A stretch of DNA of 64,000 nucleotides, taken from positions 310,001-374,000 of the forward strand of contig JAQUGR010000001.1 in the NCBI GenBank assembly GCA_028683955.1, in the 5' to 3' direction. Both the position numbers and the translations under genes were made by a program. The stretch comes from Bacillota bacterium (GTDB lineage: Bacteria > Bacillota > TC1). Below the pieces are notes generated by a model, which worked only from the letters and a program-made list of their open reading frames with translations, did no database searches and was not told the origin of the DNA. Position 1 is the stretch's first letter; each line of letters starts with the position of its first letter. This document shows, piece after piece, positions 1 to 64,000 of the stretch.

Positions 1-1
1 A

Positions 2-859
2 ACTGGTTTCAAAATTAGTATGAGCTTTTTACATCGTGTTCTAATGGCTATTATTTATGGTGATGTGTTACTTAGAGTATACAGAGCTACAAAGCCATAT
101 GAAGCTACTGAAGGCTCAACTGAAGCTTTATATAAAAAGTGGGTAGAAAAGTGTGATGATTCAGTATATAAAGGAAAATTCAAGCAATTTTCTAATTATA
201 TGAAAAAAATTGTTGAAGAATTTGATGAATTACCTAGATTAGACATAAAAAAACCTAAAGTTGGAATAGTTGGCGAAATTCTAGTTAAATTTCATCCTTT
301 TGCAAATAATAGTGTAGTAGACTTTTTAGAAAAAGAAGGAGCAGAAGTTGTAGTTCCAGATTTATTAGATTTTTTCCTTTACTCTCTTTATAGCAATATC
401 TTTAAATTTGAAAAATTAGCAGGAAAGAAAAAAGAGAAAACTTTAGCTATTTGGGCAATTAACGCTTTAGAGGTTTATAGGCGTTCTGCAAGAAATGCTT
501 TGCGTAAATCAAAACATTTTCATGAGCAAGCAACTATAGGATCCCTCACAGAAGGTGCTAAACCCATACTATCTTTGGGTAATAGTATGGGAGAAGGTTG
601 GTTTTTAACTGGTGAAATGGTAGAACTGATTGATAGCGGAGTGGAAAATATTGTTTGTGTACAACCATTTGGCTGTCTTCCGAATCATATTACTGGTAAA
701 GGTGTAATTAAAGAACTCCATCATAGATATAATGATGCAAATATTGTTGCAGTAGATTATGATCCTGGAGCTAGTGAAGTTAATCAAATTAACAGATTAA
801 AATTAATGTTATCAAAAGCATATAAAAATATTAATAATAATGCGAAAAATGATAAATAA
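2..859 (+). CDS. HgdB/activase-related protein, C-terminal part (5' truncated)
   Basis: The frame is already open at base 2 and ends in TAA at 857-859, so this is the 3' end of a longer gene that begins outside the window; the Met at base 20 is internal. The last third shows GNSMGEGWFLTGEM followed by VQPFGCLPNHITGKG, a pairing I know from the DUF2229/HgdB-like region of large 'acyl-CoA dehydratase activase-related' proteins of anaerobic Firmicutes. Related family members use an Fe-S cluster and ATP-driven electron transfer in 2-hydroxyacyl-CoA dehydration, but many single-copy versions in clostridia have no proven substrate. The Cys in FGCLPN is a possible cluster ligand (inference). A terminator follows directly. 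The family call is fairly sure; the function is open. Confidence 0.7.
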   Translation, partial: TGFKISMSFLHRVLMAIIYGDVLLRVYRATKPYEATEGSTEALYKKWVEKCDDSVYKGKFKQFSNYMKKIVEEFDELPRLDIKKPKVGIVGEILVKFHPFANNSVVDFLEKEGAEVVVPDLLDFFLYSLYSNIFKFEKLAGKKKEKTLAIWAINALEVYRRSARNALRKSKHFHEQATIGSLTEGAKPILSLGNSMGEGWFLTGEMVELIDSGVENIVCVQPFGCLPNHITGKGVIKELHHRYNDANIVAVDYDPGASEVNQINRLKLMLSKAYKNINNNAKNDK

Positions 860-868
860 ATTGGTTTT

Positions 869-904
869 TAAAAGGATGTGTGCTATGGTGCCACATCCTT
901 TTAT
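869..904 (+). terminator. Rho-independent terminator after the activase-related gene
   Basis: AAAAGGATGTG (870-880) pairs perfectly with CACATCCTTTT (892-902) around an 11-base loop. The T-tract is short. It lies 11 bases after the upstream stop codon. The remaining bases to 988 are AT-rich, with no clear promoter that I can defend. Confidence 0.7.
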
Positions 905-988
905 ATACTTTAGGTTGTTATTATGATATTATGTATTAAAATTCACATTATACAAATTTAATTATTAAATTGAAAAGGAGTGACATAG

Positions 989-1708
989 ATGAAATATCAA
1001 TTAAGCAGTGATGGACCTTTTGCCCTGGTTAAATTACACTTGGCTAAAAATGAGGAAATAAAAATTGAAAAAGGTTCAATGGTATATCATAACGGAAATG
1101 TCACCCTAGAAGGAAAAATAAATAGTAACAATAAAAACACTTCTGTTCTTGGAAATATGCTTAAATCAGTTGCAAAATCAGTTGTAAGTGGGGAAAGTTT
1201 TTTTGTTACAATTGTTAAAAGTTTTACTGATGATGGAGAAATTAATATTGCCCCTCCAGCAATTGGCACAATAAAAGAATTGGAAATAGGCCCTTTACAA
1301 TGGTTTTTGAATGATGGAGTTTTTTTAGCTTGTGATAAAACAGTTGAATATTCCATGAAAAGACAATCTATGGGAAAAGCTGTTTTTGGTGGAACTGGTG
1401 GTTTGTTTGTTATGGAAACATCTGGAGTTGGGTCAATGATTATAAGCAGTTATGGTGAAATTGAAGAAATTGAATTAGATGGTAGTAATAAATTTATTGT
1501 TGATAATCGACATGTTTTAGCATGGGAAACTTCATTAGATTATGAGATAAAAGTAGCATCTGGTATCTTTGGTTTTTCAACAGGTGAAGGTTTAGTTAAT
1601 GAATTTAAAGGTAAAGGGAAAATTTTAATACAAACGAGAAATATTGCAAGTTTTGCCTCCTTTTTAGCATCTTGTGGAAGTCATAATCAAGGAATGACAT
1701 TTATTTAA
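989..1708 (+). CDS. AIM24/TIGR00266 family protein
   Basis: This 239-residue protein resembles the AIM24 (formerly DUF124, TIGR00266) family: the N-terminal pattern 'EKGSMVYHNGNV', a central Gly-rich 'FGGTGGLFVMETSGVG' segment and a repeated beta-rich layout ending in 'IQTRNIASFASFL'. The family is widespread in bacteria, folds as a beta structure, and has no settled biochemical role; the mitochondrial namesake affects inner-membrane organisation. The ATG at 989 is supported by AAGGAG at 975-980 with 8-base spacing. No signal peptide or membrane segment is visible, so it is probably cytoplasmic. It stands alone between two terminators, converging on thrC. Confidence 0.75.
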   Translation: MKYQLSSDGPFALVKLHLAKNEEIKIEKGSMVYHNGNVTLEGKINSNNKNTSVLGNMLKSVAKSVVSGESFFVTIVKSFTDDGEINIAPPAIGTIKELEIGPLQWFLNDGVFLACDKTVEYSMKRQSMGKAVFGGTGGLFVMETSGVGSMIISSYGEIEEIELDGSNKFIVDNRHVLAWETSLDYEIKVASGIFGFSTGEGLVNEFKGKGKILIQTRNIASFASFLASCGSHNQGMTFI

Positions 1709-1736
1709 AATTTAATATTAGAGAAAATTGATAAAT

Positions 1737-1767
1737 AAAAACAAAGCACATTTTGTGCTTTGTTTTT
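1737..1767. terminator. Bidirectional terminator between the AIM24-family gene and thrC
   Basis: A perfect 14-bp stem, AAAAACAAAGCACA (1737-1750) against TGTGCTTTGTTTTT (1754-1767), closes on a 3-base loop. The A-run on one side and the T-run on the other make it usable on both strands. This fits its place between convergent genes. Confidence 0.85.
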
Positions 1768-1782
1768 ATTTAAATATATTAA

Positions 1783-3282
1783 TTATATCTTTAAATAATC
1801 TTTTAATGTTAATTCCATTTCATTTGAAGAAATAACATCTTTGAAACGAACAACTTTACTATCAAGATTTTTTAAACCCTCTGGTATTGGGCTATGAGTA
1901 AGTTCGTTTATTGCTTTTAATTGTTCTATATCATCAAGTTTACTATAATTAGACAAAATAGCTTTAGCAACAGCTCCATTGAATTTATAAGGACTAGCTG
2001 TTGATACTATAACATTAAAAGTATTATCATTAGTTTTTAGTTGATATTTTTCGTAGACTTTATAGGCTACAGCCGTATGAGTGTCAACTAAATAGTTATT
2101 CTTCTGATATAAATCTCTTATAGTTTTAATTGTATCAATATCATCAGCACTTTCTGAGTAAAAAATAGTTGTTAATTTCTTGAAAATATCTTCAGGGATT
2201 TGATAATAGCCCATATTTTTAAGATCTAACATTAATTTGGTAATAAGTTCTTTATTACCTTCAGATAATAAAAACAATAACCTTTCTAGATTACTAGAAA
2301 TAAGAATATCCATAGAAGGAGAAAGTGTTTTTACAAATTCCCTATTACGATTATATATACCAGTATCAAAAAATTTCTTTAAAACATCATTGGCATTGGC
2401 GGCACATATTAATTTTTTTATTGGTAAGCCCATTTCTTTAGCATAATAACCAGCAAGAATATTCCCAAAGTTACCTGTTGGTACTGTGAAGTTAATCTTT
2501 TCACCAATTTTTATTGTGCCTGAATTTAATAGTTGTACATAACTTTCAAAATAATAAACAATCTGAGGAACTAATCTTCCCCAATTGATGGAATTTGCTG
2601 AAGAGAAAGTATGATTGATATTTCCCAATTTTTTAGTAATATCAGTATTACTAAATAGTTCTTTAACACCATTTTGTGTATCATCGAAATTACCCTCAAC
2701 TGCAACTACTTTAATATTTTCTCCTAATTGTGTAACCATCTGTAATTTTTGAACAAGGCTCACTCCATCATTTGGATAAAAAACCAATATTTTTGTATTT
2801 GGAACATCTTTAAAACCTTCAAGCGCAGCTTTGCCAGTATCTCCAGACGTGGCTACTAAAATAACATAAGTTCTTTTATCACCATTTTTTTTCGCACTTG
2901 TAGTTAAAAGATATGGCAAGATTTGTAGGGCTACATCTTTAAAAGCAGATGTAGGTCCATGATAAAGTTCTAATACCCCGCATTTATCATTTAATAAATG
3001 TAGTGGGGTGATTTTAGGTGATGAAAATGTTTTTTCATTGTAAGCATTATTAATACAATATTCTAATTCATCTTGAGTGAAATCCGTTAAATATTTACTT
3101 AAGATGATTTGTGCCTTTTGGTTATAAGTTAAATTTATCATGCTATTTATTTCGTCAATACTAATTTTTGGAATGTTAATAGGGAGGTAAAGACCTCCAT
3201 CATCACCTAATCCATTTAAGATCGCTTGACTACTTGTAACTTGATTGATATTTGATCTTGTAGTTGTATATTTTAATTTCAT
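1783..3282 (-). CDS. thrC: Threonine synthase (long form)
   Basis: ThrC converts O-phosphohomoserine to threonine with PLP, the last step of threonine synthesis. At 499 residues it is the long type, with an N-terminal domain (GLGDDGGLYLP near residues 25-35), rather than the ~350-residue B. subtilis type. The PLP lysine is K115 in HGPTSAFKDVALQ, and the phosphate-binding VATSGDTGKAAL loop and TGNFGN motif are present. The start has an AGGAA site that overlaps the TAG stop of trpB 9 bases upstream, so the two genes are probably co-transcribed and translationally coupled. No hom or thrB lies nearby. No leader peptide or T-box was seen. Confidence 0.95.
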   Translation of the reverse strand: MKLKYTTTRSNINQVTSSQAILNGLGDDGGLYLPINIPKISIDEINSMINLTYNQKAQIILSKYLTDFTQDELEYCINNAYNEKTFSSPKITPLHLLNDKCGVLELYHGPTSAFKDVALQILPYLLTTSAKKNGDKRTYVILVATSGDTGKAALEGFKDVPNTKILVFYPNDGVSLVQKLQMVTQLGENIKVVAVEGNFDDTQNGVKELFSNTDITKKLGNINHTFSSANSINWGRLVPQIVYYFESYVQLLNSGTIKIGEKINFTVPTGNFGNILAGYYAKEMGLPIKKLICAANANDVLKKFFDTGIYNRNREFVKTLSPSMDILISSNLERLLFLLSEGNKELITKLMLDLKNMGYYQIPEDIFKKLTTIFYSESADDIDTIKTIRDLYQKNNYLVDTHTAVAYKVYEKYQLKTNDNTFNVIVSTASPYKFNGAVAKAILSNYSKLDDIEQLKAINELTHSPIPEGLKNLDSKVVRFKDVISSNEMELTLKDYLKI

Positions 3283-3291
3283 TTTATATTC

Positions 3292-4503
3292 CTAACTTTT
3301 ACTTATTGATGCCTGTAATCTTATACTTTCCTTTTCAGAAGCAAGGATAGTATCTGTATCTTTATCACCTCTACCAGAAAGATTGACTACTATCATAGTA
3401 TCTTTTGATAAACCAGGAGCGATTTTCATTGCATATGCTAATGCATGAGCACTTTCAATTGCAGGAATAATTCCTTCATGTTCAGATAATTTTCTAAAAG
3501 CATCAAGTGCTTCAAAATCTGTGATTGAAACATATTCTGCAAGTTTAGCATCTCTTAAATAACTATGTTCTGGACCAACTCCTGGATAATTAAGGCCAGA
3601 AGCAATTGAATGTGATGTTTTTATTTCACCTGCATCATCTAACATTACATATGTTTTAAATCCATGTATATAGGATACTTTTCCTTCAGTTAATGGCGCA
3701 GCGTGCAGACCAGTTTCAATGCCTATACCACCAGGTTCGACCCCGATTAGTTTGGCATCAGGATTTCCAATAAAGTCAGCAAATGCACCTATTGCATTGC
3801 TGCCACCTCCGACACAAGCAATAATATAGTCAGGAGTTTTACCTTCTAATTCCATAGCTTGTTCAACAATCTCTTTACTTATTACTCTTTGGAAATGTTT
3901 TACCATACTAGGATAAGGATAAGGTCCGACTGCAGATCCCAGAATATAGAATGTATCCTTATAATTTTGTACTAAGTCACCTAAAGCAATATCGACAGCA
4001 GCCTTAAGATCTTGATCTCCACTTTCAACTTGTACTACTTTAGCTCCTAGCAATTCCATACGATAAACATTTAATGGTTGTTTTTGAGCATCTTTAACAC
4101 CCATATAAATAATACATTCCATACCGAAAAGTGCTGCGGCTGTAGCAGTAGCAACACCGTGTTGACCTGCTCCTGTCTCTGCAATAACCCTTTTAAGGCC
4201 CATTCTTTTAGCTAGCAATGCTTGGCCTAAGGTATTGTTAATTTTATGTGCTCCTGTATGGTTTAAATCTTCTCTTTTTAAATAAATTTTAGCTCCACCA
4301 AGTGTTTTAGTAATATTTGAAGCTAAGAAAAGGGGGGATGGTCTGCCTACATAATATTTTAGATAGTAGTTCAATTCCTTGTTAAATTCTTCATCGTTTT
4401 TTGCTTTTTCAAATTCTTCGGCAATATTACCTAGAACTTCAGCTAAAGCTTCTGGAACATAGGAACCACCAAATTCTCCGAATAGACCTTTTTGATTATC
4501 CAT
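3292..4503 (-). CDS. trpB: Tryptophan synthase beta subunit, without a partner alpha gene
   Basis: TrpB condenses indole with L-serine using PLP. The 403-residue protein is the standard TrpB1 type: MDNQKGLFGEFGGSYVPE at the N-terminus, the PLP lysine K87 in TGAHKIN, the catalytic Glu E109 in AETGAGQHG, and the CVGGGSNAIG phosphate-binding loop. I start it at 4503 because GGGAGG at 4511-4516 (complement) sits 7 bases upstream; an in-frame ATG 18 codons further up has no such site. No trpA or other trp gene is in the window, so it may salvage indole or pair with a distant trpA. It is the first gene of a trpB-thrC unit transcribed from the minus strand. Confidence 0.95.
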   Translation of the reverse strand: MDNQKGLFGEFGGSYVPEALAEVLGNIAEEFEKAKNDEEFNKELNYYLKYYVGRPSPLFLASNITKTLGGAKIYLKREDLNHTGAHKINNTLGQALLAKRMGLKRVIAETGAGQHGVATATAAALFGMECIIYMGVKDAQKQPLNVYRMELLGAKVVQVESGDQDLKAAVDIALGDLVQNYKDTFYILGSAVGPYPYPSMVKHFQRVISKEIVEQAMELEGKTPDYIIACVGGGSNAIGAFADFIGNPDAKLIGVEPGGIGIETGLHAAPLTEGKVSYIHGFKTYVMLDDAGEIKTSHSIASGLNYPGVGPEHSYLRDAKLAEYVSITDFEALDAFRKLSEHEGIIPAIESAHALAYAMKIAPGLSKDTMIVVNLSGRGDKDTDTILASEKESIRLQASISKS

Positions 4504-4533
4504 AATAAAACCTCCCAATATAATATCTATACT

Positions 4534-4542
4534 ATTATAACA
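4534..4542 (-). promoter_or_regulatory. Extended -10 promoter of trpB-thrC
   Basis: On the minus strand the sequence reads TGTTATAAT, a consensus -10 box (4534-4539) with the extended TG. The -35 region is weak. Transcription would begin about 24 bases before the trpB ATG, which leaves no room for an attenuator or T-box. Confidence 0.55.
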
Positions 4543-4604
4543 AAAAAAGAAAATCATTGAAATAAAATCAAGAATAAAATTCTGTAAATTGCTTTAAAAT
4601 GCTA

Positions 4605-4633
4605 TTGACTTATAATCAAAATACCGATATAAT
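4605..4633 (+). promoter_or_regulatory. SigA-type promoter of the tRNA operon
   Basis: TTGACT (4605-4610) and TATAAT (4628-4633) are separated by exactly 17 bases. The predicted start is about 12 bases before the first tRNA. It is among the closest matches to consensus in the window, as expected for stable RNA genes. Confidence 0.85.
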
Positions 4634-4652
4634 AATTCTTGCGTTAAGATAT

Positions 4653-4727
4653 TCCTCGATAGCTCAACGGTAGAGCACTCGGCTGTTAACCGAGGGGTTG
4701 TAGGTTCGAATCCCACTCGAGGAGCCA
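4653..4727 (+). tRNA. tRNA-Asn (GTT)
   Basis: A full cloverleaf can be drawn. The acceptor TCCTCGA pairs with TCGAGGA (4717-4723). The anticodon arm is CTCGG-CTGTTAA-CCGAG with anticodon GTT at 4685-4687. The T arm has GTTCGAATC. Discriminator G is followed by an encoded CCA (4725-4727). It is the first of three tRNAs in one transcript. Confidence 0.97.
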
Positions 4728-4734
4728 TTTTACC

Positions 4735-4809
4735 GGGCCCATAGCTCAGTGGTAGAGCTACCGGCTCATAACCGGTTGGTCCTTGGTTCAATCCCAAGTG
4801 GGCCCACCA
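4735..4809 (+). tRNA. tRNA with CAT anticodon (elongator Met, or Ile2 if lysidine-modified)
   Basis: The acceptor GGGCCCA pairs with TGGGCCC (4799-4805), the anticodon arm is ACCGG-CTCATAA-CCGGT with CAT at 4767-4769, and CCA is encoded. It is not the initiator: the first base pair is G-C rather than the C-A mismatch, and the anticodon stem lacks the three consecutive G-C pairs of fMet tRNA. Elongator Met and TilS-modified Ile2 cannot be separated reliably by eye. Confidence 0.93.
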
Positions 4810-4810
4810 A

Positions 4811-4886
4811 GGGCGTTTAGCTCAGCTGGGAGAGCGCTTGCCTTACAAGCAAGATGTCGGCGGTTCGATCCCGTCAACGCCCACCA
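4811..4886 (+). tRNA. tRNA-Val (TAC)
   Basis: The acceptor GGGCGTT pairs with AACGCCC (4876-4882). The anticodon arm is CTTGC-CTTACAA-GCAAG with TAC at 4844-4846, and the T arm has GTTCGATCC. CCA is encoded at 4884-4886. It is separated by one base from the preceding tRNA and followed at once by the operon terminator. Confidence 0.97.
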
Positions 4887-4913
4887 AGACCTCTATATGA
4901 GGTCTTTTTTTTT
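4886..4913 (+). terminator. Terminator of the tRNA operon
   Basis: AAGACCTC (4886-4893) and GAGGTCTT (4899-4906) form a perfect 8-bp stem with a 5-base loop followed by a T-run to 4913. The stem begins on the last base of the encoded CCA. Confidence 0.9.
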
Positions 4914-4931
4914 ATATAAGGAGTCTAAGTG

Positions 4932-5612
4932 ATGAAAATTAATACTAGAGTGGATAAAGTTCTTAACTATATTCAAAAAGGTTCTACTGTTGCAGATATT
5001 GGTTGTGACCATGGATACGTACTTATTAAAGGTGTTACAGATGACATTATTAAAAGTGGTATTGGAGTTGAGGTAGCTAAAGGGCCATTCAATCAAGCAA
5101 AAATAAATGTACACGAATACAATATGGATGATTATATAAATATAAGATATGGAAATGGTTTAGATCCAGTATTGATTAATGAATGTGATGTTTGTGTTAT
5201 TGGGGGAATGGGGGGAAGACTCATAACCAATATTTTAAGAGATAACAAGGAAAAAGCATCAAATTTTAAACGATTAATACTCCAACCTATGAACAGTGAA
5301 TTTATACTTAGAAAATATCTTTTAGAAAATAATTGGGTAATTGTTGATGAAGATATTTTAATAGAGGATAGATTATATCTTTACATTATAGCTGAAAAGG
5401 GTAATATGGAAGTACACGATGATTTTATATATGAAATAGGTCCAGTATTAGCAAAAAAAAATAATAGTGGTAGAAATAAATATATTAAACAAAAAATATT
5501 TAAGCTTGAAAAAATATTGATGAATTTAAAAGAAGTAGAAGTGAAAGAAACAAATAAAATTAAAATAATTAAACAAGCTATAGAAAAATGGAGAAGTTAC
5601 ATTGGAGATTAA
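4932..5612 (+). CDS. trmK: tRNA (adenine(22)-N1)-methyltransferase
   Basis: TrmK methylates A22 in the D-loop of tRNAs with S-adenosylmethionine; it is specific to Gram-positive bacteria and mollicutes. The 226-residue protein has the SAM-binding VADIGCDHGY motif near residues 20-29, the family's VIGGMGG loop, LQPMNSEFILRKYL, and a C-terminal coiled-coil segment with many Lys and Glu. The ATG at 4932 has AAGGAG at 4918-4923; a GTG directly before it (4929) is less favoured. It begins 19 bases after the tRNA terminator, so its own promoter is unclear and read-through may contribute. It overlaps nif3 by 11 bases. Confidence 0.92.
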   Translation: MKINTRVDKVLNYIQKGSTVADIGCDHGYVLIKGVTDDIIKSGIGVEVAKGPFNQAKINVHEYNMDDYINIRYGNGLDPVLINECDVCVIGGMGGRLITNILRDNKEKASNFKRLILQPMNSEFILRKYLLENNWVIVDEDILIEDRLYLYIIAEKGNMEVHDDFIYEIGPVLAKKNNSGRNKYIKQKIFKLEKILMNLKEVEVKETNKIKIIKQAIEKWRSYIGD

Positions 5613-6369
5613 TAATATTACAGACTTATTAGAAAACTGGTTCCCATTGGAACTTGCAGAAGACTGGGATAATTCAGGCTTACAAATAAAACCTAAAGAT
5701 GAGAATATCTCTGGCATAGTTATAGGGTTAACATTAAATAATGATATAATAGAAACAGCAATAAATAGTGGTTCAAATTTAATTATTTGTCATCATCCTA
5801 TGTTCTTTAATGATGAAGATAAATATGATCTTTTAAATATTAAATCTAAAAATCTAAGTAAATTGTTAACGGCAAAAGGAATCGGCTTTTATGCTTTACA
5901 CACAAATTTTGATAAAAAATATATGGCTGATGTAATAGCAGAATTATTAGGATTATCAAATTTGAGAGTTTTAGATGAGGGAACATCATTAGGTATAATT
6001 GGTGATTTGAAAAATAAATATACTTACAGTGATTTTTTATTAATAGTATCAAAAATATTTAAAATAGATTGTATGAAGTATAGTGACATAGAATTAAACA
6101 AGATTATTGAAAAAGTTGCTATTTGTCCAGGTTCGGGCAGAGGATTTTTAGATATTGCAATTGAAAATTCAGATGTATACTTAACAGGAGATATAAATTA
6201 TCATTCCTTTGAAAAAGCAGTATACTTTAATTATCCCTTAATTGATATATGCCATTATAATAGTGAAATATTAGGTATTAAAAGCTTATCAGAAAAAATC
6301 AAGGGTAACGTAAGTATACCTGTTAATTTTTATGAAGGTAAAGACTTTCATAAAAATTTTATAAAATAG
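5602..6369 (+). CDS. Nif3/YqfO-like dinuclear metal-centre protein
   Basis: This 255-residue protein belongs to the Nif3-like family (often annotated 'GTP cyclohydrolase 1 type 2'), which carries a two-metal centre of unclear physiological substrate. Putative ligands are visible: ICHHPMFF, HTNFD, and near the C-terminus YHSFEKA and CHYNSEILG. It lacks the PII-like insertion that makes B. subtilis YqfO ~370 residues, so it is the short form. The start is TTG at 5602, within the end of trmK, with GGAGAAG at 5590-5596. The trmK-nif3 pair is conserved in Firmicutes, usually next to dnaG-rpoD; here those genes lie 54 kb away. Confidence 0.9.
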   Translation: MEINNITDLLENWFPLELAEDWDNSGLQIKPKDENISGIVIGLTLNNDIIETAINSGSNLIICHHPMFFNDEDKYDLLNIKSKNLSKLLTAKGIGFYALHTNFDKKYMADVIAELLGLSNLRVLDEGTSLGIIGDLKNKYTYSDFLLIVSKIFKIDCMKYSDIELNKIIEKVAICPGSGRGFLDIAIENSDVYLTGDINYHSFEKAVYFNYPLIDICHYNSEILGIKSLSEKIKGNVSIPVNFYEGKDFHKNFIK

Positions 6370-6409
6370 ATATAATTTAAGTGAGGAAAGTTACATTGGG
6401 AGGTGTACG

Positions 6410-7084
6410 ATGTTTAAAATTTTAGTAGTAGATGATGAACCTAAAATTAGAGAATTAATTGTAAAGTACGGCAAGTTTGATGGTCATGAAGTTGTTGAAG
6501 CTGAAAATGGACTTGATGCACTTAATAAAGTGAAAAATGAAAATTTTGATGTTATCGTTATGGATGTAATGATGCCTGAATTAGATGGTTTTACAGCAGT
6601 CAAAGAAATTAGAAAATTTAGTAACACACCTGTATTAATGCTTTCTGCACGTGGTGAAGAATATGATAAAATACATGGGTTTGAAGTAGGGATAGATGAT
6701 TATGTGGTAAAACCTTTTTCGCCAAAAGAATTAATGATGCGAATTGAAGCAATTTTAAGACGAGGTAAATCATTAGAAACGGAAAGAGATATTTTTACTT
6801 ATAATGGATTGAAAATTGATTTTACTGCTAGAAGTGTTTTTATTGATGATCATGAAATACAATTATTCCCAAGGGAGTATGATTTGTTATTTTATATGGT
6901 TAAAAATAAAGGTATAGCACTTACTAGAGAAAAATTGCTTAACAAGGTTTGGGGTTATGATTATTTTGGTAATGATAGGACTCTAGATACTCATGTGAAA
7001 CTATTAAGAAAAAGTTTGGGTAATTATGCTGATTGTATAAAAACTTTAAGAGGAGTCGGGTATAGATTTGAAATCAACGAATAA
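6410..7084 (+). CDS. OmpR/PhoB-family response regulator
   Basis: This 224-residue two-domain regulator has a receiver domain (residues 1-~115) with D8-D9, the phospho-acceptor D52 in VMDVMMPELDG and K101 in VVKPFSPKEL, and a winged-helix DNA-binding domain from ~125 (LFPREYDLLFYMVKNKG...LDTHVKLLRKSLG...LRGVGYRFE). It has a strong GGGAGGTG site 4 bases before the ATG. It overlaps the downstream kinase by 17 bases, so the pair forms one system. Its stimulus and targets cannot be read from sequence; nearby genes are housekeeping and give no clue. Confidence 0.93.
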   Translation: MFKILVVDDEPKIRELIVKYGKFDGHEVVEAENGLDALNKVKNENFDVIVMDVMMPELDGFTAVKEIRKFSNTPVLMLSARGEEYDKIHGFEVGIDDYVVKPFSPKELMMRIEAILRRGKSLETERDIFTYNGLKIDFTARSVFIDDHEIQLFPREYDLLFYMVKNKGIALTREKLLNKVWGYDYFGNDRTLDTHVKLLRKSLGNYADCIKTLRGVGYRFEINE

Positions 7085-8606
7085 AAAGGGTTTATCTCTT
7101 AAATTATATTTACTTTTTTATATGATTATTTTTGTTTTCATAACATTGATTTTGTTATGGTTATTTCAGGTTGTATTTTTAGAAGATTTTTATAGCAGTA
7201 TAAAAAGAAAAAGCTTAGATGATGTAGTTCATTCTATAGAAGCTACAGTAAGTGAAAAAGATACTAAAGAATTAAATGAACTTGAAACTAAAAATAAAAT
7301 TCTTAGGACGGCTACTGATAATAATGTTATTGCCGTTATAGCTGACTATGATAAAAGGATATATTTTAATAATAGTGATTTACGAGAGAGAGACTTTATT
7401 GATGAATTTATGAAAACTGCAGAGTTCGAATATTTATATCAATCAGCTAAAGACAGAATAGGGGAACCTCAATATTTAAGCATGAAAAACTCTGAGCTTT
7501 TACAAATAACAACCGCTAGGGGGAGTAACCTTATCGGAAATATAACATCATTTCCGATAGAAAATAATTTGAATAATGGTGAAAGCCTAATATATGTTAA
7601 TATGATTAAAAATAAGGGCGAAGATATAATTACCTTAATGGTTATGATGGAACTAACACCAGTTAATACTACAGTGGAAACTTTACGAGTACAGTTATTT
7701 TATGTTACTGCTTTAATGTTAGCTGTGGCTAGTTTTTTGGCAATAGTTATATCTCATAAAATTGCTAAACCAATTGAAAAGATTACAAAAGGTGCTAAAA
7801 AACTAGGTAAAGAAAGGTATATATCAAATTTGGACTCACCTATAAAAGAAGTGGGAGAATTAAATAACACTCTATATTTTGTAGATAAGGAGTTAGAAAA
7901 AATCGAAGGAATAAGAAGAGAACTTATGGCCAATATTTCTCATGACTTAAGAACACCTTTGACAATGATCCAAGGTTATAGTGAAGTAATGAGAGATATA
8001 CCAGGAGAAAACAATAAAGACAACATTCAAGTTGTAATTGATGAAGCTCAAAGACTACAAAGTCTAGTTAATGATATTTTAGAACTATCGAGACTAGAAG
8101 AACAGAAATATAGATTAAGAGTTGTAACTTACAATTTAACTGACAGTTTAAAAGAGATAGTTTCAAGATATAAATCAATGTTATCATCTAAGGGATTTGT
8201 TTTAACTTTTAATTATGATAGAGAGGTATTTGTTGAAGCTGACGAATTAAAAATGTCTCAGGTTATTTACAATCTTCTCAATAATGCAGTTACCTATACA
8301 GGTGATGATAAGAAAATTGAAATAAATCAAAAAGTAGTAGGTAAATATGTAAGAGTTGAAATTATTGATACAGGAGAAGGTATTGATGAAAGTAAAATAC
8401 TTGATATTTGGGAAAGATACTATAAGATTGATAGTAAACACAGGAGGGCTCAAATTGGTTCAGGAATTGGATTATCAATTGTTAAATCAATTATAGAGCA
8501 ACATAAAGGTTTTGTAGGAGTTACATCTACTAATCAAGGTTCAACATTTTGGTTCGAGATACAATGCTTGGAAGATGATGGTAACATTGAAGGGGAAAAA
8601 GTTTAA
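7068..8606 (+). CDS. Membrane sensor histidine kinase
   Basis: This 512-residue kinase partners the preceding regulator. It has a first membrane segment at about 9-38, an extracellular sensor region of ~170 residues without a recognised fold, a second segment at about 209-229, a HAMP linker, then the HisKA domain with phospho-acceptor H292 in SHDLRTPLTM and an HATPase_c domain (NLLNNAVTYTG, IIDTGEGI, GSGIGLSIV). The start is TTG at 7068 inside the regulator gene, with AGGAG at 7051-7055, slightly distant. No PAS domain is evident. A strong terminator follows. The architecture resembles PhoR/BaeS-type kinases. Confidence 0.92.
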   Translation: MKSTNKKGLSLKLYLLFYMIIFVFITLILLWLFQVVFLEDFYSSIKRKSLDDVVHSIEATVSEKDTKELNELETKNKILRTATDNNVIAVIADYDKRIYFNNSDLRERDFIDEFMKTAEFEYLYQSAKDRIGEPQYLSMKNSELLQITTARGSNLIGNITSFPIENNLNNGESLIYVNMIKNKGEDIITLMVMMELTPVNTTVETLRVQLFYVTALMLAVASFLAIVISHKIAKPIEKITKGAKKLGKERYISNLDSPIKEVGELNNTLYFVDKELEKIEGIRRELMANISHDLRTPLTMIQGYSEVMRDIPGENNKDNIQVVIDEAQRLQSLVNDILELSRLEEQKYRLRVVTYNLTDSLKEIVSRYKSMLSSKGFVLTFNYDREVFVEADELKMSQVIYNLLNNAVTYTGDDKKIEINQKVVGKYVRVEIIDTGEGIDESKILDIWERYYKIDSKHRRAQIGSGIGLSIVKSIIEQHKGFVGVTSTNQGSTFWFEIQCLEDDGNIEGEKV

Positions 8607-8616
8607 GTTAATTGTA

Positions 8617-8653
8617 AAATGATGGTTTAAGTATATTGCTTAAACCATCATTT
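8617..8653 (+). terminator. Terminator of the two-component operon, overlapping the rpsB promoter
   Basis: A long stem with ATGATGGTTTAAG (8619-8631) opposite CTTAAACCATCAT (8639-8651), extended by A-T pairs, closes on a 7-base loop. The right arm and loop contain the -35 box of the next promoter. The T-tract is short. Confidence 0.8.
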
Positions 8654-8664
8654 ATTGCTATAAT
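8636..8664 (+). promoter_or_regulatory. Promoter of rpsB-tsf
   Basis: TTGCTT (8636-8641), a 17-base spacer, and TATAAT (8659-8664) preceded by the extended TG (TGCTATAAT). Transcription would start near 8671, giving a ~95-base leader. The same TTGCTT-17-TGCTATAAT arrangement recurs before ftsQ. Confidence 0.8.
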
Positions 8665-8683
8665 AAAAAAGTACGAAAAAACA

Positions 8684-8739
8684 CCTTGATAGATTATTTG
8701 TCTGGTGCCGCAAGGATAGCAAATGAAGTGAAGTCAAGG
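8684..8739 (+). promoter_or_regulatory. Candidate structured leader RNA upstream of rpsB
   Basis: Nested complementarity lies between the promoter and the rpsB ribosome site: CCTTGA (8684-8689) with TCAAGG (8734-8739), then ATTTG (8696-8700) with CAAAT (8720-8724), and an apical CC-GCAA-GG (8708-8715) with a GNRA tetraloop. The arms are separated by asymmetric internal loops of 6 and 9 bases. S2 represses rpsB-tsf through its leader in E. coli; a comparable role here is inference. Confidence 0.45.
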
Positions 8740-8766
8740 GATGAAAAAAACCAAGGAGGAAGAAAA

Positions 8767-9528
8767 ATGGCTGTAATATCAATGAAACAATTATTAGAAG
8801 CTGGTGTACATTTTGGACACCAAACAAAAAGATGGAATCCAAAGATGGCGAGATACATCTTTACTGCAAGGAATGGTATTTATATCATAGACTTACAAAA
8901 AACAGTTCATAAAATTGATGAAGCTTATGATTTCTTAAGAGATGTTGCTAGCAAAGGCGAAAAAGTACTTTTTGTTGGAACTAAAAAACAAGCTCAAGAA
9001 GCAGTAAAAGAAGAAGCTTTAAGATCTGGAAGCTACTATGTTGACCAAAGATGGTTAGGTGGTATGTTGACTAACTTTGCTACTATTAAAAAAAGAAGTA
9101 AGTATTTAAAAGACTTGAAAACACAAGAAGAAGACGGTACTTTTGATAGCTTGCCTAAAAAAGAAGTAATAGAATTAAAAAAAGAAATGGAAAAATTAGA
9201 ACGTTTTCTTGGTGGTATAAAGGATATGAATAGAGTTCCTGGAGCATTATTTATAATTGACCCTAAAAAAGAGAGAATTGCTATAGCAGAAGCTATAAAA
9301 TTGGGCATCCCAACAGTTGCTATTGTTGATACTAACTGTGATCCTGATGAAATAGATTACGTTATACCAGGAAATGATGATGCAATTAGAGCCGTTAAAT
9401 TGATTTCTGGAAGAATGGCTGATGCTATTATTGAAGGACATCAATCACAAGTTGATAGTGAAAATTTTGCAGATATTCCTTTAACTGATGAAGAATTTGC
9501 AAAAGTTGACGAAGAGGAGGCTAAATAA
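8767..9528 (+). CDS. rpsB: 30S ribosomal protein S2
   Basis: S2 is a late-assembling small-subunit protein at the head-body junction. The 253-residue sequence begins [27 protein letters not shown] and carries [19 protein letters not shown] and [10 protein letters not shown], all family hallmarks. I place the start at 8767 because AAGGAGGA precedes it; the frame is open further upstream, but those codons are the leader and have no ribosome site. The acidic C-terminal tail is normal. It overlaps tsf by one base (TAATG), and GAGGAGG within its 3' end serves as the tsf ribosome site. Confidence 0.98.
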
Positions 9529-10175
9529 TGATTAGTGCTAACCTAGTAAAAGAGTTAAGAGAGCGTACAGGCGCAGGCATGATGGATTGTAAAAAAGCTT
9601 TGACCGAAACAGATGGTGATACAGAAAAAGCTATAGAATATTTAAGAGAAAAAGGCTTATCAGCAGCAGCTAAAAAGGCTGGACGTATTGCTACTGAAGG
9701 TTTAATTCAAACATATATTCATGGTGGCGGACGTATAGGAGTTATTTTAGAATTAAATTGTGAAACTGATTTTGTTGCTAAAACTGATGACTTTAAAGAT
9801 TTAGCTAAAGATATAGCAATGCATATTGCTGCAGCAAAACCTGAATTTTTAAAGGCTGATGAAGTACCACAAGAAGTACTTGAGAAAGAAAAAAATATTT
9901 TAAAAGCTCAAGCACTAAATGAAGGTAAACCTGAAAAAATAGTTGAAAAAATGGTGGAAGGTAGAATTGCCAAATATTTTAAGGATGTTTGTTTATTAGA
10001 ACAACCATTTGTAAAAGATCCTGACAAAACTATTAGTCAATTAATTACTGAAAAAGTAGCTAAAATTGGCGAAAATATTTCTATTAGAAGATTTGTTAGA
10101 TATGAATTAGGTGAAGGAATGGCTAAAAAAGAAGATAACTTTGCTGATGAAGTTGCTTCAATGATGGGCAAGTAA
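9528..10175 (+). CDS. tsf: Elongation factor Ts
   Basis: EF-Ts exchanges GDP for GTP on EF-Tu. The 215-residue protein is the short form common in Firmicutes: an N-terminal UBA-like domain with [15 protein letters not shown] (residues ~11-25), [17 protein letters not shown], and the core signature [14 protein letters not shown]. It has the GAGGAGG ribosome site at 9514-9520. It is co-transcribed with rpsB and followed by a terminator, so the unit is the classic rpsB-tsf pair. Confidence 0.98.
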
Positions 10176-10185
10176 GAATTTTATT

Positions 10186-10220
10186 AAAGCACATTACTTA
10201 TGGTGATGTGCTTTTTCTTT
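10186..10220 (+). terminator. Terminator of rpsB-tsf
   Basis: AAAGCACAT (10186-10194) pairs with ATGTGCTTT (10206-10214), loop 11 bases, then a T-rich run (TTTTTCTTT). Downstream to 10339 is AT-rich with TATAAT-like boxes at 10308 and 10313, but no well-spaced -35 box; pyrH probably has its own promoter there. Confidence 0.85.
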
Positions 10221-10339
10221 GCAATTGATAGTGATTTAACGGACATGAAATTATTTTATTTAGATAATTATATTAAATAAAGGAATGAATTTTACTTGAA
10301 AATAAGCTATAATATAATAAAGAATTTATGAGGTGGAAT

Positions 10340-11059
10340 ATGAAAGAAGTTAAATATAAAAGAATTATTCTTAAGATAAGCGGGGAAGCCTTAGCTGGAA
10401 AAGAAAAGTTCGGATTAGATGGAGAAACGCTAAATACTATTGCTGAAGAGGTTAGAGAAATTTCTGATTTAGGTGTAGAAATAGCTGTAGTTGTTGGTGG
10501 AGGAAATATATGGCGTGGAGTTAAAGGTAGTGAAGAAAAGGGTATAGAAAGAGCTAATGCAGATTATATGGGTATGTTGGCAACTTCAATTAATGCACTT
10601 GCACTACAAGGAGCATTTGAAAAAGAAGGATTAGATACTAGAGTAATGTCTGCAATCGAAATGCGCCAAATAGCTGAACCATATATAAGAAGAAGAGCAA
10701 TAAGACATCTTGAGAAAAAAAGAATAGTTATATTTGCTGCCGGTACTGGAAATCCTTATTTTTCAACTGATACAACAGCAGCATTAAGGGCAGCTGAAAT
10801 AGATGCAGAAGTCATACTGATGGCTAAAAAAGTCGATGGTGTTTACAATGCTGATCCAAATAAAGACAGTACAGCTATCAAATTTGATCATTTAAGTTTT
10901 ATAGATGTTTTGAATAACGGTCTCAAAGTTATTGACTCAACAGCTGCTTCTTTATGTATGGATAATAATATAAAAATAATAGTTTTTAATTTAACTCAAA
11001 AAGGTAATATTTATAAAGCTATAACAGGTGATCAAATTGGAACAATAATTGGAGGATAA
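10340..11059 (+). CDS. pyrH: UMP kinase
   Basis: PyrH phosphorylates UMP to UDP, feeding nucleotide and UDP-sugar synthesis. The 239-residue hexameric-type kinase has [19 protein letters not shown], the [16 protein letters not shown] segment and [20 protein letters not shown], all diagnostic. I use the ATG at 10340 with GAGGTGG at 10330-10336; an ATG at 10328 has no site of its own and would bury this one. It is the first gene of a long operon that runs through frr, uppS, cdsA, dxr, rseP, ispG, proS and polC, in the usual Firmicutes order. Confidence 0.97.
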
Positions 11060-11061
11060 CA

Positions 11062-11622
11062 ATGGAAGAGTTAGAACTGATTTTAAATCATGCAGATGAA
11101 AAAATGAACAAAATAATTGATGCCTTAAAAGAACATCTTAAAAGCATCAGAACAGGAAGAGCTAATCCTGCCCTATTAGATGGAATATTTGTAAAGTACT
11201 ATGGTGTTGAAACACCTATAGCTCAGGTCGGTACAATTTCAGCTCCTGAAGCTAATCTTATTGTAGTACAACCTTGGGATAAAACTGCTCTAAAAGATAT
11301 TGAAAAAGCAATAATAGGATCAGAAAGAGATTTGAATCCAAATAATGATGGTAATTTAATTAGAATACCAATCCCAGTATTAACAGCAGATAGAAGAAAA
11401 GATTTAGTTAAGCAAGTTAAAAAAATTGCTGAAGAATTTAAAGTTCAAGTGAGAAATGTTAGAAGAGACTGTAATGATGACTTGAAAAAACTTGAAAAAG
11501 GTAGTGTGTCTGAAGATATCCTAAGTAATGCAATTGATAATGTGCAAGAATTGACTGATAAGTCAATTAAACATATTGATGAAATTATAAAAATAAAAGA
11601 AACATCAATATTGGAGATATAG
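11062..11622 (+). CDS. frr: Ribosome recycling factor
   Basis: RRF splits post-termination ribosomes together with EF-G. The 186-residue protein has the two-domain family layout, with MNKIIDALKEHLKSIRTGRANPALLD near the N-terminus and the conserved RIPIPVLTADRRKDLVKQ segment, and a helical C-terminus. It starts two bases after pyrH with the TTGGAGGA site inside the pyrH end, so the two are tightly coupled, and it ends one base before uppS. Confidence 0.98.
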   Translation: MEELELILNHADEKMNKIIDALKEHLKSIRTGRANPALLDGIFVKYYGVETPIAQVGTISAPEANLIVVQPWDKTALKDIEKAIIGSERDLNPNNDGNLIRIPIPVLTADRRKDLVKQVKKIAEEFKVQVRNVRRDCNDDLKKLEKGSVSEDILSNAIDNVQELTDKSIKHIDEIIKIKETSILEI

Positions 11623-11623
11623 T

Positions 11624-12334
11624 ATGTTAAAGGATTTTATTATTCCAAAACATGTTGGGATAATTATGGATGGAAATGGTCGTTGGGCGAAAAAAAGAGG
11701 CTTATTACGTATTAATGGTCATAAAGAAGGCATGCTTGTTTTAAAAAAAACAGTTGAATCTTGTAAGAATTTGGGCGTAGACTATTTAACTGTCTATGCT
11801 TTTTCTACGGAAAATTGGAAAAGACCCAAATTAGAAGTTTCTTTCCTGCTAAATCTACTAAAATATTATATAAATTCTGAACTTAATTATTTAAAAGAAA
11901 ACAATGTATCTTTAAAATTTATAGGTTCAAGAATAGGATTAGACAAAAAAATCATTTCAATGATGGAAATGATAGAAACTGAAACAGGTAATGGTAAGGA
12001 TATGGTATTTTCCATTGCATTTAATTATGGTGGGAGAATGGAAATAACTGATGGTGTTAAAAACATTGCACAATTAGTGAAAAATGGCTCTTTACTTCCC
12101 GAAGATATTGATGAAGAACTAATCTCAAATAATTTATATACTAAGAATATGCCTGATCCAGACTTAATTATTAGAACTTCAGGGGAATTTAGAATAAGCA
12201 ATTTTTTGATATGGCAAGGTGCTTATAGTGAGTATTATATAACTGATACTTTATGGCCTGATTTTAATGAAGAAGAACTAATTAAAGCTTTTAAAGTATA
12301 TAATACAAGAAATAGAAGATTCGGAGGTGTTTAG
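11624..12334 (+). CDS. uppS: Undecaprenyl diphosphate synthase (cis-prenyltransferase)
   Basis: UppS adds isopentenyl units to farnesyl diphosphate to make the C55 carrier lipid for peptidoglycan. The 236-residue protein has the catalytic D16 in IIMDGNGRWAKKRG, the AFSTENWKRPK segment and, near the end, DLIIRTSGEFRISNFLIWQGAYSEYY. It is slightly shorter than the usual ~250. It sits beside cdsA and dxr/ispG, which share the isoprenoid and lipid theme and supply its substrates; its product feeds MraY, encoded 20 kb downstream. Confidence 0.96.
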   Translation: MLKDFIIPKHVGIIMDGNGRWAKKRGLLRINGHKEGMLVLKKTVESCKNLGVDYLTVYAFSTENWKRPKLEVSFLLNLLKYYINSELNYLKENNVSLKFIGSRIGLDKKIISMMEMIETETGNGKDMVFSIAFNYGGRMEITDGVKNIAQLVKNGSLLPEDIDEELISNNLYTKNMPDPDLIIRTSGEFRISNFLIWQGAYSEYYITDTLWPDFNEEELIKAFKVYNTRNRRFGGV

Positions 12335-12335
12335 A

Positions 12336-13130
12336 TTGACTAATGAATTTAAAACAAGGACTTTAACAGGTTTATTGCTTGTATTAGTAATTGGGACAGC
12401 AATCTTGTTGGGAGGACTATGGTTTTGGGCAACTAGTCTTATATTATCAACTATGTTTTTTAGAGAATATATAAATATCTATAAGTCGAAGAGAAGTCAT
12501 GGATTTTTCTTTAGTACAGGAATAATAGGGATTTTATATTATGTTGGTATATATTTAGATTATAGATTTACACTCCAAATTAGTTTATTGCTACTACTTA
12601 TTTATGGAGCTTTCCATGTTATAACTAAATATCCCAAGTATACATATAAAAATATTAAAACTACTATTTTTGGTTTTCTATATTGTTATATGTTTTTAAG
12701 TTCACTTTATTTACTAAGACGTGAAGAAGGCGGACTTCAATGGATATTATTTATACTACTTGTTAGCATACTAGGAGACGTAGGGGCATATCTTGTAGGC
12801 AAAAAGTTAGGTAAAAATAAAATAGCTCCAGTATTAAGTCCTGGTAAAACTATTGAAGGTCTTATAGGTGGTTTGATATTTGGTACCATTGGTGGCGTTT
12901 TATATGCAAATACTGTTTTAAACAAATCAATACCAATAAGCGCTTTGCTTTGTATAGCTATAGTTTTTATTGGATTAATGGGAGATCTATTTGAGTCACA
13001 TTTAAAAAGAGAAGTTAACATAAAGGATACAGGGACTTCATTACCAGGTCATGGAGGCTTTTTAGATAGGTTCGATGCAATAATCTTCATTTCTGGTTTT
13101 ATTTATATGTTATTAGAGGTGAAAAATTGA
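12336..13130 (+). CDS. cdsA: Phosphatidate cytidylyltransferase
   Basis: CdsA makes CDP-diacylglycerol from phosphatidate and CTP. The 264-residue integral membrane protein has about eight hydrophobic segments and the signature near the C-terminus: GKNKIAPVLSPGKTIEG...GDLFESHLKREVNIKDTG...PGHGGFLDRFDA. I choose the TTG at 12336 with GGAGG at 12323-12327; a GTG at 12327 overlaps that site and is unlikely. It ends overlapping dxr by 4 bases. Confidence 0.96.
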   Translation: MTNEFKTRTLTGLLLVLVIGTAILLGGLWFWATSLILSTMFFREYINIYKSKRSHGFFFSTGIIGILYYVGIYLDYRFTLQISLLLLLIYGAFHVITKYPKYTYKNIKTTIFGFLYCYMFLSSLYLLRREEGGLQWILFILLVSILGDVGAYLVGKKLGKNKIAPVLSPGKTIEGLIGGLIFGTIGGVLYANTVLNKSIPISALLCIAIVFIGLMGDLFESHLKREVNIKDTGTSLPGHGGFLDRFDAIIFISGFIYMLLEVKN

Positions 13131-14263
13131 AAAATATTGTTATTCTAGGTTCTACAGGTTCTATAGGAACTCAAAGTCTTGAAGTTATTGAAGAACAATC
13201 AGAAAAATTTAAAGCCTATGGTCTAGTTGGTGGGACAAATATTAATTTACTTATAACACAAGCAGAAAAATTCAAACCAACTTGGGTTGGCATTCAAGAC
13301 GAAAGAAAATATTCTGAATTAAAGGAACGGTTACCTAAAGATATAAAAGTTGTTGCTGGAGACAAAGGTATAGAAGAAATAATAGCCGATACAAATTATC
13401 AAGTGTTATTAGCCGCGATTAGTGGTATTGCAGGTTTAAAATCTACTATTAAAGGTATTGAAGCAGGAAAAGACATAGCATTAGCTAACAAGGAAACACT
13501 TGTGGCTGGTGGTGAATTAATAATGAACTTAGTGAGAGAAAAGGGCGTTAAACTTTTACCAGTAGATAGTGAGCATAGTGCTATCTTTCAAAGCATAAAT
13601 AACCCGGCTAGAAAAGTGAAAAAAATAATAATTACCGCATCCGGAGGACCTTTTAGAGATTATGATGAAGAAGGGTTAAAGAATGTTACGGTTAATGATG
13701 CACTTAAACATCCGAATTGGTCAATGGGTAAAAAAATTACTATTGATTCTGCTACACTTGCAAATAAAGCATTAGAAGTTATAGAAGCACATTATTTATT
13801 TGATTGTCCATATGAAAATATTGATGTATTAATACATAAGGAAAGCATTATACATTCTATGGTAGAATTTATAGATACATCAATAATTGCACAATTAGGT
13901 TATCCTAGTATGAAATTACCAATACAATATGCTTTAACACATCCAGAAAGCCTTTCAGTCAATTGGCCATCTTTAGACTTAGCTTCTATTGGCACATTAA
14001 ATTTCAGTAAACCTAAAGAATATTTTAAAGCATTAAGCTTAGGAATAGAGTCAGGTAAAGCTGGAGGGAGTGCTCCTGTGATATTTAACGGAGCTAATGA
14101 ATTTGCAGTAGATTATTTTATTAAAGGTAAAATATCATTTTTGCAAATTGCTGAAATGATAGATAAAGCTTTAAATCACATAGAAAAAATTGCTATTAAG
14201 AGTTTTGATGATATTGTCTTAGTAGATAAATTAACTAGAGAATATTTAGAAAGGAGTTTTTAA
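13127..14263 (+). CDS. dxr: 1-deoxy-D-xylulose 5-phosphate reductoisomerase
   Basis: Dxr catalyses the committed MEP-pathway step, DXP to 2-C-methylerythritol 4-phosphate, with NADPH and a divalent metal. The 378-residue protein starts with the NADPH-binding ILGSTGSIGTQSLEVI, has LANKETLVAGG, the metal-binding LPVDSEHSAIFQ and the flexible-loop region with LKHPNWSMGKKITIDSATLANK. The start is TTG at 13127, overlapping the cdsA stop by four bases, with GAGGTG upstream. The presence of dxr and ispG shows the non-mevalonate route is used. Confidence 0.97.
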   Translation: MKNIVILGSTGSIGTQSLEVIEEQSEKFKAYGLVGGTNINLLITQAEKFKPTWVGIQDERKYSELKERLPKDIKVVAGDKGIEEIIADTNYQVLLAAISGIAGLKSTIKGIEAGKDIALANKETLVAGGELIMNLVREKGVKLLPVDSEHSAIFQSINNPARKVKKIIITASGGPFRDYDEEGLKNVTVNDALKHPNWSMGKKITIDSATLANKALEVIEAHYLFDCPYENIDVLIHKESIIHSMVEFIDTSIIAQLGYPSMKLPIQYALTHPESLSVNWPSLDLASIGTLNFSKPKEYFKALSLGIESGKAGGSAPVIFNGANEFAVDYFIKGKISFLQIAEMIDKALNHIEKIAIKSFDDIVLVDKLTREYLERSF

Positions 14264-15267
14264 TGGGTATATTTTCAATAGTATTGGGAATTTTAGCAAT
14301 AGGTATAATAGCTCTTATACATGAAGTCGGGCATTATTTTTTTGCTAGAAGAGCTGGTATTAAAGTACTTGAATTATCTATTGGTGCTGGACCAAAGATT
14401 GTTTCATTCGTAAAAAATGAAACTCAATATACTATAAGGCCTATTCCTTTTCTTGCATATGTAAGATTAGAAGAAGATGGTCCCGGTGGTCTTTCAGCTG
14501 CATCTTCATTTCAAAAGTTTTTTCTATATATTGGAGGAGTTTTTTTTAATATAATGACAGCATTGTTAATTTTGATTTTAATCGGAGTATTTTCTGGCGT
14601 ATATACAGATAAGGTTATAGTTGGTGAATTAATACAAGATAAACCGGCAATTAATATTCTGCAAAAAAATGATCAGATAATTGCAATAAATAATGCAAAA
14701 ATAGATGGGTTTGAATCATTGGAAACACAATTAGAAAAATATGGAAATTCTGAAATTGAATTGACAGTTTTAAGAAATAATAATAAAGAAAATTTCAATA
14801 TTGTACCAGTTTTAGATAAAGAAAGTGATAGGTTTGTGCTTGGATTTTTCTTTGCTAAAGAAAAACTAAACGTTTTAAGCAGTATAACTAATTCAGTTAA
14901 TATGATTTGGGATTATGTGTCACAAACTTTTATTATGTTAGGAAATATAGTAACAGGGCATGCAAATCCAAGTGATAATTTAGTAGGAATAGTAGGGATA
15001 GTTGCTATTTCCAGTGATTTCACTTCTAGATTTTCAGATTATATGGTTTTTATAGCAATTATAAGTATTGGGATGGCAGTAGTGAATATTTTACCTATTC
15101 CAGCATTAGATGGAGGCAAAATTGTTTTACTAGGTGTTGAAAAATTAATTGGACATAAAGTTAATAAGGAAGTTGAAGCTAAACTAACAGTTGTCGGTTT
15201 TGCTCTATTAATATTACTAATGGTATTTACAACTATAAATGATTTAGTAAAGTTGTTTGGAGGTTAG
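14263..15267 (+). CDS. rseP: Site-2 intramembrane metalloprotease (RseP/RasP-like)
   Basis: This 334-residue membrane protease cuts substrates within the bilayer, typically anti-sigma factors and signal-peptide remnants. The zinc motif HEVGH is at residues 20-24 in the first membrane segment, a single PDZ domain follows at about 110-185 (IQDKPAINILQKNDQIIAINN), and the second zinc motif ALDGG has D283. It is shorter than the ~420-residue B. subtilis RasP. It overlaps the dxr stop by one base (TAATG). Its usual place between dxr and ispG is conserved. Confidence 0.94.
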   Translation: MGIFSIVLGILAIGIIALIHEVGHYFFARRAGIKVLELSIGAGPKIVSFVKNETQYTIRPIPFLAYVRLEEDGPGGLSAASSFQKFFLYIGGVFFNIMTALLILILIGVFSGVYTDKVIVGELIQDKPAINILQKNDQIIAINNAKIDGFESLETQLEKYGNSEIELTVLRNNNKENFNIVPVLDKESDRFVLGFFFAKEKLNVLSSITNSVNMIWDYVSQTFIMLGNIVTGHANPSDNLVGIVGIVAISSDFTSRFSDYMVFIAIISIGMAVVNILPIPALDGGKIVLLGVEKLIGHKVNKEVEAKLTVVGFALLILLMVFTTINDLVKLFGG

Positions 15268-15268
15268 T

Positions 15269-16363
15269 ATGCGAAGAAAAACAAGTACTATATATGTGCG
15301 AGATGTTCCTATAGGTAGCGAACATCCAATTGTTGTGCAGTCTATGTGCAATACTGATACTAGAGATGTTAATAGCACCTTAAATCAAATTAATTCACTT
15401 GCTAGTGAAGGTTGTAAAATAGTTAGACTTGCTATAGTGGATGAAATTGCAGTTAAAGCTCTAGGTGAAATAATGAAAAAAAGTGTAATTCCTGTTATTG
15501 CTGATATACACTTTGACTATAAGCTAGCACTAGGTTCGATTAAAGCTGGTGTAGATGGGTTAAGACTTAATCCTGGAAATATTGGAAGTGAAGAAAAAGT
15601 AATAAAAGTGGTAGAAGCTGCCAGAGATAGAAAAATACCAATTAGAATTGGAGTTAATGGTGGATCTTTAGATAAAAACCTATTAGAAAAATATGGTGGA
15701 CTCTGTCCAGAAGCTATGGTTGAAAGTGCTTTAGAAAATATCTATCTATTAGAAAAGTTAAATTATCCATGGATGAAAGTATCATTAAAATCATCTAATG
15801 TTCCTATGATGTTAAGAGCATATGAACAATTAGCCATAAAAGTAGATTATCCATTTCATATAGGTGTTACAGAGGCGGGAACAGAAAAATCTGGCTTGAT
15901 AAAATCTGCAGTAGGTATAGGTGCTTTATTAGATAAGGGTATTGGTGATACTTTAAGAGTATCTTTAACAGCTGATCCAATAAAGGAAATATATGCTGGT
16001 TATGAAATATTAAAAGTTTTAGGTTTATCAAAAAAAGGGGCTACATTAATTTCTTGCCCTACATGTGGGAGAACAGAAATTAATTTAATTAATTTAGCTC
16101 AAAGAGTTGAAGAATTAGTTGAAAAAATAGATATACCTATTACAGTGGCAGTTATGGGTTGTCCAGTAAATGGACCTGGTGAAGCCAAGGAGGCTGACAT
16201 TGGAATAGCTGGTGGTTTGAAATTAGGTCTAATATTTAAAAAAGGTAAAATAATTGCTAAAGTTAAAGAAGAAGACTTATATCAAGAATTTGTAAAAGAA
16301 CTGGAAAAAACAGTACAAGAATATAAGGAGGAAAATAATGAGGGTTTCACAACTTTTCAATAA
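15269..16363 (+). CDS. ispG: 4-hydroxy-3-methylbut-2-enyl diphosphate synthase
   Basis: IspG reduces ME-cPP to HMBPP, the penultimate MEP-pathway step, using a [4Fe-4S] cluster. The 364-residue protein has the TIM-barrel pattern (VQSMCNTDTRD, DIHFDYKLAL, GLRLNPGNIG) and the C-terminal cluster cysteines in SCPTCGRTEI and MGCPVNGPGEA. I start it at ATG 15269 with GGAGG at 15259-15263 rather than at the in-frame TTG 15257. Its last 26 bases overlap proS. Its cluster would be supplied by the iscSU genes at 58-59.5 kb. Confidence 0.97.
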   Translation: MRRKTSTIYVRDVPIGSEHPIVVQSMCNTDTRDVNSTLNQINSLASEGCKIVRLAIVDEIAVKALGEIMKKSVIPVIADIHFDYKLALGSIKAGVDGLRLNPGNIGSEEKVIKVVEAARDRKIPIRIGVNGGSLDKNLLEKYGGLCPEAMVESALENIYLLEKLNYPWMKVSLKSSNVPMMLRAYEQLAIKVDYPFHIGVTEAGTEKSGLIKSAVGIGALLDKGIGDTLRVSLTADPIKEIYAGYEILKVLGLSKKGATLISCPTCGRTEINLINLAQRVEELVEKIDIPITVAVMGCPVNGPGEAKEADIGIAGGLKLGLIFKKGKIIAKVKEEDLYQEFVKELEKTVQEYKEENNEGFTTFQ

Positions 16364-18050
16364 AACACTTAAGGAAGATCCTGTTGAAGCAGAAATTATT
16401 AGTCATTCTCTTTTAATTAGAAGTGGAATGATAAGAAAGTTAGCACCAGGTGTTTTTTCATACTTACCATTAGGATGGAGAGTTTTAAATAAAATAAGCA
16501 ATATTATTAGAGAAGAAATGAATAGAGCAGGATGTCAAGAACTAATGATGCCAATAATACAACCAAAAGAATTATGGGAACAAAGTGGTAGATGGTTTGT
16601 ATATGGTAAAGAACTTATTAGATTAAAAGATAGGCATGATAGAGAATATTGCTTAAGCCCTACACATGAAGAAGTAATAACCACATTAGTTAAAAATGAA
16701 ATAAAATCATATAAAGATTTACCTTTAAATTTATATCAAATTCAAAATAAGTACAGAGATGAAGTTAGACCTAGATTTGGTTTGATTAGAAGTAGAGAGT
16801 TTTTAATGAAAGATGGATATTCTTTTAACAGAAATGAAGAATCTTTAAATAAAACTTATGAAGAAATGTATGATGCTTACAGTAGAGTATTTACAAGATG
16901 TGGTTTGAATTTTAGAGCTGTAGAAGCTGATTCAGGCGCTATAGGTGGTTCGTCTAGTCATGAATTTATGGTGTTAGCTGATACTGGAGAAGCTTCCTTA
17001 ACCTATTGTAAGAGTTGCGACTATGCTGCTAATATGGAAATGGCTACTCATGAAAAAAGACATTATGATAATGGAATAGAAAACAAACTTGAAAAAATTA
17101 TAACACCTGATAAAAAATCAATAGAAGAGGTTTCTGAGTTTTTAAATATAAGTCCAGATTTAATGTTAAAAACCTTAGTGTATAAAGCAATATATGAAAA
17201 CAATGAAAAACTTATATGTATAGTTGTTAGAGGTAATCGTGAAGTAAATGAAATAAAATTAAAAAATGAACTTAAAGCAATTGATATATCTCTCGCAGAT
17301 AACGAGGAAGTTTTTAAAGCTACAAAAACTCCTATTGGTTTTATTGGACCTATAGGTTTGGAAAATGTAGAGATATTTGTTGATGAAGAAGTAATGGAAG
17401 TAAATAATGGAGCTACTGGGGCTTTAATAGAAGACTATCACTATATTGGTGTTAACCCTAAAAGAGATTTTCCTAGAGATTGTATTATAGGGGATTTTCA
17501 TAATGTAGATGAATTTGATTTATGTCCTAAATGTTCTGGAACACTTAATTTTAAAAGAGGGACAGAAGTAGGACAAGTATTTAAGTTAGGGAAAAAATAT
17601 TCAGAAAAACTAGATTGTAAATTTCTCGATGAAAAAGGAGAAAATCAACATGTTACTATGGGTTGTTATGGTATAGGGGTTGGCCGAACTATGGCAGCAA
17701 GTGTTGAACAAAATAATGATGAAAGAGGAATTATTTGGCCTAAAGCTATAGCTCCTTATCATGTTATTATTATTCCTGTAAACGTTAAAAATCAAGATAT
17801 TATTAATATAGCAGAAGAGTTATATAAAAATCTTTTAAAAGAAGATATTGAAGTTATATTAGATGATACTGATGAAAGGGCTGGAGTTAAATTTGCTAAT
17901 GCAGATTTAATTGGATATCCTATTAAAATTGTTATAGGTTCCAAAACCCTTGAAAATAAAACTGTAGATTTCAAAATAAGAGCAACTGGAGAAGAAGTGA
18001 TTGTTCCATTAAAAGAAGCTTTAGGCAAGATCAAGAGAATATTACTGTAG
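16338..18050 (+). CDS. proS: Prolyl-tRNA synthetase (bacterial type, with INS domain)
   Basis: ProS charges tRNA-Pro. The 570-residue class II synthetase has motif 1 around GWRVLNKISNIIREEMNRAG, motif 2 in NKYRDEVRPRFGLIRSREFLMKDGYSF, and motif 3 in GCYGIGVGRTMAA, followed by the anticodon-binding domain. About 180 residues between motifs 2 and 3 form the INS/YbaK-like editing domain, so it is the bacterial form. The ATG at 16338 has AAGGAGG just upstream, within the end of ispG. No T-box leader is present, because it is internal to the operon. Confidence 0.97.
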   Translation: MRVSQLFNKTLKEDPVEAEIISHSLLIRSGMIRKLAPGVFSYLPLGWRVLNKISNIIREEMNRAGCQELMMPIIQPKELWEQSGRWFVYGKELIRLKDRHDREYCLSPTHEEVITTLVKNEIKSYKDLPLNLYQIQNKYRDEVRPRFGLIRSREFLMKDGYSFNRNEESLNKTYEEMYDAYSRVFTRCGLNFRAVEADSGAIGGSSSHEFMVLADTGEASLTYCKSCDYAANMEMATHEKRHYDNGIENKLEKIITPDKKSIEEVSEFLNISPDLMLKTLVYKAIYENNEKLICIVVRGNREVNEIKLKNELKAIDISLADNEEVFKATKTPIGFIGPIGLENVEIFVDEEVMEVNNGATGALIEDYHYIGVNPKRDFPRDCIIGDFHNVDEFDLCPKCSGTLNFKRGTEVGQVFKLGKKYSEKLDCKFLDEKGENQHVTMGCYGIGVGRTMAASVEQNNDERGIIWPKAIAPYHVIIIPVNVKNQDIINIAEELYKNLLKEDIEVILDDTDERAGVKFANADLIGYPIKIVIGSKTLENKTVDFKIRATGEEVIVPLKEALGKIKRILL

Positions 18051-18057
18051 GTGAAAA

Positions 18058-21000
18058 ATGAAAGATAAATGGTTCGATTTTATTAATCGATTAGATCTTG
18101 AAGAACATATAAAAAATAAACTTATAGCAGGAACTAATATAGAATTAAAAGCTAATAAAGAGAAAAGAAAACTTGATATCTCATTAGATTTAAAAGAATT
18201 TATTAGTCTTGAAGATATAATTGGGGCTGAAAAAACAATTGGCTTATTCTTTCAGCCCTACAATGTGAGTGTTATGCCTTTTTATATAGAAAATAGTAAT
18301 ATAGATCTTGTGGGCATAACAAAATATTTGAACTATAGAATAACAAATGAATTACCTTTTTTTCCATTAGGGTCATTAAACTTTTGTAAAGATAATAATA
18401 CTATAGAAGTAGTCTTGCCATCTGATTTTCATTCTGAAATATATAGTAAAAAAGGTATACATAAGCAAATTGAGAAATTACTAAATAAAACAATTTGTAA
18501 TAAAGATTTAATTAAAATTAAAGCAATAAAAAGTGATAACTACTCATCAAGATTAAAAGATATAAAGAATAGAACTCAAGATGCAATTGACGAAAACAAA
18601 AATACAATTATTAATAAACCTGTAAAAGTTAAAAAAATAAGTGCTGAAAATGCAAATAAAGTAAATGAAGAGGGGATTATACTAGGAACTTTAATTGCAG
18701 ATGAAATAATCCCGGCTGAAGCCAAGGCTGAAACAATAAAAAATATTGCAATGTTTGGTAAAATTCAAGATTTAGATATAAGAAACATTAATAAAGATAA
18801 ATTTCTCATTTCCTTTAATCTAATATGGAAAAAATCTGGTATACCATGTAAATTATTTATCAAAAAAAATAGCAAACAACCTGTTTTAAAAAATGGGTTA
18901 ATTGTATCTATACGAGGTAAACTAGAATATGATAATTATAAACATGATTTTGTTTTAGGTATAAAAGATATAAATGAATATAAAATAACTGCCCCAAGAG
19001 ATAATGCAGATACTAAACGTGTTGAATTACATTTACATACTAAAATGAGCTTTCTAGATGCAAATATTGACTTGAAGGATTTATTTAAAAGAATGGAAGA
19101 TATGGGTCATGATACAGTAGCCATAACTGATCATGGAGTAGTTCAAACATTCCCAGAAGCTTATGAACTAACAAAAGATAGGAATATTAAAGTCATCTAT
19201 GGAGTTGAAGGATATTTATTTGATGATATTAAAAGTGATAATTTAAAAGGTAAAACCTACCATGTAATCATACTAGTAGAAAATCAAATTGGTCTAAAAA
19301 ATTTATATACATTAATTAGTGAATCTCATCTTAATTATTTTTATAGAAAACCAAGAATACCAAAAAGTTTACTAATAAAACATAGAGAAGGTTTGATCAT
19401 AGGAAGTGCCTGTGAAGCTGGTGAAGTTTTTAAAGGTATTGTAAATAAACTTGATGAAGAAAATATGCAGGATATAGTTGAATTTTATGATTACTTGGAA
19501 ATACAACCAATATCAAATAATGAATATATGGTTAGAAATGGCCTTGTTGAAACTAATTCAGATTTAATTAATTTTAATAAAGATGTTATAAAATGGGGTG
19601 AAAGATCCAATAAACCAGTAGTAGCTACAGGAGACGTGCATTTTCTTGATAAAGAAGACAGCATTTATAGGGCTATCTTAATGAAAAGCAAAGGTTTTTC
19701 TGATGTTATTCAACCTGATCTTTATTATAGAAGTACTGAAGAAATGTTATTAGAATTTGATTATTTAAGCAAGGAAAAGGCATATGAAGTGGTTGTTAAA
19801 AATCCGAGGATTATTGCTAACAGAGTTGGGAAGATTAGACCTGTACCTGTTGGATTATTTACACCTAAAATTGAAGGTGCAGAGGAACAAGTTAAAGAGA
19901 TAACTTATAGGACAGCGCATGAAATTTATGGGGAAAAGTTACCTGATATAGTTGAAGCAAGAATTGAAAAGGAATTAAACTCTATAATTAGTAATGGTTT
20001 TGCTGTACTGTATTTAATTGCGCATAAATTAGTTAAAAAATCAAATGAAGATGGTTATGTTGTTGGATCTAGAGGATCTGTTGGATCATCATTTGTAGCA
20101 ACATTAATGGGAATTACTGAAGTTAACCCATTAAGTCCTCATTATATTTGTCCTTCTTGCTGTCATAGTGAATTTGTTTTTGATGAATATGATTGCGGAA
20201 TTGAACTACCGCCTAAAAAATGTCCTAATTGTAATGCAGCTATGAGAAAAGATGGGTTTAACATTCCCTTTGAAACTTTCCTGGGTATTGATGGAGATAA
20301 AATTCCAGATATAGATTTAAATTTCTCTGGTGAGTATCAAGGTAAGATTCATAAATATACTGAAGAACTCTTTGGTAAAGGTAATGTATTCAAAGCTGGT
20401 ACAATAAGTACAGTAGCTGAGAAAACTGCAATTGGCTATGTTAAAAAATATTATGAAGAAGAAAATATTGGTAATCCAAGAGATATTGAATTAATTTCCT
20501 TGGCATCTGGTTGTGTAGGTGTTAAGAAAACTACAGGGCAACATCCTGGAGGTCTAGTTATAGTACCTGAAAATATTGATATACATGACTTCACTCCTGT
20601 ACAAAGACCGGCAGATGATATAAACTCTGACATCACTACTACACATTTTGATTATCATTCTATAGATAGTTGTTTAGTAAAATTGGATTTATTAGGACAT
20701 GATGATCCTACTATGATTAAATATTTAGAAGAAATGACAGGCATAAAAGCTGAAGAAATACCACTTGATGATGAAGATACAATTTCTTTATTTAGATCAA
20801 ACAAGAAATTAGAACTTAGAGAAGATTTTGTGGAAACAGGGAGTTTAGGTTTACCAGAGTTTGGAACAGGTTTTGTTAGAAAAATGTTAAAAGATACTAA
20901 ACCTAAGGTTTTTTCTGATTTAATAAGAATTAGTGGATTCTCGCATGGTACTGATGTTTGGCTAAACAATGCTAAAGATTTAATATTAAGTGGAAAAGTT

Positions 21001-21720
21001 AAACTTAAGGAAGCTATTTCTACAAGAGACGATATTATGATATATTTATTAGGTAAGGGTTTGAAAGACAAAGTAGCATTCAAAATAATGGAGGATGTTA
21101 GAAAAGGTAGAAAAGTAAAACCTGAATATGAAGAACAAATGATTGAAAATAATGTTCCTCAATGGTATATAGATTCATGTAATACAATTTCATATATGTT
21201 TCCAAAAGCTCATGCTACTGCATATGTTATTATGGCCTTTCGTCTAGGTTATTTTAAAATTAACTTTAAAGAGGCATTCTATGCAAGTTATTTTAGTGTT
21301 AGAGGAGATGCTTTTGATTTAAATTTATTTAAAGACCAAGAAACGGTAAAAAGTAACCTTGAAAGATTGAAGCTTGAAACCTTTTTAAATGCTAGAGAAA
21401 AAGAATTGAAAAACATTTTAGAAATTGGATATGAAATGTATTTGAGAGATGTTGTTTTTACTCCAATAAGTCTTTATAAATCAAAAGCTAAAAGATTTAT
21501 TGTTTCACCTGAAGGCTTAATACCACCATTTTCAACAATACCAGGTTTGGGAGATAAAGTTGGTGATAATATTATAAGAGAAAGGTTGATAGGACCTTTC
21601 TTATCAATAGAAGAATTACAAAGAAGATGCAAAATTAATAACACATTAATAGAAGAAATGAAGAAGTTGGGAATTTTAGACGGATTAGTACAAAGTGCAC
21701 AACTATCTTTATTTGATTAA
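18058..21720 (+). CDS. polC: DNA polymerase III PolC, lacking the 3'-5' exonuclease domain
   Basis: PolC is the replicative polymerase of low-GC Gram-positives. Visible domains: N-terminal region (1-~200), OB fold (~225-310), PHP domain (321-~530), a zinc-binding region (C698, C701, C713, C722, C725), the catalytic aspartates D751 and D753 in KIPDIDLNFSGEY, nucleotide-binding GSRGSVGSS, and a C-terminal helix-hairpin-helix region. It is 1220 residues, against ~1437 in B. subtilis. The difference lies inside the PHP domain: after VIYGVEGYLFDD (379-390) the chain passes through ~9 residues straight to YHVIILVENQIGLKNLY (401-417), where the DnaQ-like exonuclease normally sits. No ExoI 'DVETTG' motif occurs anywhere. 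PHP ligand candidates H325, H327, D358, H359, E384, H402, C452, D526 and H528 are retained. The gene begins 7 bases after proS. Confidence 0.95.
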   Translation: MKDKWFDFINRLDLEEHIKNKLIAGTNIELKANKEKRKLDISLDLKEFISLEDIIGAEKTIGLFFQPYNVSVMPFYIENSNIDLVGITKYLNYRITNELPFFPLGSLNFCKDNNTIEVVLPSDFHSEIYSKKGIHKQIEKLLNKTICNKDLIKIKAIKSDNYSSRLKDIKNRTQDAIDENKNTIINKPVKVKKISAENANKVNEEGIILGTLIADEIIPAEAKAETIKNIAMFGKIQDLDIRNINKDKFLISFNLIWKKSGIPCKLFIKKNSKQPVLKNGLIVSIRGKLEYDNYKHDFVLGIKDINEYKITAPRDNADTKRVELHLHTKMSFLDANIDLKDLFKRMEDMGHDTVAITDHGVVQTFPEAYELTKDRNIKVIYGVEGYLFDDIKSDNLKGKTYHVIILVENQIGLKNLYTLISESHLNYFYRKPRIPKSLLIKHREGLIIGSACEAGEVFKGIVNKLDEENMQDIVEFYDYLEIQPISNNEYMVRNGLVETNSDLINFNKDVIKWGERSNKPVVATGDVHFLDKEDSIYRAILMKSKGFSDVIQPDLYYRSTEEMLLEFDYLSKEKAYEVVVKNPRIIANRVGKIRPVPVGLFTPKIEGAEEQVKEITYRTAHEIYGEKLPDIVEARIEKELNSIISNGFAVLYLIAHKLVKKSNEDGYVVGSRGSVGSSFVATLMGITEVNPLSPHYICPSCCHSEFVFDEYDCGIELPPKKCPNCNAAMRKDGFNIPFETFLGIDGDKIPDIDLNFSGEYQGKIHKYTEELFGKGNVFKAGTISTVAEKTAIGYVKKYYEEENIGNPRDIELISLASGCVGVKKTTGQHPGGLVIVPENIDIHDFTPVQRPADDINSDITTTHFDYHSIDSCLVKLDLLGHDDPTMIKYLEEMTGIKAEEIPLDDEDTISLFRSNKKLELREDFVETGSLGLPEFGTGFVRKMLKDTKPKVFSDLIRISGFSHGTDVWLNNAKDLILSGKVKLKEAISTRDDIMIYLLGKGLKDKVAFKIMEDVRKGRKVKPEYEEQMIENNVPQWYIDSCNTISYMFPKAHATAYVIMAFRLGYFKINFKEAFYASYFSVRGDAFDLNLFKDQETVKSNLERLKLETFLNAREKELKNILEIGYEMYLRDVVFTPISLYKSKAKRFIVSPEGLIPPFSTIPGLGDKVGDNIIRERLIGPFLSIEELQRRCKINNTLIEEMKKLGILDGLVQSAQLSLFD

Positions 21721-21733
21721 AAGGAGGTAAAAT

Positions 21734-22156
21734 TTGAGAAACGTAGCTTTTTTCTTGACACCAAAACACGAGTTAGCATATTTAAATAAGGATTCTACTA
21801 TACGTCAGGCTATTGAAAAATTTGAAAACCATGGACCATTTTTAGAAATTATAGTTTTAGATAATGAAGGAAGATTTGTTGGCATAATTAGTGCTAAAGA
21901 TGTACTTTTAGCTTTTAAAAAAATATCTGGATTAAATTTCGAAAATTCTCATGTACATAAGATTAAAGATTTACATTATGACAAAAATGTTATAACTGTA
22001 AATATCGATACTAGTTCAGATGTATTAGTAGAAATAAGTAAGGTGCAAAATATAATTCCTGTTATAGATGGGGAAAATAGATTTATCGGTATAGTAAGAA
22101 GAGCTAATCTATTATTCTATTATTACCAGAAAGCGGGTATAAACGAAGATGAGTAG
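21734..22156 (+). CDS. CBS-domain pair protein
   Basis: A 140-residue protein made of two CBS motifs and little else (FVGIISAKDVLLAF near 50-65; FIGIVRRANLLFYY near 115-130). CBS pairs bind adenosine nucleotides such as AMP, ATP or c-di-AMP and act as energy sensors; the ligand cannot be told here. The start is TTG at 21734 with AAGGAGGT directly after the polC stop. It overlaps the malic enzyme gene by 8 bases, which hints that it may sense or regulate metabolism rather than replication (inference). Confidence 0.85.
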   Translation: MRNVAFFLTPKHELAYLNKDSTIRQAIEKFENHGPFLEIIVLDNEGRFVGIISAKDVLLAFKKISGLNFENSHVHKIKDLHYDKNVITVNIDTSSDVLVEISKVQNIIPVIDGENRFIGIVRRANLLFYYYQKAGINEDE

Positions 22157-23336
22157 TAATAAAGACTATGACCAATTATCACTTGATTTACATAAAAAAC
22201 ATAGAGGTAAAATTGAAATTAAATCGAAAGTGCCTTTAGAGACCAAGGATGATTTAAGTATAGCGTATACACCAGGCGTGGCTAAACCATGTTTAGAAAT
22301 TGAAAGAGATGAAAAACTTAGTATGGTATATACAAATAGAGGAAATACCATTGCAGTTGTTACAGATGGAACAGCAGTATTAGGTTTGGGCAATATAGGA
22401 GCGGCAGCAGCTTTACCAGTTATGGAGGGAAAAGCAATTTTATTTAAAGAATTTGCAGATATTGATGCGATACCTATTTGTTTAGATTCAAAAGATAAAG
22501 ATGAAATTGTGCGAATAGTAAAAGCCATGGAACCAACATTTGGGGCTATAAATCTTGAGGATATAAATGCACCTAATTGTTTTTATATTGAAAATGAATT
22601 AAAAAAAATATCAAATATTCCAATTTTTCATGATGATCAACATGGGACAGCTGTTGTGACCTTGGCTGCTTTAATAAATAGTTTAAAAATAGTAAATAAG
22701 AAAATGGAAGATATTAAAGTAGTTATTAATGGTGCCGGTGCCGCAGGTATGGCTATAGCAAAAATTTTACTTGATCTTAAGGTTAAAGACATTATCATGT
22801 GTGATAGATCAGGTATTATATACAAAGGCAGATATGAAGGTATGAATTCATACAAAGAAGCAATCGCAGAAAGAACTAATAATGAAGGATTGAAGGGTTT
22901 ACTTAAGAGGGCAGTCATAGGAGCTGATGTTTTTATCGGTGTATCTAAAGCTGGGGCGTTAACACAAGAAATGGTTAAAACAATGAATAGAGATAGTATA
23001 ATTTTTGCAATGGCTAATCCGATACCAGAAATAATGCCAGAATTAGCTAAAGCTAGTGGAGCGAGAATTGTTTCTACAGGTAGATCTGATTTTCCAAATC
23101 AAGTAAATAATGTTTTAGCCTTTCCGGGAATTTTAAGAGGTGCATTAGATGTTCAAGCTAGAGATATTAATGAGGCAATGAAAATTGCAGCAGCAGAAGC
23201 TATAGCATCATTGGTAAGTAATGATGAATTAAATGAGAATTATGTTATACCGAGTCCTTTTAATAAAGACGTAGCTAAAAAAGTTGCTGAAAAAGTTGCT
23301 AAAGCTGCAAAAGATACAGGAGTAGCAAGAATTTAG
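22149..23336 (+). CDS. Malic enzyme (oxaloacetate-decarboxylating malate dehydrogenase)
   Basis: This enzyme oxidatively decarboxylates malate to pyruvate with NAD or NADP. The 395-residue protein is the compact bacterial form. It has AYTPGVAKPC, VTDGTAVLGLGNIG, the metal-binding NLEDINAPNCF and FHDDQHGTAVV, and a Rossmann loop VINGAGAAGMAIA. The cofactor preference is not clear by eye. No phosphotransacetylase domain is fused, unlike MaeB. It overlaps the CBS gene upstream and touches the following IMPACT-family gene by one base. Confidence 0.94.
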   Translation: MSSNKDYDQLSLDLHKKHRGKIEIKSKVPLETKDDLSIAYTPGVAKPCLEIERDEKLSMVYTNRGNTIAVVTDGTAVLGLGNIGAAAALPVMEGKAILFKEFADIDAIPICLDSKDKDEIVRIVKAMEPTFGAINLEDINAPNCFYIENELKKISNIPIFHDDQHGTAVVTLAALINSLKIVNKKMEDIKVVINGAGAAGMAIAKILLDLKVKDIIMCDRSGIIYKGRYEGMNSYKEAIAERTNNEGLKGLLKRAVIGADVFIGVSKAGALTQEMVKTMNRDSIIFAMANPIPEIMPELAKASGARIVSTGRSDFPNQVNNVLAFPGILRGALDVQARDINEAMKIAAAEAIASLVSNDELNENYVIPSPFNKDVAKKVAEKVAKAAKDTGVARI

Positions 23337-23935
23337 TGGGTGATTCATATATAACTTTAGACAATATTTGTGAGTCTAAAATAACTATAAGTAAATCAGT
23401 TTTTATAGCTAATGGCTTAGAAGTTAAGACTCATCAAGATGTATTAGATTTTCTTGGGAATATAAGGCGAAGATATCCTGATGCAAATCATCATTGTTGG
23501 GCATATATAATTGGGGATAATATTTTGGCTGATGATGATGGAGAGCCTAGTGGTACTGCAGGGCTCCCAATATTGAATATGTTGAAAAGTAATGAATTAA
23601 ATAATTTGATTATAGTTGTAAGTAGATATTTCGGCGGAAAAAAACTTGGAGTTAGAGGTTTGATAAATGCATATAGACTGTCTGCAAAATCATTAATTGA
23701 TAATGCAAAATTTCTTGAAAGAAAAAGAGGAATTGAATTTAAGTTTAGTTGCGATTATAACTTTGCCAATAAAATAAATACTTCGAAAAATAAAATGATT
23801 AAGGTGATTTCTCAAAAATTCTCTGAAAAAGTTCTTATGACAGTGTTTGTAGAAAGTACGGCAGTTAAAGACTATATAAAAGAATTTGAAAACTGTAATA
23901 TAAATATAATTAGTCAAAGAGAAAGTATAAACTAG
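23336..23935 (+). CDS. IMPACT/YigZ (UPF0029) family protein
   Basis: This 199-residue protein has the UPF0029 core: KSVFIANG, a conserved HHCWAYIIGD, DDGEPSGTAGLPIL and VVVSRYFGGKKLGVRGLINAY. A C-terminal DUF1949 ferredoxin-like domain follows. Bacterial members (YigZ, YvyE) are assigned roles in translation or proline-peptide handling without firm evidence. The start is GTG at 23336, overlapping the malic enzyme stop by one base; the ribosome site (GGAG, ~13 bases upstream) is weak, so translational coupling is likely. Confidence 0.92.
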   Translation: MGDSYITLDNICESKITISKSVFIANGLEVKTHQDVLDFLGNIRRRYPDANHHCWAYIIGDNILADDDGEPSGTAGLPILNMLKSNELNNLIIVVSRYFGGKKLGVRGLINAYRLSAKSLIDNAKFLERKRGIEFKFSCDYNFANKINTSKNKMIKVISQKFSEKVLMTVFVESTAVKDYIKEFENCNINIISQRESIN

Positions 23936-23956
23936 TGGTTTATATTTATAAATTTA

Positions 23957-23965
23957 TGTTATAAT
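23957..23965 (+). promoter_or_regulatory. Extended -10 promoter before the YlbF-family gene
   Basis: TGTTATAAT, a consensus -10 box with extended TG and no convincing -35. It lies inside an inverted repeat, GGTTTAT (23937-23943) and ATAAACC (23964-23970). The predicted start is ~15 bases before the GTG start codon. Confidence 0.55.
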
Positions 23966-23987
23966 AAACCCTTAAGGGGGTAATAAA

Positions 23988-24341
23988 GTGTCAATAATAG
24001 AAAAAAAGGAAGAATTAATTAAAGCTATAAAAAATTCAACAGAATATATAGATTTTATAAATGCTAAAGAAGATTTAAATAAATATCCAGAACAATATGA
24101 GTATCTTGATGAATACAAGAAATTATTGTTAGAAAGCCAATTAGGCCAATTCCTTGGTGATGTAGTGAATTCAAAGACTGCAGAACAAATAGATGAAATT
24201 TATAATGAAATTTCAAAATATGAAGTGATAAACAATTATTTAAATGCAGAATATAGATTAAAAAATGTTCTACATTCAATCTATCAAGATCTAGGTCATA
24301 TAATTGATTCTAAAGAAGACAAAAAAAGCTATTTTATATAG
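23988..24341 (+). CDS. YlbF/YmcA-family protein
   Basis: A 117-residue all-helical protein matching the YlbF/YmcA (Com_YlbF, formerly DUF964) pattern: an N-terminal helix pair, 'ESQLGQFLGDVVNSKTAEQ' and a second helix pair ending in 'ILGHI'-like IYQDLGHII. In B. subtilis YlbF, YmcA and YaaT form a complex that affects RNase Y-dependent mRNA maturation, competence and sporulation. Whether the partners exist here is unknown. The start is GTG at 23988 with AAGGGGGT at 23974-23981. Confidence 0.7.
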   Translation: MSIIEKKEELIKAIKNSTEYIDFINAKEDLNKYPEQYEYLDEYKKLLLESQLGQFLGDVVNSKTAEQIDEIYNEISKYEVINNYLNAEYRLKNVLHSIYQDLGHIIDSKEDKKSYFI

Positions 24342-24350
24342 GGGTGAAAT

Positions 24351-25034
24351 ATGGAAAACAAAACAAATAAAACAAACAAAACAAAAATTTCAAAAAAAGA
24401 AATCGTTATTAAGAAAAAAAGAAAAAAACTAACTCAAGAAAAGAAAATACAAATTATTGCAATTAGTTTTGTAGTGATTTTTGTAGGAAGTATATTAGCT
24501 GGTGGGGTGGCTTCATTAGTATATAATAATAATAATACACCTTCAAATTATACAGAAATAGATTCAAAGCCACAACTTTTACAAAGTGCAACAGAATATG
24601 AGGCTAAGATCAAAGCCAATCCTGAAGATTCTGAGTCTTTATATAATCTAGTAGAGATTTATGCCCAACTTGGTTATTATGAGAGAAATGCTGGAAATGA
24701 AGAACTAGCTGTAACTAATTTTTTAAAAGCAGTAGACTATGCAACATTACTTAAGGATGCAAATCCTCAACTAGAGACATCTGCTGATTATTTACGAGCA
24801 GGATATTTAGCTGAAGCGGGAAATCTAGATGAGGCTAAAGCAATATATGAAGCAGTTATAGCTAGTAACACTGATCCTCTTATTTCAAGAGTAGTGTATG
24901 CAGATTTCTTAAAGAATAAAGAAGATGATGCGACTGGGTCAGCTGCCCAAGTACAAGCTGCAAAAGATGCAGCAATAAATGATGAAGAGACAACTTATGT
25001 TGAAAGCTTATTAAAACAATACAATTTAAATTAG
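24351..25034 (+). CDS. Membrane-anchored tetratricopeptide protein of unknown function
   Basis: The 227-residue product has a Lys-rich cytoplasmic head (residues 1-~36, with repeated NKT), one membrane segment (about 37-57, IIAISFVVIFVGSILAGGVA) and an outside domain of TPR-like helices (SESLYNLVEIYAQLGYYERNAGNEE, then DYLRAGYLAEAGNLDEAKAIYEAV). The orientation and TPR content suggest an extracytoplasmic scaffold or adaptor. It follows the YlbF-family gene by 9 bases and ends at a terminator just before the division cluster. I do not recognise a named family. Confidence 0.7.
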   Translation: MENKTNKTNKTKISKKEIVIKKKRKKLTQEKKIQIIAISFVVIFVGSILAGGVASLVYNNNNTPSNYTEIDSKPQLLQSATEYEAKIKANPEDSESLYNLVEIYAQLGYYERNAGNEELAVTNFLKAVDYATLLKDANPQLETSADYLRAGYLAEAGNLDEAKAIYEAVIASNTDPLISRVVYADFLKNKEDDATGSAAQVQAAKDAAINDEETTYVESLLKQYNLN

Positions 25035-25037
25035 TTT

Positions 25038-25075
25038 AAAGAAAATAGCAGTTACTGCTATTTTCTTTCTTTTTA
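25038..25075 (+). terminator. Terminator before the division cluster
   Basis: A perfect 14-bp stem, AAAGAAAATAGCAG (25038-25051) against CTGCTATTTTCTTT (25055-25068), with loop TTA, then CTTTTTAT. It isolates the YlbF-TPR unit from mraZ. Confidence 0.85.
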
Positions 25076-25090
25076 TGGGCTGGTGTTATT

Positions 25091-25120
25091 AAAGTGGTGA
25101 TTTATGGAGAAAAGTGGTGA
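25091..25120 (+). promoter_or_regulatory. Candidate MraZ operator (10-bp phased TGG repeats)
   Basis: AAAGTGGTGA occurs at 25091-25100 and again at 25111-25120, with a degenerate copy TTTATGGAGA between. The TGG cores fall at 25095, 25105 and 25115, exactly 10 bases apart. MraZ is known to bind direct repeats with a TGGG core at this period upstream of its own operon in E. coli, and GTGG-containing repeats in mollicutes. The last copy touches the -35 region of the predicted promoter. Confidence 0.7.
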
Positions 25121-25145
25121 AATAATAACTATAATATGGTATAAT
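25117..25145 (+). promoter_or_regulatory. Promoter of the division and cell wall (mra) operon
   Basis: TATAAT at 25140-25145 preceded by an extended TG (TGGTATAAT), with GTGAAA 17 bases upstream as a weak -35. The -35 overlaps the third MraZ-type repeat, so repressor binding would block it. A second TATAAT (25130-25135) has no better -35. Confidence 0.6.
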
Positions 25146-25165
25146 CCTCTTGGGTGGTGATAAAA

Positions 25166-25609
25166 TTGGTTCCATTTGTAGGAGAATATAGACACATAGT
25201 CGACCATAAAGGCAGAGTAATTATACCTGCAAAACTTAGAAATAACCTTAAAGAAACAGTATATCTATGTAAAGGCTTTGAAGACTGTTTGTTAATTTTA
25301 ACACCTGAAGAAATTGAAAAAATAGAAAATAAAATTGAATATGATACATTGACTAATGAAGGTAAAAGAAAATTTGCAAGAGCCTTTTTTTCATCAATGA
25401 TAGAAGTTAGCTTTGATAGCCAAGGAAGAATATTAATTCCATTTAACTTAAAAGATTATGCTAAAATTAAAAGTGAAGTTGTTATAGTTGGGACTGGATT
25501 CTATATAGAAATTTGGGAAAAAAATATTTGGGAAAATAATATTGTAGAACTTGACCAAGAAAGAAATAAACTAGCGCAATATTTGGAAGGGAAAATTAAT
25601 GGATCATAA
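25166..25609 (+). CDS. mraZ: Transcriptional regulator MraZ
   Basis: MraZ forms ring-shaped oligomers and represses the division and cell wall operon that it heads. The 147-residue protein contains two SpoVT/AbrB-like halves: FVGEYRHIVDHKGRVIIPAKLR at the start and VSFDSQGRILIPFNL later, the expected DxKGR-IPAK and DxxGRxxIP motifs. I choose TTG at 25166 because the family normally starts just before the GEY motif and GGTGGTGAT lies 5 bases upstream; GTG codons at 25154 and 25157 are alternatives. It overlaps rsmH by 11 bases. Confidence 0.95.
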   Translation: MVPFVGEYRHIVDHKGRVIIPAKLRNNLKETVYLCKGFEDCLLILTPEEIEKIENKIEYDTLTNEGKRKFARAFFSSMIEVSFDSQGRILIPFNLKDYAKIKSEVVIVGTGFYIEIWEKNIWENNIVELDQERNKLAQYLEGKINGS

Positions 25610-26525
25610 AACTGTTTTATTAGAAGAATCAGTTATTGCCTTAAAAATCAAGAAAAATGGTATTTATGTAGATTGTACCCTTGGTGGTGGAGGACATAGT
25701 GAATTAATTTTAAAAAAACTTGAGGAAAGTGGCAAATTAATTGCTATAGATCAAGATTCTTTTGCTATAGAAAAAAGTAAAGAAAGATTAAAGGAGTTTA
25801 ATAACATTATTTTTGTTAAAGATAATTTTTCTAATTTTAAAAATATATTAGATAATTTGAATATAGAATATGTTGACGGCGTTTTATTGGATTTGGGGGT
25901 TTCTTCCTTTCAATTTGATGATAGAGATAGAGGATTTAGTTATTGGGATGAGGCAGTTCTTGATATGAGGATGGATCAAGACGCAAAAATTGATGCGAAA
26001 TTTATTATTAATAATTATACTTTGAAAGAAATCACAAGAGTATTTACCGATTATGGTGAAGAAAAAAATGCATATAGATTTGCTAAAGCCATTATTAAAG
26101 CAAGAGAAGTAAAAGAAATTGTTACTAATAAAGATCTTATTGATATTTTAAAATTATCTTTAAGTGAGAAAGAAAAAAGAAAACAAGGGCACCCTGCTAG
26201 AAAAATTTTTCAAGCTTTAAGAATAGAAGTTAATCAAGAATTAAAAGTCTTGGAAGATGTTTTACCTTTGATAGTTGAAAAATTAAATCCAAAGGGAAGA
26301 CTGGCTATTATCACTTTTCATTCTATAGAAGATAGAATTGTAAAAAAATTTATTAAAAAAATGGAAAATCCTTGTGAATGTCCACCTGATTTTCCCATTT
26401 GTATATGTGGTAAAGTACCATTATTAAAAAGTATTGGTAAAAAACCTATTTTACCAAATGATGATGAAGTTGATATCAATTCACGAGCAAGGAGTAGCAA
26501 ATTAAGAATTGCTGAAAAGATTTGA
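25599..26525 (+). CDS. rsmH: 16S rRNA (cytosine(1402)-N4)-methyltransferase
   Basis: RsmH (MraW) methylates C1402 in the ribosomal P site. The 308-residue protein opens with the family phrase HKTVLLEESV, has the SAM loop DCTLGGGGHSELIL, LLDLGVSSFQFDDRDRGFSY and, at the end, the diagnostic ITFHSIEDRIVKKF and NSRARSSKLRIAEKI. It sits second in the cluster after mraZ, as is usual. Its start lies in the 3' end of mraZ, with a GGAAGGGA site. Confidence 0.97.
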   Translation: MDHKTVLLEESVIALKIKKNGIYVDCTLGGGGHSELILKKLEESGKLIAIDQDSFAIEKSKERLKEFNNIIFVKDNFSNFKNILDNLNIEYVDGVLLDLGVSSFQFDDRDRGFSYWDEAVLDMRMDQDAKIDAKFIINNYTLKEITRVFTDYGEEKNAYRFAKAIIKAREVKEIVTNKDLIDILKLSLSEKEKRKQGHPARKIFQALRIEVNQELKVLEDVLPLIVEKLNPKGRLAIITFHSIEDRIVKKFIKKMENPCECPPDFPICICGKVPLLKSIGKKPILPNDDEVDINSRARSSKLRIAEKI

Positions 26526-26532
26526 GGGTATT

Positions 26533-26904
26533 ATGTCTAAATTTAAAGGAAATAATAGTATGAATTATATATTTATCTTGTTGATGGTTACAGTTTTAGT
26601 TTTAATAACCACCAGAGGTTTGGCTACAAATTTAAATCAGAAAAATATTGTTTTAAATAAAGAAGTTAGTGAATTAGTTAGTACTAATCAATGGATAAAA
26701 TATCAGATAAGCGATAAAATCTCTTTAGATAAAATTGCTGTCTATGCAAAGACAAAGTTACATATGACTGATATAACTAATAAAGATGTAAAATATTTAT
26801 CAGTTGATTTAAATTACGTAAATGAAATAAAACAATTGGAAATTAAAGAAAACTGGTTAGAAAAATTACAAAACCATGTAAGGGATATTTTTGATGGACA
26901 ATAA
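26533..26904 (+). CDS. ftsL: FtsL-like cell division protein
   Basis: A 123-residue bitopic protein: a short cytoplasmic head, one membrane segment (about residues 11-30, NYIFILLMVTVLVLITTRG) and an extracytoplasmic coiled coil (LNQKNIVLNKEVSELVSTN) with the AVYAKTKLHM segment. FtsL pairs with DivIC and FtsQ/DivIB to activate septal synthesis. Sequence conservation in this family is weak, so the call rests on size, topology and its place between rsmH and a class B PBP. ATG 26533 has GAGGG 5-6 bases upstream. It overlaps the next gene by 11 bases. Confidence 0.85.
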   Translation: MSKFKGNNSMNYIFILLMVTVLVLITTRGLATNLNQKNIVLNKEVSELVSTNQWIKYQISDKISLDKIAVYAKTKLHMTDITNKDVKYLSVDLNYVNEIKQLEIKENWLEKLQNHVRDIFDGQ

Positions 26905-29050
26905 ATTAATTAAAAAGAAGGATCTTAAAAATAAATTAAAAAAAAGACCAATAGGAAAAGTTGAAAATAAAAGAATTAAATTGTTTCTTGGTATTACAGG
27001 TTTCATTTTTTTAGTGGTGATTTTGCGTCTTTTTCAAATTCAAGTAGTTCTTGGAAATGCACTCAGGGAAGAAAGTTATTCCATGAGAAAGGATGAATCT
27101 GAAATAACAGCAGAACGAGGTAGTATATTGGATACGAATGGCATAGAATTAGCCGTTGATGCATCAGTATATTCTCTGTGGATGGATCCTAGTTATTTGA
27201 GACAGAATTTATCTAACAAAGAAATAAATAAAGAATCAGCAGCTGATTTAATTGGTCAAGCCATAGACTTACAAACAGATTTTGTATTAAGAAAAATTGA
27301 ATTAAATAGTGGTTTTATTTGGTTGAAAAAAGAAGTTTCTTTTGAAGAGGTTGAAAAAATAAAGAATTTAGAAATAACTGGACTATATTTCCAAGAAGAA
27401 GGTTCAAGATATTATCCTGATCATGCAGTCGGAGGTAATCTATTGGGTTTTGTAAATAAAACTGGGGATGGAGTAACTGGCTTAGAAGCAACTTATAATG
27501 ATATACTACAAGGTCAAAATGGGCTTGTAAAAGGCGAAAAAGATGGACAGAATAATTATATAGCCGATACACTTAAAACGATTAAAGAAGCAGTACCTGG
27601 AAATACAATTGTTTTAACTATAGATCAAAAAGCCCAATATATTGCTGAAAGAGAAATCGCCAATATAGAAAAAGATTTAAATCCTGTTTCAGCTTCAATT
27701 ATGGTAATGGAAACAAAAACTGGAGCTATTGTAGCCTCTGCTAATACGAATAATTATGATTCAAATGAATATAGAAACTTAGATATAAATCTGTATAGAA
27801 CTTTAGAATATCAAAATATTTATGAACCTGGTTCAACTATGAAGATAATTACGGCAGCAGCAGCTATAAATGAAGGTGTAGTAAATGAAAATTCTGTTTT
27901 CTATGATAATACAGGTACTCGAACAATAGGTACTAATACAATAAAATGTTGGGTTTATCCAAGTCATCATGGAAAAGAAACCTTAACTCAAGCAGTAGCA
28001 AATTCTTGTAATCCTGTTTTAGTAGATGTTTCATTGCTTTTGAAGAAGAAAAACCCTGATTTATGGGTTGATTATCTAGAAAAATTTGGATTTGGAAGTA
28101 AAACAGAAATTAAATTTACAGGTGAAGCCAAAGGAATTTTACCAGCTGGTACTGGTGATATTTATTATGCAACTTCTGCAATTGGGCAAGGTATTGCTGT
28201 AACTTCTATTCAAATGATATCTGCTATCTCTGCAGTAGCAAATGATGGACAAAAGATGAAACCATATTTAGTAAAAGAAATTATAGACCAAGATGGTAAT
28301 ATTATTGAATCCTTCGAACCAACTATTGAAAGTCAAGTTGTTTCCAAGGATGCAGCAGAAGCAGTACAAAGAATGATGAAAGCGGTAGTAGAAACTGGTA
28401 CAGGAAAGAAATTTAAACTAAGTAATAATATTGAATCTATGGGTAAAACCGGTACAGCTCAAAAAGTAAATGCCTTAGGACAATATTCTGCTAATGATTA
28501 TGTATTGTCATATGTAGGCATAGCACCTTATAATAATCCTAAGTATACTGTCTTTGTGATAATAGATGAACCAGAAACAGGTGGCTCATCAAGTAGTACT
28601 GTTGCTCCATATTATAAAGCAGTAATGGAGGATATTTTGGCGCTATATAGTGTAAGTGATAGCGAAATCTCTACGCTTGGTTATAATAAAATTATCATGC
28701 CAGATTTTACTGGGCTTACAATAACTGAAGCTGAAAATTTAGCTGAAAATATAGGGGTAAAATTAGAAATCAATGGAACTGGTTATATAACAAACCAGTC
28801 TATAAGTAAAAATAAATTAATTAATAAAGATAGTAAAGTTGTAATTACGGCTAAAGAAATTAAATTAAATGAAAACCAAACTATTATACCTGCCTTAATT
28901 GGATTAAGATTACCAGATGCTATAAAAATAGCTGAAAATGCCAACCTTAAAATAAACTTTAAAGGATCAGGTATAATAACAGAACAAAGTATAAGTCCTG
29001 GTTCAATTGCTTTAAAAGAATCAATAATAAATGTTAAATTGGGGGATTAA
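26894..29050 (+). CDS. Class B penicillin-binding protein with two PASTA domains (FtsI/SpoVD type)
   Basis: This transpeptidase cross-links septal peptidoglycan with FtsW. The 718-residue protein has an N-terminal membrane anchor (about 32-53), the dimerisation domain (ITAERGSILDTNG), and the transpeptidase domain with S314-T-M-K317, S371-C-N and K518-T-G. Two C-terminal PASTA units follow (MPDFTGLTITEAENLAEN; IPALIGLRLPDAIKIAEN). SpoVD usually has one PASTA and PBP2x-type division enzymes two; with a single such gene in the cluster I read it as the division enzyme. The ATG at 26894 is preferred over the TTG just before it. It overlaps the ftsL 3' end. Confidence 0.93.
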   Translation: MDNKLIKKKDLKNKLKKRPIGKVENKRIKLFLGITGFIFLVVILRLFQIQVVLGNALREESYSMRKDESEITAERGSILDTNGIELAVDASVYSLWMDPSYLRQNLSNKEINKESAADLIGQAIDLQTDFVLRKIELNSGFIWLKKEVSFEEVEKIKNLEITGLYFQEEGSRYYPDHAVGGNLLGFVNKTGDGVTGLEATYNDILQGQNGLVKGEKDGQNNYIADTLKTIKEAVPGNTIVLTIDQKAQYIAEREIANIEKDLNPVSASIMVMETKTGAIVASANTNNYDSNEYRNLDINLYRTLEYQNIYEPGSTMKIITAAAAINEGVVNENSVFYDNTGTRTIGTNTIKCWVYPSHHGKETLTQAVANSCNPVLVDVSLLLKKKNPDLWVDYLEKFGFGSKTEIKFTGEAKGILPAGTGDIYYATSAIGQGIAVTSIQMISAISAVANDGQKMKPYLVKEIIDQDGNIIESFEPTIESQVVSKDAAEAVQRMMKAVVETGTGKKFKLSNNIESMGKTGTAQKVNALGQYSANDYVLSYVGIAPYNNPKYTVFVIIDEPETGGSSSSTVAPYYKAVMEDILALYSVSDSEISTLGYNKIIMPDFTGLTITEAENLAENIGVKLEINGTGYITNQSISKNKLINKDSKVVITAKEIKLNENQTIIPALIGLRLPDAIKIAENANLKINFKGSGIITEQSISPGSIALKESIINVKLGD

Positions 29051-29051
29051 T

Positions 29052-30509
29052 ATGAATTTAGAAATATTATTAAAAAATATAGAATATGAAATTTTATTAG
29101 GCAGTGATAAATTAAATATTAGTTCCGTTGAATACGATTCGAGAAAAATATCGAATGGCAGTCTTTTTGTTGCAATTAAAGGCTATGACACAGATGGACA
29201 TATTTATATTAAAAAGGCTATAGAAGCTGGAGCTTCAGCAATAGTACTTGAGGATGACTCTTATGTATTAGGGATTGAAAATATAACTATAATAAAAGTA
29301 AGAAATAGTCGAAAAATTTTAGGCGAAATTAGCTCAAATTTTTTTGGCAATCCTGGTGAAAAAATAAATATTATTGGAGTAACTGGTACAAATGGTAAAA
29401 CTTCAATAACATATTTTTTGAAAAACATTTTTAAAAAAGCAGGTTATAAAGTTGGTATTATTGGTACAATTGAAAATCAAATAAATGATAAAGTATATGA
29501 ATCATCGGTTACAACACCAGAATCGAGAGACGTCCAAGAATTATTATTTAATATGGTCGAAAAAGGTTGTGAGTATTGTGTAATGGAAACATCAAGTCAT
29601 GCCTTGTTTCTTGATAGAGTAGCAGCAGTTCCATTTAAAGCCGCAATATTTACAAATTTAACACAAGATCATTTAGATTTTCATAAAGATTTAACAGATT
29701 ATTTAAATGCTAAAAAAATATTATTTACTTATATTAAAGCTGATGGCAATACAATATTAAATGCTGATGATACAGCCACAGACGAAATAACTAAAATAGC
29801 AGGTGGGAAAATTTCCACTTATTCAATTCATAATAATGGAGATTATAAAGCAAAAGATATTAAGATGGATATTTATGGTACAAGTTTTACTCTGATGTAT
29901 AATAATCAAGAAATTTTCATACAATTAAAGATGATAGGTGAGTTTAGCATATATAATTCCTTGGCAGCTATTGCTGTAGCTCATGAGTTAGGCATAAGTT
30001 TTGAAAAAATAGCAGAAGGTTTGAAAAAAGTAAGTGTTAATGGTCGTTTTCAACTAATAGAAAGCAAAAATGAATTCGCTGTTGTAGTTGATTATGCTCA
30101 TACACCTGATGGACTATTAAATGTTTTAAAAACAGCAAAAAAAATAACACTTGGTAAAGTGATATGTGTATTTGGTTGTGGTGGGGATAGGGACACTAAA
30201 AAAAGACCGATTATGGGGAAAGTTGCAGGAGAATTAAGCGATTTTTGCATAATCACTTCTGATAATCCTAGAACAGAAGATCCAGAGAAAATAATCGACA
30301 TGGTTGAAATAGGTGTTAAAGAAGCTGAAGCTACATACACTAAAATTACAAATAGAAAAGATGCTATCAAATATGCAATAAAAATAGCAAAAAAAGGTGA
30401 TATAATTATTATTGCTGGTAAAGGACATGAGGATTATCAAATAATTGGCAAAACTAAATACCCTTTTAGTGATTATGATATAGCAAAAAATATATTGGAT
30501 GGCAGGTAA
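29052..30509 (+). CDS. murE: UDP-MurNAc-tripeptide synthetase, probably meso-diaminopimelate-adding
   Basis: MurE adds the third amino acid of the stem peptide. The 485-residue ligase has the ATP loop GVTGTNGKTS, METSSHAL, NLTQDHLDFH, and DNPR at residues 404-407, the motif that marks meso-diaminopimelate rather than lysine enzymes. ATG 29052 has GGGGG at 29041-29045 with 6-base spacing, the same layout seen before ftsQ. It follows the PBP stop by one base. Confidence 0.96.
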   Translation: MNLEILLKNIEYEILLGSDKLNISSVEYDSRKISNGSLFVAIKGYDTDGHIYIKKAIEAGASAIVLEDDSYVLGIENITIIKVRNSRKILGEISSNFFGNPGEKINIIGVTGTNGKTSITYFLKNIFKKAGYKVGIIGTIENQINDKVYESSVTTPESRDVQELLFNMVEKGCEYCVMETSSHALFLDRVAAVPFKAAIFTNLTQDHLDFHKDLTDYLNAKKILFTYIKADGNTILNADDTATDEITKIAGGKISTYSIHNNGDYKAKDIKMDIYGTSFTLMYNNQEIFIQLKMIGEFSIYNSLAAIAVAHELGISFEKIAEGLKKVSVNGRFQLIESKNEFAVVVDYAHTPDGLLNVLKTAKKITLGKVICVFGCGGDRDTKKRPIMGKVAGELSDFCIITSDNPRTEDPEKIIDMVEIGVKEAEATYTKITNRKDAIKYAIKIAKKGDIIIIAGKGHEDYQIIGKTKYPFSDYDIAKNILDGR

Positions 30510-30516
30510 TGATATT

Positions 30517-31893
30517 ATGATATGCAGTTTATATGATTTGAAGAAAATCTTTAATATTAAAAGTAATGAAAATGAAAAAAAAATTTACATAGAAAAAATA
30601 TCAACTGATAGTAGGTCACTGGAAAAAAACAGTGTTTTTTTAGCAATTAAAGGTGAGAACTTTGATGGACATGATTTTGTGAAAAAAGCTATAGATTTCA
30701 ATTCTATTGCTATCATTGTATCAGAGGATTTTAACGATAATAAATATAATTACCCTAATTTTATAAAAGTTAAAGATACTATAAAAGCCTATGGAGAGAT
30801 AGCAAAATACTATAGAAATATAAATAGTTTTAAAGTAGTTGCCATAACAGGCTCAAGTGGGAAAACCACAACAAAGGATATGGTTGCTAGTGTTTTGGAA
30901 AAAAAATATAAAGTTGAAAAAACAAACAAAAATTATAATAACGAAATTGGATTACCCTATACCATTTTGAATGCTAATATTAATACTGAAGTATTAGTAT
31001 TAGAAATGGGTATGAGAGCATTAGGTGAAATTGAATACCTAACAAAAATTGCTTCTCCTGATATTGGTATAATAACTAATATAGGTATTGCTCATATTGG
31101 TGAATTAGGTAGCCAACAAAATATATTGCAAGCGAAAGGCGAATTACTAGAGTCTTTACCAAAAGATTCTATTGCTATCATAAGTGGAGAAGATGGTTTT
31201 ACTAATGAATTAAAAAAGAAATTTACTGGTGATATAAGAGTGGTAGGTTTTAATGAAAATGCAACTCTAAAAGCTATAAATATTATTGAATATAAATATA
31301 GTACAAAACTTGATATTATTAGTGATTCAATTATAACTAATGTAGAAATGAATTTTAAAGGTAAGCATTTAATATTGGATGCCCTAATTGCTATAGAAAC
31401 AGGTAATTTATTAAATATTTGTATAGAAGATTCTATTCATGCACTCAATAATTTAGAAGTTACATCTGGAAGATTAGAATTAATAAAAAAAAATGATTAT
31501 TTAATAATAAATGATACATATAATGCAAATCCAGATTCTATGAAAAAGTCTATAGATGTACTAATTTCTTATGATGGCAATAAAATTGCTGTTCTAGGTG
31601 ATATGAAAGAATTAGGGGATAATGAAATAGAATATCATAAAGAAATTGGAAGATTTTTAGCTGAAAAAGAACTTAAAGCATTAATTACCGTTGGTGATTT
31701 AGGGAAATTTATTGGAGATAGTTTGTTAGAAAAAAATAAATCTTCAAAAAAAATATTTTCATTTATGGATAATCAAGCAGCAGCTAAAAAACTTAGTGAA
31801 ATTATTGCGAAGGATGATGTTATATTATTCAAAGGTTCAAGAGCAATGAGAATGGAAGAGATTATAAAATTATTAGAGGAAGAAGTGGTATAA
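30517..31893 (+). CDS. murF: UDP-MurNAc-tripeptide--D-Ala-D-Ala ligase
   Basis: MurF adds D-Ala-D-Ala to complete the pentapeptide. The 458-residue protein has the ATP loop AITGSSGKTTTKDM, LVLEMGMRALGEIEYL, NIGIAHIGELGS and the NDTYNANPDSMK segment. Two starts are possible: ATG 30499, inside murE, and ATG 30517, which matches family N-termini better; the ribosome site is weak in both, and coupling to murE is likely. mraY follows without any gap. Confidence 0.95.
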   Translation: MICSLYDLKKIFNIKSNENEKKIYIEKISTDSRSLEKNSVFLAIKGENFDGHDFVKKAIDFNSIAIIVSEDFNDNKYNYPNFIKVKDTIKAYGEIAKYYRNINSFKVVAITGSSGKTTTKDMVASVLEKKYKVEKTNKNYNNEIGLPYTILNANINTEVLVLEMGMRALGEIEYLTKIASPDIGIITNIGIAHIGELGSQQNILQAKGELLESLPKDSIAIISGEDGFTNELKKKFTGDIRVVGFNENATLKAINIIEYKYSTKLDIISDSIITNVEMNFKGKHLILDALIAIETGNLLNICIEDSIHALNNLEVTSGRLELIKKNDYLIINDTYNANPDSMKKSIDVLISYDGNKIAVLGDMKELGDNEIEYHKEIGRFLAEKELKALITVGDLGKFIGDSLLEKNKSSKKIFSFMDNQAAAKKLSEIIAKDDVILFKGSRAMRMEEIIKLLEEEVV

Positions 31894-32838
31894 ATGTTTA
31901 TTTTACAATGGATTATAATTTTAATTATTACATTGATTGCTGGTCAATTTATAACAAATAAATTAAAAAAATATAACCTTGAACAAACTATTAGAGATGA
32001 CGGTCCTCAAACACATCTGAAAAAACAAGGAACTCCAAGCATGGGTGGTTTAATATTTTTAATACCAATAATAATCGCTAGTTTCATTTATTTACCTCAT
32101 TCTATTATTCCCTTATTAGCATTAATAGGTTATGGCAGTATAGGTATATATGATGATTTAGATAAAAGAGTTATAAAAAAAAGTGGTGGTATATCTATTA
32201 AGAAAAAATTATTATTAGAAATTATGATTGGTTTGTTAGTTGGTATTTTGGCAGTAGTTTATCAAAAAAATACAAATATTGGTTTTACTGAGCACTTATT
32301 TATTAATGTTAATTGGATTATTTATGTTTTATTTATTGCTTTTTTTATAATCGCTGTTACAAATGGCACAAATCTAACTGATGGACTAGATGGACTAGCA
32401 ACTTTAACCACTATACCTATTTTTATATTTTTTGTTGGTATAAGTTTGTTACAAGGTAATAATGCATTAGCACAATTTAATGCTTTAGTAATTGCTGCTT
32501 TATTAGGATTTTTAGTTTTTAATAAACATCCTGCAAGAATATTTATGGGCGATACAGGATCATTAGCACTAGGGGCTCTAGTAGCAGGAATGTCAATATT
32601 ATTAAATGTAGAGTTTTTATTATTGATTTTTGGTTTTATATATTTAGTGGAAAGTGTATCTGTATTACTACAAGTGGCATATTTTAAAAATACTTATGGA
32701 AAAAGGTTATTTAAAATGGCACCAATACATCATCATTTCGAACTTTCAGGTTGGGGCGAAAGTAAGGTGGTTATTCTTTTTACAATTATTGCTTTTTTAA
32801 CTTCAGCATTATCTTATATTATATATACAGTATTGTAG
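31894..32838 (+). CDS. mraY: Phospho-MurNAc-pentapeptide transferase
   Basis: MraY transfers phospho-MurNAc-pentapeptide to undecaprenyl phosphate, forming lipid I. The 314-residue protein has about ten membrane segments and the catalytic motifs: GTPSMGGLIFL, YDDLDKR, TNGTNLTDGLDGLA, FMGDTGSLALGA and MAPIHHHFELSGWGE. It starts immediately after the murF stop. Its lipid substrate derives from uppS at 11.6 kb. Confidence 0.97.
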   Translation: MFILQWIIILIITLIAGQFITNKLKKYNLEQTIRDDGPQTHLKKQGTPSMGGLIFLIPIIIASFIYLPHSIIPLLALIGYGSIGIYDDLDKRVIKKSGGISIKKKLLLEIMIGLLVGILAVVYQKNTNIGFTEHLFINVNWIIYVLFIAFFIIAVTNGTNLTDGLDGLATLTTIPIFIFFVGISLLQGNNALAQFNALVIAALLGFLVFNKHPARIFMGDTGSLALGALVAGMSILLNVEFLLLIFGFIYLVESVSVLLQVAYFKNTYGKRLFKMAPIHHHFELSGWGESKVVILFTIIAFLTSALSYIIYTVL

Positions 32839-32845
32839 GTGAATT

Positions 32846-34132
32846 ATGAATTATAAAGGATTGAATATTTTAGTATTAGGTAAAGGGAAAACTGGAACAA
32901 GTACATATAATTTTCTGATTAAACAAGCTGCATTAGCGAAATTAGTTGATGAAGTCGATGATGGTCCATTTTTAGATATTAATCCTAAGGAATATGATTT
33001 AATTGTCCAATCTCCAGGCGTTTCAAGACAACATCCTTTCTTAAAAAAATGCGATCAACTAGGGGTTAAGGTTACTAATGAAATAGAATTGGCTTATGAA
33101 TTTGTTGAAAAACCTATAATAGGAGTTACTGGAACTAATGGTAAAACAACTATTGTAAATATAATAGATCATATATTTAAAGTTTGTAATATTAAAAGTG
33201 CTTTAGTTGGCAATGTTGGAAAACCATTTATTGAATCAGCTTTAGAAAAACAAGATGTTTTTGTGTTAGAATTATCAAGTTATCAATTAGAAACAATCAG
33301 TAATTTTAAACCTAAAATTGCCATTATTTCTAATTTGACACCTGATCATCTTGAAAGACATAAAACAATGGAAAATTATTTAAAAATAAAATCTCGAATA
33401 TATAAAAATATGGATGAGAATAATTTTCTGATATTAAATTATGATGATATGAAATTAAGAAATTTAAATAATAACAATATTCCAACATACTTTTACAGTT
33501 TGAAGAATAAGGTCAAGGGTATTTACTTAGAAGATAATAAAATAATATTAAATATAGATGGACCAAAGGAATTATTTGAAATTAAAGAATTAAAAATTAT
33601 AGGTAAACATAATATTGAGAATACTATGGCAGGAACCTTAGCAGCAATATTATATGGGTGTTCCCTGGAGTGCACAGTAAAAGGGGCTAAAGAATTTACT
33701 GGTGTTGAACATAGATTAGAATTTGTAAGTGAAATTAATGGAGTGAAATACTATAATGACTCTAAAGCAACTAATCCAGAAGCGGCTATGATTGGAATTA
33801 AAGCTTTTGAAGGTGAAAATATATTTGTAATTCTTGGTGGTAGTGAGAAAGAAGTTAGTTATAAAGCATTAGGTAAAACAATTGTTGATAATAATGCATT
33901 TGCTATTTTGCAAGGGAATACTAGTGATGAAATTGGGAAAGAATTAGACTCTTTTAAATACAAACGTTATATTAAGTTTTCTAATTTAAAAGAAGCAGTT
34001 GATTATGCTTATTTAGTAGCTGAAAATAGAGATATTGTTTTATTATCTCCTGCATGTGCAAGTTTTGATCAATTTGAAAATTTTGAAAAAAGAGGGGAAA
34101 TATTCAAAAAATATGTTAAGCAAAAAAAATAA
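32846..34132 (+). CDS. murD: UDP-MurNAc-L-Ala--D-glutamate ligase
   Basis: MurD adds D-glutamate to UDP-MurNAc-L-Ala. The 428-residue protein has LVLGKGKTGTS at the N-terminus, the ATP loop GVTGTNGKTTIVNI, LELSSYQLETI, NLTPDHLERH and YYNDSKATNPEAA. It is slightly shorter than B. subtilis MurD (451). It starts 7 bases after mraY with TAGGTGAAT as a modest site. Its last 20 bases overlap the proposed ftsW start. Confidence 0.97.
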   Translation: MNYKGLNILVLGKGKTGTSTYNFLIKQAALAKLVDEVDDGPFLDINPKEYDLIVQSPGVSRQHPFLKKCDQLGVKVTNEIELAYEFVEKPIIGVTGTNGKTTIVNIIDHIFKVCNIKSALVGNVGKPFIESALEKQDVFVLELSSYQLETISNFKPKIAIISNLTPDHLERHKTMENYLKIKSRIYKNMDENNFLILNYDDMKLRNLNNNNIPTYFYSLKNKVKGIYLEDNKIILNIDGPKELFEIKELKIIGKHNIENTMAGTLAAILYGCSLECTVKGAKEFTGVEHRLEFVSEINGVKYYNDSKATNPEAAMIGIKAFEGENIFVILGGSEKEVSYKALGKTIVDNNAFAILQGNTSDEIGKELDSFKYKRYIKFSNLKEAVDYAYLVAENRDIVLLSPACASFDQFENFEKRGEIFKKYVKQKK

Positions 34133-35273
34133 AAAAAAAGAACTGAATATTAACCCTACAAAAACTTCAGTAAAAAGCAAAGTCGGAGTATCCATGCCAT
34201 ATAATTTGAGGTTAATAATAGTAGTTGGCATTTTATTGGTTATCGGTGCATACATGGTGTTTAGTGCATCTTATGTTGGTGTAGATAACAGTCCTCCTTG
34301 GTATTATCTGATTAGACATATAATTTTTATGTTTATTGGAATTTTTATGGGCTTAATATTTTTTAATTTTGGCAGAATTAAAAAAAAGGGGCCTTTTATT
34401 TATGGATTTATGGTTGTATCTTTACTTTTATTAGGCCTAGCATATCTATTTGGTAATACAGGTGGTGGGTCTAGAAGATGGATAAGTGTTGGTTTTATCA
34501 ATATTCAACCATCAGAATTAATTAAACCTGCTTTAATTTTATTAATAGCCCATTTACTTACTAGAAGTAAAAAACCTCAAATTTGGTTATCTTTAATATC
34601 AGCATTTATAATATTTGCTTTAGTTGCAGTAGAAAATTTTAGTTCTGCATTAATAATTATTTTACCAGTATTTGTTATGTTGATAGTAAATGGTTTGAAA
34701 AAAAAGCATTATTTTGCAGTCTTGAGTATAGCAGCAGTAGGTATTCCATATTTTATATTTACTAAAACATACCGTTTAATTCGATTATTAAATTTTTCAC
34801 ATGTCTGGTTAAATCCTTTATCAGCAGATTATCAAGCAAAACAAAGTTTATATGCTTTAGCTGATGGCAGTATAGTTGGAGTTGGTATAACCAATAGTAA
34901 ACAAAAATTTTTTTTGTTACCAGAACATCATACTGATTTTATTTTTGCAATTGTTGGAGAAGAATTAGGATTTGTAGGAGCAGTAGCTTTGATATTGTTA
35001 TTATTCGTATTAAGTTTTATAATAATACAGATAGCATTAGAAACAGAAAATAGATTTGGTAAATTAGCAATACTAGGTTTTGGAGCATTATTTATATTTC
35101 AAACACTCTTGAATCTATCTGTAGTTGTTGCTTTAGTTCCAGTTACAGGTGTAACGTTGCCATTTATAAGTTATGGTGGATCATCTCTAATTTCATTTTT
35201 AATGATTATCGGCTTCATTCTTGGGGCATCAATGCCTAGAAAGAGGAAAATAAATGAAAATAAAAAGTCCTAA
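34113..35273 (+). CDS. ftsW: Septal peptidoglycan glycosyltransferase FtsW
   Basis: FtsW (SEDS family) polymerises lipid II at the septum with its class B PBP partner. The 386-residue protein has about ten membrane segments and the SEDS hallmarks GGGSRRWISVGFINIQPSE, ALADGSIVGVGI, EHHTDFIFAIVGEELGFVG and PFISYGGSSLI. I start at ATG 34113, giving a basic cytoplasmic head. ATG 34194, with GGAG at 34185-34188, is an attractive shorter alternative that starts at MPYNLRL. It overlaps murD upstream and murG downstream by 20 bases each. Confidence 0.94.
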   Translation: MLSKKNKKKELNINPTKTSVKSKVGVSMPYNLRLIIVVGILLVIGAYMVFSASYVGVDNSPPWYYLIRHIIFMFIGIFMGLIFFNFGRIKKKGPFIYGFMVVSLLLLGLAYLFGNTGGGSRRWISVGFINIQPSELIKPALILLIAHLLTRSKKPQIWLSLISAFIIFALVAVENFSSALIIILPVFVMLIVNGLKKKHYFAVLSIAAVGIPYFIFTKTYRLIRLLNFSHVWLNPLSADYQAKQSLYALADGSIVGVGITNSKQKFFLLPEHHTDFIFAIVGEELGFVGAVALILLLFVLSFIIIQIALETENRFGKLAILGFGALFIFQTLLNLSVVVALVPVTGVTLPFISYGGSSLISFLMIIGFILGASMPRKRKINENKKS

Positions 35274-36375
35274 TTTTGTGGTAACTGGTGGGAAAACTGG
35301 TGGACATATATATCCAGCCTTAGCAATAGCAGAAATTTTAGAAAATGAATACAGCATAAAACCTTATTATATTGGTGCCAAAAATGGCATGGAATCTAAA
35401 ATTTTAGAAAATGAGAAGATTACATTTTTTGGTTTAAACTTTGCACCTTTAGTGGGTATTTCTGGATTAAAAAAAATTAAATCTATTCTTATAAATATAG
35501 GTGGATTCTTTTCAAGTCTTTCTTTACTCTTCAAATTAAAACCTAAATTAATTATAGGAACTGGTGGTTTTGTATCAGGACCTGTGTTAGCAGCTGCATT
35601 TGTCTTAAGAATTCCGATAATTATTCACGAACAAAATGTTGCACCAGGTTTTACTAATAAAATTTTATCAAGAATAAGTAAAGAAATATGGATTACATTT
35701 AATGAAAGTTCTAAATACTTTCCAAATAATAAAAGAAAAGTATTAACAGGAATGCCTCTAAGAAAAAACTTTCAGAAATTAATTAAAAAGGATTCTAAAA
35801 ATTATTTTGGAATTTCTGAAGGTGAAAAAGTTTTATTGATTGCCGGTGGTAGTCAAGGTTCTAAATTAATTAATGATGCTGTTAAAAAATTATACACGAA
35901 AATAACACAGGATTTAGATATGGTAATTATTCATATTACAGGATCCAGATTCTATGAAGAAATAATAAATAGTTTAAATGAAGAAGAAAGTAAATTAGTA
36001 AAATCAGGTAAGCTAATTATAAAAGATTATATTAGTGAGATGGAACAAGCTTTAAATGCTTCAGAAATTATTATTTCAAGAGCAGGTGCAAGTTTTATTT
36101 GTGAATTAGTAGCGACAAAAAGTTATAGTATATTAATTCCTATAAAAAAATCAGCCAGTAATCATCAATTGATGAATGCAAAAGCTATTGAAAAGTCTGG
36201 AATGGGTACAATTATTGAGGAAGATTATTTAACTTCAGAATTGTTATATTCTACTTTATCTTCATTAAAACCTTTCAGATTTGATAACATTATAAGTAAT
36301 AATGCAGGTATACTATATGGGGAAAACACTAAAGATATAATAAGAAAGGAATCAGGTAAGTATTTAAATGAATAA
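35254..36375 (+). CDS. murG: Lipid II synthase MurG
   Basis: MurG adds GlcNAc from UDP-GlcNAc to lipid I on the inner membrane face. The 373-residue GT-B enzyme has the N-terminal GGKTGGHIYPALAIAE loop, GTGGFVSGPVLAAA, HEQNVAPGFTNKIL, AGGSQGSKLIND and the acceptor-side ISRAGASFICELVA. It starts inside the ftsW end with an AGAGGAAA site and overlaps murC by 8 bases. Confidence 0.96.
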   Translation: MKIKSPNFVVTGGKTGGHIYPALAIAEILENEYSIKPYYIGAKNGMESKILENEKITFFGLNFAPLVGISGLKKIKSILINIGGFFSSLSLLFKLKPKLIIGTGGFVSGPVLAAAFVLRIPIIIHEQNVAPGFTNKILSRISKEIWITFNESSKYFPNNKRKVLTGMPLRKNFQKLIKKDSKNYFGISEGEKVLLIAGGSQGSKLINDAVKKLYTKITQDLDMVIIHITGSRFYEEIINSLNEEESKLVKSGKLIIKDYISEMEQALNASEIIISRAGASFICELVATKSYSILIPIKKSASNHQLMNAKAIEKSGMGTIIEEDYLTSELLYSTLSSLKPFRFDNIISNNAGILYGENTKDIIRKESGKYLNE

Positions 36376-37690
36376 TATACATTTTATAGGCATTGGTGGA
36401 ACAGGCATGAGTGGACTAGCCAAAATATGCATAGAAAAAGGATTGAATGTAACTGGGTCAGATTTAAAAAATTCTGAAACTATACAAAAATTAAGAATAT
36501 TAGGAGCTACTATAAAAATCGGACACGATAAATTACCTGAAGGAACTACACTAGTAGTTTTTTCAACTGCAGTGTCAGAAAATAATTCTGAGATAATAGA
36601 TGCTAAAAATAAAAATATACCATTATGGCATAGAAGTGACATTTTAAGATTTGTTTCTGATGATAAAATAGTATATGGAGTTGCTGGAGCACATGGAAAA
36701 ACTACAACTACAACAATGTTGGCTGAAATATTTGTTAGAGGAGAAAGAAATCCTAGTATAGCAGCAGGTGGAAAACTTGTTTTTGAAGGAGCTAATGGTA
36801 AATATGATTCAAAAGGAGATATATTTTTAGCTGAACTTGACGAAAGTGACGGTTCATTCTTGAAAATAAAAGTTGATACAGCAATCATTACCAATATTGA
36901 TGACGATCATCTTGATTACTATACTACTAAAGATAATATAGATAAAGCTTTTGCAGAATTTATTGAAAATGTTGAAGGCAAACTTATTGTAAATGGTCAT
37001 GATAAAACTATAATGAGATTACTTAGTGGCAAATCCAATGTAATTACTTTTGGATTTAAGGATTGTGATTACACAATGGATGAAGTTCATGTTCAAAATT
37101 ATAGAAATACAGCAAAAGCCTATTATAAGGGGCAATATATTGGTACAATAAATATACCCTTACCTGGAAATCATAATTTGCAAAATGCTCTTGGTGCAAT
37201 AGCTCTTGCCAGAGATAAAAAAATTGCTGATGATGTTATATTTAAAGCATTATCTACATTCCAAGGTGTTGGTAGAAGATTTGAAATAATTGGACAAAAA
37301 AAAGGCAGAACTATTGTAGATGATTATGCACATCATCCAAAAGAAATAGAAGCTTTATTAAGTGGCGCAAAGTCTTTCGGTTATAAAAGAGTAATATGTA
37401 TATTTCAACCGCATAGATATACTAGAACTAAGCAACTTTACAATGATTTTGTTAAAGTTCTGAAAAATTCAGATATCTGTATTGTGAATACAATTTATAG
37501 TGCTGGTGAAAAAGTTATTGAGGGGATAAACAGTCAGAACCTTGCTAAAGATATTGGCGGAATTTATATAGAAAATTTTAATGATATTGTGGACTATATA
37601 TTAGAAAATAGTAATGAAGAAGATTTGATATTAACCATTGGTGCAGGTGATATTTGTGAAGTTGGAGAAATGATATTAAAGTCTTTATAG
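36368..37690 (+). CDS. murC: UDP-MurNAc--L-alanine ligase
   Basis: MurC adds the first amino acid, L-Ala, to UDP-MurNAc. The 440-residue protein starts with HFIGIGGTGMSGLAKI, has the ATP loop GVAGAHGKTTTTTM, AELDESDGSFL, TNIDDDHLDYY, and VDDYAHHPKEIEA. Its position after murG and before murB keeps the precursor genes together. The start lies in the murG 3' end. Confidence 0.97.
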   Translation: MNNIHFIGIGGTGMSGLAKICIEKGLNVTGSDLKNSETIQKLRILGATIKIGHDKLPEGTTLVVFSTAVSENNSEIIDAKNKNIPLWHRSDILRFVSDDKIVYGVAGAHGKTTTTTMLAEIFVRGERNPSIAAGGKLVFEGANGKYDSKGDIFLAELDESDGSFLKIKVDTAIITNIDDDHLDYYTTKDNIDKAFAEFIENVEGKLIVNGHDKTIMRLLSGKSNVITFGFKDCDYTMDEVHVQNYRNTAKAYYKGQYIGTINIPLPGNHNLQNALGAIALARDKKIADDVIFKALSTFQGVGRRFEIIGQKKGRTIVDDYAHHPKEIEALLSGAKSFGYKRVICIFQPHRYTRTKQLYNDFVKVLKNSDICIVNTIYSAGEKVIEGINSQNLAKDIGGIYIENFNDIVDYILENSNEEDLILTIGAGDICEVGEMILKSL

Positions 37691-37702
37691 GAGAATATAT
37701 AA

Positions 37703-38614
37703 TTGGAAAGTTCTTTTGAAGGTATAAAAGAAATTTATAATGGTTTAATTGAAAATGATTATGACATAAGTAGTCTAATGTCCTGGAAAATTGGTGGTAA
37801 AGTTAGATGTATTGTTTTTCCAGAAGAAGAAAGTCAAATTATTAATCTTATTAACTATATAAATAATAATAATATTCCTTATTATATTATTGGCAAAGGG
37901 TCAAATATACTTTTTGGTAATAGTTATTATAATGGACTAATAATATATTTAGGGAAGAAATTTAATTCATATAAATTACAAGAATTGCCCGATGGTTCTT
38001 TAATTACTTGTTCTAGTGGAATCTCATTAGCCGAGTTAGGTAAAATTGCCAAAGATAATTTGCTGACTGGCTTTGAATTTTTAAGTTTTATACCAGGTTC
38101 TATTGGTGGAGCTATAATAACAAATGCCGAAGCACATAAACAATCTATTGGAGCAAACATTATTAGTGTTAAAGTTTTTGAAAATGGTATAATAAAAAAA
38201 TATACAAATGAAATGTGTGAATTTAATTATCGAACTTCCATATTTGAAAATATTCATAATCTTGTAATTTTATCAGTCGAATTAATGCTTAATAAAAGTT
38301 CTTTAAAAGAGATTACAAATAAAATGCAAATGGCTAAAGAATATAGATTAAATAAACAACCTAAAAAACCTAGCGCAGGAAGTGTCTTTAAAAATCCAAA
38401 TCAAACTGCTGCAGGAAAAATCATTGATGATATAGGTCTGAAAGGATTACAGAAAGGTGATGCAAGAATTTCTGAAATTCATGGTAATTTTATCTTAAAT
38501 GAGAACAAAGCAACCAGTGAAGATGTTATATATTTGATAAATACTATTAGAGACAGAGTTAAACAGATATATGATTTGGATCTAAAGTTAGAAATTAAAT
38601 TATTTAATTTATAG
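37703..38614 (+). CDS. murB: UDP-N-acetylenolpyruvoylglucosamine reductase
   Basis: MurB reduces enolpyruvyl-UDP-GlcNAc to UDP-MurNAc with FAD and NADPH. The 303-residue protein is the short (type II) Gram-positive form: an FAD-binding region with IIGKGSNILF, SLAELGKIAKDN, FIPGSIGGAIITNAEAH and the substrate-side FNYRTSIF, then AGSVFKNP and GLKGLQKGDARISEIHGNFILN. The start is TTG at 37703 with GGAG near 37689. It ends just before a promoter for ftsQ-ftsZ. Confidence 0.96.
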   Translation: MESSFEGIKEIYNGLIENDYDISSLMSWKIGGKVRCIVFPEEESQIINLINYINNNNIPYYIIGKGSNILFGNSYYNGLIIYLGKKFNSYKLQELPDGSLITCSSGISLAELGKIAKDNLLTGFEFLSFIPGSIGGAIITNAEAHKQSIGANIISVKVFENGIIKKYTNEMCEFNYRTSIFENIHNLVILSVELMLNKSSLKEITNKMQMAKEYRLNKQPKKPSAGSVFKNPNQTAAGKIIDDIGLKGLQKGDARISEIHGNFILNENKATSEDVIYLINTIRDRVKQIYDLDLKLEIKLFNL

Positions 38615-38616
38615 GT

Positions 38617-38645
38617 TTGCTTATTTAACTTATAATTGCTATAAT
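38617..38645 (+). promoter_or_regulatory. Internal promoter for ftsQ-ftsZ
   Basis: TTGCTT (38617-38622), a 17-base spacer and TATAAT (38640-38645) preceded by an extended TG (TGCTATAAT). It matches the rpsB promoter in both boxes, spacer length and the five bases before the -10. It starts 3 bases after the murB stop and would give division genes expression independent of MraZ. Confidence 0.75.
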
Positions 38646-38677
38646 TACACTATATGTAGTAATATGGGGGGATAGTA

Positions 38678-39457
38678 ATTAAAAGAAATCAACAAGATGA
38701 GGAAAACAATGAGAAAAAATCTTCTATCTTACAAAAAATAAAAAAATCGTTTCTTATGGTAATACTATTAACAACTTTAGGCTCATTATTGTATTTTGCT
38801 TTTTTTTCAAGTTATTTTAATATAGAAATTATTGAAGTAAAAGGCGTGTATTCCTTGGAACCAAGTTTGGTAGAAGAAATTGCTGATGTTAAGTTTGGCT
38901 CTAATTTATTTCTTCAAAATAATTGGTCTAAAGAAAATGCTATAAAAAAAGAATATTCAATAATAGATAATGTGAAAATAAAACAAGAACTACCTAACAA
39001 GGTGATTATAGAAATAACTGAAAAAAAACCTGAACTCGTACTGTTAAATAATGATAACTATGTATTTTTAGATAGTAAGGGTGAAGTTTTAAATATAAAT
39101 GATAAATTAAACCAAAGTACAGCTCCAATTCTTACTGGTATTGAATTGCTTGGAACAATTAAAGAAGGGCAAGTTTTAGTAAAAAAAGAGATAAGAGCAG
39201 CGCTTCAATTTATTGTTAAAGTACCTGAGGACAAACAATATCTTATAAAGGAAATAAGAGTAGATGATTATGGAGTAGCCATTTATCCTACTGGGAGCTA
39301 TAAGGTTATGGTTGGCGAAAATAGTGATGTCCTCAAAAAAATTAGAACTTTAGAGACATTGTTAAGAGACAGTGCACTCTTAGGAAATACAATATACTAT
39401 ATTGACATTTCAAATCCAGATAAAATTATTTTAAAAACCAAGGAGGGTATCTCGTGA
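38678..39457 (+). CDS. ftsQ: Cell division protein FtsQ/DivIB, probable ATT start
   Basis: FtsQ/DivIB is a bitopic divisome protein. The product has a polar cytoplasmic head, one membrane segment ([17 protein letters not shown]), then a POTRA domain ([26 protein letters not shown]) and a beta domain. The only ordinary start, ATG 38756, lies at the beginning of the membrane segment, lacks a ribosome site and removes the head. The frame is open back to 38663 with no ATG, GTG or TTG. GGGGGG at 38666-38671 sits 6 bases before ATT 38678, the same spacing as before murE, and gives a 259-residue protein close to the family size (~263). It overlaps ftsZ by 4 bases. Confidence 0.85.
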
Positions 39458-40551
39458 TTGAATTTGAAGATGCGAATTTTAACAACTCAGCAAGTATTAA
39501 GGTAGTAGGAATAGGTGGCGGTGGTAACAATGCCATCAATAGAATGATTGAAGCTGGTCTGCAAGGGGTAGACTTCATATCTATCAATACTGACGCTCAA
39601 TCATTACAAAGCTCATTGGCAAACAAAAAAATACAAATTGGTAATAAGTTAACCAAAGGACTAGGCGCTGGAGCTAACCCTGAAATTGGTAAAGCAGCAG
39701 CAGATGAGAGTAAAGAAGAATTGTACAAACTATTACAAGGAACTGATATGATTTTCATTACTGCTGGTATGGGTGGTGGTACTGGTACCGGAGCAGCACC
39801 AGTAGTAGCACAAATAGCTCGAGAAGTGGGTGCATTAACCATAGGTGTAGTAACTAAACCATTTTCCTTTGAAGGTAAAAAAAGAGAAGCGGCTGCAAGA
39901 GATGGTATAGAAAAACTTTCACAATACGTTGACAGTTTGATTATTGTGCAAAATGATAAATTATTAGAATTAGCTGATAAAAGAACACCAATGTTGCAAG
40001 CTTTTAAAATGGCTGATGATATATTAAGACAAGGTGTACAGAGTATATCTGACTTAATTGTTATGCCTGCCCTTATTAATTTAGACTTCGCTGATGTAAG
40101 AACTATAATGTCAGAGAATGGTGCTGCTTTAATGGGTATAGGAAGATCAACTGGAGAAAACAGGGCTCAAGAAGCTGCTATTGCTTCAATATCAAGTGCT
40201 TTACTTGATACAAGCATTGATGGCGCTAAAGGTGTATTGTTGAATATTACTGGTGGCAATGATTTGACTCTTTATGAAGTTAATGAAATTGCAACAATTG
40301 TTACTGAAGCTTGTGATGCAGACGTTAATGTTATATTTGGAGCATCAATTGATCCTTCTATTGAAGATGAGGTTTCTGTAACAGTTATAGCAACAGGTTT
40401 TGAAGGTGAATTTTCTAGTATTAAAAGCAGACAGAAAAAGACAAAAAAAGAATTAGAAGAAGTGAAAGCAGCACAAGAATCTAATAAAGATGAAGAAAAA
40501 GACAAAGAAAGTTTGGACATAGTTTTTACTATTCCTAAATTTCTTGAATAA
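39454..40551 (+). CDS. ftsZ: Cell division protein FtsZ
   Basis: FtsZ is the tubulin-like GTPase of the division ring. The 365-residue protein has the nucleotide-binding GGGGNN (21-26), the tubulin signature GGGTGTG at 107-113, the T7 loop NLDFADVR, a variable charged linker and the C-terminal binding peptide [10 protein letters not shown] that recruits SepF, FtsA and other partners. The start is GTG at 39454 with AGGAGGG 6-7 bases upstream, overlapping the ftsQ stop. No ftsA precedes it. Confidence 0.98.
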
Positions 40552-40562
40552 GAGTTAGAGTT

Positions 40563-41039
40563 ATGCGTTGTGTGTATTGTAACAGTCCAGATTCAAAAGT
40601 TCTCGATTCTAGACCTGTTGAAGACGGAAATGGAATAAGACGAAGAAGAGAATGTATAGTGTGTAAAAAAAGGTTTACTACTTATGAAAAAGCTGAACAA
40701 GCACCTATAATTGTAATAAAAAAGAATGGTAAAAGAGATTTATTTGATAAAGATAAATTGTTGAGAGGCATTCTTAAATCATGCCAAAAAACTAATGTAG
40801 GTTTTGAAGCTATAGAAAAAATGGTTGATGAAATTGAACGAGATTTGCATAATGTTGGTGAAAAAGAAATCAAAAGTGAATTAATTGGGCAAATGGTTAT
40901 GAATCATCTTCAAAAACTAGATCCTGTTGCGTATGTACGTTTTGCATCAGTGTATAGAGAATTTAAAGATGTTGAAACTTTTAGAGAAGAAATCGAAAGT
41001 TTATTAAATACCAATAATAAAAAAAATAGCCGCTCATAG
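40563..41039 (+). CDS. nrdR: Ribonucleotide reductase repressor NrdR
   Basis: NrdR represses ribonucleotide reductase genes in response to ATP/dATP. The 158-residue protein has an N-terminal zinc ribbon (C3, C6, C31, C34; RCVYCNSPDSKVLDSRP) and an ATP-cone domain (about 46-136, IVIKKNGKRDLFDKDKLLRGI). No nrd genes are in the window, and I saw no clear NrdR box pair. The 3' end overlaps a hairpin whose loop contains the stop codon. Confidence 0.97.
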   Translation: MRCVYCNSPDSKVLDSRPVEDGNGIRRRRECIVCKKRFTTYEKAEQAPIIVIKKNGKRDLFDKDKLLRGILKSCQKTNVGFEAIEKMVDEIERDLHNVGEKEIKSELIGQMVMNHLQKLDPVAYVRFASVYREFKDVETFREEIESLLNTNNKKNSRS

Positions 41040-41053
41040 AGCGGCTATTTTAA
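41022..41053 (+). terminator. Hairpin overlapping the nrdR stop codon
   Basis: AAATAGCCGCTC (41024-41035) pairs perfectly with GAGCGGCTATTT (41039-41050); the 3-base loop holds the first two bases of the nrdR TAG. Only four T follow before the pgeF ribosome site (AAGGAG), so it may act as a partial terminator or as an mRNA 3'-end stabiliser. Confidence 0.65.
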
Positions 41054-41062
41054 GGAGATATC

Positions 41063-41830
41063 ATGGATATTGTTTTATACGAAAACAAAAGGATGCTAAT
41101 AAGTAGCAAACTTCAAAATATTGATTTCATAAAGCATATATTTGCTACTAGAGACTTTGGTAATCAAGGTCTGCATGTAGGTGATGATAAAAATGATGTT
41201 TTAAAAAATAGAATGATCCTAGCAAATAGTATAGGTGTAAACTATGAAGATTTAATTTCAGTCCAACAAGTCCATGGAGATAAAGTAAAAACCATAACAT
41301 TAGATGATTTGGGAAAAGGTGCAATAAATTATGATGATAGCTTAAAAGGATATGATGCTTTAATTACTAATATACCAAAATTACCACTTTTTGCATTTTA
41401 TGCAGATTGTGTTCCTATATTTATAGTTGATCCAGTAAAAAAAGCAATCGGTATTGTTCATTCAGGTTGGAAAGGAACTTTATTAAATATTTCAGGTAAT
41501 GTTATAGATAACATGATAAAAGAGTACAAATCTGAACCAAAAGATCTAATAGCTATAATAGGCCCCCATATTCAAAGTTGCTGTTATGAAGTAAGTGATG
41601 AGATAATAAATCTATTTAATAGTGCTGGTTATAATATAGTTAATCAAATTATTAAAAATAGACTTGATTTAGGATTGATTGTAAAAAATCAATTAATAAA
41701 AAAAGGATTAAAGAATATTGAATTAGATAATCATTGTACTGGTTGTGATTTGAATTTATTTTTTTCACATAGAAAAGAAAATGGACAAACTGGGAGAATG
41801 GCTGGTATTATTATGATAAAAGGAGATTAA
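41063..41830 (+). CDS. pgeF: Multicopper-oxidase-like (LACC1/YfiH, PgeF) protein
   Basis: This 255-residue protein belongs to the DUF152/YfiH family, members of which act as purine nucleoside phosphorylases/adenosine deaminases, and which in E. coli edits peptidoglycan precursors. The zinc ligands are visible: QQVHGDKV (His), YADCVPI (Cys) and IVHSGWKGT (His), with HCTGCDLNLFFSHR near the end. It lies 23 bases after nrdR and abuts yggS, the common arrangement upstream of sepF. Its substrate here is not proven. Confidence 0.93.
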   Translation: MDIVLYENKRMLISSKLQNIDFIKHIFATRDFGNQGLHVGDDKNDVLKNRMILANSIGVNYEDLISVQQVHGDKVKTITLDDLGKGAINYDDSLKGYDALITNIPKLPLFAFYADCVPIFIVDPVKKAIGIVHSGWKGTLLNISGNVIDNMIKEYKSEPKDLIAIIGPHIQSCCYEVSDEIINLFNSAGYNIVNQIIKNRLDLGLIVKNQLIKKGLKNIELDNHCTGCDLNLFFSHRKENGQTGRMAGIIMIKGD

Positions 41831-42514
41831 ATGGATAATTTGAAAAATAATTTACAAATGATTAAAAATGATATTAAAGAAGCTTTAGCACAAGCTGGCA
41901 GAAAAGATGATGTCTTATTAGTTGGTGTTACAAAAACATTTCCAGTTGATGTGATAGAGGATAGTATTGAACATGATATTTTAGATGTTGGTGAAAATAA
42001 AGCACAAGAATTTATTGGAAAATATGATATAATAAAAGATAGAGTAAATTGGCACTTTATTGGACACTTGCAAAAAAACAAGGTTAAATATCTAGTAGGT
42101 AAAGTTAAGCTCATACATTCTGTTGATAGTATTGATTTAGCTAAAGAAATTTCTAAAAGAAGTGAAAAAATAGGGATTGTACAAGATATTTTGATAGAAG
42201 TTAATATATCTGGTGAAGAGAGTAAATTTGGAATTACAAAGGATAATATTAAAGATTTACTAATTAATATTTCGAATTTTAAAGGTGTTAGGGTAAGAGG
42301 ATTAATGACAATGGCACCAAATGCAGATGATGAGTTATTAGTTAGAAATGTTTTTAAAAACCTTAGATTATTGAAAGAGGATATTTCCCATATGAATATT
42401 TCTAATATCTATATGGATTATCTTTCAATGGGAATGAGTCAAGACTACAAATTAGCAATCTTAGAAGGTGCTAATATTATAAGAGTAGGTTCCTTGTTAT
42501 ATGGAAAGAGATAA
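41831..42514 (+). CDS. PLP homeostasis protein (YggS/PipY family)
   Basis: A 227-residue single-domain TIM-barrel protein that binds pyridoxal phosphate without known catalysis and buffers PLP levels. The PLP lysine is in VGVTKTFPVD. DVGENKAQEFIGKY, WHFIGHLQKNKVKYL, VNISGEESKFGI and DYLSMGMSQDYKLAI are all diagnostic. It starts directly after pgeF with an AAAGGAG site inside that gene's 3' end. It is conserved upstream of sepF in Gram-positives. Confidence 0.96.
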   Translation: MDNLKNNLQMIKNDIKEALAQAGRKDDVLLVGVTKTFPVDVIEDSIEHDILDVGENKAQEFIGKYDIIKDRVNWHFIGHLQKNKVKYLVGKVKLIHSVDSIDLAKEISKRSEKIGIVQDILIEVNISGEESKFGITKDNIKDLLINISNFKGVRVRGLMTMAPNADDELLVRNVFKNLRLLKEDISHMNISNIYMDYLSMGMSQDYKLAILEGANIIRVGSLLYGKR

Positions 42515-42528
42515 TAGGAGGGGTTAAA

Positions 42529-42999
42529 ATGATAGAAAGAATTAAAGGTTATTTTTCTAAAGATGAAGAGTATGAAGATGGAGATTATGAGGAGTATGAA
42601 GAAGAAGATGATGACTCTGAAGATGATTATGATTACGATGATGAACCTGAAAAAAGCGAAGATCTAGGTGGTTTTGGCGATGATCTTTTTAAAAAGGATA
42701 ATAAAAAGAAATTGTCTGTAGTTTTAATGAGCCCAGATACTTTTAACGATTCAATAAGGATATCAGATGAATTAAAGAGGAATAAGATGGTTATTGTAAA
42801 TCTTGAAGATATTGATTTTGAAGAAGCTAGAAAAATAGTAGATTTTGTTAGTGGAACAGTTTATGCTTTAGGCGGTTCAATTAATAAGATTAGCAGTAAA
42901 ATTGTTGCTTTTTCACCAATATTTGTAGATGTTCAAAATACTATAACAGTTAGAAGAAAAGATAAAGGTATGGATATACCGAATTTTAGAAAAATTTAG
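42529..42999 (+). CDS. sepF: Cell division protein SepF
   Basis: SepF binds the FtsZ C-terminal peptide and the membrane, and aligns or tethers the Z-ring. The 156-residue protein has an N-terminal amphipathic membrane-binding helix (MIERIKGYFSK), an unusually acidic linker (about 12-45, mostly D, E and Y) and the globular domain with VVLMSPDTFNDSIRISDELKRNK and the VDFVSGTVYALGG core. With no ftsA in the cluster, SepF may be the main tether here (inference). AGGAGGGG precedes the ATG. Confidence 0.96.
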   Translation: MIERIKGYFSKDEEYEDGDYEEYEEEDDDSEDDYDYDDEPEKSEDLGGFGDDLFKKDNKKKLSVVLMSPDTFNDSIRISDELKRNKMVIVNLEDIDFEEARKIVDFVSGTVYALGGSINKISSKIVAFSPIFVDVQNTITVRRKDKGMDIPNFRKI

Positions 43000-43011
43000 T
43001 GAGGTGTTGAT

Positions 43012-43815
43012 TTGAATATTGGATTTATTGGCTCAGGTAATATGTCTGAAGCTATAATTTCAGGTATGATTGCCAAAGGATTTCAGGTGAAAAATCTTTA
43101 TATTCTTGATGTTAATAAAGACAGAATTGATTATATGACAAATCGTTACAAGGTTCATTCACCAAATGCTGAAGTTTTTTTTAGTAAATCTGAAGTTCTA
43201 ATTATTGCTGTTAAACCTCAAGTTATATCTAATGTTCTATTATCTTATAAAAAATTTATTAAAAAAGAACATTTGTTAATATCAATTGCAGCGGGAATAA
43301 CAATTGAAAATATTGCAGAATTAACTGGTATAGATAAAATAATTAGAGTTATGCCTAATACACCAGCTTTAATTTCAATGGGTATATCTGCGATTACGTT
43401 TAGAAGTCAAGAAATTAAAGAGCATGAAAAACAAATAGTTGAAAAAATAATGGGATCGATTGGTGAATATGTTTGGGTTGATGAACAAAATATGAATGGA
43501 GTTACTGCTTTAAGTGGTAGTGGACCAGCATACATCTACAGATTTATTGAAGCTTTAATTGATGGTGGTATTCAGGTTGGACTTTCTAGAGAATTATCTA
43601 GAAAATTAGTTATAGAAACTGTAATTGGAAGTACTATGTTATTAAAACAAACAAATAAAAGTCCAAAAGAATTAGAAAGCCAGGTTACATCACCTGGAGG
43701 AACGACTGTTCACGGCTTAGATGAGATGGAGAAAAATAATTTTTCCCCATCAGTTATAGAAGGCGTTAAATCAGCATATTTAAGAGCTATAGAATTGGGT
43801 AATGAAAATAAATAA
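43012..43815 (+). CDS. proC: Pyrroline-5-carboxylate reductase
   Basis: ProC makes proline by reducing pyrroline-5-carboxylate with NAD(P)H. The 267-residue protein has the N-terminal Rossmann motif GFIGSGNMSEAIISG, VKPQVI, RVMPNTPALI, and the C-terminal ALSGSGPAYIYRFIEALIDGG with VTSPGGTTVHGL. The start is TTG at 43012 with GAGGTG. It occupies the slot between sepF and divIVA where Firmicutes normally carry ylmG and ylmH. Confidence 0.96.
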   Translation: MNIGFIGSGNMSEAIISGMIAKGFQVKNLYILDVNKDRIDYMTNRYKVHSPNAEVFFSKSEVLIIAVKPQVISNVLLSYKKFIKKEHLLISIAAGITIENIAELTGIDKIIRVMPNTPALISMGISAITFRSQEIKEHEKQIVEKIMGSIGEYVWVDEQNMNGVTALSGSGPAYIYRFIEALIDGGIQVGLSRELSRKLVIETVIGSTMLLKQTNKSPKELESQVTSPGGTTVHGLDEMEKNNFSPSVIEGVKSAYLRAIELGNENK

Positions 43816-43832
43816 TTGTTTGGAGGATAGAC

Positions 43833-44282
43833 ATGCAAATAACACCAGAAGTAATTGAAAGCAAAGAATTTAAGACTAGTTTAAGAGGATATGATAAGAA
43901 GGATGTAGATATTTTTCTAGATGAAATTATTGAAGAACTTGAAGATGTTTTAAACAAAAATCAAAAACTTAAGGAAGAAAAAGATATTCTTTTAAATCAA
44001 TTAGCGCATTATAAAAAGAAAGAAAATGAATTGAATGAAACACTATTAAAAGCACAAGAGTCAGCAGATAAACTTATAGCTAGAGCTAAAGTGGATTATG
44101 AAGCGAAAATGGAAAAAGCTAATAGTATGTTGCAAAACGCGAATGTTGATAAGTATGAACAAGGTAAAAAACTTGAAGAAAAATATAACACATTAAAAAT
44201 GAAATACTTAAAATATAGAAATTCAATTAAAAATGATTTAAGAAAACAATTAGAAATATTAGATAGAGATATCGTCGAATAA
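43833..44282 (+). CDS. divIVA: DivIVA-domain protein
   Basis: DivIVA binds negatively curved membrane at septa and poles and positions division or wall factors. The 149-residue protein has the conserved N-terminal membrane-binding region (ITPEVIESKEFKTSLRGYDKKDVDIFLDEI) followed by long coiled coil. It ends about 20 bases before ileS, the normal neighbour. TTGGAGGA precedes the ATG. Confidence 0.95.
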   Translation: MQITPEVIESKEFKTSLRGYDKKDVDIFLDEIIEELEDVLNKNQKLKEEKDILLNQLAHYKKKENELNETLLKAQESADKLIARAKVDYEAKMEKANSMLQNANVDKYEQGKKLEEKYNTLKMKYLKYRNSIKNDLRKQLEILDRDIVE

Positions 44283-44302
44283 TTATATTACAGGAGGAAA
44301 AA

Positions 44303-47086
44303 ATGGAATATGATAAGACCCTTAATCTACCGAAAACAGATTTTCCAATGCGTGGAGGACTGCCTAAAAAGGAACCGGAGATTTTAGCTAAATGGCAAGA
44401 AATGAATATTTATGAAAAAGTTCAAGAAAAAAATAAAGGCAGGGTAAAATATATCCTTCATGATGGACCTCCGTATGCAAATGGTGATATACATCTAGGA
44501 ACATCTTTAAATAAAATTTTAAAAGATATAGTAGTTAAATATAAATCTATGAATGGATTTGATGCACCTTACGTACCAGGTTGGGATACCCATGGTTTAC
44601 CTATTGCTCAAAAAGTTTCAAATGTTTGGAAAATAAATAGACATGAAGTGGGTATACCTGCGTTTAGAGAAAAATGTAAAGAGTATGCTCTGAAATATGT
44701 TGATATACAACGTGAGTCATTTAAAAGACTAGGTGTTAGAGGTGATTTTGATCATCCCTATTTAACTTTGGATTCAAAATATGAAGGAACACAAATTAAA
44801 GTATTCGGAGATATGGTTGAAAAAGGCTATATATATAAAGGTCATAAGCCTGTATATTGGTGTGCCGATTGTGAAACTGCACTAGCAGAAGCTGAAGTTG
44901 AATATGCAGAGAAAAAATCTCCGTCAATTTATGTGAAATTTAAAATTAAAGATGGTAAAGGATTAATTGAATCAAATAATTCATATGTAGTTATTTGGAC
45001 TACTACTCCATGGACGTTGCCAGCAAATGTTGCAATATCTGTAAATCCTGAATTTGAATATGTATTAATAGAAGCTGAACATAAAGGTAATAAAGAACAA
45101 TATGTAATAGCAGAAGAATTAGTTAATGAAAGTTTTGAAAACTGGGGTATTGAAAAAGGTGAAGTTTTAAAGAGATTCAAGGGAGAAGAACTTGAGTATA
45201 TAGTCTGTGAAAATCCTTTAGTTGATAGAGATTCAGTTGTTATATTAGGCGATCATGTTACATTGGAAACAGGAACTGGTTGTGTGCATACTGCGCCAGG
45301 ACACGGTCTAGAAGACTTTGAAGTAGGCCAAAAATATAATTTAGAAGTAATTTCGCCTGTTGATCATCAAGGTGTATTTACAAAGGAAGCTGGTAAATAT
45401 GCTGGCAAGAAAGCTGTTGATACCAATAAGGATATAACAATAGATTTAGAAGAAAGTAATTCTTTATTAAGTTTAGTATTTATAAAACACCAATATCCAC
45501 ACTGTTGGAGATGTAAACATCCTTTAATGTTTAGAGCAACAGAACAATGGTTTGCAAGTATAAAAGGATTTAGAGATCATGCGCTATCAGCAGTAACTAA
45601 TGATGTTAAATGGATACCTAGCTGGGGACGTGAACGTATATATAATATGATTGCTGAAAGAAGTGACTGGTGCATTTCTAGACAAAGAGAATGGGGAGTA
45701 CCAATTCCAATATTCTATTGTGGTGATTGTGAAGAAGCTGTGTTAGATAAAAAATTAATTTATCATATTGGTGATTTAGTAGCTGAATATGGTTCTAATA
45801 TATGGTTTAGTAAGGATGCTAAAGAGCTATTACCAGAAGGTTATGTTTGTTCTAAGTGTGGAGGAACACATTTTAGAAAAGAAACAGATATTATGGATGT
45901 TTGGTTTGATTCAGGTGTAAGTAATGTAGCAGTACTTAAACAAAGAGCAGAATTAGCTTATCCAGCAGATCTTTACTTAGAAGGTAGTGATCAATATAGA
46001 GGTTGGTTTAATTCATCTTTATCTATCGCCGTTGCAATTACTGATAAAGCTCCGTATAAAGCTGTTTTAACACATGGATATGTTGTTGATGGTAAAGGTC
46101 GTAAAATGAGCAAATCAGTAGGTAATGGTATTGATCCAAAAGATGTAGTTAAACAACTTGGAGCAGATATATTACGTTTATGGGCTGCATCAGCTGATTA
46201 TAAAAAAGATATTTCTGTTTCAGATGAGATATTTAAACAAGTTACTGAGTCTTATAGAAAAATTAGAAATACTTTAAGATTTTTACATGGAAATCTTTAT
46301 GATTTTAGTATTTCTAAAGACAAAGTTGATTATGAAAATCTATTAGAAATAGATAAATATATACTTTTAAGATTGAATGATACTATAAGAAAGGCAAAAA
46401 CTGCTTTTGATAATTATGAATTTTATATGGCATTTAATTCAATACATCAATTTTGTATTTTAGATTTAAGTGCATTATATCTTGATGTAATTAAAGATAG
46501 AGTTTATGGTTCCTTACCAGGAAGTATTGAACGAAGATCAGCACAAACTGCAATATTCGAAATTTTAAAAAGCTTAATGATTATGTTAACTCCAATATTA
46601 TCTTTCACTATGGAAGAAATTTATGGCTATCTTGATGATGTGAATAAAGTTGAAAGTATTCAACTTTTAGATTTCCCATCCGAAAAAACTGTATATGAAA
46701 ATAAGGCTTTAGCTGATAAATGGGATAAATTGCTAGAAATCAGAGAACATATTTTGAAAGTTTTGGAAAAAGGCAGACAAGATGGATTATTTGGTAATTC
46801 ATTGGGAGCTAAATTATTAATTAGTACTAAAAATAAAGAATTATATGGATTTTTAAAAGAAAATGAAAAAGAAATTTTAGACATCTCAATTGTTTCTAGA
46901 ATGGAAATTTCTTTTAATGGAAATGATGAAGGCTTTGAATTATATGATGATTTATATATAAAAGCTGAAAATATTAAGGATGAAAAATGTGAACGTTGCT
47001 GGATGCTAGTAGAGGGTATTGGAACTGATAAAGACCACCCAACATTATGTCCAAGATGTGCAAAAGTAATTAAAGAATTGGAGTAA
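44303..47086 (+). CDS. ileS: Isoleucyl-tRNA synthetase
   Basis: IleS charges tRNA-Ile and edits valine errors. The 927-residue class I enzyme has HLGT (64-67, the HIGH motif), the CP1 editing domain (TTTPWTLPANV, GTGCVHTAPGHGLEDF), KMSKS at 601-605 and a C-terminal zinc motif (CERCWMLVEGIG...CPRCAKVI). It is the typical bacterial (mupirocin-sensitive class) architecture by length and zinc finger. CAGGAGGA precedes the ATG. No T-box leader exists, because divIVA ends 20 bases upstream. Confidence 0.97.
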   Translation: MEYDKTLNLPKTDFPMRGGLPKKEPEILAKWQEMNIYEKVQEKNKGRVKYILHDGPPYANGDIHLGTSLNKILKDIVVKYKSMNGFDAPYVPGWDTHGLPIAQKVSNVWKINRHEVGIPAFREKCKEYALKYVDIQRESFKRLGVRGDFDHPYLTLDSKYEGTQIKVFGDMVEKGYIYKGHKPVYWCADCETALAEAEVEYAEKKSPSIYVKFKIKDGKGLIESNNSYVVIWTTTPWTLPANVAISVNPEFEYVLIEAEHKGNKEQYVIAEELVNESFENWGIEKGEVLKRFKGEELEYIVCENPLVDRDSVVILGDHVTLETGTGCVHTAPGHGLEDFEVGQKYNLEVISPVDHQGVFTKEAGKYAGKKAVDTNKDITIDLEESNSLLSLVFIKHQYPHCWRCKHPLMFRATEQWFASIKGFRDHALSAVTNDVKWIPSWGRERIYNMIAERSDWCISRQREWGVPIPIFYCGDCEEAVLDKKLIYHIGDLVAEYGSNIWFSKDAKELLPEGYVCSKCGGTHFRKETDIMDVWFDSGVSNVAVLKQRAELAYPADLYLEGSDQYRGWFNSSLSIAVAITDKAPYKAVLTHGYVVDGKGRKMSKSVGNGIDPKDVVKQLGADILRLWAASADYKKDISVSDEIFKQVTESYRKIRNTLRFLHGNLYDFSISKDKVDYENLLEIDKYILLRLNDTIRKAKTAFDNYEFYMAFNSIHQFCILDLSALYLDVIKDRVYGSLPGSIERRSAQTAIFEILKSLMIMLTPILSFTMEEIYGYLDDVNKVESIQLLDFPSEKTVYENKALADKWDKLLEIREHILKVLEKGRQDGLFGNSLGAKLLISTKNKELYGFLKENEKEILDISIVSRMEISFNGNDEGFELYDDLYIKAENIKDEKCERCWMLVEGIGTDKDHPTLCPRCAKVIKELE

Positions 47087-47090
47087 AAAA

Positions 47091-47666
47091 ATGTTTGTAG
47101 AAGTAGGAATATCAGCTAGACATGTACATTTATCTAGAACAGATATAGATATTTTGTTTGGAAAAGATTACCAATTAACGGTATTTAAGGATTTAAAACA
47201 ACTAGGACAATATGCTGCAAATGAAAAAGTAGAACTTGTTGGACCAAAAAGTAGTTTTACCACTGTAAGAATTCTTGGGCCTGAAAGAAAAAAAAGCCAA
47301 GTAGAACTATCTGCAACTGACTGTATGAAAATTGGCGTTCCAGTTGTATTAAGAGACTCTGGTGACCATAAAGATACACCAAGTGTGAAATTAGTTGGAC
47401 CTAAAGGTTCTGTTGAACTGGAAGGTGGAGTTATGGTAGCTTCTAGACATATGCATGTATGCACAGCTACTGCATTAAAAGAAGGCATAAAAAATGGAGA
47501 CTTATTATGTGCTAAAGTTCCTGGAGACAGAGAAGTTATATTTGGTAATGTATTAGCTAGAGTTGACGAAACATTTGTTGATGAATTACATTTAGATACA
47601 GATGAAGCAAATGCTTCATTTGTTAAAAATAATCAAGAGGTTGAAGTTTATAAATGCCAAAAATAA
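47091..47666 (+). CDS. pduL: Phosphate acyltransferase PduL
   Basis: PduL moves an acyl group between CoA and phosphate (propanoyl- or acetyl-CoA) and can replace Pta in acetate formation. The 191-residue protein has two PduL domains with the zinc ligands ISARHVHLSRTDI near the N-terminus and ASRHMHVC near 120, and GDHKDTPSVKLVGPKGSVEL between. No encapsulation peptide is evident at the N-terminus, so it is probably the free cytosolic form. It sits between ileS and lspA, and its end overlaps lspA by 13 bases. Confidence 0.92.
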   Translation: MFVEVGISARHVHLSRTDIDILFGKDYQLTVFKDLKQLGQYAANEKVELVGPKSSFTTVRILGPERKKSQVELSATDCMKIGVPVVLRDSGDHKDTPSVKLVGPKGSVELEGGVMVASRHMHVCTATALKEGIKNGDLLCAKVPGDREVIFGNVLARVDETFVDELHLDTDEANASFVKNNQEVEVYKCQK

Positions 47667-48208
47667 AATATAAATTTAAAAAAGACAAAAATATTAAAGA
47701 AATATTAGACAAACCCTTGGATAAAAATAAAGTGAAATTTTTCTCTTTATTTATTTTAATACCAATGATTCTTACAATTATTGACCAATTTACGAAAATA
47801 TTAGTAAATAAATATATGATTATTGGAGATGAAATTAATGTAATTCCTGGCTTCTTTAATATAAACTATGTGATAAACAAGGGAGCTGCGTTAGGAATAT
47901 TTGAGAATATGACTTTCTTTTTAGTTATTGTTTCTTTACTTATGATTATTTTTATATATTTTCTAGCATATAATGATTTTAAAAGTGATCATACAATTAT
48001 TCCTGAAATGATTATAGTTGGTGGGGCAATTGGTAATCTAATTGATAGAATCTTTTTAGCTGGTAATGTTAGAGATTTCTTAGAAGTTCCTTTCTTTGCA
48101 GTAATGAACTTTGCAGATTGGTTTGTAAGTATCGGTATAGCCCTTTTATTAATAAAATATATCTATTATTATAATAGAATAGAAAAGAATGAAAAAAAAA
48201 ATGAATAA
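47654..48208 (+). CDS. lspA: Lipoprotein signal peptidase (signal peptidase II)
   Basis: LspA removes signal peptides from prolipoproteins at the membrane. The 184-residue protein has four membrane segments, DQFTKILV (about 44-51), NYVINKGAALGI, and the catalytic aspartates D131 (GNLIDRIF) and D155 (NFADWFVSIG). It carries an extra Lys-rich cytoplasmic head of ~27 residues compared with the ~154-residue B. subtilis enzyme; the start inside pduL has no strong site, so a shorter start cannot be excluded. It overlaps rluD by 20 bases. Confidence 0.94.
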   Translation: MPKIKYKFKKDKNIKEILDKPLDKNKVKFFSLFILIPMILTIIDQFTKILVNKYMIIGDEINVIPGFFNINYVINKGAALGIFENMTFFLVIVSLLMIIFIYFLAYNDFKSDHTIIPEMIIVGGAIGNLIDRIFLAGNVRDFLEVPFFAVMNFADWFVSIGIALLLIKYIYYYNRIEKNEKKNE

Positions 48209-49097
48209 ACAAGTTATTAGAGCGGAAGCTCGTGAAAGAGTAGATAAATATATTAGTAGTGTTTTAGATTATTCTAGAGCATTTACTGAGCAACTGCTTT
48301 TAGATGAAAAAGTAATGGTTAATGAAATTATAGTAAAGAAAAATCATAAGTTGAATATTGGCGATACTATCTCTATAGATTCTTTTGAACCTGTAGAAGT
48401 TGATATAAAAGGATCGAAGATTGATCTAGATATTGTTTACGAAGATGATGATATTATTGTTATAAATAAACAAAAAGGATTAGTAGTTCATCCTGCTCCA
48501 GGAAACTATGATAATACTTTAGTTAATGGCTTAATGTACTACAATAAAAATTTATCCACAATTAATGGAGAAATGAGACCAGGAATTGTACATAGAATTG
48601 ATAAAGATACCTCTGGGGTAATTGTAGTAGCAAAAAATGACAAAGCACATAATGCTCTAGCAAAACAATTTAAAGATCATTCAATTACGAGAAAATATTT
48701 GGCTTTAGTTGTTGGAAATATTTCAGAAGCAACTGGAGAAATTAATTTACCAATAGGCAGGGATCCTAAAAGTCGTACAAAAATGGCCGTTGTTAGTTCT
48801 GGGAAACAAGCAAAAACACATTATAGAGTGCTTGAAAATTTTGATGGTTATACTTTAGTTGAATGTAGACTCGAAACTGGCAGAACACATCAAATTAGAG
48901 TACATATGAGGTATATAAAACATCCTTTAGTTGGTGATCCTTTATATGGGTCAAAAAGTGTAAGGTTTCCACTAGATGGACAATATCTTCATGCTGGAGT
49001 TTTAGGATTTATTCATCCAAGCACAGGGGAATATATAGAATTCAATTCTGATTTGCCAGCATATTTTCAAGAAACAATAAATGAACTAAGAGGTTAG
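48189..49097 (+). CDS. rluD: RluD/RluA-family pseudouridine synthase
   Basis: This enzyme converts uridines in 23S rRNA to pseudouridine. The 302-residue protein has an N-terminal S4 RNA-binding domain (VDKYISSVLDYSRAFTEQLLLDEKVMVN) and the catalytic domain with the RluA-type motif HRIDKDTSGVIVVAK, followed by LETGRTHQIRVHM and HPLVGDPLYG. It starts inside the lspA 3' end; the ribosome site is poor and both ATG 48189 and 48201 are possible. lspA-rluD is a conserved pair. Confidence 0.95.
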   Translation: MKKKMNKQVIRAEARERVDKYISSVLDYSRAFTEQLLLDEKVMVNEIIVKKNHKLNIGDTISIDSFEPVEVDIKGSKIDLDIVYEDDDIIVINKQKGLVVHPAPGNYDNTLVNGLMYYNKNLSTINGEMRPGIVHRIDKDTSGVIVVAKNDKAHNALAKQFKDHSITRKYLALVVGNISEATGEINLPIGRDPKSRTKMAVVSSGKQAKTHYRVLENFDGYTLVECRLETGRTHQIRVHMRYIKHPLVGDPLYGSKSVRFPLDGQYLHAGVLGFIHPSTGEYIEFNSDLPAYFQETINELRG

Positions 49098-49099
49098 TA

Positions 49100-49966
49100 A
49101 TGAATAAAGACTATTGTTTAAGAGGTACTGCTAAATCGGAAAAGGTAAGATTCTTTATAGCATCAACTAAGGAATTAGTTGAACAAGCAAGGATTAAACA
49201 TAACTTATCACCACTTGCAGCAGCAGCATTAGGCAGAACTATGACAGCTACAGCAATGATGGGAATAAATTTAAAAGGTAAAGACACAATAACCATAGTA
49301 TTTAAAGGTGATGGTGTTCTTGGTAATGTTATTGCAAAAGGTAATAGTGATGGAGAGGTTAAAGGTTATGTAGATAATCCTGAAGCCGATTTACCATTAA
49401 AGAATAATGGTAAGATAGATGTTAGTGCTGGTATAGGTTTTGGAAATCTATACATTACTAAAGATATGGGTTTAAAAGATCCATATGTGGGGACTGTACC
49501 GATTGTTAGTGGTGAGATTGGTGAAGATATAACTGAATATTTCTATAGTTCAGAACAAACCTTATCTGCTGTAGGCTTAGGTGTACTGATAGATATTGAT
49601 TACTCCGTAAAATCAGCAGGAGGATTCATTTTACAATTAATGCCTGGGGCAGAAATGGAAATAGGGGCGGAACTTGATGATAAAGTACAAAATCTCCCTC
49701 CATTAAGTACATATTTAATCGATAATACACCTGAAGATTTATTGGAATATTTCTTTGGGTATGATTATAAATTATTAGATAAGAAAAATGTAAAATTTCA
49801 TTGTCAATGTAATAAGGACAATTTTAAAAGTGCTCTTATTACTTTAGGTAAAGTTGAATTAGAAAAGTTAGCTAAAGATGATGAAATTGAAGTTGTTTGT
49901 CAATTTTGTAATGAAAAATATATATTTGATAACGATGAGTTATTAGAACTAGTTAAATTGATTTAA
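49100..49966 (+). CDS. hslO: Redox-regulated chaperone Hsp33
   Basis: Hsp33 is a holdase activated when oxidation releases its zinc. The 288-residue protein has the N-terminal RGTAKSEKVRFFIASTKELVEQA, GNVIAKGNSDGEVKGYVDNPEADLP, and near the C-terminus the zinc cysteines in FHCQC and VVCQFC. All four redox cysteines are present, so it should be switchable. In a presumed anaerobe it would serve in response to oxygen exposure (inference). A hairpin follows. Confidence 0.96.
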   Translation: MNKDYCLRGTAKSEKVRFFIASTKELVEQARIKHNLSPLAAAALGRTMTATAMMGINLKGKDTITIVFKGDGVLGNVIAKGNSDGEVKGYVDNPEADLPLKNNGKIDVSAGIGFGNLYITKDMGLKDPYVGTVPIVSGEIGEDITEYFYSSEQTLSAVGLGVLIDIDYSVKSAGGFILQLMPGAEMEIGAELDDKVQNLPPLSTYLIDNTPEDLLEYFFGYDYKLLDKKNVKFHCQCNKDNFKSALITLGKVELEKLAKDDEIEVVCQFCNEKYIFDNDELLELVKLI

Positions 49967-49970
49967 ATTT

Positions 49971-50000
49971 AAGCGCTTTTCTTTTGGAAAGCGCTTTATT
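49971..50000 (+). terminator. Terminator-like hairpin after hslO
   Basis: AAGCGCTTTTC (49971-49981) pairs with GGAAAGCGCTT (49986-49996), with one G-T pair and a TTTT loop. The downstream T-tract is weak and the next gene starts 18 bases later, so termination may be partial. Confidence 0.6.
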
Positions 50001-50017
50001 ACATGGAGGTAAAAAAA

Positions 50018-52444
50018 TTGGATAAAAAAGTTGAGTTATTGGCACCTGCAGGTGGACTAGAACAATTAAAAGCAGCAATTTATAATGGAGCCGATGCGAT
50101 ATATTTTGGCGGAGAAAAATTTTCTGCCAGAGCAAATGCTACTAATTTTAATAAAAATGAAATAATTATAGCAAGAAGGTTAACAAAAAAACACAATATT
50201 AAATTATATTGTGCAATAAATACAGTAATTTTTAATAATGAACTTGAAGAAGTTATAAATTATATAGCTTTTTTATCAAAAGTAGGTATTGATGCATTAA
50301 TTGTACAAGACATAGGGTTAATAACATTAGTAAAAGAATATTTTCCTGATATGGAAATACATAGTAGTACACAATTATCAATTCAAAATACCTATGGTTT
50401 AGAATTTTTAAAAACCTTAGGAGTAAAACGAGCTGTATTGCCAAGAGAATCATCTTTAAAAGACATTTTAAAAATGAAAAATTCTGGTATTGAACTTGAA
50501 GCCTTTGTTCATGGAGCAATTTGTATATGCTTTTCTGGACAGTGTTTAATGAGCAGTATGATAGGTGGCAGAAGTGGAAATAGAGGTGCTTGTGCACAAC
50601 CATGTAGATTAAAATATAATCTTATAGACTACAAATCAAAAGAAGTAATATGCGAAAATGCATCATATTTAAGTCCAAAGGACATGATGCTAATAAATTC
50701 AGTGGATAAGTTAATTGAAGCTGGTATTAAATCTTTTAAAATTGAAGGAAGAATGAAAACACCTGAATATGTAGCTACTATTATTAAATTTTATAGAATG
50801 GCTATTGATAAAGCTTTATCAGGAGAAGAATTAAACTTAACCCAGGAAGAAAACAATGAAATTGCTCAAGTATTTAGTAGAGATTTTACAGACTCATATT
50901 TATATGGGAAAAGTGGCAAGGATATGATGAACGTCAATAAACCTAATAATCGTGGTACTTTAGCCGGTAGAGTGCAAAATTTTAAAGATGGGAAAGTATC
51001 AGTGTTACTTAAAACACCGATACAACTTGGGGATAAATTATCTTTTTGGACTACTGTAGAAGGTAGAGTGAATATTAGTGTTGACAGAATTAATAAAGAG
51101 GGTGTATTTGTTGACTCAGCGGAAGCTAAAGACATTGTTACTTTAGATATTCCAAAAAGAGTTAATAGAGATGATAGAATATTTAAAACAGAATCAGCTT
51201 ATAATAAAGCAATTATTGAAAAACAAATAAATAGTTTTAATATTGATGAAAAAATATCTTTGGACATTGAAATGTATGGACAAGTTGGTGAACCACTAAC
51301 AATGGAATTTATTGATGAAGATGGTTTTAAAAGCAAAGTCGTTTCAGAAATAATATTAGAAGAAGCATTAAAACATCCATTAAATGAGGAGTCTTTAAGA
51401 ACTCAAATTCGTTTAGGTGATACTAGTTATATCTTACGTGATTTAAAACTTAATGTAGGTCATATTATGGTGCCTAAAAGCGTTCTTAATAATATGAGGA
51501 GAGATGGTATTAAAAGTATTATTGAAAAAAGAGAAGAACATTTTAATTTTAAACATATTGAAATCAGATCTAATATAAATGAAAAAAATTTAATTGCTAA
51601 AAGGCCTAAAATAGGCGTAATTGTAGAAAGTATAGATAAAATAAAAGAACTGTTAGTAAGAGATGTTGATTATATATATTATCCTCTTATAAATTTTAAA
51701 AATATTGGAAGCAGTGCAATAGATTTTTTGAATTATATAAAATTATTAAGTGATGATCAAAGAAAGATTATAGTCTTAGATTTACCACGATTTATTAGAG
51801 AAGATGATATGGCTTTTATATTAAGTCAAATAGATATGTTTAAACCATATATATATAGCTTTAGAGCAAATACCGTAGATCACATTATAATGTTGAAAAG
51901 TCTTGGAATCCATAACATTCATGGGAATTCAAGCCTGAATATAGTAAATAGTGTTGCTTATAATTTTTACAAAAATATTTTAAGTTTAACAGAAATAGAA
52001 TTATCAAAAGAATTAAACATTGCTCAACTATATGACTTGAATAATAGTGCACAATTAACAATTTATGGCATAACAGAATTGATGATAATGGAACATTGTT
52101 TGATTGGATCAGAAATTGGACCTAAAAAGTGCAAAGAAAGAATATATGCACTTAAAGATAGAATTGATGTAGAATTTCCAATTTTAGTTGATGAAATTGG
52201 TAAAAATCACATAATTAATAGCAGGAAACTTATGATAATTGATGAATTAATAATTTTAATGGAAACTGGGTACCATAATTTTATACTTAATTTTATTATG
52301 ACCGACATTGATATACTGAGAGAAATTATTGATATATATATTGCAGTAATAAGAAACCATAAGAATATAACAAAAGCAAAAGATGAAATTTTTTGCTTAG
52401 AGTCTAATTTAACCAAAGGGCATTTTAATAGAGGTATAATTTAA
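50018..52444 (+). CDS. U32-family peptidase with DUF3656
   Basis: This 808-residue protein starts with the U32 hallmark VELLAPAGGLEQLKAAIYNGADAIYFGG. It has the family cysteines in HGAICICFSGQCLMS and GNRGACAQPCRLKY, and EGRMKTPEYVA. The large C-terminal part is the DUF3656 region of long U32 proteins. Some U32 members (RlhA, UbiU/V, TrhP) are RNA- or cofactor-hydroxylating proteins with Fe-S clusters rather than proteases, and the Cys-rich motifs here fit that. I use TTG 50018 with GGAGG at 50005-50009; an ATG at 50003 contains that site. It overlaps mutS2 by one base. Confidence 0.9.
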   Translation: MDKKVELLAPAGGLEQLKAAIYNGADAIYFGGEKFSARANATNFNKNEIIIARRLTKKHNIKLYCAINTVIFNNELEEVINYIAFLSKVGIDALIVQDIGLITLVKEYFPDMEIHSSTQLSIQNTYGLEFLKTLGVKRAVLPRESSLKDILKMKNSGIELEAFVHGAICICFSGQCLMSSMIGGRSGNRGACAQPCRLKYNLIDYKSKEVICENASYLSPKDMMLINSVDKLIEAGIKSFKIEGRMKTPEYVATIIKFYRMAIDKALSGEELNLTQEENNEIAQVFSRDFTDSYLYGKSGKDMMNVNKPNNRGTLAGRVQNFKDGKVSVLLKTPIQLGDKLSFWTTVEGRVNISVDRINKEGVFVDSAEAKDIVTLDIPKRVNRDDRIFKTESAYNKAIIEKQINSFNIDEKISLDIEMYGQVGEPLTMEFIDEDGFKSKVVSEIILEEALKHPLNEESLRTQIRLGDTSYILRDLKLNVGHIMVPKSVLNNMRRDGIKSIIEKREEHFNFKHIEIRSNINEKNLIAKRPKIGVIVESIDKIKELLVRDVDYIYYPLINFKNIGSSAIDFLNYIKLLSDDQRKIIVLDLPRFIREDDMAFILSQIDMFKPYIYSFRANTVDHIIMLKSLGIHNIHGNSSLNIVNSVAYNFYKNILSLTEIELSKELNIAQLYDLNNSAQLTIYGITELMIMEHCLIGSEIGPKKCKERIYALKDRIDVEFPILVDEIGKNHIINSRKLMIIDELIILMETGYHNFILNFIMTDIDILREIIDIYIAVIRNHKNITKAKDEIFCLESNLTKGHFNRGII

Positions 52445-54771
52445 TGGTTCAAGAAAAAACAATTAAAAAATTAGAATTAGATAATATAAGGGAACTTTGT
52501 ATAAGATTTGCTTCACATCCAATAAGCAAGAAACTGGTTAAAGAGCAGAAGTTGGCAAGAAATTTTAATGAAGCTGAAGATCGTCTATATGAAACAAATT
52601 CGGCATTACAACTCATTAGAACAAAACCTGATCTGCCAAGCGGATCCTTACCTGACATGGAAGATACAATAGAAAAACTATCAGGGGAATTTCAACTTAA
52701 TCCACACGATTTATTTTATTTACTTGTATTATTGCGTTCTTCTAAAGATATATTGAATTATTTTAAAGGTGGTTTAGAAAATCCAGTATTTTCAAGATTG
52801 ATTAGTAATCTTTCTGATTTGAAATATTTAAGAGACAGTATTAATAAGATTGTTGATGAGAATTCATTTATTAAAGATGATGCCAGTGAAGAGTTGTTAA
52901 GTATCAGAAGGAAACTAAAAAGCAAAAACAGTGAAGTGAAAAGACAACTTGAGCATATGTTAAAAAGGACATCTTTAGACAAGTATTTACAAGAAAAAGT
53001 AGTGGTTAGAAGAGGTGAACGATACTGTCTAAGTGTTAAAAAAGAGTTCGCTTATAAAATCCCAGGAGTTATTGAAGATACCTCTGCAAGTGGAAATACT
53101 GTATTTATAGAACCAATTGAAATTGGAAATATAAGAGGGGAATTAAATATTCTCAAGAAAGCTGAAAATGATGAAATTGATATAATATTAAGAAAAATAT
53201 CAGCAACTCTATTTGTAGAAAAAGATAATATTTTATTGATTTATAATACATTAGGTTTTTATAATTTTTATATAGCAAAAGGATTGTTTACTAGAAGTAT
53301 TAAGGGAATTATTCCTGAAATAAACGATCAAGGGAATATTAAATTACATAATGCCAGACATCCCTTATTATTTGGTAAAGTTGTAGCTAATGATTTGTTT
53401 TTAGGTGAAGGTTATAATAACTTAATAATAAGTGGGCCTAATACAGGTGGAAAAACAGTCTTGTTGAAAATGGTAGGTCTTTTTGCACTTATGATTTCTT
53501 TAGGATATGGTATACCAGCCAATGAAGGCTCTAAAATGTCATACTTTAATAAAGTTTTGGTCGATATTGGTGATGAACAAAGTATTGAAAATTCATTGTC
53601 AACATTTTCTGGGCATATATATAATATAAAAGAAATGCTGGATTTAGCAGACTCTAATACCTTACTTCTTTTTGATGAACTTGGAAATGGCACTGATCCT
53701 AAAGAGGGCAGTAGTTTAGCTATGTCAATTTTAATTTATTTAAATAATAAAGGTTGTCATAGTATTACTACAACTCATTATGGCGAATTGAAGGTTTTTG
53801 CATATAATACTCCAGGATTTTCTAATGCTTCAATGGCTTTTGATGTAAGGACATTAGAACCAACCTACCAACTGATTATTGGTACTCCAGGTTCAAGTTT
53901 AGGTCTTGAAGTAGCTAAAAGATGTGGTCTCAAAGAAGAAATAATTATAACAGCAAAATCATTAATAGATAGTAGCGAATTGGAAACTAGTCAATTAATT
54001 CAATCCTTAGAAGAAGAAAGAAGTTTGTTAAATGAAAAACTTAAAAGTATAGATTTAGAAAAAAATATAATTGAAAATTTAAAGCAAAAATTAATAAATG
54101 AACAAGAAGCATTAAAGAATAAAGATCAAAAGATTATTAATAAGGATTTACAAAAGTCACAGGATATTTTAACTAATATAAAACTTGAAAGTGAAAATAT
54201 AATTAAAGAACTAAAAGAATTGAAATTAAATAATCCTGATTTAGCTAATAAAGCGAGAAATAAAATTAAAAGATTAGAAGATAGCCTATCTGAGGTGAAA
54301 ATTAATAGTCAAAAAAGTGGAACTAAATCTTTAAAGAAAGGTCAATCAGTAAAAGTTGTCTCTCTTGATAAAGAAGGGGAAGTAGTGGAAGCTGATGATA
54401 ACAAAAGATTTGCTGTAATAAAAATTGGTATTATGAAAATCAATTTACCATATGATGACTTAATAATAGAGGTAATGGATAAAGTAGAAGAAAATTATAG
54501 AATTATCAAAGAAGTAAATATAGGCAATATACCTATGGAAATTGATGTTAGAGGTCTAAATGTTGACGAATGTATTTATAAATTAGAAAAATATTTAGAC
54601 CAGGCGGTCTTAAGCAAGTATCCATTTATAAGAATAATACATGGCATGGGTACAGGTGCTTTAAGAAAAGGAATTTGGGAATACTTGCAAAGGTTATCAT
54701 ATATAAAAAGCTTTCGTTATGGAGAAGCCAATGAAGGCAGTATAGGTGCAACTATAGTTTATTTAAAATAG
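52444..54771 (+). CDS. mutS2: MutS2 family ATPase/Smr nuclease
   Basis: MutS2 is not a mismatch-repair MutS; it acts on recombination intermediates and, in B. subtilis, on stalled or collided ribosomes. The 775-residue protein lacks MutS N-terminal domains I and II, has the clamp/lever region, the ATPase with Walker A GPNTGGKT (331-338) and Walker B LLLFDELGNGTDP, a KOW-like segment, and a C-terminal Smr domain from about 700 (IDVRGLNVDECIYKLEKYLD...IHGMGTGALR). A GAGGT site precedes the ATG by ~8 bases. Confidence 0.96.
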   Translation: MVQEKTIKKLELDNIRELCIRFASHPISKKLVKEQKLARNFNEAEDRLYETNSALQLIRTKPDLPSGSLPDMEDTIEKLSGEFQLNPHDLFYLLVLLRSSKDILNYFKGGLENPVFSRLISNLSDLKYLRDSINKIVDENSFIKDDASEELLSIRRKLKSKNSEVKRQLEHMLKRTSLDKYLQEKVVVRRGERYCLSVKKEFAYKIPGVIEDTSASGNTVFIEPIEIGNIRGELNILKKAENDEIDIILRKISATLFVEKDNILLIYNTLGFYNFYIAKGLFTRSIKGIIPEINDQGNIKLHNARHPLLFGKVVANDLFLGEGYNNLIISGPNTGGKTVLLKMVGLFALMISLGYGIPANEGSKMSYFNKVLVDIGDEQSIENSLSTFSGHIYNIKEMLDLADSNTLLLFDELGNGTDPKEGSSLAMSILIYLNNKGCHSITTTHYGELKVFAYNTPGFSNASMAFDVRTLEPTYQLIIGTPGSSLGLEVAKRCGLKEEIIITAKSLIDSSELETSQLIQSLEEERSLLNEKLKSIDLEKNIIENLKQKLINEQEALKNKDQKIINKDLQKSQDILTNIKLESENIIKELKELKLNNPDLANKARNKIKRLEDSLSEVKINSQKSGTKSLKKGQSVKVVSLDKEGEVVEADDNKRFAVIKIGIMKINLPYDDLIIEVMDKVEENYRIIKEVNIGNIPMEIDVRGLNVDECIYKLEKYLDQAVLSKYPFIRIIHGMGTGALRKGIWEYLQRLSYIKSFRYGEANEGSIGATIVYLK

Positions 54772-54779
54772 GAGGGAAT

Positions 54780-55793
54780 ATGATTATTAGAAATAAATGG
54801 GAAGATTTTGAAGAACAATATTTATCAAAATTTGCTTCCTTGAGTAAAACAAGTAAAGGTAGATTGATTGCTGAACCTCTATGTAGTGTAAGGACAGAAT
54901 ATCAAAGAGATAAAGATAGAATTATCCATAGTAAATCATTTAGAAGACTTATGCATAAAACACAGGTTTTCATTTCTCCAGGTGATCATTATAGAACAAG
55001 ATTAACACATACTTTAGAAGTTTCTGCTATCGCTAGAACTATTGCAAGGGGTCTAAGATTAAATGAAGATTTAACTGAGGCGATAGCATTGGGACATGAC
55101 TTAGGGCATACCCCATTTGGTCATAGTGGGGAAAAAGTGATTGATGATATTTTGAAAAAACAAGGTAGACATTTTGCTCATAATGAACAAAGTTTACGTG
55201 TAGTAGAAAATTTAGAAAGAAATGGAAAAGGCTTAAACTTAACTTTTGAAGTGAAAGATGGGATACTTGGTCATAGCGGTAAAGCTCGCATGCCGATTAC
55301 ATTGGAAGGTCAGATTGTTCGAATAAGTGATAGAGTAGCATATTTGAACCATGATATAGATGATGCAGTTAGAGGTGGTATTATTAAGGATATAGATCTA
55401 CCTAAAGATGAATTGCTTATATTAGGTAATTCAAATAGTGATAGAATTAATAATATGGTTGAATCAATAATTTATACAAGCGAAGGTCAAAATAAGATAA
55501 GTATGGAAAAATCAGTATTAGAAGCCATGGATAGTTTACGAGAATATATGTTTGCACATGTGTATATAAATTCAAAAGCTAAGGAAGAAGAAAGTAAAGT
55601 TGAAAGGTTGTTAACTGAATTATTTAATTATTATTTAGAAAATGAAAAGGCATTACCACCTGAATATAATGAAAATGGCAATGAACAGATTATAAACGTA
55701 GTAGATTATATTTCTGGAATGACTGATAGTTATGCCATTAAAATATTCAAAGAACTTTTTTTACCTAAGGGATATAAGGATAAAATAGAATGA
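54780..55793 (+). CDS. dgt: dGTP triphosphohydrolase-like HD-domain protein
   Basis: This family hydrolyses dNTPs to deoxynucleosides and triphosphate. The 337-residue protein has the HD ligands in TRLTHTLEVSAIARTIARGL and ALGHDLGHTPFGHSGE, plus RDKDRIIHSKSFRRLMHKTQVF at the N-terminus and SDRVAYLNHDIDDA later. It is the short type-2 form. It follows mutS2 by 8 bases with GGAGGGA and overlaps the next gene by 4. In many Firmicutes dgt lies before dnaG; here the Fe-S genes separate them. Confidence 0.94.
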   Translation: MIIRNKWEDFEEQYLSKFASLSKTSKGRLIAEPLCSVRTEYQRDKDRIIHSKSFRRLMHKTQVFISPGDHYRTRLTHTLEVSAIARTIARGLRLNEDLTEAIALGHDLGHTPFGHSGEKVIDDILKKQGRHFAHNEQSLRVVENLERNGKGLNLTFEVKDGILGHSGKARMPITLEGQIVRISDRVAYLNHDIDDAVRGGIIKDIDLPKDELLILGNSNSDRINNMVESIIYTSEGQNKISMEKSVLEAMDSLREYMFAHVYINSKAKEEESKVERLLTELFNYYLENEKALPPEYNENGNEQIINVVDYISGMTDSYAIKIFKELFLPKGYKDKIE

Positions 55794-57367
55794 AAATTGC
55801 ATTAGTAGGAATAAACTCCAAATATATACATAAAAACTTAGCTATTTATTCTTTATATAGTTATGTTAAAAATTTAAATTATGATTTTGATTTATTAGAA
55901 TTTTCTATTAATGAACCAATTGACAAGGTATTTCATAAATTGCATCATGCTGATTATGATGCAGTATGTTTTGCGACCTATGTATGGAATAAAGATATGA
56001 TATTAAAATTAGCGCAGAATTTAAAATCAGTCAAAAATAACTTAAAAATCGTATTAGGTGGACCAGAAATAAGTGAGATTTATCAAAAATATGACTTTAT
56101 TGATCATTTGATTATAGGTGAAGGTGAAATTGGATTTAAAGAGCTTTTAGAAATGGAATTTGATTGTTCTAAAATAATACCTAGATATAAGGAACATATT
56201 GATTTAGAAAAACAATCATTTGTTTATGAAAAAATATTAGATCAGTTGGAAAATAAGATTGTATACTATGAGGGTAGTAGAGGTTGTCCATTTCATTGTT
56301 CATATTGTTTATCAGGATCAGACAATATTTTAAGGTTAAAATCAGCTGATAAAATATTAGATGAAATATCTATTTTAGTAGATCATGGTGTGAAACAAAT
56401 AAAGTTTATTGATAGAACTTTTAATTCCAATGTTAATTGGTCAAAATCTATTGTAATTGGTTTATTAAAACATGCTAATGATGGGTGTAATTTTCATTTT
56501 GAGGTTAGTATAGATAAGATGAATGATTCCTTAGTCGAAATTCTACATAATAGTCCAGATAAACTGTTTCAATTAGAAATTGGGATTCAAACAACAAATA
56601 TTCAAACATTAAAAGCCATTAATAGAACTAATGATTTTAATAAGATTAAAGAAAGGGTTAAATATCTTTTATCTAATGGAAATTTACATTTACATACAGA
56701 TTTAATAGCAGGTTTACCTCATGAAAATATTAGTTCATTTAAAAAATCATTTAATGAGATTTATGCTTTAAAAGCACAAATGTTACAAGTAGGATTTTTA
56801 AAAGTAATTCCTAACACACAAATGTACGTGGATGCAGAAAAATACGGGATAAAATATAGAAATTACCCACCTTATGAAATTTTAGAAAATGACTGGCTTA
56901 AGAGCGAAGACCTTCTAATTATAAAATATGTAGAAGAAGGAATAGATAACTTTTATAATAAAAAGTACTTTAGACAAACATTCATATATTTAATGGATGT
57001 AGTAAAAGATAATTTCAATTTCTTTTGTATTTTTGGAGAAATTATTTTTAATAAAGAAAATGTATTATCATTAAATGACAAATATGAATTTTTATACAAT
57101 TTTATAATTAGCTATGATAGTGAAATAAATATTACAATAATTCGTGCGTTACTACAAATTGATTGGATTTTAACTAACAAAAATAAAAGGATGCCTTATT
57201 TTTTAAGATTTGAAAAAAATAATAATAAATTTATAACATTGCCTATTGATATTTCTTTCTCTGGACATGATATATCTAAAATAGAAGTAAAGGAAACAAA
57301 TTATATATTCGATTATGAGGAAGTTTGGGGTATTTATGATTACCCTAAAGTTAATAAAGTATTTTAA
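55790..57367 (+). CDS. B12-binding-domain radical SAM protein (DUF4080 type)
   Basis: A 525-residue protein with an N-terminal cobalamin-binding-like Rossmann domain (ALVGINSKYIHKNLAIYSLYSYV; VLGGPEIS; IIGEGEIGFKELL), a radical-SAM core with the [4Fe-4S] cysteines C166, C170 and C173 (RGCPFHCSYC), and a C-terminal DUF4080 region. The substrate is unknown; relatives act as methyl- or methylthio-transferases. Whether cobalamin is actually bound is not certain because the DxHxxG motif is not clear. It overlaps dgt by 4 bases. Its cluster would be supplied by the following isc genes. Confidence 0.9.
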   Translation: MKIALVGINSKYIHKNLAIYSLYSYVKNLNYDFDLLEFSINEPIDKVFHKLHHADYDAVCFATYVWNKDMILKLAQNLKSVKNNLKIVLGGPEISEIYQKYDFIDHLIIGEGEIGFKELLEMEFDCSKIIPRYKEHIDLEKQSFVYEKILDQLENKIVYYEGSRGCPFHCSYCLSGSDNILRLKSADKILDEISILVDHGVKQIKFIDRTFNSNVNWSKSIVIGLLKHANDGCNFHFEVSIDKMNDSLVEILHNSPDKLFQLEIGIQTTNIQTLKAINRTNDFNKIKERVKYLLSNGNLHLHTDLIAGLPHENISSFKKSFNEIYALKAQMLQVGFLKVIPNTQMYVDAEKYGIKYRNYPPYEILENDWLKSEDLLIIKYVEEGIDNFYNKKYFRQTFIYLMDVVKDNFNFFCIFGEIIFNKENVLSLNDKYEFLYNFIISYDSEINITIIRALLQIDWILTNKNKRMPYFLRFEKNNNKFITLPIDISFSGHDISKIEVKETNYIFDYEEVWGIYDYPKVNKVF

Positions 57368-57389
57368 TATATTAAACCTTTATAATAAA

Positions 57390-57406
57390 ACCTACTAATT
57401 TGGTTG
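57390..57406 (+). promoter_or_regulatory. Upstream copy of a 17-bp repeat at the iscR promoter (candidate operator)
   Basis: ACCTACTAATTTGGTTG. It matches the downstream copy (57444-57460) in 14 of 17 bases and has ACC-N9-GGT dyad symmetry. Its right end overlaps the -35 box (57404-57409). Confidence 0.6.
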
Positions 57407-57432
57407 ACTTTAATATTTCAAAATGATAATAT
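57404..57432 (+). promoter_or_regulatory. Promoter of iscR-iscS-iscU
   Basis: TTGACT (57404-57409), a 17-base spacer and TAATAT (57427-57432). GATAAT at 57425 is an alternative -10 with short spacing. It lies between the two operator-like copies. Confidence 0.6.
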
Positions 57433-57443
57433 TGTTTTGGAAT

Positions 57444-57460
57444 ACCAACCGATTTGGTTG
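57444..57460 (+). promoter_or_regulatory. Downstream copy of the 17-bp repeat at the iscR promoter (candidate operator)
   Basis: ACCAACCGATTTGGTTG, with an additional perfect inverted repeat CCAACC-GATTT-GGTTGG (57445-57461). It lies downstream of the -10, just before the AAGGAGAT ribosome site. A bound Rrf2-type regulator here could block transcription. Confidence 0.65.
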
Positions 57461-57473
57461 GAAAGGAGATATT

Positions 57474-57914
57474 ATGAAGCTTTCGACTAAGGGTAAATAT
57501 GGATTAATAGCCATGGCAGATTTAGCTATAGCCTATTTAAATGACCCGAATGATAGTTATTTAGTATTAAAAACAATAGCCACCAAACGAAATATATCAG
57601 AAGCTTATCTGGAAAGAATAATTTCAAAGTTGAAAAAAGCTAATCTAATTGTGACACAAAGGGGTTCATTAGGAGGATATAGTTTAGCAAGACATCCAAA
57701 TGATATTAATGTTTCTGATGTTCTTTATGTATTAGAGGGTAAACTTGATGTTGGTGGATGCAGTAGTGCAAATGATACATCTTGTAAAATTAAATCAAAT
57801 TGTTTTTCGCAAATTGTTTGTGAAGAAATAAATGTAAAAATTAGAGAAGTAGTTGAAAATATGACTATTGAAGATGTGCTTAAATCTTATTTGAAAAAAT
57901 CTAAGGAGTTTTAA
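57474..57914 (+). CDS. iscR: Rrf2-family regulator, IscR-like
   Basis: Rrf2 proteins sense Fe-S or cysteine status; an iscS-iscU neighbour points to the IscR type. The 146-residue protein has the N-terminal winged helix MKLSTKGKYGLIAMADLA, ISEAYLERIISKLKKANLI and RGSLGGYSLAR, and three cysteines (C-x7-C-x5-C, in GGCSSANDTSCKIKSNCF) fit to hold an Fe-S cluster. I start at ATG 57474 with AAGGAGAT 5-6 bases upstream. An open frame back to 57423 would run through the operator and is rejected. It probably autoregulates. Confidence 0.92.
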   Translation: MKLSTKGKYGLIAMADLAIAYLNDPNDSYLVLKTIATKRNISEAYLERIISKLKKANLIVTQRGSLGGYSLARHPNDINVSDVLYVLEGKLDVGGCSSANDTSCKIKSNCFSQIVCEEINVKIREVVENMTIEDVLKSYLKKSKEF

Positions 57915-57916
57915 TT

Positions 57917-59104
57917 ATGGAAGAAAAAATTGTATATTTTGATAATGCAGCAACAACAAGAATTCATGATAATGTTATTGATGAAATGATTGATATTTAT
58001 AAAAATGAATATGGTAATCCATCTAGTGTTTATGATTTTGGAAACAGAGTAAAAACTATTATTGAAAGATCGAGAAAGAGTTTAGCCGATAATTTAGGTG
58101 TTGATGCTAAAGAAATTTTCTTTACAAGTGGCGCAACAGAAGCAGATAATTGGGCTATTCTAGGAGCCGCTAGAAAATTAAAAAGTAAAGGAAAACATAT
58201 TATAACTTCTACTATAGAACATCATGCAGTATTGCATGCCGCTGAACAACTAGAAAAAGAAGGGTTTGAAGTTACATATGTACCAGTTAGAGCTGATGGA
58301 ATATTGAACTTTGAAGAATTTAAAAAAGCATTAAGAGATGATACAATACTAATAAGCATTATGGCAGTAAATAATGAAATTGGTACGATTCAACCAATAA
58401 AAGAAATTGTGGAGTATGTTAAAGGTAAAGGAATATTAGTACATACAGATGCTGTACAACTTATAGGAAAAATGAAAGTTGATATAAAAGACTTGGGAGT
58501 TGATATGTTGTCATTGTCAGGTCATAAAATACATGGACCTAAGGGCATAGGCGCCTTATATATAAGGAAAGGTGTTCAAATTGAAAATCTTATTTTTGGT
58601 GGAGGTCAAGAAAAAAAGAAAAGACCTGGAACTGAGAATGTTGCTGGAATAGTTGCTTTAGCTAAAGCTTTAGAAATTACTTTGGAAAATGTAGATGAAA
58701 AAGAAGCGAGAATATTAGAATTAAGAGAATATTATATTGATAAAGTTTTGGAAATAATTCCCTATGTTAGACTAAATGGTTGCAGACAAAATCGTATACC
58801 TGGGAATGCCAATTTTAGCTTTAATTTTATAGAAGGTGAATCTATGTTATTAGCATTAGATATGTATGGTATTTGTGCATCAAGTGGATCAGCTTGTACT
58901 TCAGGTTCTCTAGATCCTTCCCATGTTTTACTTGGAATTGGATTGCCTCACGAAATAGCACATGGTTCTCTGAGAGTTTCTATAAGTGAGTATAATACTA
59001 AAGAGGAAATTGATTATTTATTGGAGGTTCTGCCAGGAATAATCGAAAAATTAAGAAATATGTCTCCATTATATGAAGACTTTCTAAATAATAAAGGAGT
59101 GTAA
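57917..59104 (+). CDS. iscS: Cysteine desulfurase
   Basis: IscS takes sulfur from cysteine via a persulfide and passes it to IscU. The 395-residue PLP enzyme has YFDNAATTRIHD at the start, GATEADNWAI, TSTIEHHAV, the PLP lysine in LSGHKIHGPKG, GGGQEKKKRPGTENVAG and the active-site Cys in SSGSACTSGSLDPSHVL (residue ~325). It begins 2 bases after iscR with AAGGAG in that gene's 3' end. NifS and IscS subtypes are not separable by eye. Confidence 0.96.
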   Translation: MEEKIVYFDNAATTRIHDNVIDEMIDIYKNEYGNPSSVYDFGNRVKTIIERSRKSLADNLGVDAKEIFFTSGATEADNWAILGAARKLKSKGKHIITSTIEHHAVLHAAEQLEKEGFEVTYVPVRADGILNFEEFKKALRDDTILISIMAVNNEIGTIQPIKEIVEYVKGKGILVHTDAVQLIGKMKVDIKDLGVDMLSLSGHKIHGPKGIGALYIRKGVQIENLIFGGGQEKKKRPGTENVAGIVALAKALEITLENVDEKEARILELREYYIDKVLEIIPYVRLNGCRQNRIPGNANFSFNFIEGESMLLALDMYGICASSGSACTSGSLDPSHVLLGIGLPHEIAHGSLRVSISEYNTKEEIDYLLEVLPGIIEKLRNMSPLYEDFLNNKGV

Positions 59105-59108
59105 TAAT

Positions 59109-59543
59109 ATGTATTCAAAAAAAGTAATGGATTATTTTATGAATCCAAGAAATATGGGAGAAATTAAAGATGCATCTGGTGTTGGAACTGTAGGAAATGC
59201 TAAATGTGGGGATATAATGAGAATGTATCTAAAAGTAAATGAAAAAGGTATAATAGAAGAAGTAAAGTTTAAGACTTTTGGTTGTGGAGCAGCCATTGCT
59301 ACTAGTAGTATGGCTACTGAGTTAGTAGTAGGTAAAACTGTTGAAGAAGCGCTAAAAGTTACAAATAAGGCTGTTGCAGAAGCACTTGATGGTTTACCAG
59401 CCAATAAAGTACATTGTTCTTTATTAGCAGAAGAGGCAATTAATGCAGCATTATGGGACTATGCTGAAAAAAACAATATTAAAATTGATGGTCTTAAACC
59501 TCCTAAAGATGATATTCACGAAGATGAGCTAGAAGAGGAATAG
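59109..59543 (+). CDS. iscU: Fe-S cluster assembly scaffold
   Basis: The scaffold on which IscS-derived sulfur and iron are assembled. The 144-residue protein has the three cysteines and the conserved Asp: NAKCGDIMRMYL, FGCGAAIATSSM, and LPANKVHCSLLAEEAI, the last resembling the IscU LPPVK chaperone site. An acidic C-terminal tail is extra. It follows iscS by 4 bases with AAGGAGT upstream. There are no hscA, hscB or fdx genes, as is usual in clostridia. Confidence 0.95.
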   Translation: MYSKKVMDYFMNPRNMGEIKDASGVGTVGNAKCGDIMRMYLKVNEKGIIEEVKFKTFGCGAAIATSSMATELVVGKTVEEALKVTNKAVAEALDGLPANKVHCSLLAEEAINAALWDYAEKNNIKIDGLKPPKDDIHEDELEEE

Positions 59544-59562
59544 AAGAAAGAGGAATTATATA

Positions 59563-61350
59563 ATGGGTTTTTACAATGATAATATCATTGAAGAAATTAA
59601 ATTAAAATCAGATATAGTAACAGTTATTGGTGAGTTTCTACCCCTGAAAAAAAGGGGTAGAAACTTTATTACTAACTGTCCTTTTCATAATGAAAAAACT
59701 CCTTCTTTTACAGTAAGTCCAGATAAACAAATATATCACTGTTTTGGATGTAATGCTTCTGGCAATGTGTTCACTTTTTTAATAGAACATGAACATATGA
59801 CTTTTGGAGAGGCTTTAAAATATCTAGGTGATAAAGCTGGAGTAATTATCAGTGATAATAGTTTTAATGATTATGGAAAACCAAAAAATTTAGAAGAAGA
59901 TAATAGAAAAGAAAGACAATTTAATATACATCAATTTGTAGCAAGATATTTTTATAAGAAGCTACATGATGAGTATGGAAAAGAAGCATTTGCATATGCT
60001 AAAAATAGAGGATTATCTCAAGAAACATTAGAAAAGTTTAAAATCGGCTATGCACCTTTTAAAAGTGATGAGTTAATTTCTCAATTAGCTAAACTTGGCT
60101 ATACTCCAGATGAACTATTAGAAAGTGGTATATTTTCGAAAAGTATGGAAGGGAAAATTTATAGTAAATTTTTTAATAGATTAATATTTCCAATAGAAAA
60201 TATTAATAATAAAATTATTGGATTTGGTGGCCGTGTAATTGGAAATAGTGAACCCAAATATTTAAATAGTCCTGAAACAGGTATTTTTAAAAAAAAATAT
60301 AATCTTTATGGATTAAACTTAGCTAAAGATGATATAAGAAAAAAAAATCAAGTTTTAGTTATGGAAGGCTATATGGATGTTGTTTCAGTTTGGCAAAAAG
60401 GTGTATTAAATGCAGTTGCTTCTTTGGGGACATCTTTTACAGAAGAACAAGGAAGACTGTTACTAAGATATACTGATGAAATTGTAATGGTTTATGACAA
60501 TGATAATGCTGGTAAAAATGCAGCAATCAGAGCTGCAGGATTATTACGACCTTTAAATGTTAGTGTTAAAATTGCAGATTTAAATGGTGCTAAAGATCCT
60601 GATGAGTTTATTAATAGATTTGGCTTGAATTCCTTTCTAGAAAGAATTAGAAAAGCAAAAAGTTCCTTTAGGTATATATTAGATTTAAATAAAGGTGTAT
60701 TTAATTATAAAGAGCCAGAAGACAAGGTTAAATGTGCTAGAAATGTCTTGCCTGAAATAATGAGTCAACAAGACCCTTTATTAAGAAATGAATATATAAA
60801 AATTCTTTGTGAAGAATTATCAATTAGTAAAGAGGCTATTGAAGCAATAATATTTAAAGGTGATGATAAAATAATTATTTCTAATACTAAATCTAATAAT
60901 ATTAAAGAAAAAGAAATCAATATCAATGATAATTATGATAAAGCTCAATATAATTTATTGAAAATAATAATAAATCAATTAGAATATTCTGAATATCTAA
61001 TAAAGGAGAATTTCGAAGAGTTTTTTAAAAACAGTTTAATTAAAAGAACATTATTTAAAATATTGGAAATACCTTTAGAATTTAGAACAGTTAAGTATAT
61101 GATTGATAAAATTGATGATGAAAAAGTTAAAAACCTTATTGTTTTTTTGGCAATGAAAGAAGATTTGCCTAAAGTCGAGTATGCTGATTTTATTAGTTAT
61201 TTAAATTATGTAAAAAAAATATTTTATAAAAATGAAATTGATAGAGTAATAAAATTAATAAATATAGCTGAAAAAGAAGGAAATAGAGAGTTTAGTGTAG
61301 AATTACAATATGAGTGGAATTGTTTAAGACTTAAATTAGAAGATTTATAG
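59563..61350 (+). CDS. dnaG: DNA primase
   Basis: DnaG makes RNA primers at replication forks. The 595-residue protein has the N-terminal CHC2 zinc finger (C39, H42, C60, C63), the TOPRIM core with E268 (VMEGYMDVVS) and D312, D314 (YDNDNAGK), and a divergent C-terminal helicase-binding domain. It is close to B. subtilis (603). It directly precedes rpoD, the macromolecular-synthesis pair, here without rpsU and placed downstream of iscU in the same direction. The AAAGAGGAA site before ATG is modest. Confidence 0.97.
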   Translation: MGFYNDNIIEEIKLKSDIVTVIGEFLPLKKRGRNFITNCPFHNEKTPSFTVSPDKQIYHCFGCNASGNVFTFLIEHEHMTFGEALKYLGDKAGVIISDNSFNDYGKPKNLEEDNRKERQFNIHQFVARYFYKKLHDEYGKEAFAYAKNRGLSQETLEKFKIGYAPFKSDELISQLAKLGYTPDELLESGIFSKSMEGKIYSKFFNRLIFPIENINNKIIGFGGRVIGNSEPKYLNSPETGIFKKKYNLYGLNLAKDDIRKKNQVLVMEGYMDVVSVWQKGVLNAVASLGTSFTEEQGRLLLRYTDEIVMVYDNDNAGKNAAIRAAGLLRPLNVSVKIADLNGAKDPDEFINRFGLNSFLERIRKAKSSFRYILDLNKGVFNYKEPEDKVKCARNVLPEIMSQQDPLLRNEYIKILCEELSISKEAIEAIIFKGDDKIIISNTKSNNIKEKEININDNYDKAQYNLLKIIINQLEYSEYLIKENFEEFFKNSLIKRTLFKILEIPLEFRTVKYMIDKIDDEKVKNLIVFLAMKEDLPKVEYADFISYLNYVKKIFYKNEIDRVIKLINIAEKEGNREFSVELQYEWNCLRLKLEDL

Positions 61351-61363
61351 GAGGAATAATTAG

Positions 61364-62494
61364 GTGAAAGCTAAGAAAAAAAATATAACAACATCGGAAT
61401 TAGAAAATAAACAAACTATTAAAGTGAAAAAAGAAGCTTTAAAAGGTATAGTTTCCGATATAGTTGATGATAATAACGATATTCATCTAACTACTAAAGA
61501 AGAAATTAAAGATGCTTATCAAGAGTTAGATTTATCTCTAGAAGATTTTTCCTTTATCTATGAAGAATTAGAAAAACAAGGTGTGGAAATGCTTGAACTT
61601 CTTGAAGAAGAAGTCGATGAAACTAAATTAGTAGCTGCTTTAGATTTAACTGTGGCTGATGGAGTTGCAATTGATGATCCTGTTAGGATGTATCTTAAAG
61701 AAATTGGTAGAGTTAACTTATTAACTTCAAGTGAAGAGATTGAGTTAGCAAAAAGAATGGCACTAGGAGATGATGAAGCAAAAAGAAAATTAGCAGAAGC
61801 TAATTTAAGATTAGTTGTTAGTATTGCTAAAAGATATGTTGGAAGAGGTATGTTGTTTTTAGATTTGATTCAAGAAGGAAATCTAGGACTTATTAAAGCA
61901 ATAGATAAATTTGACTATGAAAAAGGTTTTAAATTTAGTACATATGCAACATGGTGGATTAGACAAGCCATAACAAGAGCAATAGCTGACCAAGCAAGAA
62001 CTATTAGAATTCCTGTACACATGGTCGAAACCATAAATAAATATGTAAGAATTTCACGACAATTACTCCAAGAGTTAGGTAGAGATCCTAAACCTGAAGA
62101 AATTGCTGATCGTATGGGAATACCTTTGGAAAAAATAAGAGAAATACAAAAAATATCACTTGATCCAGTATCATTAGAAACACCAATAGGTGAAGAAGAA
62201 GATAGTCATTTAGGTGATTTCGTAGAAGATGAAGGTGCTCTTTCACCTCCGGATAGTGCCGCTTTTATGTTATTGAAAAAGCAATTAGAAGAAGTGTTAG
62301 ATACTTTAACTGAAAGAGAAAAGAAAGTTTTATCTTTACGTTTTGGGTTAGATGATGGTAGAAGTAGAACACTTGAAGAAGTGGGCAAAGAATTTGGTGT
62401 AACCAGGGAAAGAATCAGACAAATTGAAGCTAAAGCATTAAGAAAATTGAAACATCCAAGTCGTAGTAAAAAACTTAAAGATTTCTTAGACTAA
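61364..62494 (+). CDS. rpoD: Primary sigma factor SigA/RpoD
   Basis: The housekeeping sigma factor. The 376-residue protein is the Gram-positive size: a short acidic 1.1-like region, region 1.2 ([17 protein letters not shown]), region 2 ([51 protein letters not shown]), region 3 and region 4 ([42 protein letters not shown]). The start is GTG at 61364 with AGGAGG at 61350-61355. The promoters found in this window (TTGACT/TTGCTT and TATAAT) are its expected targets. A terminator follows. Confidence 0.98.
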
Positions 62495-62509
62495 ATAAAA
62501 TGTACTTAT

Positions 62510-62538
62510 AAAAGAGGATGTATGTCCTCTTTTTTTTA
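62510..62538 (+). terminator. Terminator after rpoD
   Basis: AAAAGAGGA (62510-62518) pairs with TCCTCTTTT (62525-62533), loop 6 bases, then a T-run to 62537. It ends the isc-dnaG-rpoD unit. Confidence 0.88.
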
Positions 62539-62543
62539 TTATG

Positions 62544-62552
62544 TGATATAAT
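62544..62552 (+). promoter_or_regulatory. Extended -10 promoter of lemA
   Basis: TGATATAAT: a consensus TATAAT (62547-62552) with extended TG and no -35 match, as its -35 position lies in the terminator T-run. Confidence 0.5.
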
Positions 62553-62584
62553 TTATATATAAGAATTGAAAGGTGGTATTTAAA

Positions 62585-63133
62585 ATGTGGGGATGGATAA
62601 TTTTAATTATAGTTGTAATAGTTGTTTTTGCTGGACTAGGAATTTACAATAGTTTAGTGAAAAATAGAGTGGTAGTAAGAGAGGCTTTTTCTACTATTGA
62701 TATTTATTTGAAAAAAAGATATGATCTTATACCAAATTTAGTTGAAACTGTAAAAGGATATGCTACTCATGAAAAGGAAACTTTTGAAAATGTAACAAAA
62801 GCTAGAAATGTTGCAATGGCTGCTTCAGATTCTGCCGGTAAGATTGAAGCTAATAAACAGTTATCACAATCTTTAATGAATTTGTTTGCAGTTGCTGAAA
62901 GTTATCCAGATTTAAAAGCTAATGTTAATTTTTTAGATTTACAAGGTAATTTATCAAAATTAGAAGAAGAAATTGCATTTAGTCGTAAATATTATAATGG
63001 TACAGTTCGTGTGTATAATACTATGGTACAACAAGTACCATCAAATTTTGTTGCAAGTCTTACTGGTTTTAATGAAGAACCTTTCTTCGAAACAGAAGAA
63101 GTTAGTAAAACAGCCCCTGAGGTGAAATTTTAA
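62585..63133 (+). CDS. lemA: LemA family protein
   Basis: A 182-residue protein with one N-terminal membrane segment (WGWIILIIVVIVVFAGLGIY) and a helical domain with the LemA hallmarks: YNSLVKNRVVVREAFSTIDIYLKKRYDLIPNLVETVKGYATHE, AESYPDLKANVNFLDLQ, and EEEIAFSRKYYNGTVRVYN. Its function is not established; LemA is often next to DUF2207 or TPM-domain membrane proteins. I use ATG 62585 with AAAGGTGG before it rather than the in-frame GTG at 62573. It overlaps the next gene by one base. Confidence 0.95.
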   Translation: MWGWIILIIVVIVVFAGLGIYNSLVKNRVVVREAFSTIDIYLKKRYDLIPNLVETVKGYATHEKETFENVTKARNVAMAASDSAGKIEANKQLSQSLMNLFAVAESYPDLKANVNFLDLQGNLSKLEEEIAFSRKYYNGTVRVYNTMVQQVPSNFVASLTGFNEEPFFETEEVSKTAPEVKF

Positions 63134-64000
63134 TGCTTAAAAAAGTTAAATTAGTTTTTCTTGTGCTATTTAGTTTTATATTTTTTCTTGGCTTTACTAA
63201 TAATGTTAAGGCAAGTAATTTTGTAATTGATCAATATAATGTCAATATAGAAGTTACTAAGGAAAATAATTATCTAGTTATAGAAGATATTAATGCAGAC
63301 TTTTTATATGAATCACATGGAATTTATAGATATATTCCATTTCGATTTCCTAATCGACCAGATTTATATTCTAAAATAGAAAATGTTATTATTCCAAATT
63401 ACAATTATGAAAAAAGTACCACTGAACAATATGGCTATAAATTTTTGAATCTTAAAATTGGTGATGCTGATAAGACATTAATTGGTAAACAACAATATGT
63501 TATTCAATATGATTATTTAGTAGGTAAATTTGCTGGTGATCAATATATTGCTTATAATTTAATGGGGAATATGTCAACTCAAATCCTAAAAGGTACTTTT
63601 AAAATAAAATTACCCTACAAGGTAAATGCTGATGATATTAAATTTTTTCAAGGAGAAATGGGTTCAAATTATGAACCGAAAGTAGAGTACCAATATATTG
63701 AAGATAGCACAGGATATTATATTGAAGGTAAAACAACTGAGGCTATAGGTGATTCAGAATATTTAACAGTTTTTATACCAGTTGATGATTCATATTTTGT
63801 TGGAGCACCAGTATTAAAATCATGGTATCAACAAACATATATAGGTATGTTAGCTCTTGCTATTTTAGTTTTATCACTAAGTATTTATTTGTGGTATCGT
63901 TTTGGTAGAGATAAAAAAATCGTTGAAGTTATCGAATTTTATCCGCCTGAAAATTTAACCCCATTAGAGGTTTCTCAAATATATAAAGAAGTAAACCCTC
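63133..64000 (+). CDS. DUF2207 membrane protein, 3' truncated
   Basis: The frame opens with ATG at 63133 (overlapping the lemA TAA) and stays open to the window end, giving at least 289 residues. It has an N-terminal signal peptide or anchor (VKLVFLVLFSFIFFLGFTNNVKA), an extracytoplasmic beta-rich domain (INADFLYESHGIYRYIPF), a membrane segment near 235-257 (IGMLALAILVLSLSIYLW) and the start of the cytoplasmic part with FYPPENLTPLEVSQIY, a DUF2207 hallmark. The function is unknown; the lemA-DUF2207 pairing is widespread. Confidence 0.88.
   Translation, partial: MLKKVKLVFLVLFSFIFFLGFTNNVKASNFVIDQYNVNIEVTKENNYLVIEDINADFLYESHGIYRYIPFRFPNRPDLYSKIENVIIPNYNYEKSTTEQYGYKFLNLKIGDADKTLIGKQQYVIQYDYLVGKFAGDQYIAYNLMGNMSTQILKGTFKIKLPYKVNADDIKFFQGEMGSNYEPKVEYQYIEDSTGYYIEGKTTEAIGDSEYLTVFIPVDDSYFVGAPVLKSWYQQTYIGMLALAILVLSLSIYLWYRFGRDKKIVEVIEFYPPENLTPLEVSQIYKEVNP

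Follow-up and report, generated by a model that had tools for sequence, protein, structure and literature searches.

The PolC encoded in the 64,000-nucleotide stretch of DNA analyzed here (the window) lacks the DnaQ-like exonuclease (Exo) domain, and proofreading probably falls to the metal-dependent PHP exonuclease within PolC itself, as in M. tuberculosis DnaE1; we put the probability of this reading at roughly three in four. The enzyme is predicted to work as a normal replicase and to belong to the Exo-less kind of PolC, a kind in all likelihood inherited by the whole order.

Anatomy of the Exo-less PolC

The polC gene, its parts and the gene directly upstream have the following window positions.

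16338-18050, + strand: proS, directly upstream of polC (NCBIfam name; gene context, outside the enzyme)
18058-21720, + strand: PolC open reading frame, 1220 aa, far above cut-off for both NCBIfam NF001688 (1436.8 bits, cut-off 873) and TIGR01405 (1315.2 bits, cut-off 1043.45)
18673-19011, + strand: region before PHP with an OB domain, approximately residues 206-318, matching the OB domain of 3f2b in an alignment that begins at residue 224, and beta-rich at the start of the structure model
19024-19488, + strand: PHP domain according to Pfam, residues 323-477 (PF02811, 115.8 bits)
19210-19260, + strand: 17-residue loop, residues 385-401, GYLFDDIKSDNLKGKTY, at the site of the DnaQ-like exonuclease in Exo+ PolCs
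20308-20688, + strand: polymerase active-site aspartates D751, D753 and D877, invariant in 108/108 aligned PolCs
21700-21714, + strand: C-terminal beta-clamp-binding motif QLSLF, residues 1215-1219, located in the PolC sequence

Besides PHP (323-477), Pfam recognized the pol III alpha core, fingers and HhH domains, and PolC rows split from DnaE rows at support 100 in the trees. The last two PHP ligands, D526 and H528, lie beyond the Pfam boundary at residue 477. QLxLF is the consensus form of the clamp motif in 38 Exo-less PolCs. The genes uppS-cdsA-dxr-rseP-ispG-proS run ahead of polC, with proS last (NCBIfam names, window 11624-18047), a neighborhood known for Firmicutes PolC. Directly 3′ of polC, a small CBS-domain protein (window 21734-22156) shows a weak likeness (49 bits, cut-off 125) to CbpB, a c-di-AMP-binding protein, and a malic enzyme gene comes next.

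PHP ligands E384 and H402 are separated only by the 17 residues of the loop, compared with inserts of 210 to 217 residues in 40 Exo+ PolCs. Aligned with full-length E. faecium PolC (9qpc), the query jumps from residue 390 (target 431) to residue 397 (target 636), leaving about 200 residues missing. The alignment with 3f2b, a G. kaustophilus PolC crystallized after removal of its Exo domain (PMC12592400), is unbroken over residues 224 to 1219. RNase_T gave no Pfam match anywhere in PolC, even at E ≤ 1, ruling out relocation of Exo elsewhere in the protein. These results confirm the original prediction that the domain is absent, and the residue numbers given with it (H325/H327, E384 and H402) are correct. 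A loss in frame, at a domain boundary and with an intact polymerase core had also been proposed and is likewise supported. Absence of Exo is a feature of an Exo-less subset and does not exclude membership in PolC (PMC3919608).

A structure model of residues 206 to 1220 (mean pLDDT, 90.3; pTM, 0.81) superposes on 3f2b, a complex of the Exo-removed PolC with DNA and dGTP (TM 0.92/0.94), and matches 9qpc with a TM of 0.93 by query length. In the model, strands of the PHP domain extend to either side of the 17-residue loop.

It is scarcely conceivable that the absence of Exo stems from misassembly or from a second polC copy in decay, and nothing found speaks for either. A check of relatives for the same deletion found the join in congeners G001, G003 and G004 at 78 to 87% identity, in another genus of the family (G005), in 4/4 genomes of a sister family of the same order (f2) and in the separately assembled MAG contig JAGXHX010000062.1. 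Since relatives and an independent assembly share the join, the assembly-error reading was rejected. A check for an intact second polC found none: the genome holds a single PolC match besides DnaE1, and the open frame and invariant active-site residues of that PolC argue against decay.

Distribution and history of the Exo-less form

A recent deletion confined to this one genome is not supported: the state is common to the whole order sampled, widespread in the phylum and was published in 2013. Timinskas et al. reported PolCs without Exo from Clostridia and Negativicutes (PMC3919608); 6% of PolCs were then without Exo, all from these two groups bar one extra Thermotogae copy, and the share was 16% in PolC + DnaE1 systems (PMC3919608). 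The kind is already known, and this PolC is a new member.

Of 398 genomes drawn evenly from the phylum, each at least 90% complete, 282 have PolC. By our own tally, at least 118 of these carry an Exo-less PolC (115 by frame length and unbroken alignment, plus G038, G044 and G048), and at least 127 carry an Exo+ PolC, found by a search for the PolC Exo domain within a PolC-length frame and including three fragments. The other 37 PolC genomes may belong to either group, so the Exo-less share is given as 42 to 55%. The Exo-less form is common to about half of the sampled related species. The class holding G030, which looks like Bacilli, has PolC in 71/71 genomes, 70 as full-length frames of 1427 to 1518 aa (Exo+ in size) and 1 as a fragment. 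One genome of family f30 (G334) has a pair of genes for Exo-less PolC (L087 and L088), neither of which has lost a PHP ligand, and a second genome of that family (G297) has two PolC matches as well.

In trees built from PHP and the polymerase core, minus the insert, and rooted with a DnaE outgroup on a long branch, Exo-less and Exo+ rows interleave, with a minimum of 8 changes, at least 5 of them forced by well-supported branches. The AU test rejected a single clade both for Exo-less PolCs (P = 0.0003), and with it a single origin of that form, and for Exo+ PolCs (P = 3e-6). A single gain of Exo would call for no fewer than 11 losses on the PolC tree. Repeated loss of Exo would be the simplest reading of these trees, over transfer of polC between lineages or an Exo-less ancestor. 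The Exo-domain tree had poor support on vertical descent versus transfer.

PHP site and proofreading

All nine PHP metal ligands are present in this PolC (H325, H327, D334, H359, E384, H402, C452, D526 and H528), matching the nine-residue PHP exonuclease motif HHDHEH[C/H]DH of a 2026 survey in which proofreaders of the PHP and DnaQ kinds are sorted by motif (PMC12926913). Among 108 aligned PolCs, HHDHEHCDH is kept in 68/68 Exo-less sequences. The 40 Exo+ PolCs comprise 24 with all nine ligands, 15 with Asn at ligand 8 and 1 with a degraded site; the PHP site is thus damaged in 16/40, most commonly by D-to-N change at the eighth ligand. The DEDDh residues are intact in all 40 Exo domains, including the 16 that accompany a damaged PHP site, and no PolC among the 108 lacks both PHP site and Exo. 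The association between Exo absence and an intact PHP site is driven largely by the Bacilli clade, and its P value (Fisher's exact test, P = 1e-8) overstates independence and is to be discounted: the rows are not independent, Asn at ligand 8 being confined to Bacilli-like ones. The single degraded site (L118, genome G414) is altered at three ligands (HHDHTEADH) next to an intact Exo.

The loop at the Exo site measures 12 to 29 residues in Exo-less PolCs, and DnaE-type polymerases have a loop of 9 to 29 residues where G. kaustophilus PolC has its DEDD exonuclease (PMC5636811). In M. tuberculosis DnaE1, D226N, at the aspartate corresponding to PHP ligand 8, abolishes exonuclease activity (PMC5636811). 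The literature searched reports PHP exonuclease activity for no PolC; that of G. kaustophilus, in which one PHP ligand is mutated, is reported inactive (PMC5636811).

By analogy with the DnaE1 enzymes of M. tuberculosis and T. aquaticus, on which the route is modeled, a mismatched primer end would move to the PHP site of PolC, where a three-metal centre would cut out the wrong nucleotide in the 3′-5′ direction. The activity, the identity of the metals and the path of the primer end would all be carried over from DnaE1 (PMC5636811). The PolC family would then have two alternative proofreaders, PHP and Exo; the lineage of this PolC keeps PHP, and many Bacilli keep Exo with PHP damaged. Against PHP proofreading, the domain also has a structural role, and stability alone could explain why its ligands are retained; in addition, two stand-alone DEDDh exonucleases of the genome could help.

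These two proteins, both above cut-off for RNase_T, came from the proposed genome search for a stand-alone dnaQ; near relatives with the same PolC type have none.

C15:100128: 178-aa DEDDh protein, RNase_T above cut-off
C7:43931: 318-aa exonuclease-BRCT-like protein, RNase_T above cut-off

The exonuclease of the 318-aa stand-alone protein (L001:1441-2397) resembles PolC Exo (NF001688, 164 bits). Proofreading in trans by a DnaQ-like exonuclease, most likely one of these two, is improbable. Both have DEDDh residues readable in their sequences, and the 178-aa protein is kept in two congeners at 70 to 72% identity, but neither gene adjoins replication genes, and genomes G005 to G008, where PolC is also Exo-less, have neither a close homolog nor any RNase_T match. 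This absence from G005 to G008 also rejects a single stand-alone exonuclease as a clade-wide substitute for Exo.

A search for RNase_T (PF00929), one DEDD family among others such as the Pol I exonuclease domain, found no match in ten genomes with an Exo-less PolC and a completeness of 90% or more (G005-G008, G021, G023, G024, G029, G033 and G044). One of the ten belongs to the same family (G005), and another, a single contig, to the same order (G006). The PHP sites of both PolC and DnaE1 are intact in all ten, and PHP is therefore the only recognized proofreading exonuclease there. Anatomy, conservation and the lack of alternatives in relatives are direct observations. Proteomes average more than three DnaQ homologs (PMC12926913), compared with which ten near-complete genomes without any PF00929 domain are unusual.

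The second replicase of the genome, a DnaE of 1146 aa at C15:153683, is assigned to DnaE1 because its set of nine PHP ligands is complete, as is typical of DnaE1 and not of DnaE3. Loss of Exo would matter little if this DnaE1, with its intact nine-ligand PHP site, were the main replicase and PolC a minor one. The idea was raised for PolC + DnaE1 systems by Timinskas et al. (PMC3919608), and DnaE occurs without PolC in several genomes of the phylum. It is nevertheless unlikely here: the polymerase site, clamp motif and PHP ligands of PolC are strictly conserved, and PolC inhibitors kill C. difficile, a PolC + DnaE1 organism (PMC12592400). A mutator organism whose replication goes without proofreading is very hard to credit. 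The main DEDD proofreader of the textbook PolC is indeed absent, but an Exo-less architecture is common to a large fraction of the phylum, and nothing indicates a raised mutation rate, since PolC and DnaE1 each have an intact PHP site and MutS (964 bits, C15:214579) is present with MutL after it (L146). A 775-aa ORF elsewhere in the window (52444-54771), with a MutS-like match at C15:363308-363985 (102 bits, below the mutS1 cut-off), is probably MutS2.

The original prediction had left a choice between reliance on another proofreader and a raised mutation rate. The former is supported in part, the other proofreader most likely being PHP (9/9 ligands), which had not been considered; the latter found no support. 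More broadly, and with a slight leaning only, we suggest that PHP and the DnaQ-like Exo may be interchangeable in Bacillota PolC: Exo would have been lost many times, PHP would be the only recognized replisome proofreader in several lineages, the Exo-less form would roughly equal the textbook form in frequency, and no PolC would be without both.

Relation to known systems

If PHP is the sole proofreader in lineages without an RNase_T exonuclease, these lineages would lend themselves, as natural systems, to tests of whether PHP proofreads in PolC and to the question of what makes Exo loss recur. The Exo insert is also unsafe as a mark of PolC: a 2025 survey accepted as PolC only sequences with RNase_T inside PHP (PMC11963600), a rule that would drop the Exo-less form.

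Like the Exo-less PolCs of Timinskas et al., this enzyme has OB, PHP, polymerase core and HhH without an Exo insertion and is paired with DnaE1; it shows no structural difference from that set and is another member of it. What differs is the share, 6% of PolCs in 2013 versus 42 to 55% of PolC-bearing genomes in the present phylum sample. The canonical Bacilli PolCs (E. faecium 9qpc and G. kaustophilus 3f2b) are orthologous polymerases with the same fold and about 50% identity over the core. In contrast with this PolC, the natural Bacilli enzymes have Exo inserted between ligands 5 and 6 of PHP, that of 3f2b having been removed artificially, and many have Asn at PHP ligand 8, where this PolC has Asp. 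M. tuberculosis DnaE1 (PMC5636811; 5lew), for which PHP exonuclease activity is proven and by analogy with which it is inferred for this PolC, differs in belonging to another polymerase group and in having no N-terminal OB domain, but its nine PHP ligands follow one another as in this PolC, and a short loop likewise occupies the site that can hold Exo in PolC.

Follow-up and report, generated by a model that had tools for sequence, protein, structure and literature searches.

The window analyzed here, a 64,000-nucleotide stretch of the genome of a Bacillota bacterium, carries on its forward strand a polC gene (18058..21720) that encodes an exonuclease-less PolC-type DNA polymerase III alpha subunit of 1220 amino acids. 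The protein scores above the cut-offs of two family models, each matched over the whole protein (TIGR01405, 1315 bits, cut-off 1043.45; NF001688, 1437 bits, cut-off 873). Pfam identifies a PHP domain (PF02811) at residues 323–477, polymerase domains, and a C-terminal HhH domain, and no RNase_T/DEDDh domain (PF00929) was found in this protein by the same search. A predicted OB-fold region (approximately residues 225–310; 18730..18987), supported by predicted strands and by OB-fold matches of the structural model, precedes the PHP domain. Based on structural matches to polymerase PHP domains, the latter probably extends over residues 319–566 (19012..19755; boundaries approximate). The active-site aspartate pair D751/D753 lies in the motif PDIDLNFS (20308..20316) and is invariant in the alignment. 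D877 (20686–20688) is presumably the expected third active-site aspartate. At the C-terminus, QLSLF (residues 1215–1219; 21700..21714) fits the beta-clamp motif QxxLF of PolC (PMC3919608). Judged from the sequence, the polymerase site and the clamp motif look fully functional. Downstream of polC are a gene for a small CBS-domain-like protein (21734–22156) and a malic-enzyme-like gene, both named from their translations. In B. subtilis, polC is followed by rimP; the polC of the window has other neighbors.

The OB fold before the PHP domain, the HhH domain, and the clamp motif are features of PolC, and only the inserted DEDDh exonuclease of the typical PolC form is absent. Because an exonuclease-less variant of PolC is already known, this absence does not affect the assignment to the family. 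The protein corresponds to that variant as described by Timinskas et al. (PMC3919608), namely a PolC core without the Exo insertion in a genome that also encodes DnaE1.

The metal ligands of the PHP domain were assigned according to a published scheme (PMC3666897, Table 1), in which the ligands of Geobacillus kaustophilus PolC are H346, H348, D355, H380, E405, H620, C670, N743, and H745. The candidate equivalents in the window PolC are H325 and H327 (19030..19038), D334 (19057..19059), H359 (19129..19134, together with the preceding D358), E384 (19207..19209), H402 (19261..19263), C452 (19411..19413), and D526 and H528 (19633..19641), which form the complete pattern HHDHEHCDH. The spacing of these ligands is 2, 7, 25, 25, loop, 50, 74, and 2 residues, compared with 2, 7, 25, 25, exonuclease, 50, 73, and 2 in G. 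kaustophilus. The first-pass annotation had proposed a full set of nine metal ligands that included D358 in place of D334. All nine residues that it named are present at those positions, but D358 is a conserved aspartate that adjoins ligand H359 and lies outside the published scheme, so it was rejected as a ligand. The third ligand is assigned as D334 because its spacing and alignment match those of D355 in G. kaustophilus, and with this replacement the set of nine is complete, as had been claimed. Accordingly, one relative (L043) with a glutamate at position 358 was dropped as an exception, and D42 was replaced by D18 as a ligand column in the DnaE1 alignment.

An AlphaFold2 model of residues 225–1220, based on 61 alignment rows, was used for two fold searches. 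The mean pLDDT is 91.4 and the pTM is 0.84; in most of the PHP domain the pLDDT is about 95. The model, which is itself metal-free, matches the exonuclease-deleted G. kaustophilus PolC 3F2B with a TM-score of 0.94 (Z 48.1, rmsd 2.1 Å over 972 residues) and was superposed on the metal-bound structures 3F2B/3F2C at 2.1 Å. Its match to Enterococcus faecium PolC (9QPC) has a Z-score of 53.8 and an rmsd of 1.9 Å over 980 residues. The match to 5LEW, which we take to be DnaE1 of Mycobacterium tuberculosis, has a Z-score of 33.7 and an rmsd of 3.5 Å over 785 residues. Residues 1–87 of the model match the OB folds of SSB and PriB.

In place of a DEDDh exonuclease of about 200 residues, the window PolC has a 17-residue loop between E384 and H402 (residues 385–401; 19210..19260). 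This interval has 204–219 residues in 86 exonuclease-containing PolC rows and 12–39 residues in 86 exonuclease-less rows (except for one with 84), and it likewise has 17 residues in the DnaE1 encoded by the same genome. Together with the absence of PF00929, these lengths confirm the earlier description of this PolC as exonuclease-less. In M. tuberculosis DnaE1, the loop at this insertion site borders the route by which DNA reaches the PHP site (PMC5636811), and the alignments indicate that in exonuclease-less PolC this loop at the PHP entrance is back to the length found in DnaE. The exceptional 84-residue loop (L050, genome G075) is rich in Ala, Asp, and Glu, is of low complexity, and lies exactly at the exonuclease position. 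No DEDDh domain was found in G075, so the loop may be what is left of an insert or a substitute for one.

Among the 101 relatives sampled, 78 have a PolC above the family cut-off. The gene lacks the exonuclease domain in 49 of these genomes, runs through the domain in 26, and is cut by contig ends in three that were left unclassed (G053, G083, and G090), such that 49 of the 75 genomes whose PolC could be classed have the exonuclease-less form. The other 23 relatives have no PolC match above the cut-off, although at least one of them (G040) contains a fragmented PolC. Exonuclease-less PolC with a complete predicted PHP site is widespread in these Clostridia-like bacteria. Matches were also found in a phage collection (H1–H10), in which several short phage-labeled records contain near full-length PolC-like proteins with 46–50% identity to the window PolC. 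These records may represent bacterial contamination or carried host genes.

The exonuclease domain has been lost or gained repeatedly. The trait changed 9 times on a 96-row tree of core columns (at least 6 on supported branches) and 13 times on each of the 172-row and 243-row trees (at least 9 on supported branches), and these counts are approximate because the 243-row FastTree phylogeny gave long-branch warnings (L174, L082, and L034) and possibly contains a false join of L080 and L030. The PHP site is intact in every exonuclease-less row across these changes. A tree rooted with DnaE1 has a very long stem (2.18) and a support of 72 for the first ingroup split. Loss is favored over gain by indirect signs only, namely the use of a single insertion site, the retention of all five DEDDh residues in 86 of 86 exonuclease domains examined, and the correlation between exonuclease and core identities (Spearman 0.56). 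The intact residues and the correlation fit vertical inheritance with repeated loss.

For the comparison of the nine ligands, PolC sequences were collected from the genomes of relatives and from named genomes, and duplicates and fragments were removed. Contig fragments (L084–L087 before the first alignment and L084–L089 later), sequences with missing ligand columns (L140, L166, L169, and L170), and four duplicates (L249, L250, L296, and L283) were dropped, and 75 further PolCs were added from part of a list of about 150 places. The final set comprises 243 distinct PolCs that cover all nine columns, including 119 without and 124 with the exonuclease domain. The pattern HHDHEHCDH is present in 231 of them. 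It is found in all 119 exonuclease-less PolCs, catalytic aspartate included, and in 112 of the 124 exonuclease-containing ones. The exceptions are 11 sequences with an Asp-to-Asn replacement at position 8 and a single NHDYEHCDH. Each of the 243 PolCs has a complete PHP site, an exonuclease domain, or both. The Asn-type sequences cluster with Bacilli-type proteins and require one to two changes on the 243-row tree. One of them (L180) is from Metabacillus; for those other than the named ones, the Bacilli label is presumptive. The NHDYEHCDH sequence (L172) is an exonuclease-containing clostridial PolC from a Vallitaleaceae MAG with two altered ligands and is the sole clear case of PHP decay outside the Asn-type group in this set.

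These patterns do not favor a specific link between the complete PHP site and the absence of the exonuclease. The comparison of ligands across PolCs with and without the domain had been suggested in the first-pass annotation as a check, and the site is equally intact in exonuclease-containing PolCs of the clostridial type. Such equal conservation is one half of what that annotation had named as evidence against its proposal, the other half being a lack of activity in both groups; the one PolC PHP domain reported inactive, that of G. kaustophilus, lacks the catalytic aspartate. The complete ligand set therefore appears to be the default of the PolC family, and the aligned residues identify it neither as a response to exonuclease loss nor as a marker of exonuclease-less PolC. 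Tighter conservation of the PHP domain after exonuclease loss was not found, as PHP identity is approximately equal at matched polymerase identity, and the residues around the ligands have conservation values of 0.844 in exonuclease-less and 0.849 in exonuclease-containing Asp-type rows. The strongest differences between the two groups are found mainly in columns of the loop itself and beside H402 (391–398 and 403), rather than at the metal ligands. In addition, a phylogeny-corrected association between an intact PHP site and the absence of the exonuclease was not significant; nine pairs on starred branches were available and nearly all were uninformative.

Position 8 of the ligand pattern distinguishes the exonuclease-less PolCs from the PolC PHP domain reported inactive. 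In M. tuberculosis DnaE1, the PHP domain is the proofreader, and activation of the attacking water has been proposed for D226 at this position; the D226N mutant still binds its metals but has no exonuclease activity left (PMC5636811). The PHP domain of G. kaustophilus PolC is reported to have no exonuclease activity, and its sole ligand replacement is Asp to Asn at position 8 (PMC3666897). The inactive natural domain and the inactivating mutant thus share the same residue, and the exonuclease-less PolCs all have Asp. Sites of the pattern HHDHEH[C/H]DH are called active, the PHP domain of Bacilli PolC is described as often inactive, and most Clostridia are said to have three active proofreaders (PMC12926913). 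In the literature found, the G. kaustophilus enzyme is the only PolC whose PHP domain is reported as assayed, with no clostridial PolC and no biochemical datum for any exonuclease-less PolC among the reports.

The reading that we prefer, to which we assign a probability of roughly 0.55, is that the PHP domain of the window PolC is an active metal-dependent 3′–5′ exonuclease that proofreads the synthesis of its own polymerase. Under this reading, the protein would be an ordinary replicative PolC in which the inserted DEDDh exonuclease has been lost and a catalytically complete PHP domain retained. Its nine ligands (H325 to H528) would bind three metals, D526 would activate the attacking water as suggested for D226 in M. 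tuberculosis DnaE1, and the PHP domain would remove mismatched 3′ ends left by this polymerase. The architecture, the complete ligand set, the predicted fold, their recurrence, and the genomes with no detectable DEDDh exonuclease are observations, from which we infer the bound metals, the nuclease activity, and the proofreading role in the cell.

The same genome encodes a DnaE1 (L009, 1229–4669) whose PHP site is complete, as are those of all 30 DnaE1 rows that cover the nine columns (31 rows examined, own genome included). Given this second intact PHP domain, that of PolC need not be the proofreader. DnaE1 may instead be the main high-fidelity replicase, with its own PHP domain proofreading and mending the errors of PolC in trans, while the PHP site of PolC is kept for other reasons. 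A role of DnaE1 as the genome replicator, with PolC used in special situations only, has been raised before (PMC3919608), and the 23 relatives with no PolC match above the cut-off suggest that PolC may be dispensable in this group. We consider this explanation rather unlikely, although it is the main alternative. It does not explain why all 119 exonuclease-less PolCs keep the nine ligands with the catalytic aspartate whereas this aspartate is lost in Bacilli PolC, and the seemingly functional polymerase site and clamp motif also argue against it. Apart from these considerations, the DnaE1 matches in L203 (G010), L211 (G008), and G028:C17 each contain one in-frame TAG, and the open frame in L203 begins after the first PHP motif, such that its gene start may be broken or misassembled.

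Alternatively, the metal site may be structural, stabilizing a large polymerase with no nuclease role. The PHP domain of E. coli Pol III has a structural role and its mutants are less stable (PMC3666897), the metal-ligand mutants D23N and D226N of M. tuberculosis DnaE1 also have lower stability (PMC5636811), and the equal conservation with and without the exonuclease domain is consistent with such a role. However, the fold persists in E. coli Pol III and in PolC of Bacilli even where ligands or the catalytic aspartate are missing, so structure alone does not demand Asp at position 8. D226N retains its metals and loses its activity, yet no exonuclease-less PolC has given up this aspartate. A purely structural site is thus an improbable explanation.

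A proofreader could also be supplied by a separate DEDDh protein. The PF00929 search detected no DEDDh domain in 22 of the 101 relatives, 15 of which belong to the 49 with exonuclease-less PolC (G002, G003, G005–G008, G021, G023, G024, G029, G033, G044, G068, G072, and G075, the last identified by elimination and confirmed with a second profile). Completeness is 92% or higher for 13 of these 15 genomes, and three of the 15 (G006, G023, and G029) consist of one contig each. The second profile, built from PolC exonuclease domains and the two DEDDh proteins of the window's genome, was also empty for 13 of the 15 and gave weak partial matches for G005 and G024, with E-values of 3.8e-4 and 0.88, respectively. 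At least one PF00929 match is present in the other 34 exonuclease-less genomes, and in five of them (G022, G042, G043, G084, and G089) the sole matches are in helicase-sized frames of 889–978 amino acids. In the class to which the window belongs, any match is found in four of 10 genomes. For 12 named exonuclease-less genomes, no DEDDh match was found in Mogibacterium RGIG2296, Syntrophomonadaceae STF2_222, and Peptostreptococcaceae 5_8_m_bin10; the match in Clostridiales S5-A14a is limited to a stretch of 42 positions (E 8e-4), and the single match in Moorella thermoacetica lies in a frame of 969 amino acids.

The window's own genome encodes two DEDDh proteins, one of 318 amino acids with a C-terminal BRCT domain and one of 178. 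The former passes the broad model TIGR00573, and otherwise neither reaches a curated NCBIfam cut-off for epsilon. The gene of the 318-amino-acid protein (L007, 1872–2828; G000:C7) is probably on a mobile element, as its neighbors encode an integrase of the phage type and a Cro/C1-type regulator. The other nine genomes of the class have no PF00929 match as strong as that of this protein. Relocation of the exonuclease domain as a PolC-derived trans subunit was considered and is not supported, because the two proteins are no closer to PolC exonuclease domains than those domains are to each other, and the mobile-looking setting of one gene is a further point against it. Proofreading in trans by a DEDDh exonuclease, as epsilon does for DnaE of E. 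coli, draws on these two proteins and on the 34 genomes with matches, and we regard it as very improbable in view of the genomes with none or with helicase-sized matches only, the sparse matches in the window's class, the setting of the larger gene, and the failure of both proteins to reach any specific epsilon cut-off.

In the 15 exonuclease-less genomes with no detectable DEDDh domain, the PHP domains of PolC and DnaE1 are the only recognized proofreaders left. These genomes and the complete sites strengthen the earlier, plausible proposal that PHP may be the proofreader. Proofreading by the PHP domain of the window PolC is likely from the sequence features, with the PHP domain of DnaE1 as a possible substitute.

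The first-pass annotation further described the loss of the exonuclease as a change of proofreading module within the PolC family. This was overstated, since the PHP site is no different in clostridial PolCs that carry the exonuclease, and the exonuclease-less form looks instead like a fallback on a pre-existing nuclease. The ancestral clostridial PolC may have combined a DEDDh and a PHP proofreader, of which later lineages would each have dropped one. Many clostridial lineages would have dropped DEDDh recurrently (in at least nine changes) and kept the ancient PHP domain as the proofreader of PolC itself, leaving some cells with no DEDDh exonuclease and with two C-family polymerases that are both proofread by PHP domains. 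Bacilli would have followed the mirror path, keeping DEDDh with a PHP domain disabled at the catalytic aspartate. We would give this scenario even odds.

Exonuclease-less PolC itself is already known. The form described in Clostridia and Negativicutes (Timinskas et al., PMC3919608) has the same OB, PHP, polymerase core, and HhH domains with no Exo insertion, likewise occurs beside DnaE1, and belongs to a family in which the nine-ligand site is conserved as a group. The exonuclease-less share given there is 6% of PolCs and 16% of the systems with PolC and DnaE1, compared with the 49 of 75 genomes found here. In the available text of PMC3919608 and PMC12926913, PHP is not stated to be the proofreader of exonuclease-less PolC, and the former calls the division of labor and the proofreading of the clostridial PolC and DnaE1 system experimentally uncharacterized. 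The present analysis adds the repeated exonuclease changes on supported branches, the intact PHP site throughout the exonuclease-less sequences, and the DEDDh-free genomes. Exonuclease-less PolC provides a clean test case, with one polymerase, one intact PHP site, and a single residue (position 8) that sets it apart from the PolC PHP domain reported inactive, and its repeated natural occurrence, including in the cultured M. thermoacetica, supplies independent replicates. If the PHP domain proofreads here, this mode of proofreading would extend to PolC, and a single residue would account for its having been overlooked in the Bacilli enzymes.

Three known proteins are further close points of comparison. 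DnaE1 of M. tuberculosis has the same nine-residue pattern with Asp at position 8, which belongs to an intrinsic proofreader in that enzyme (PMC5636811), and differs from the window PolC in being a DnaE-type polymerase with a longer loop of 29 residues and a weaker overall structural match. E. faecium PolC (9QPC) has a close fold and the same domain order and differs by the Exo domain inside its PHP domain. G. kaustophilus PolC (3F2B/3F2C) has the same fold and eight of the nine ligands, with N743 in place of the catalytic aspartate. The crystallized G. kaustophilus protein is an engineered exonuclease deletion (PMC12592400), and nature thus appears to have made the same cut in exonuclease-less PolC.
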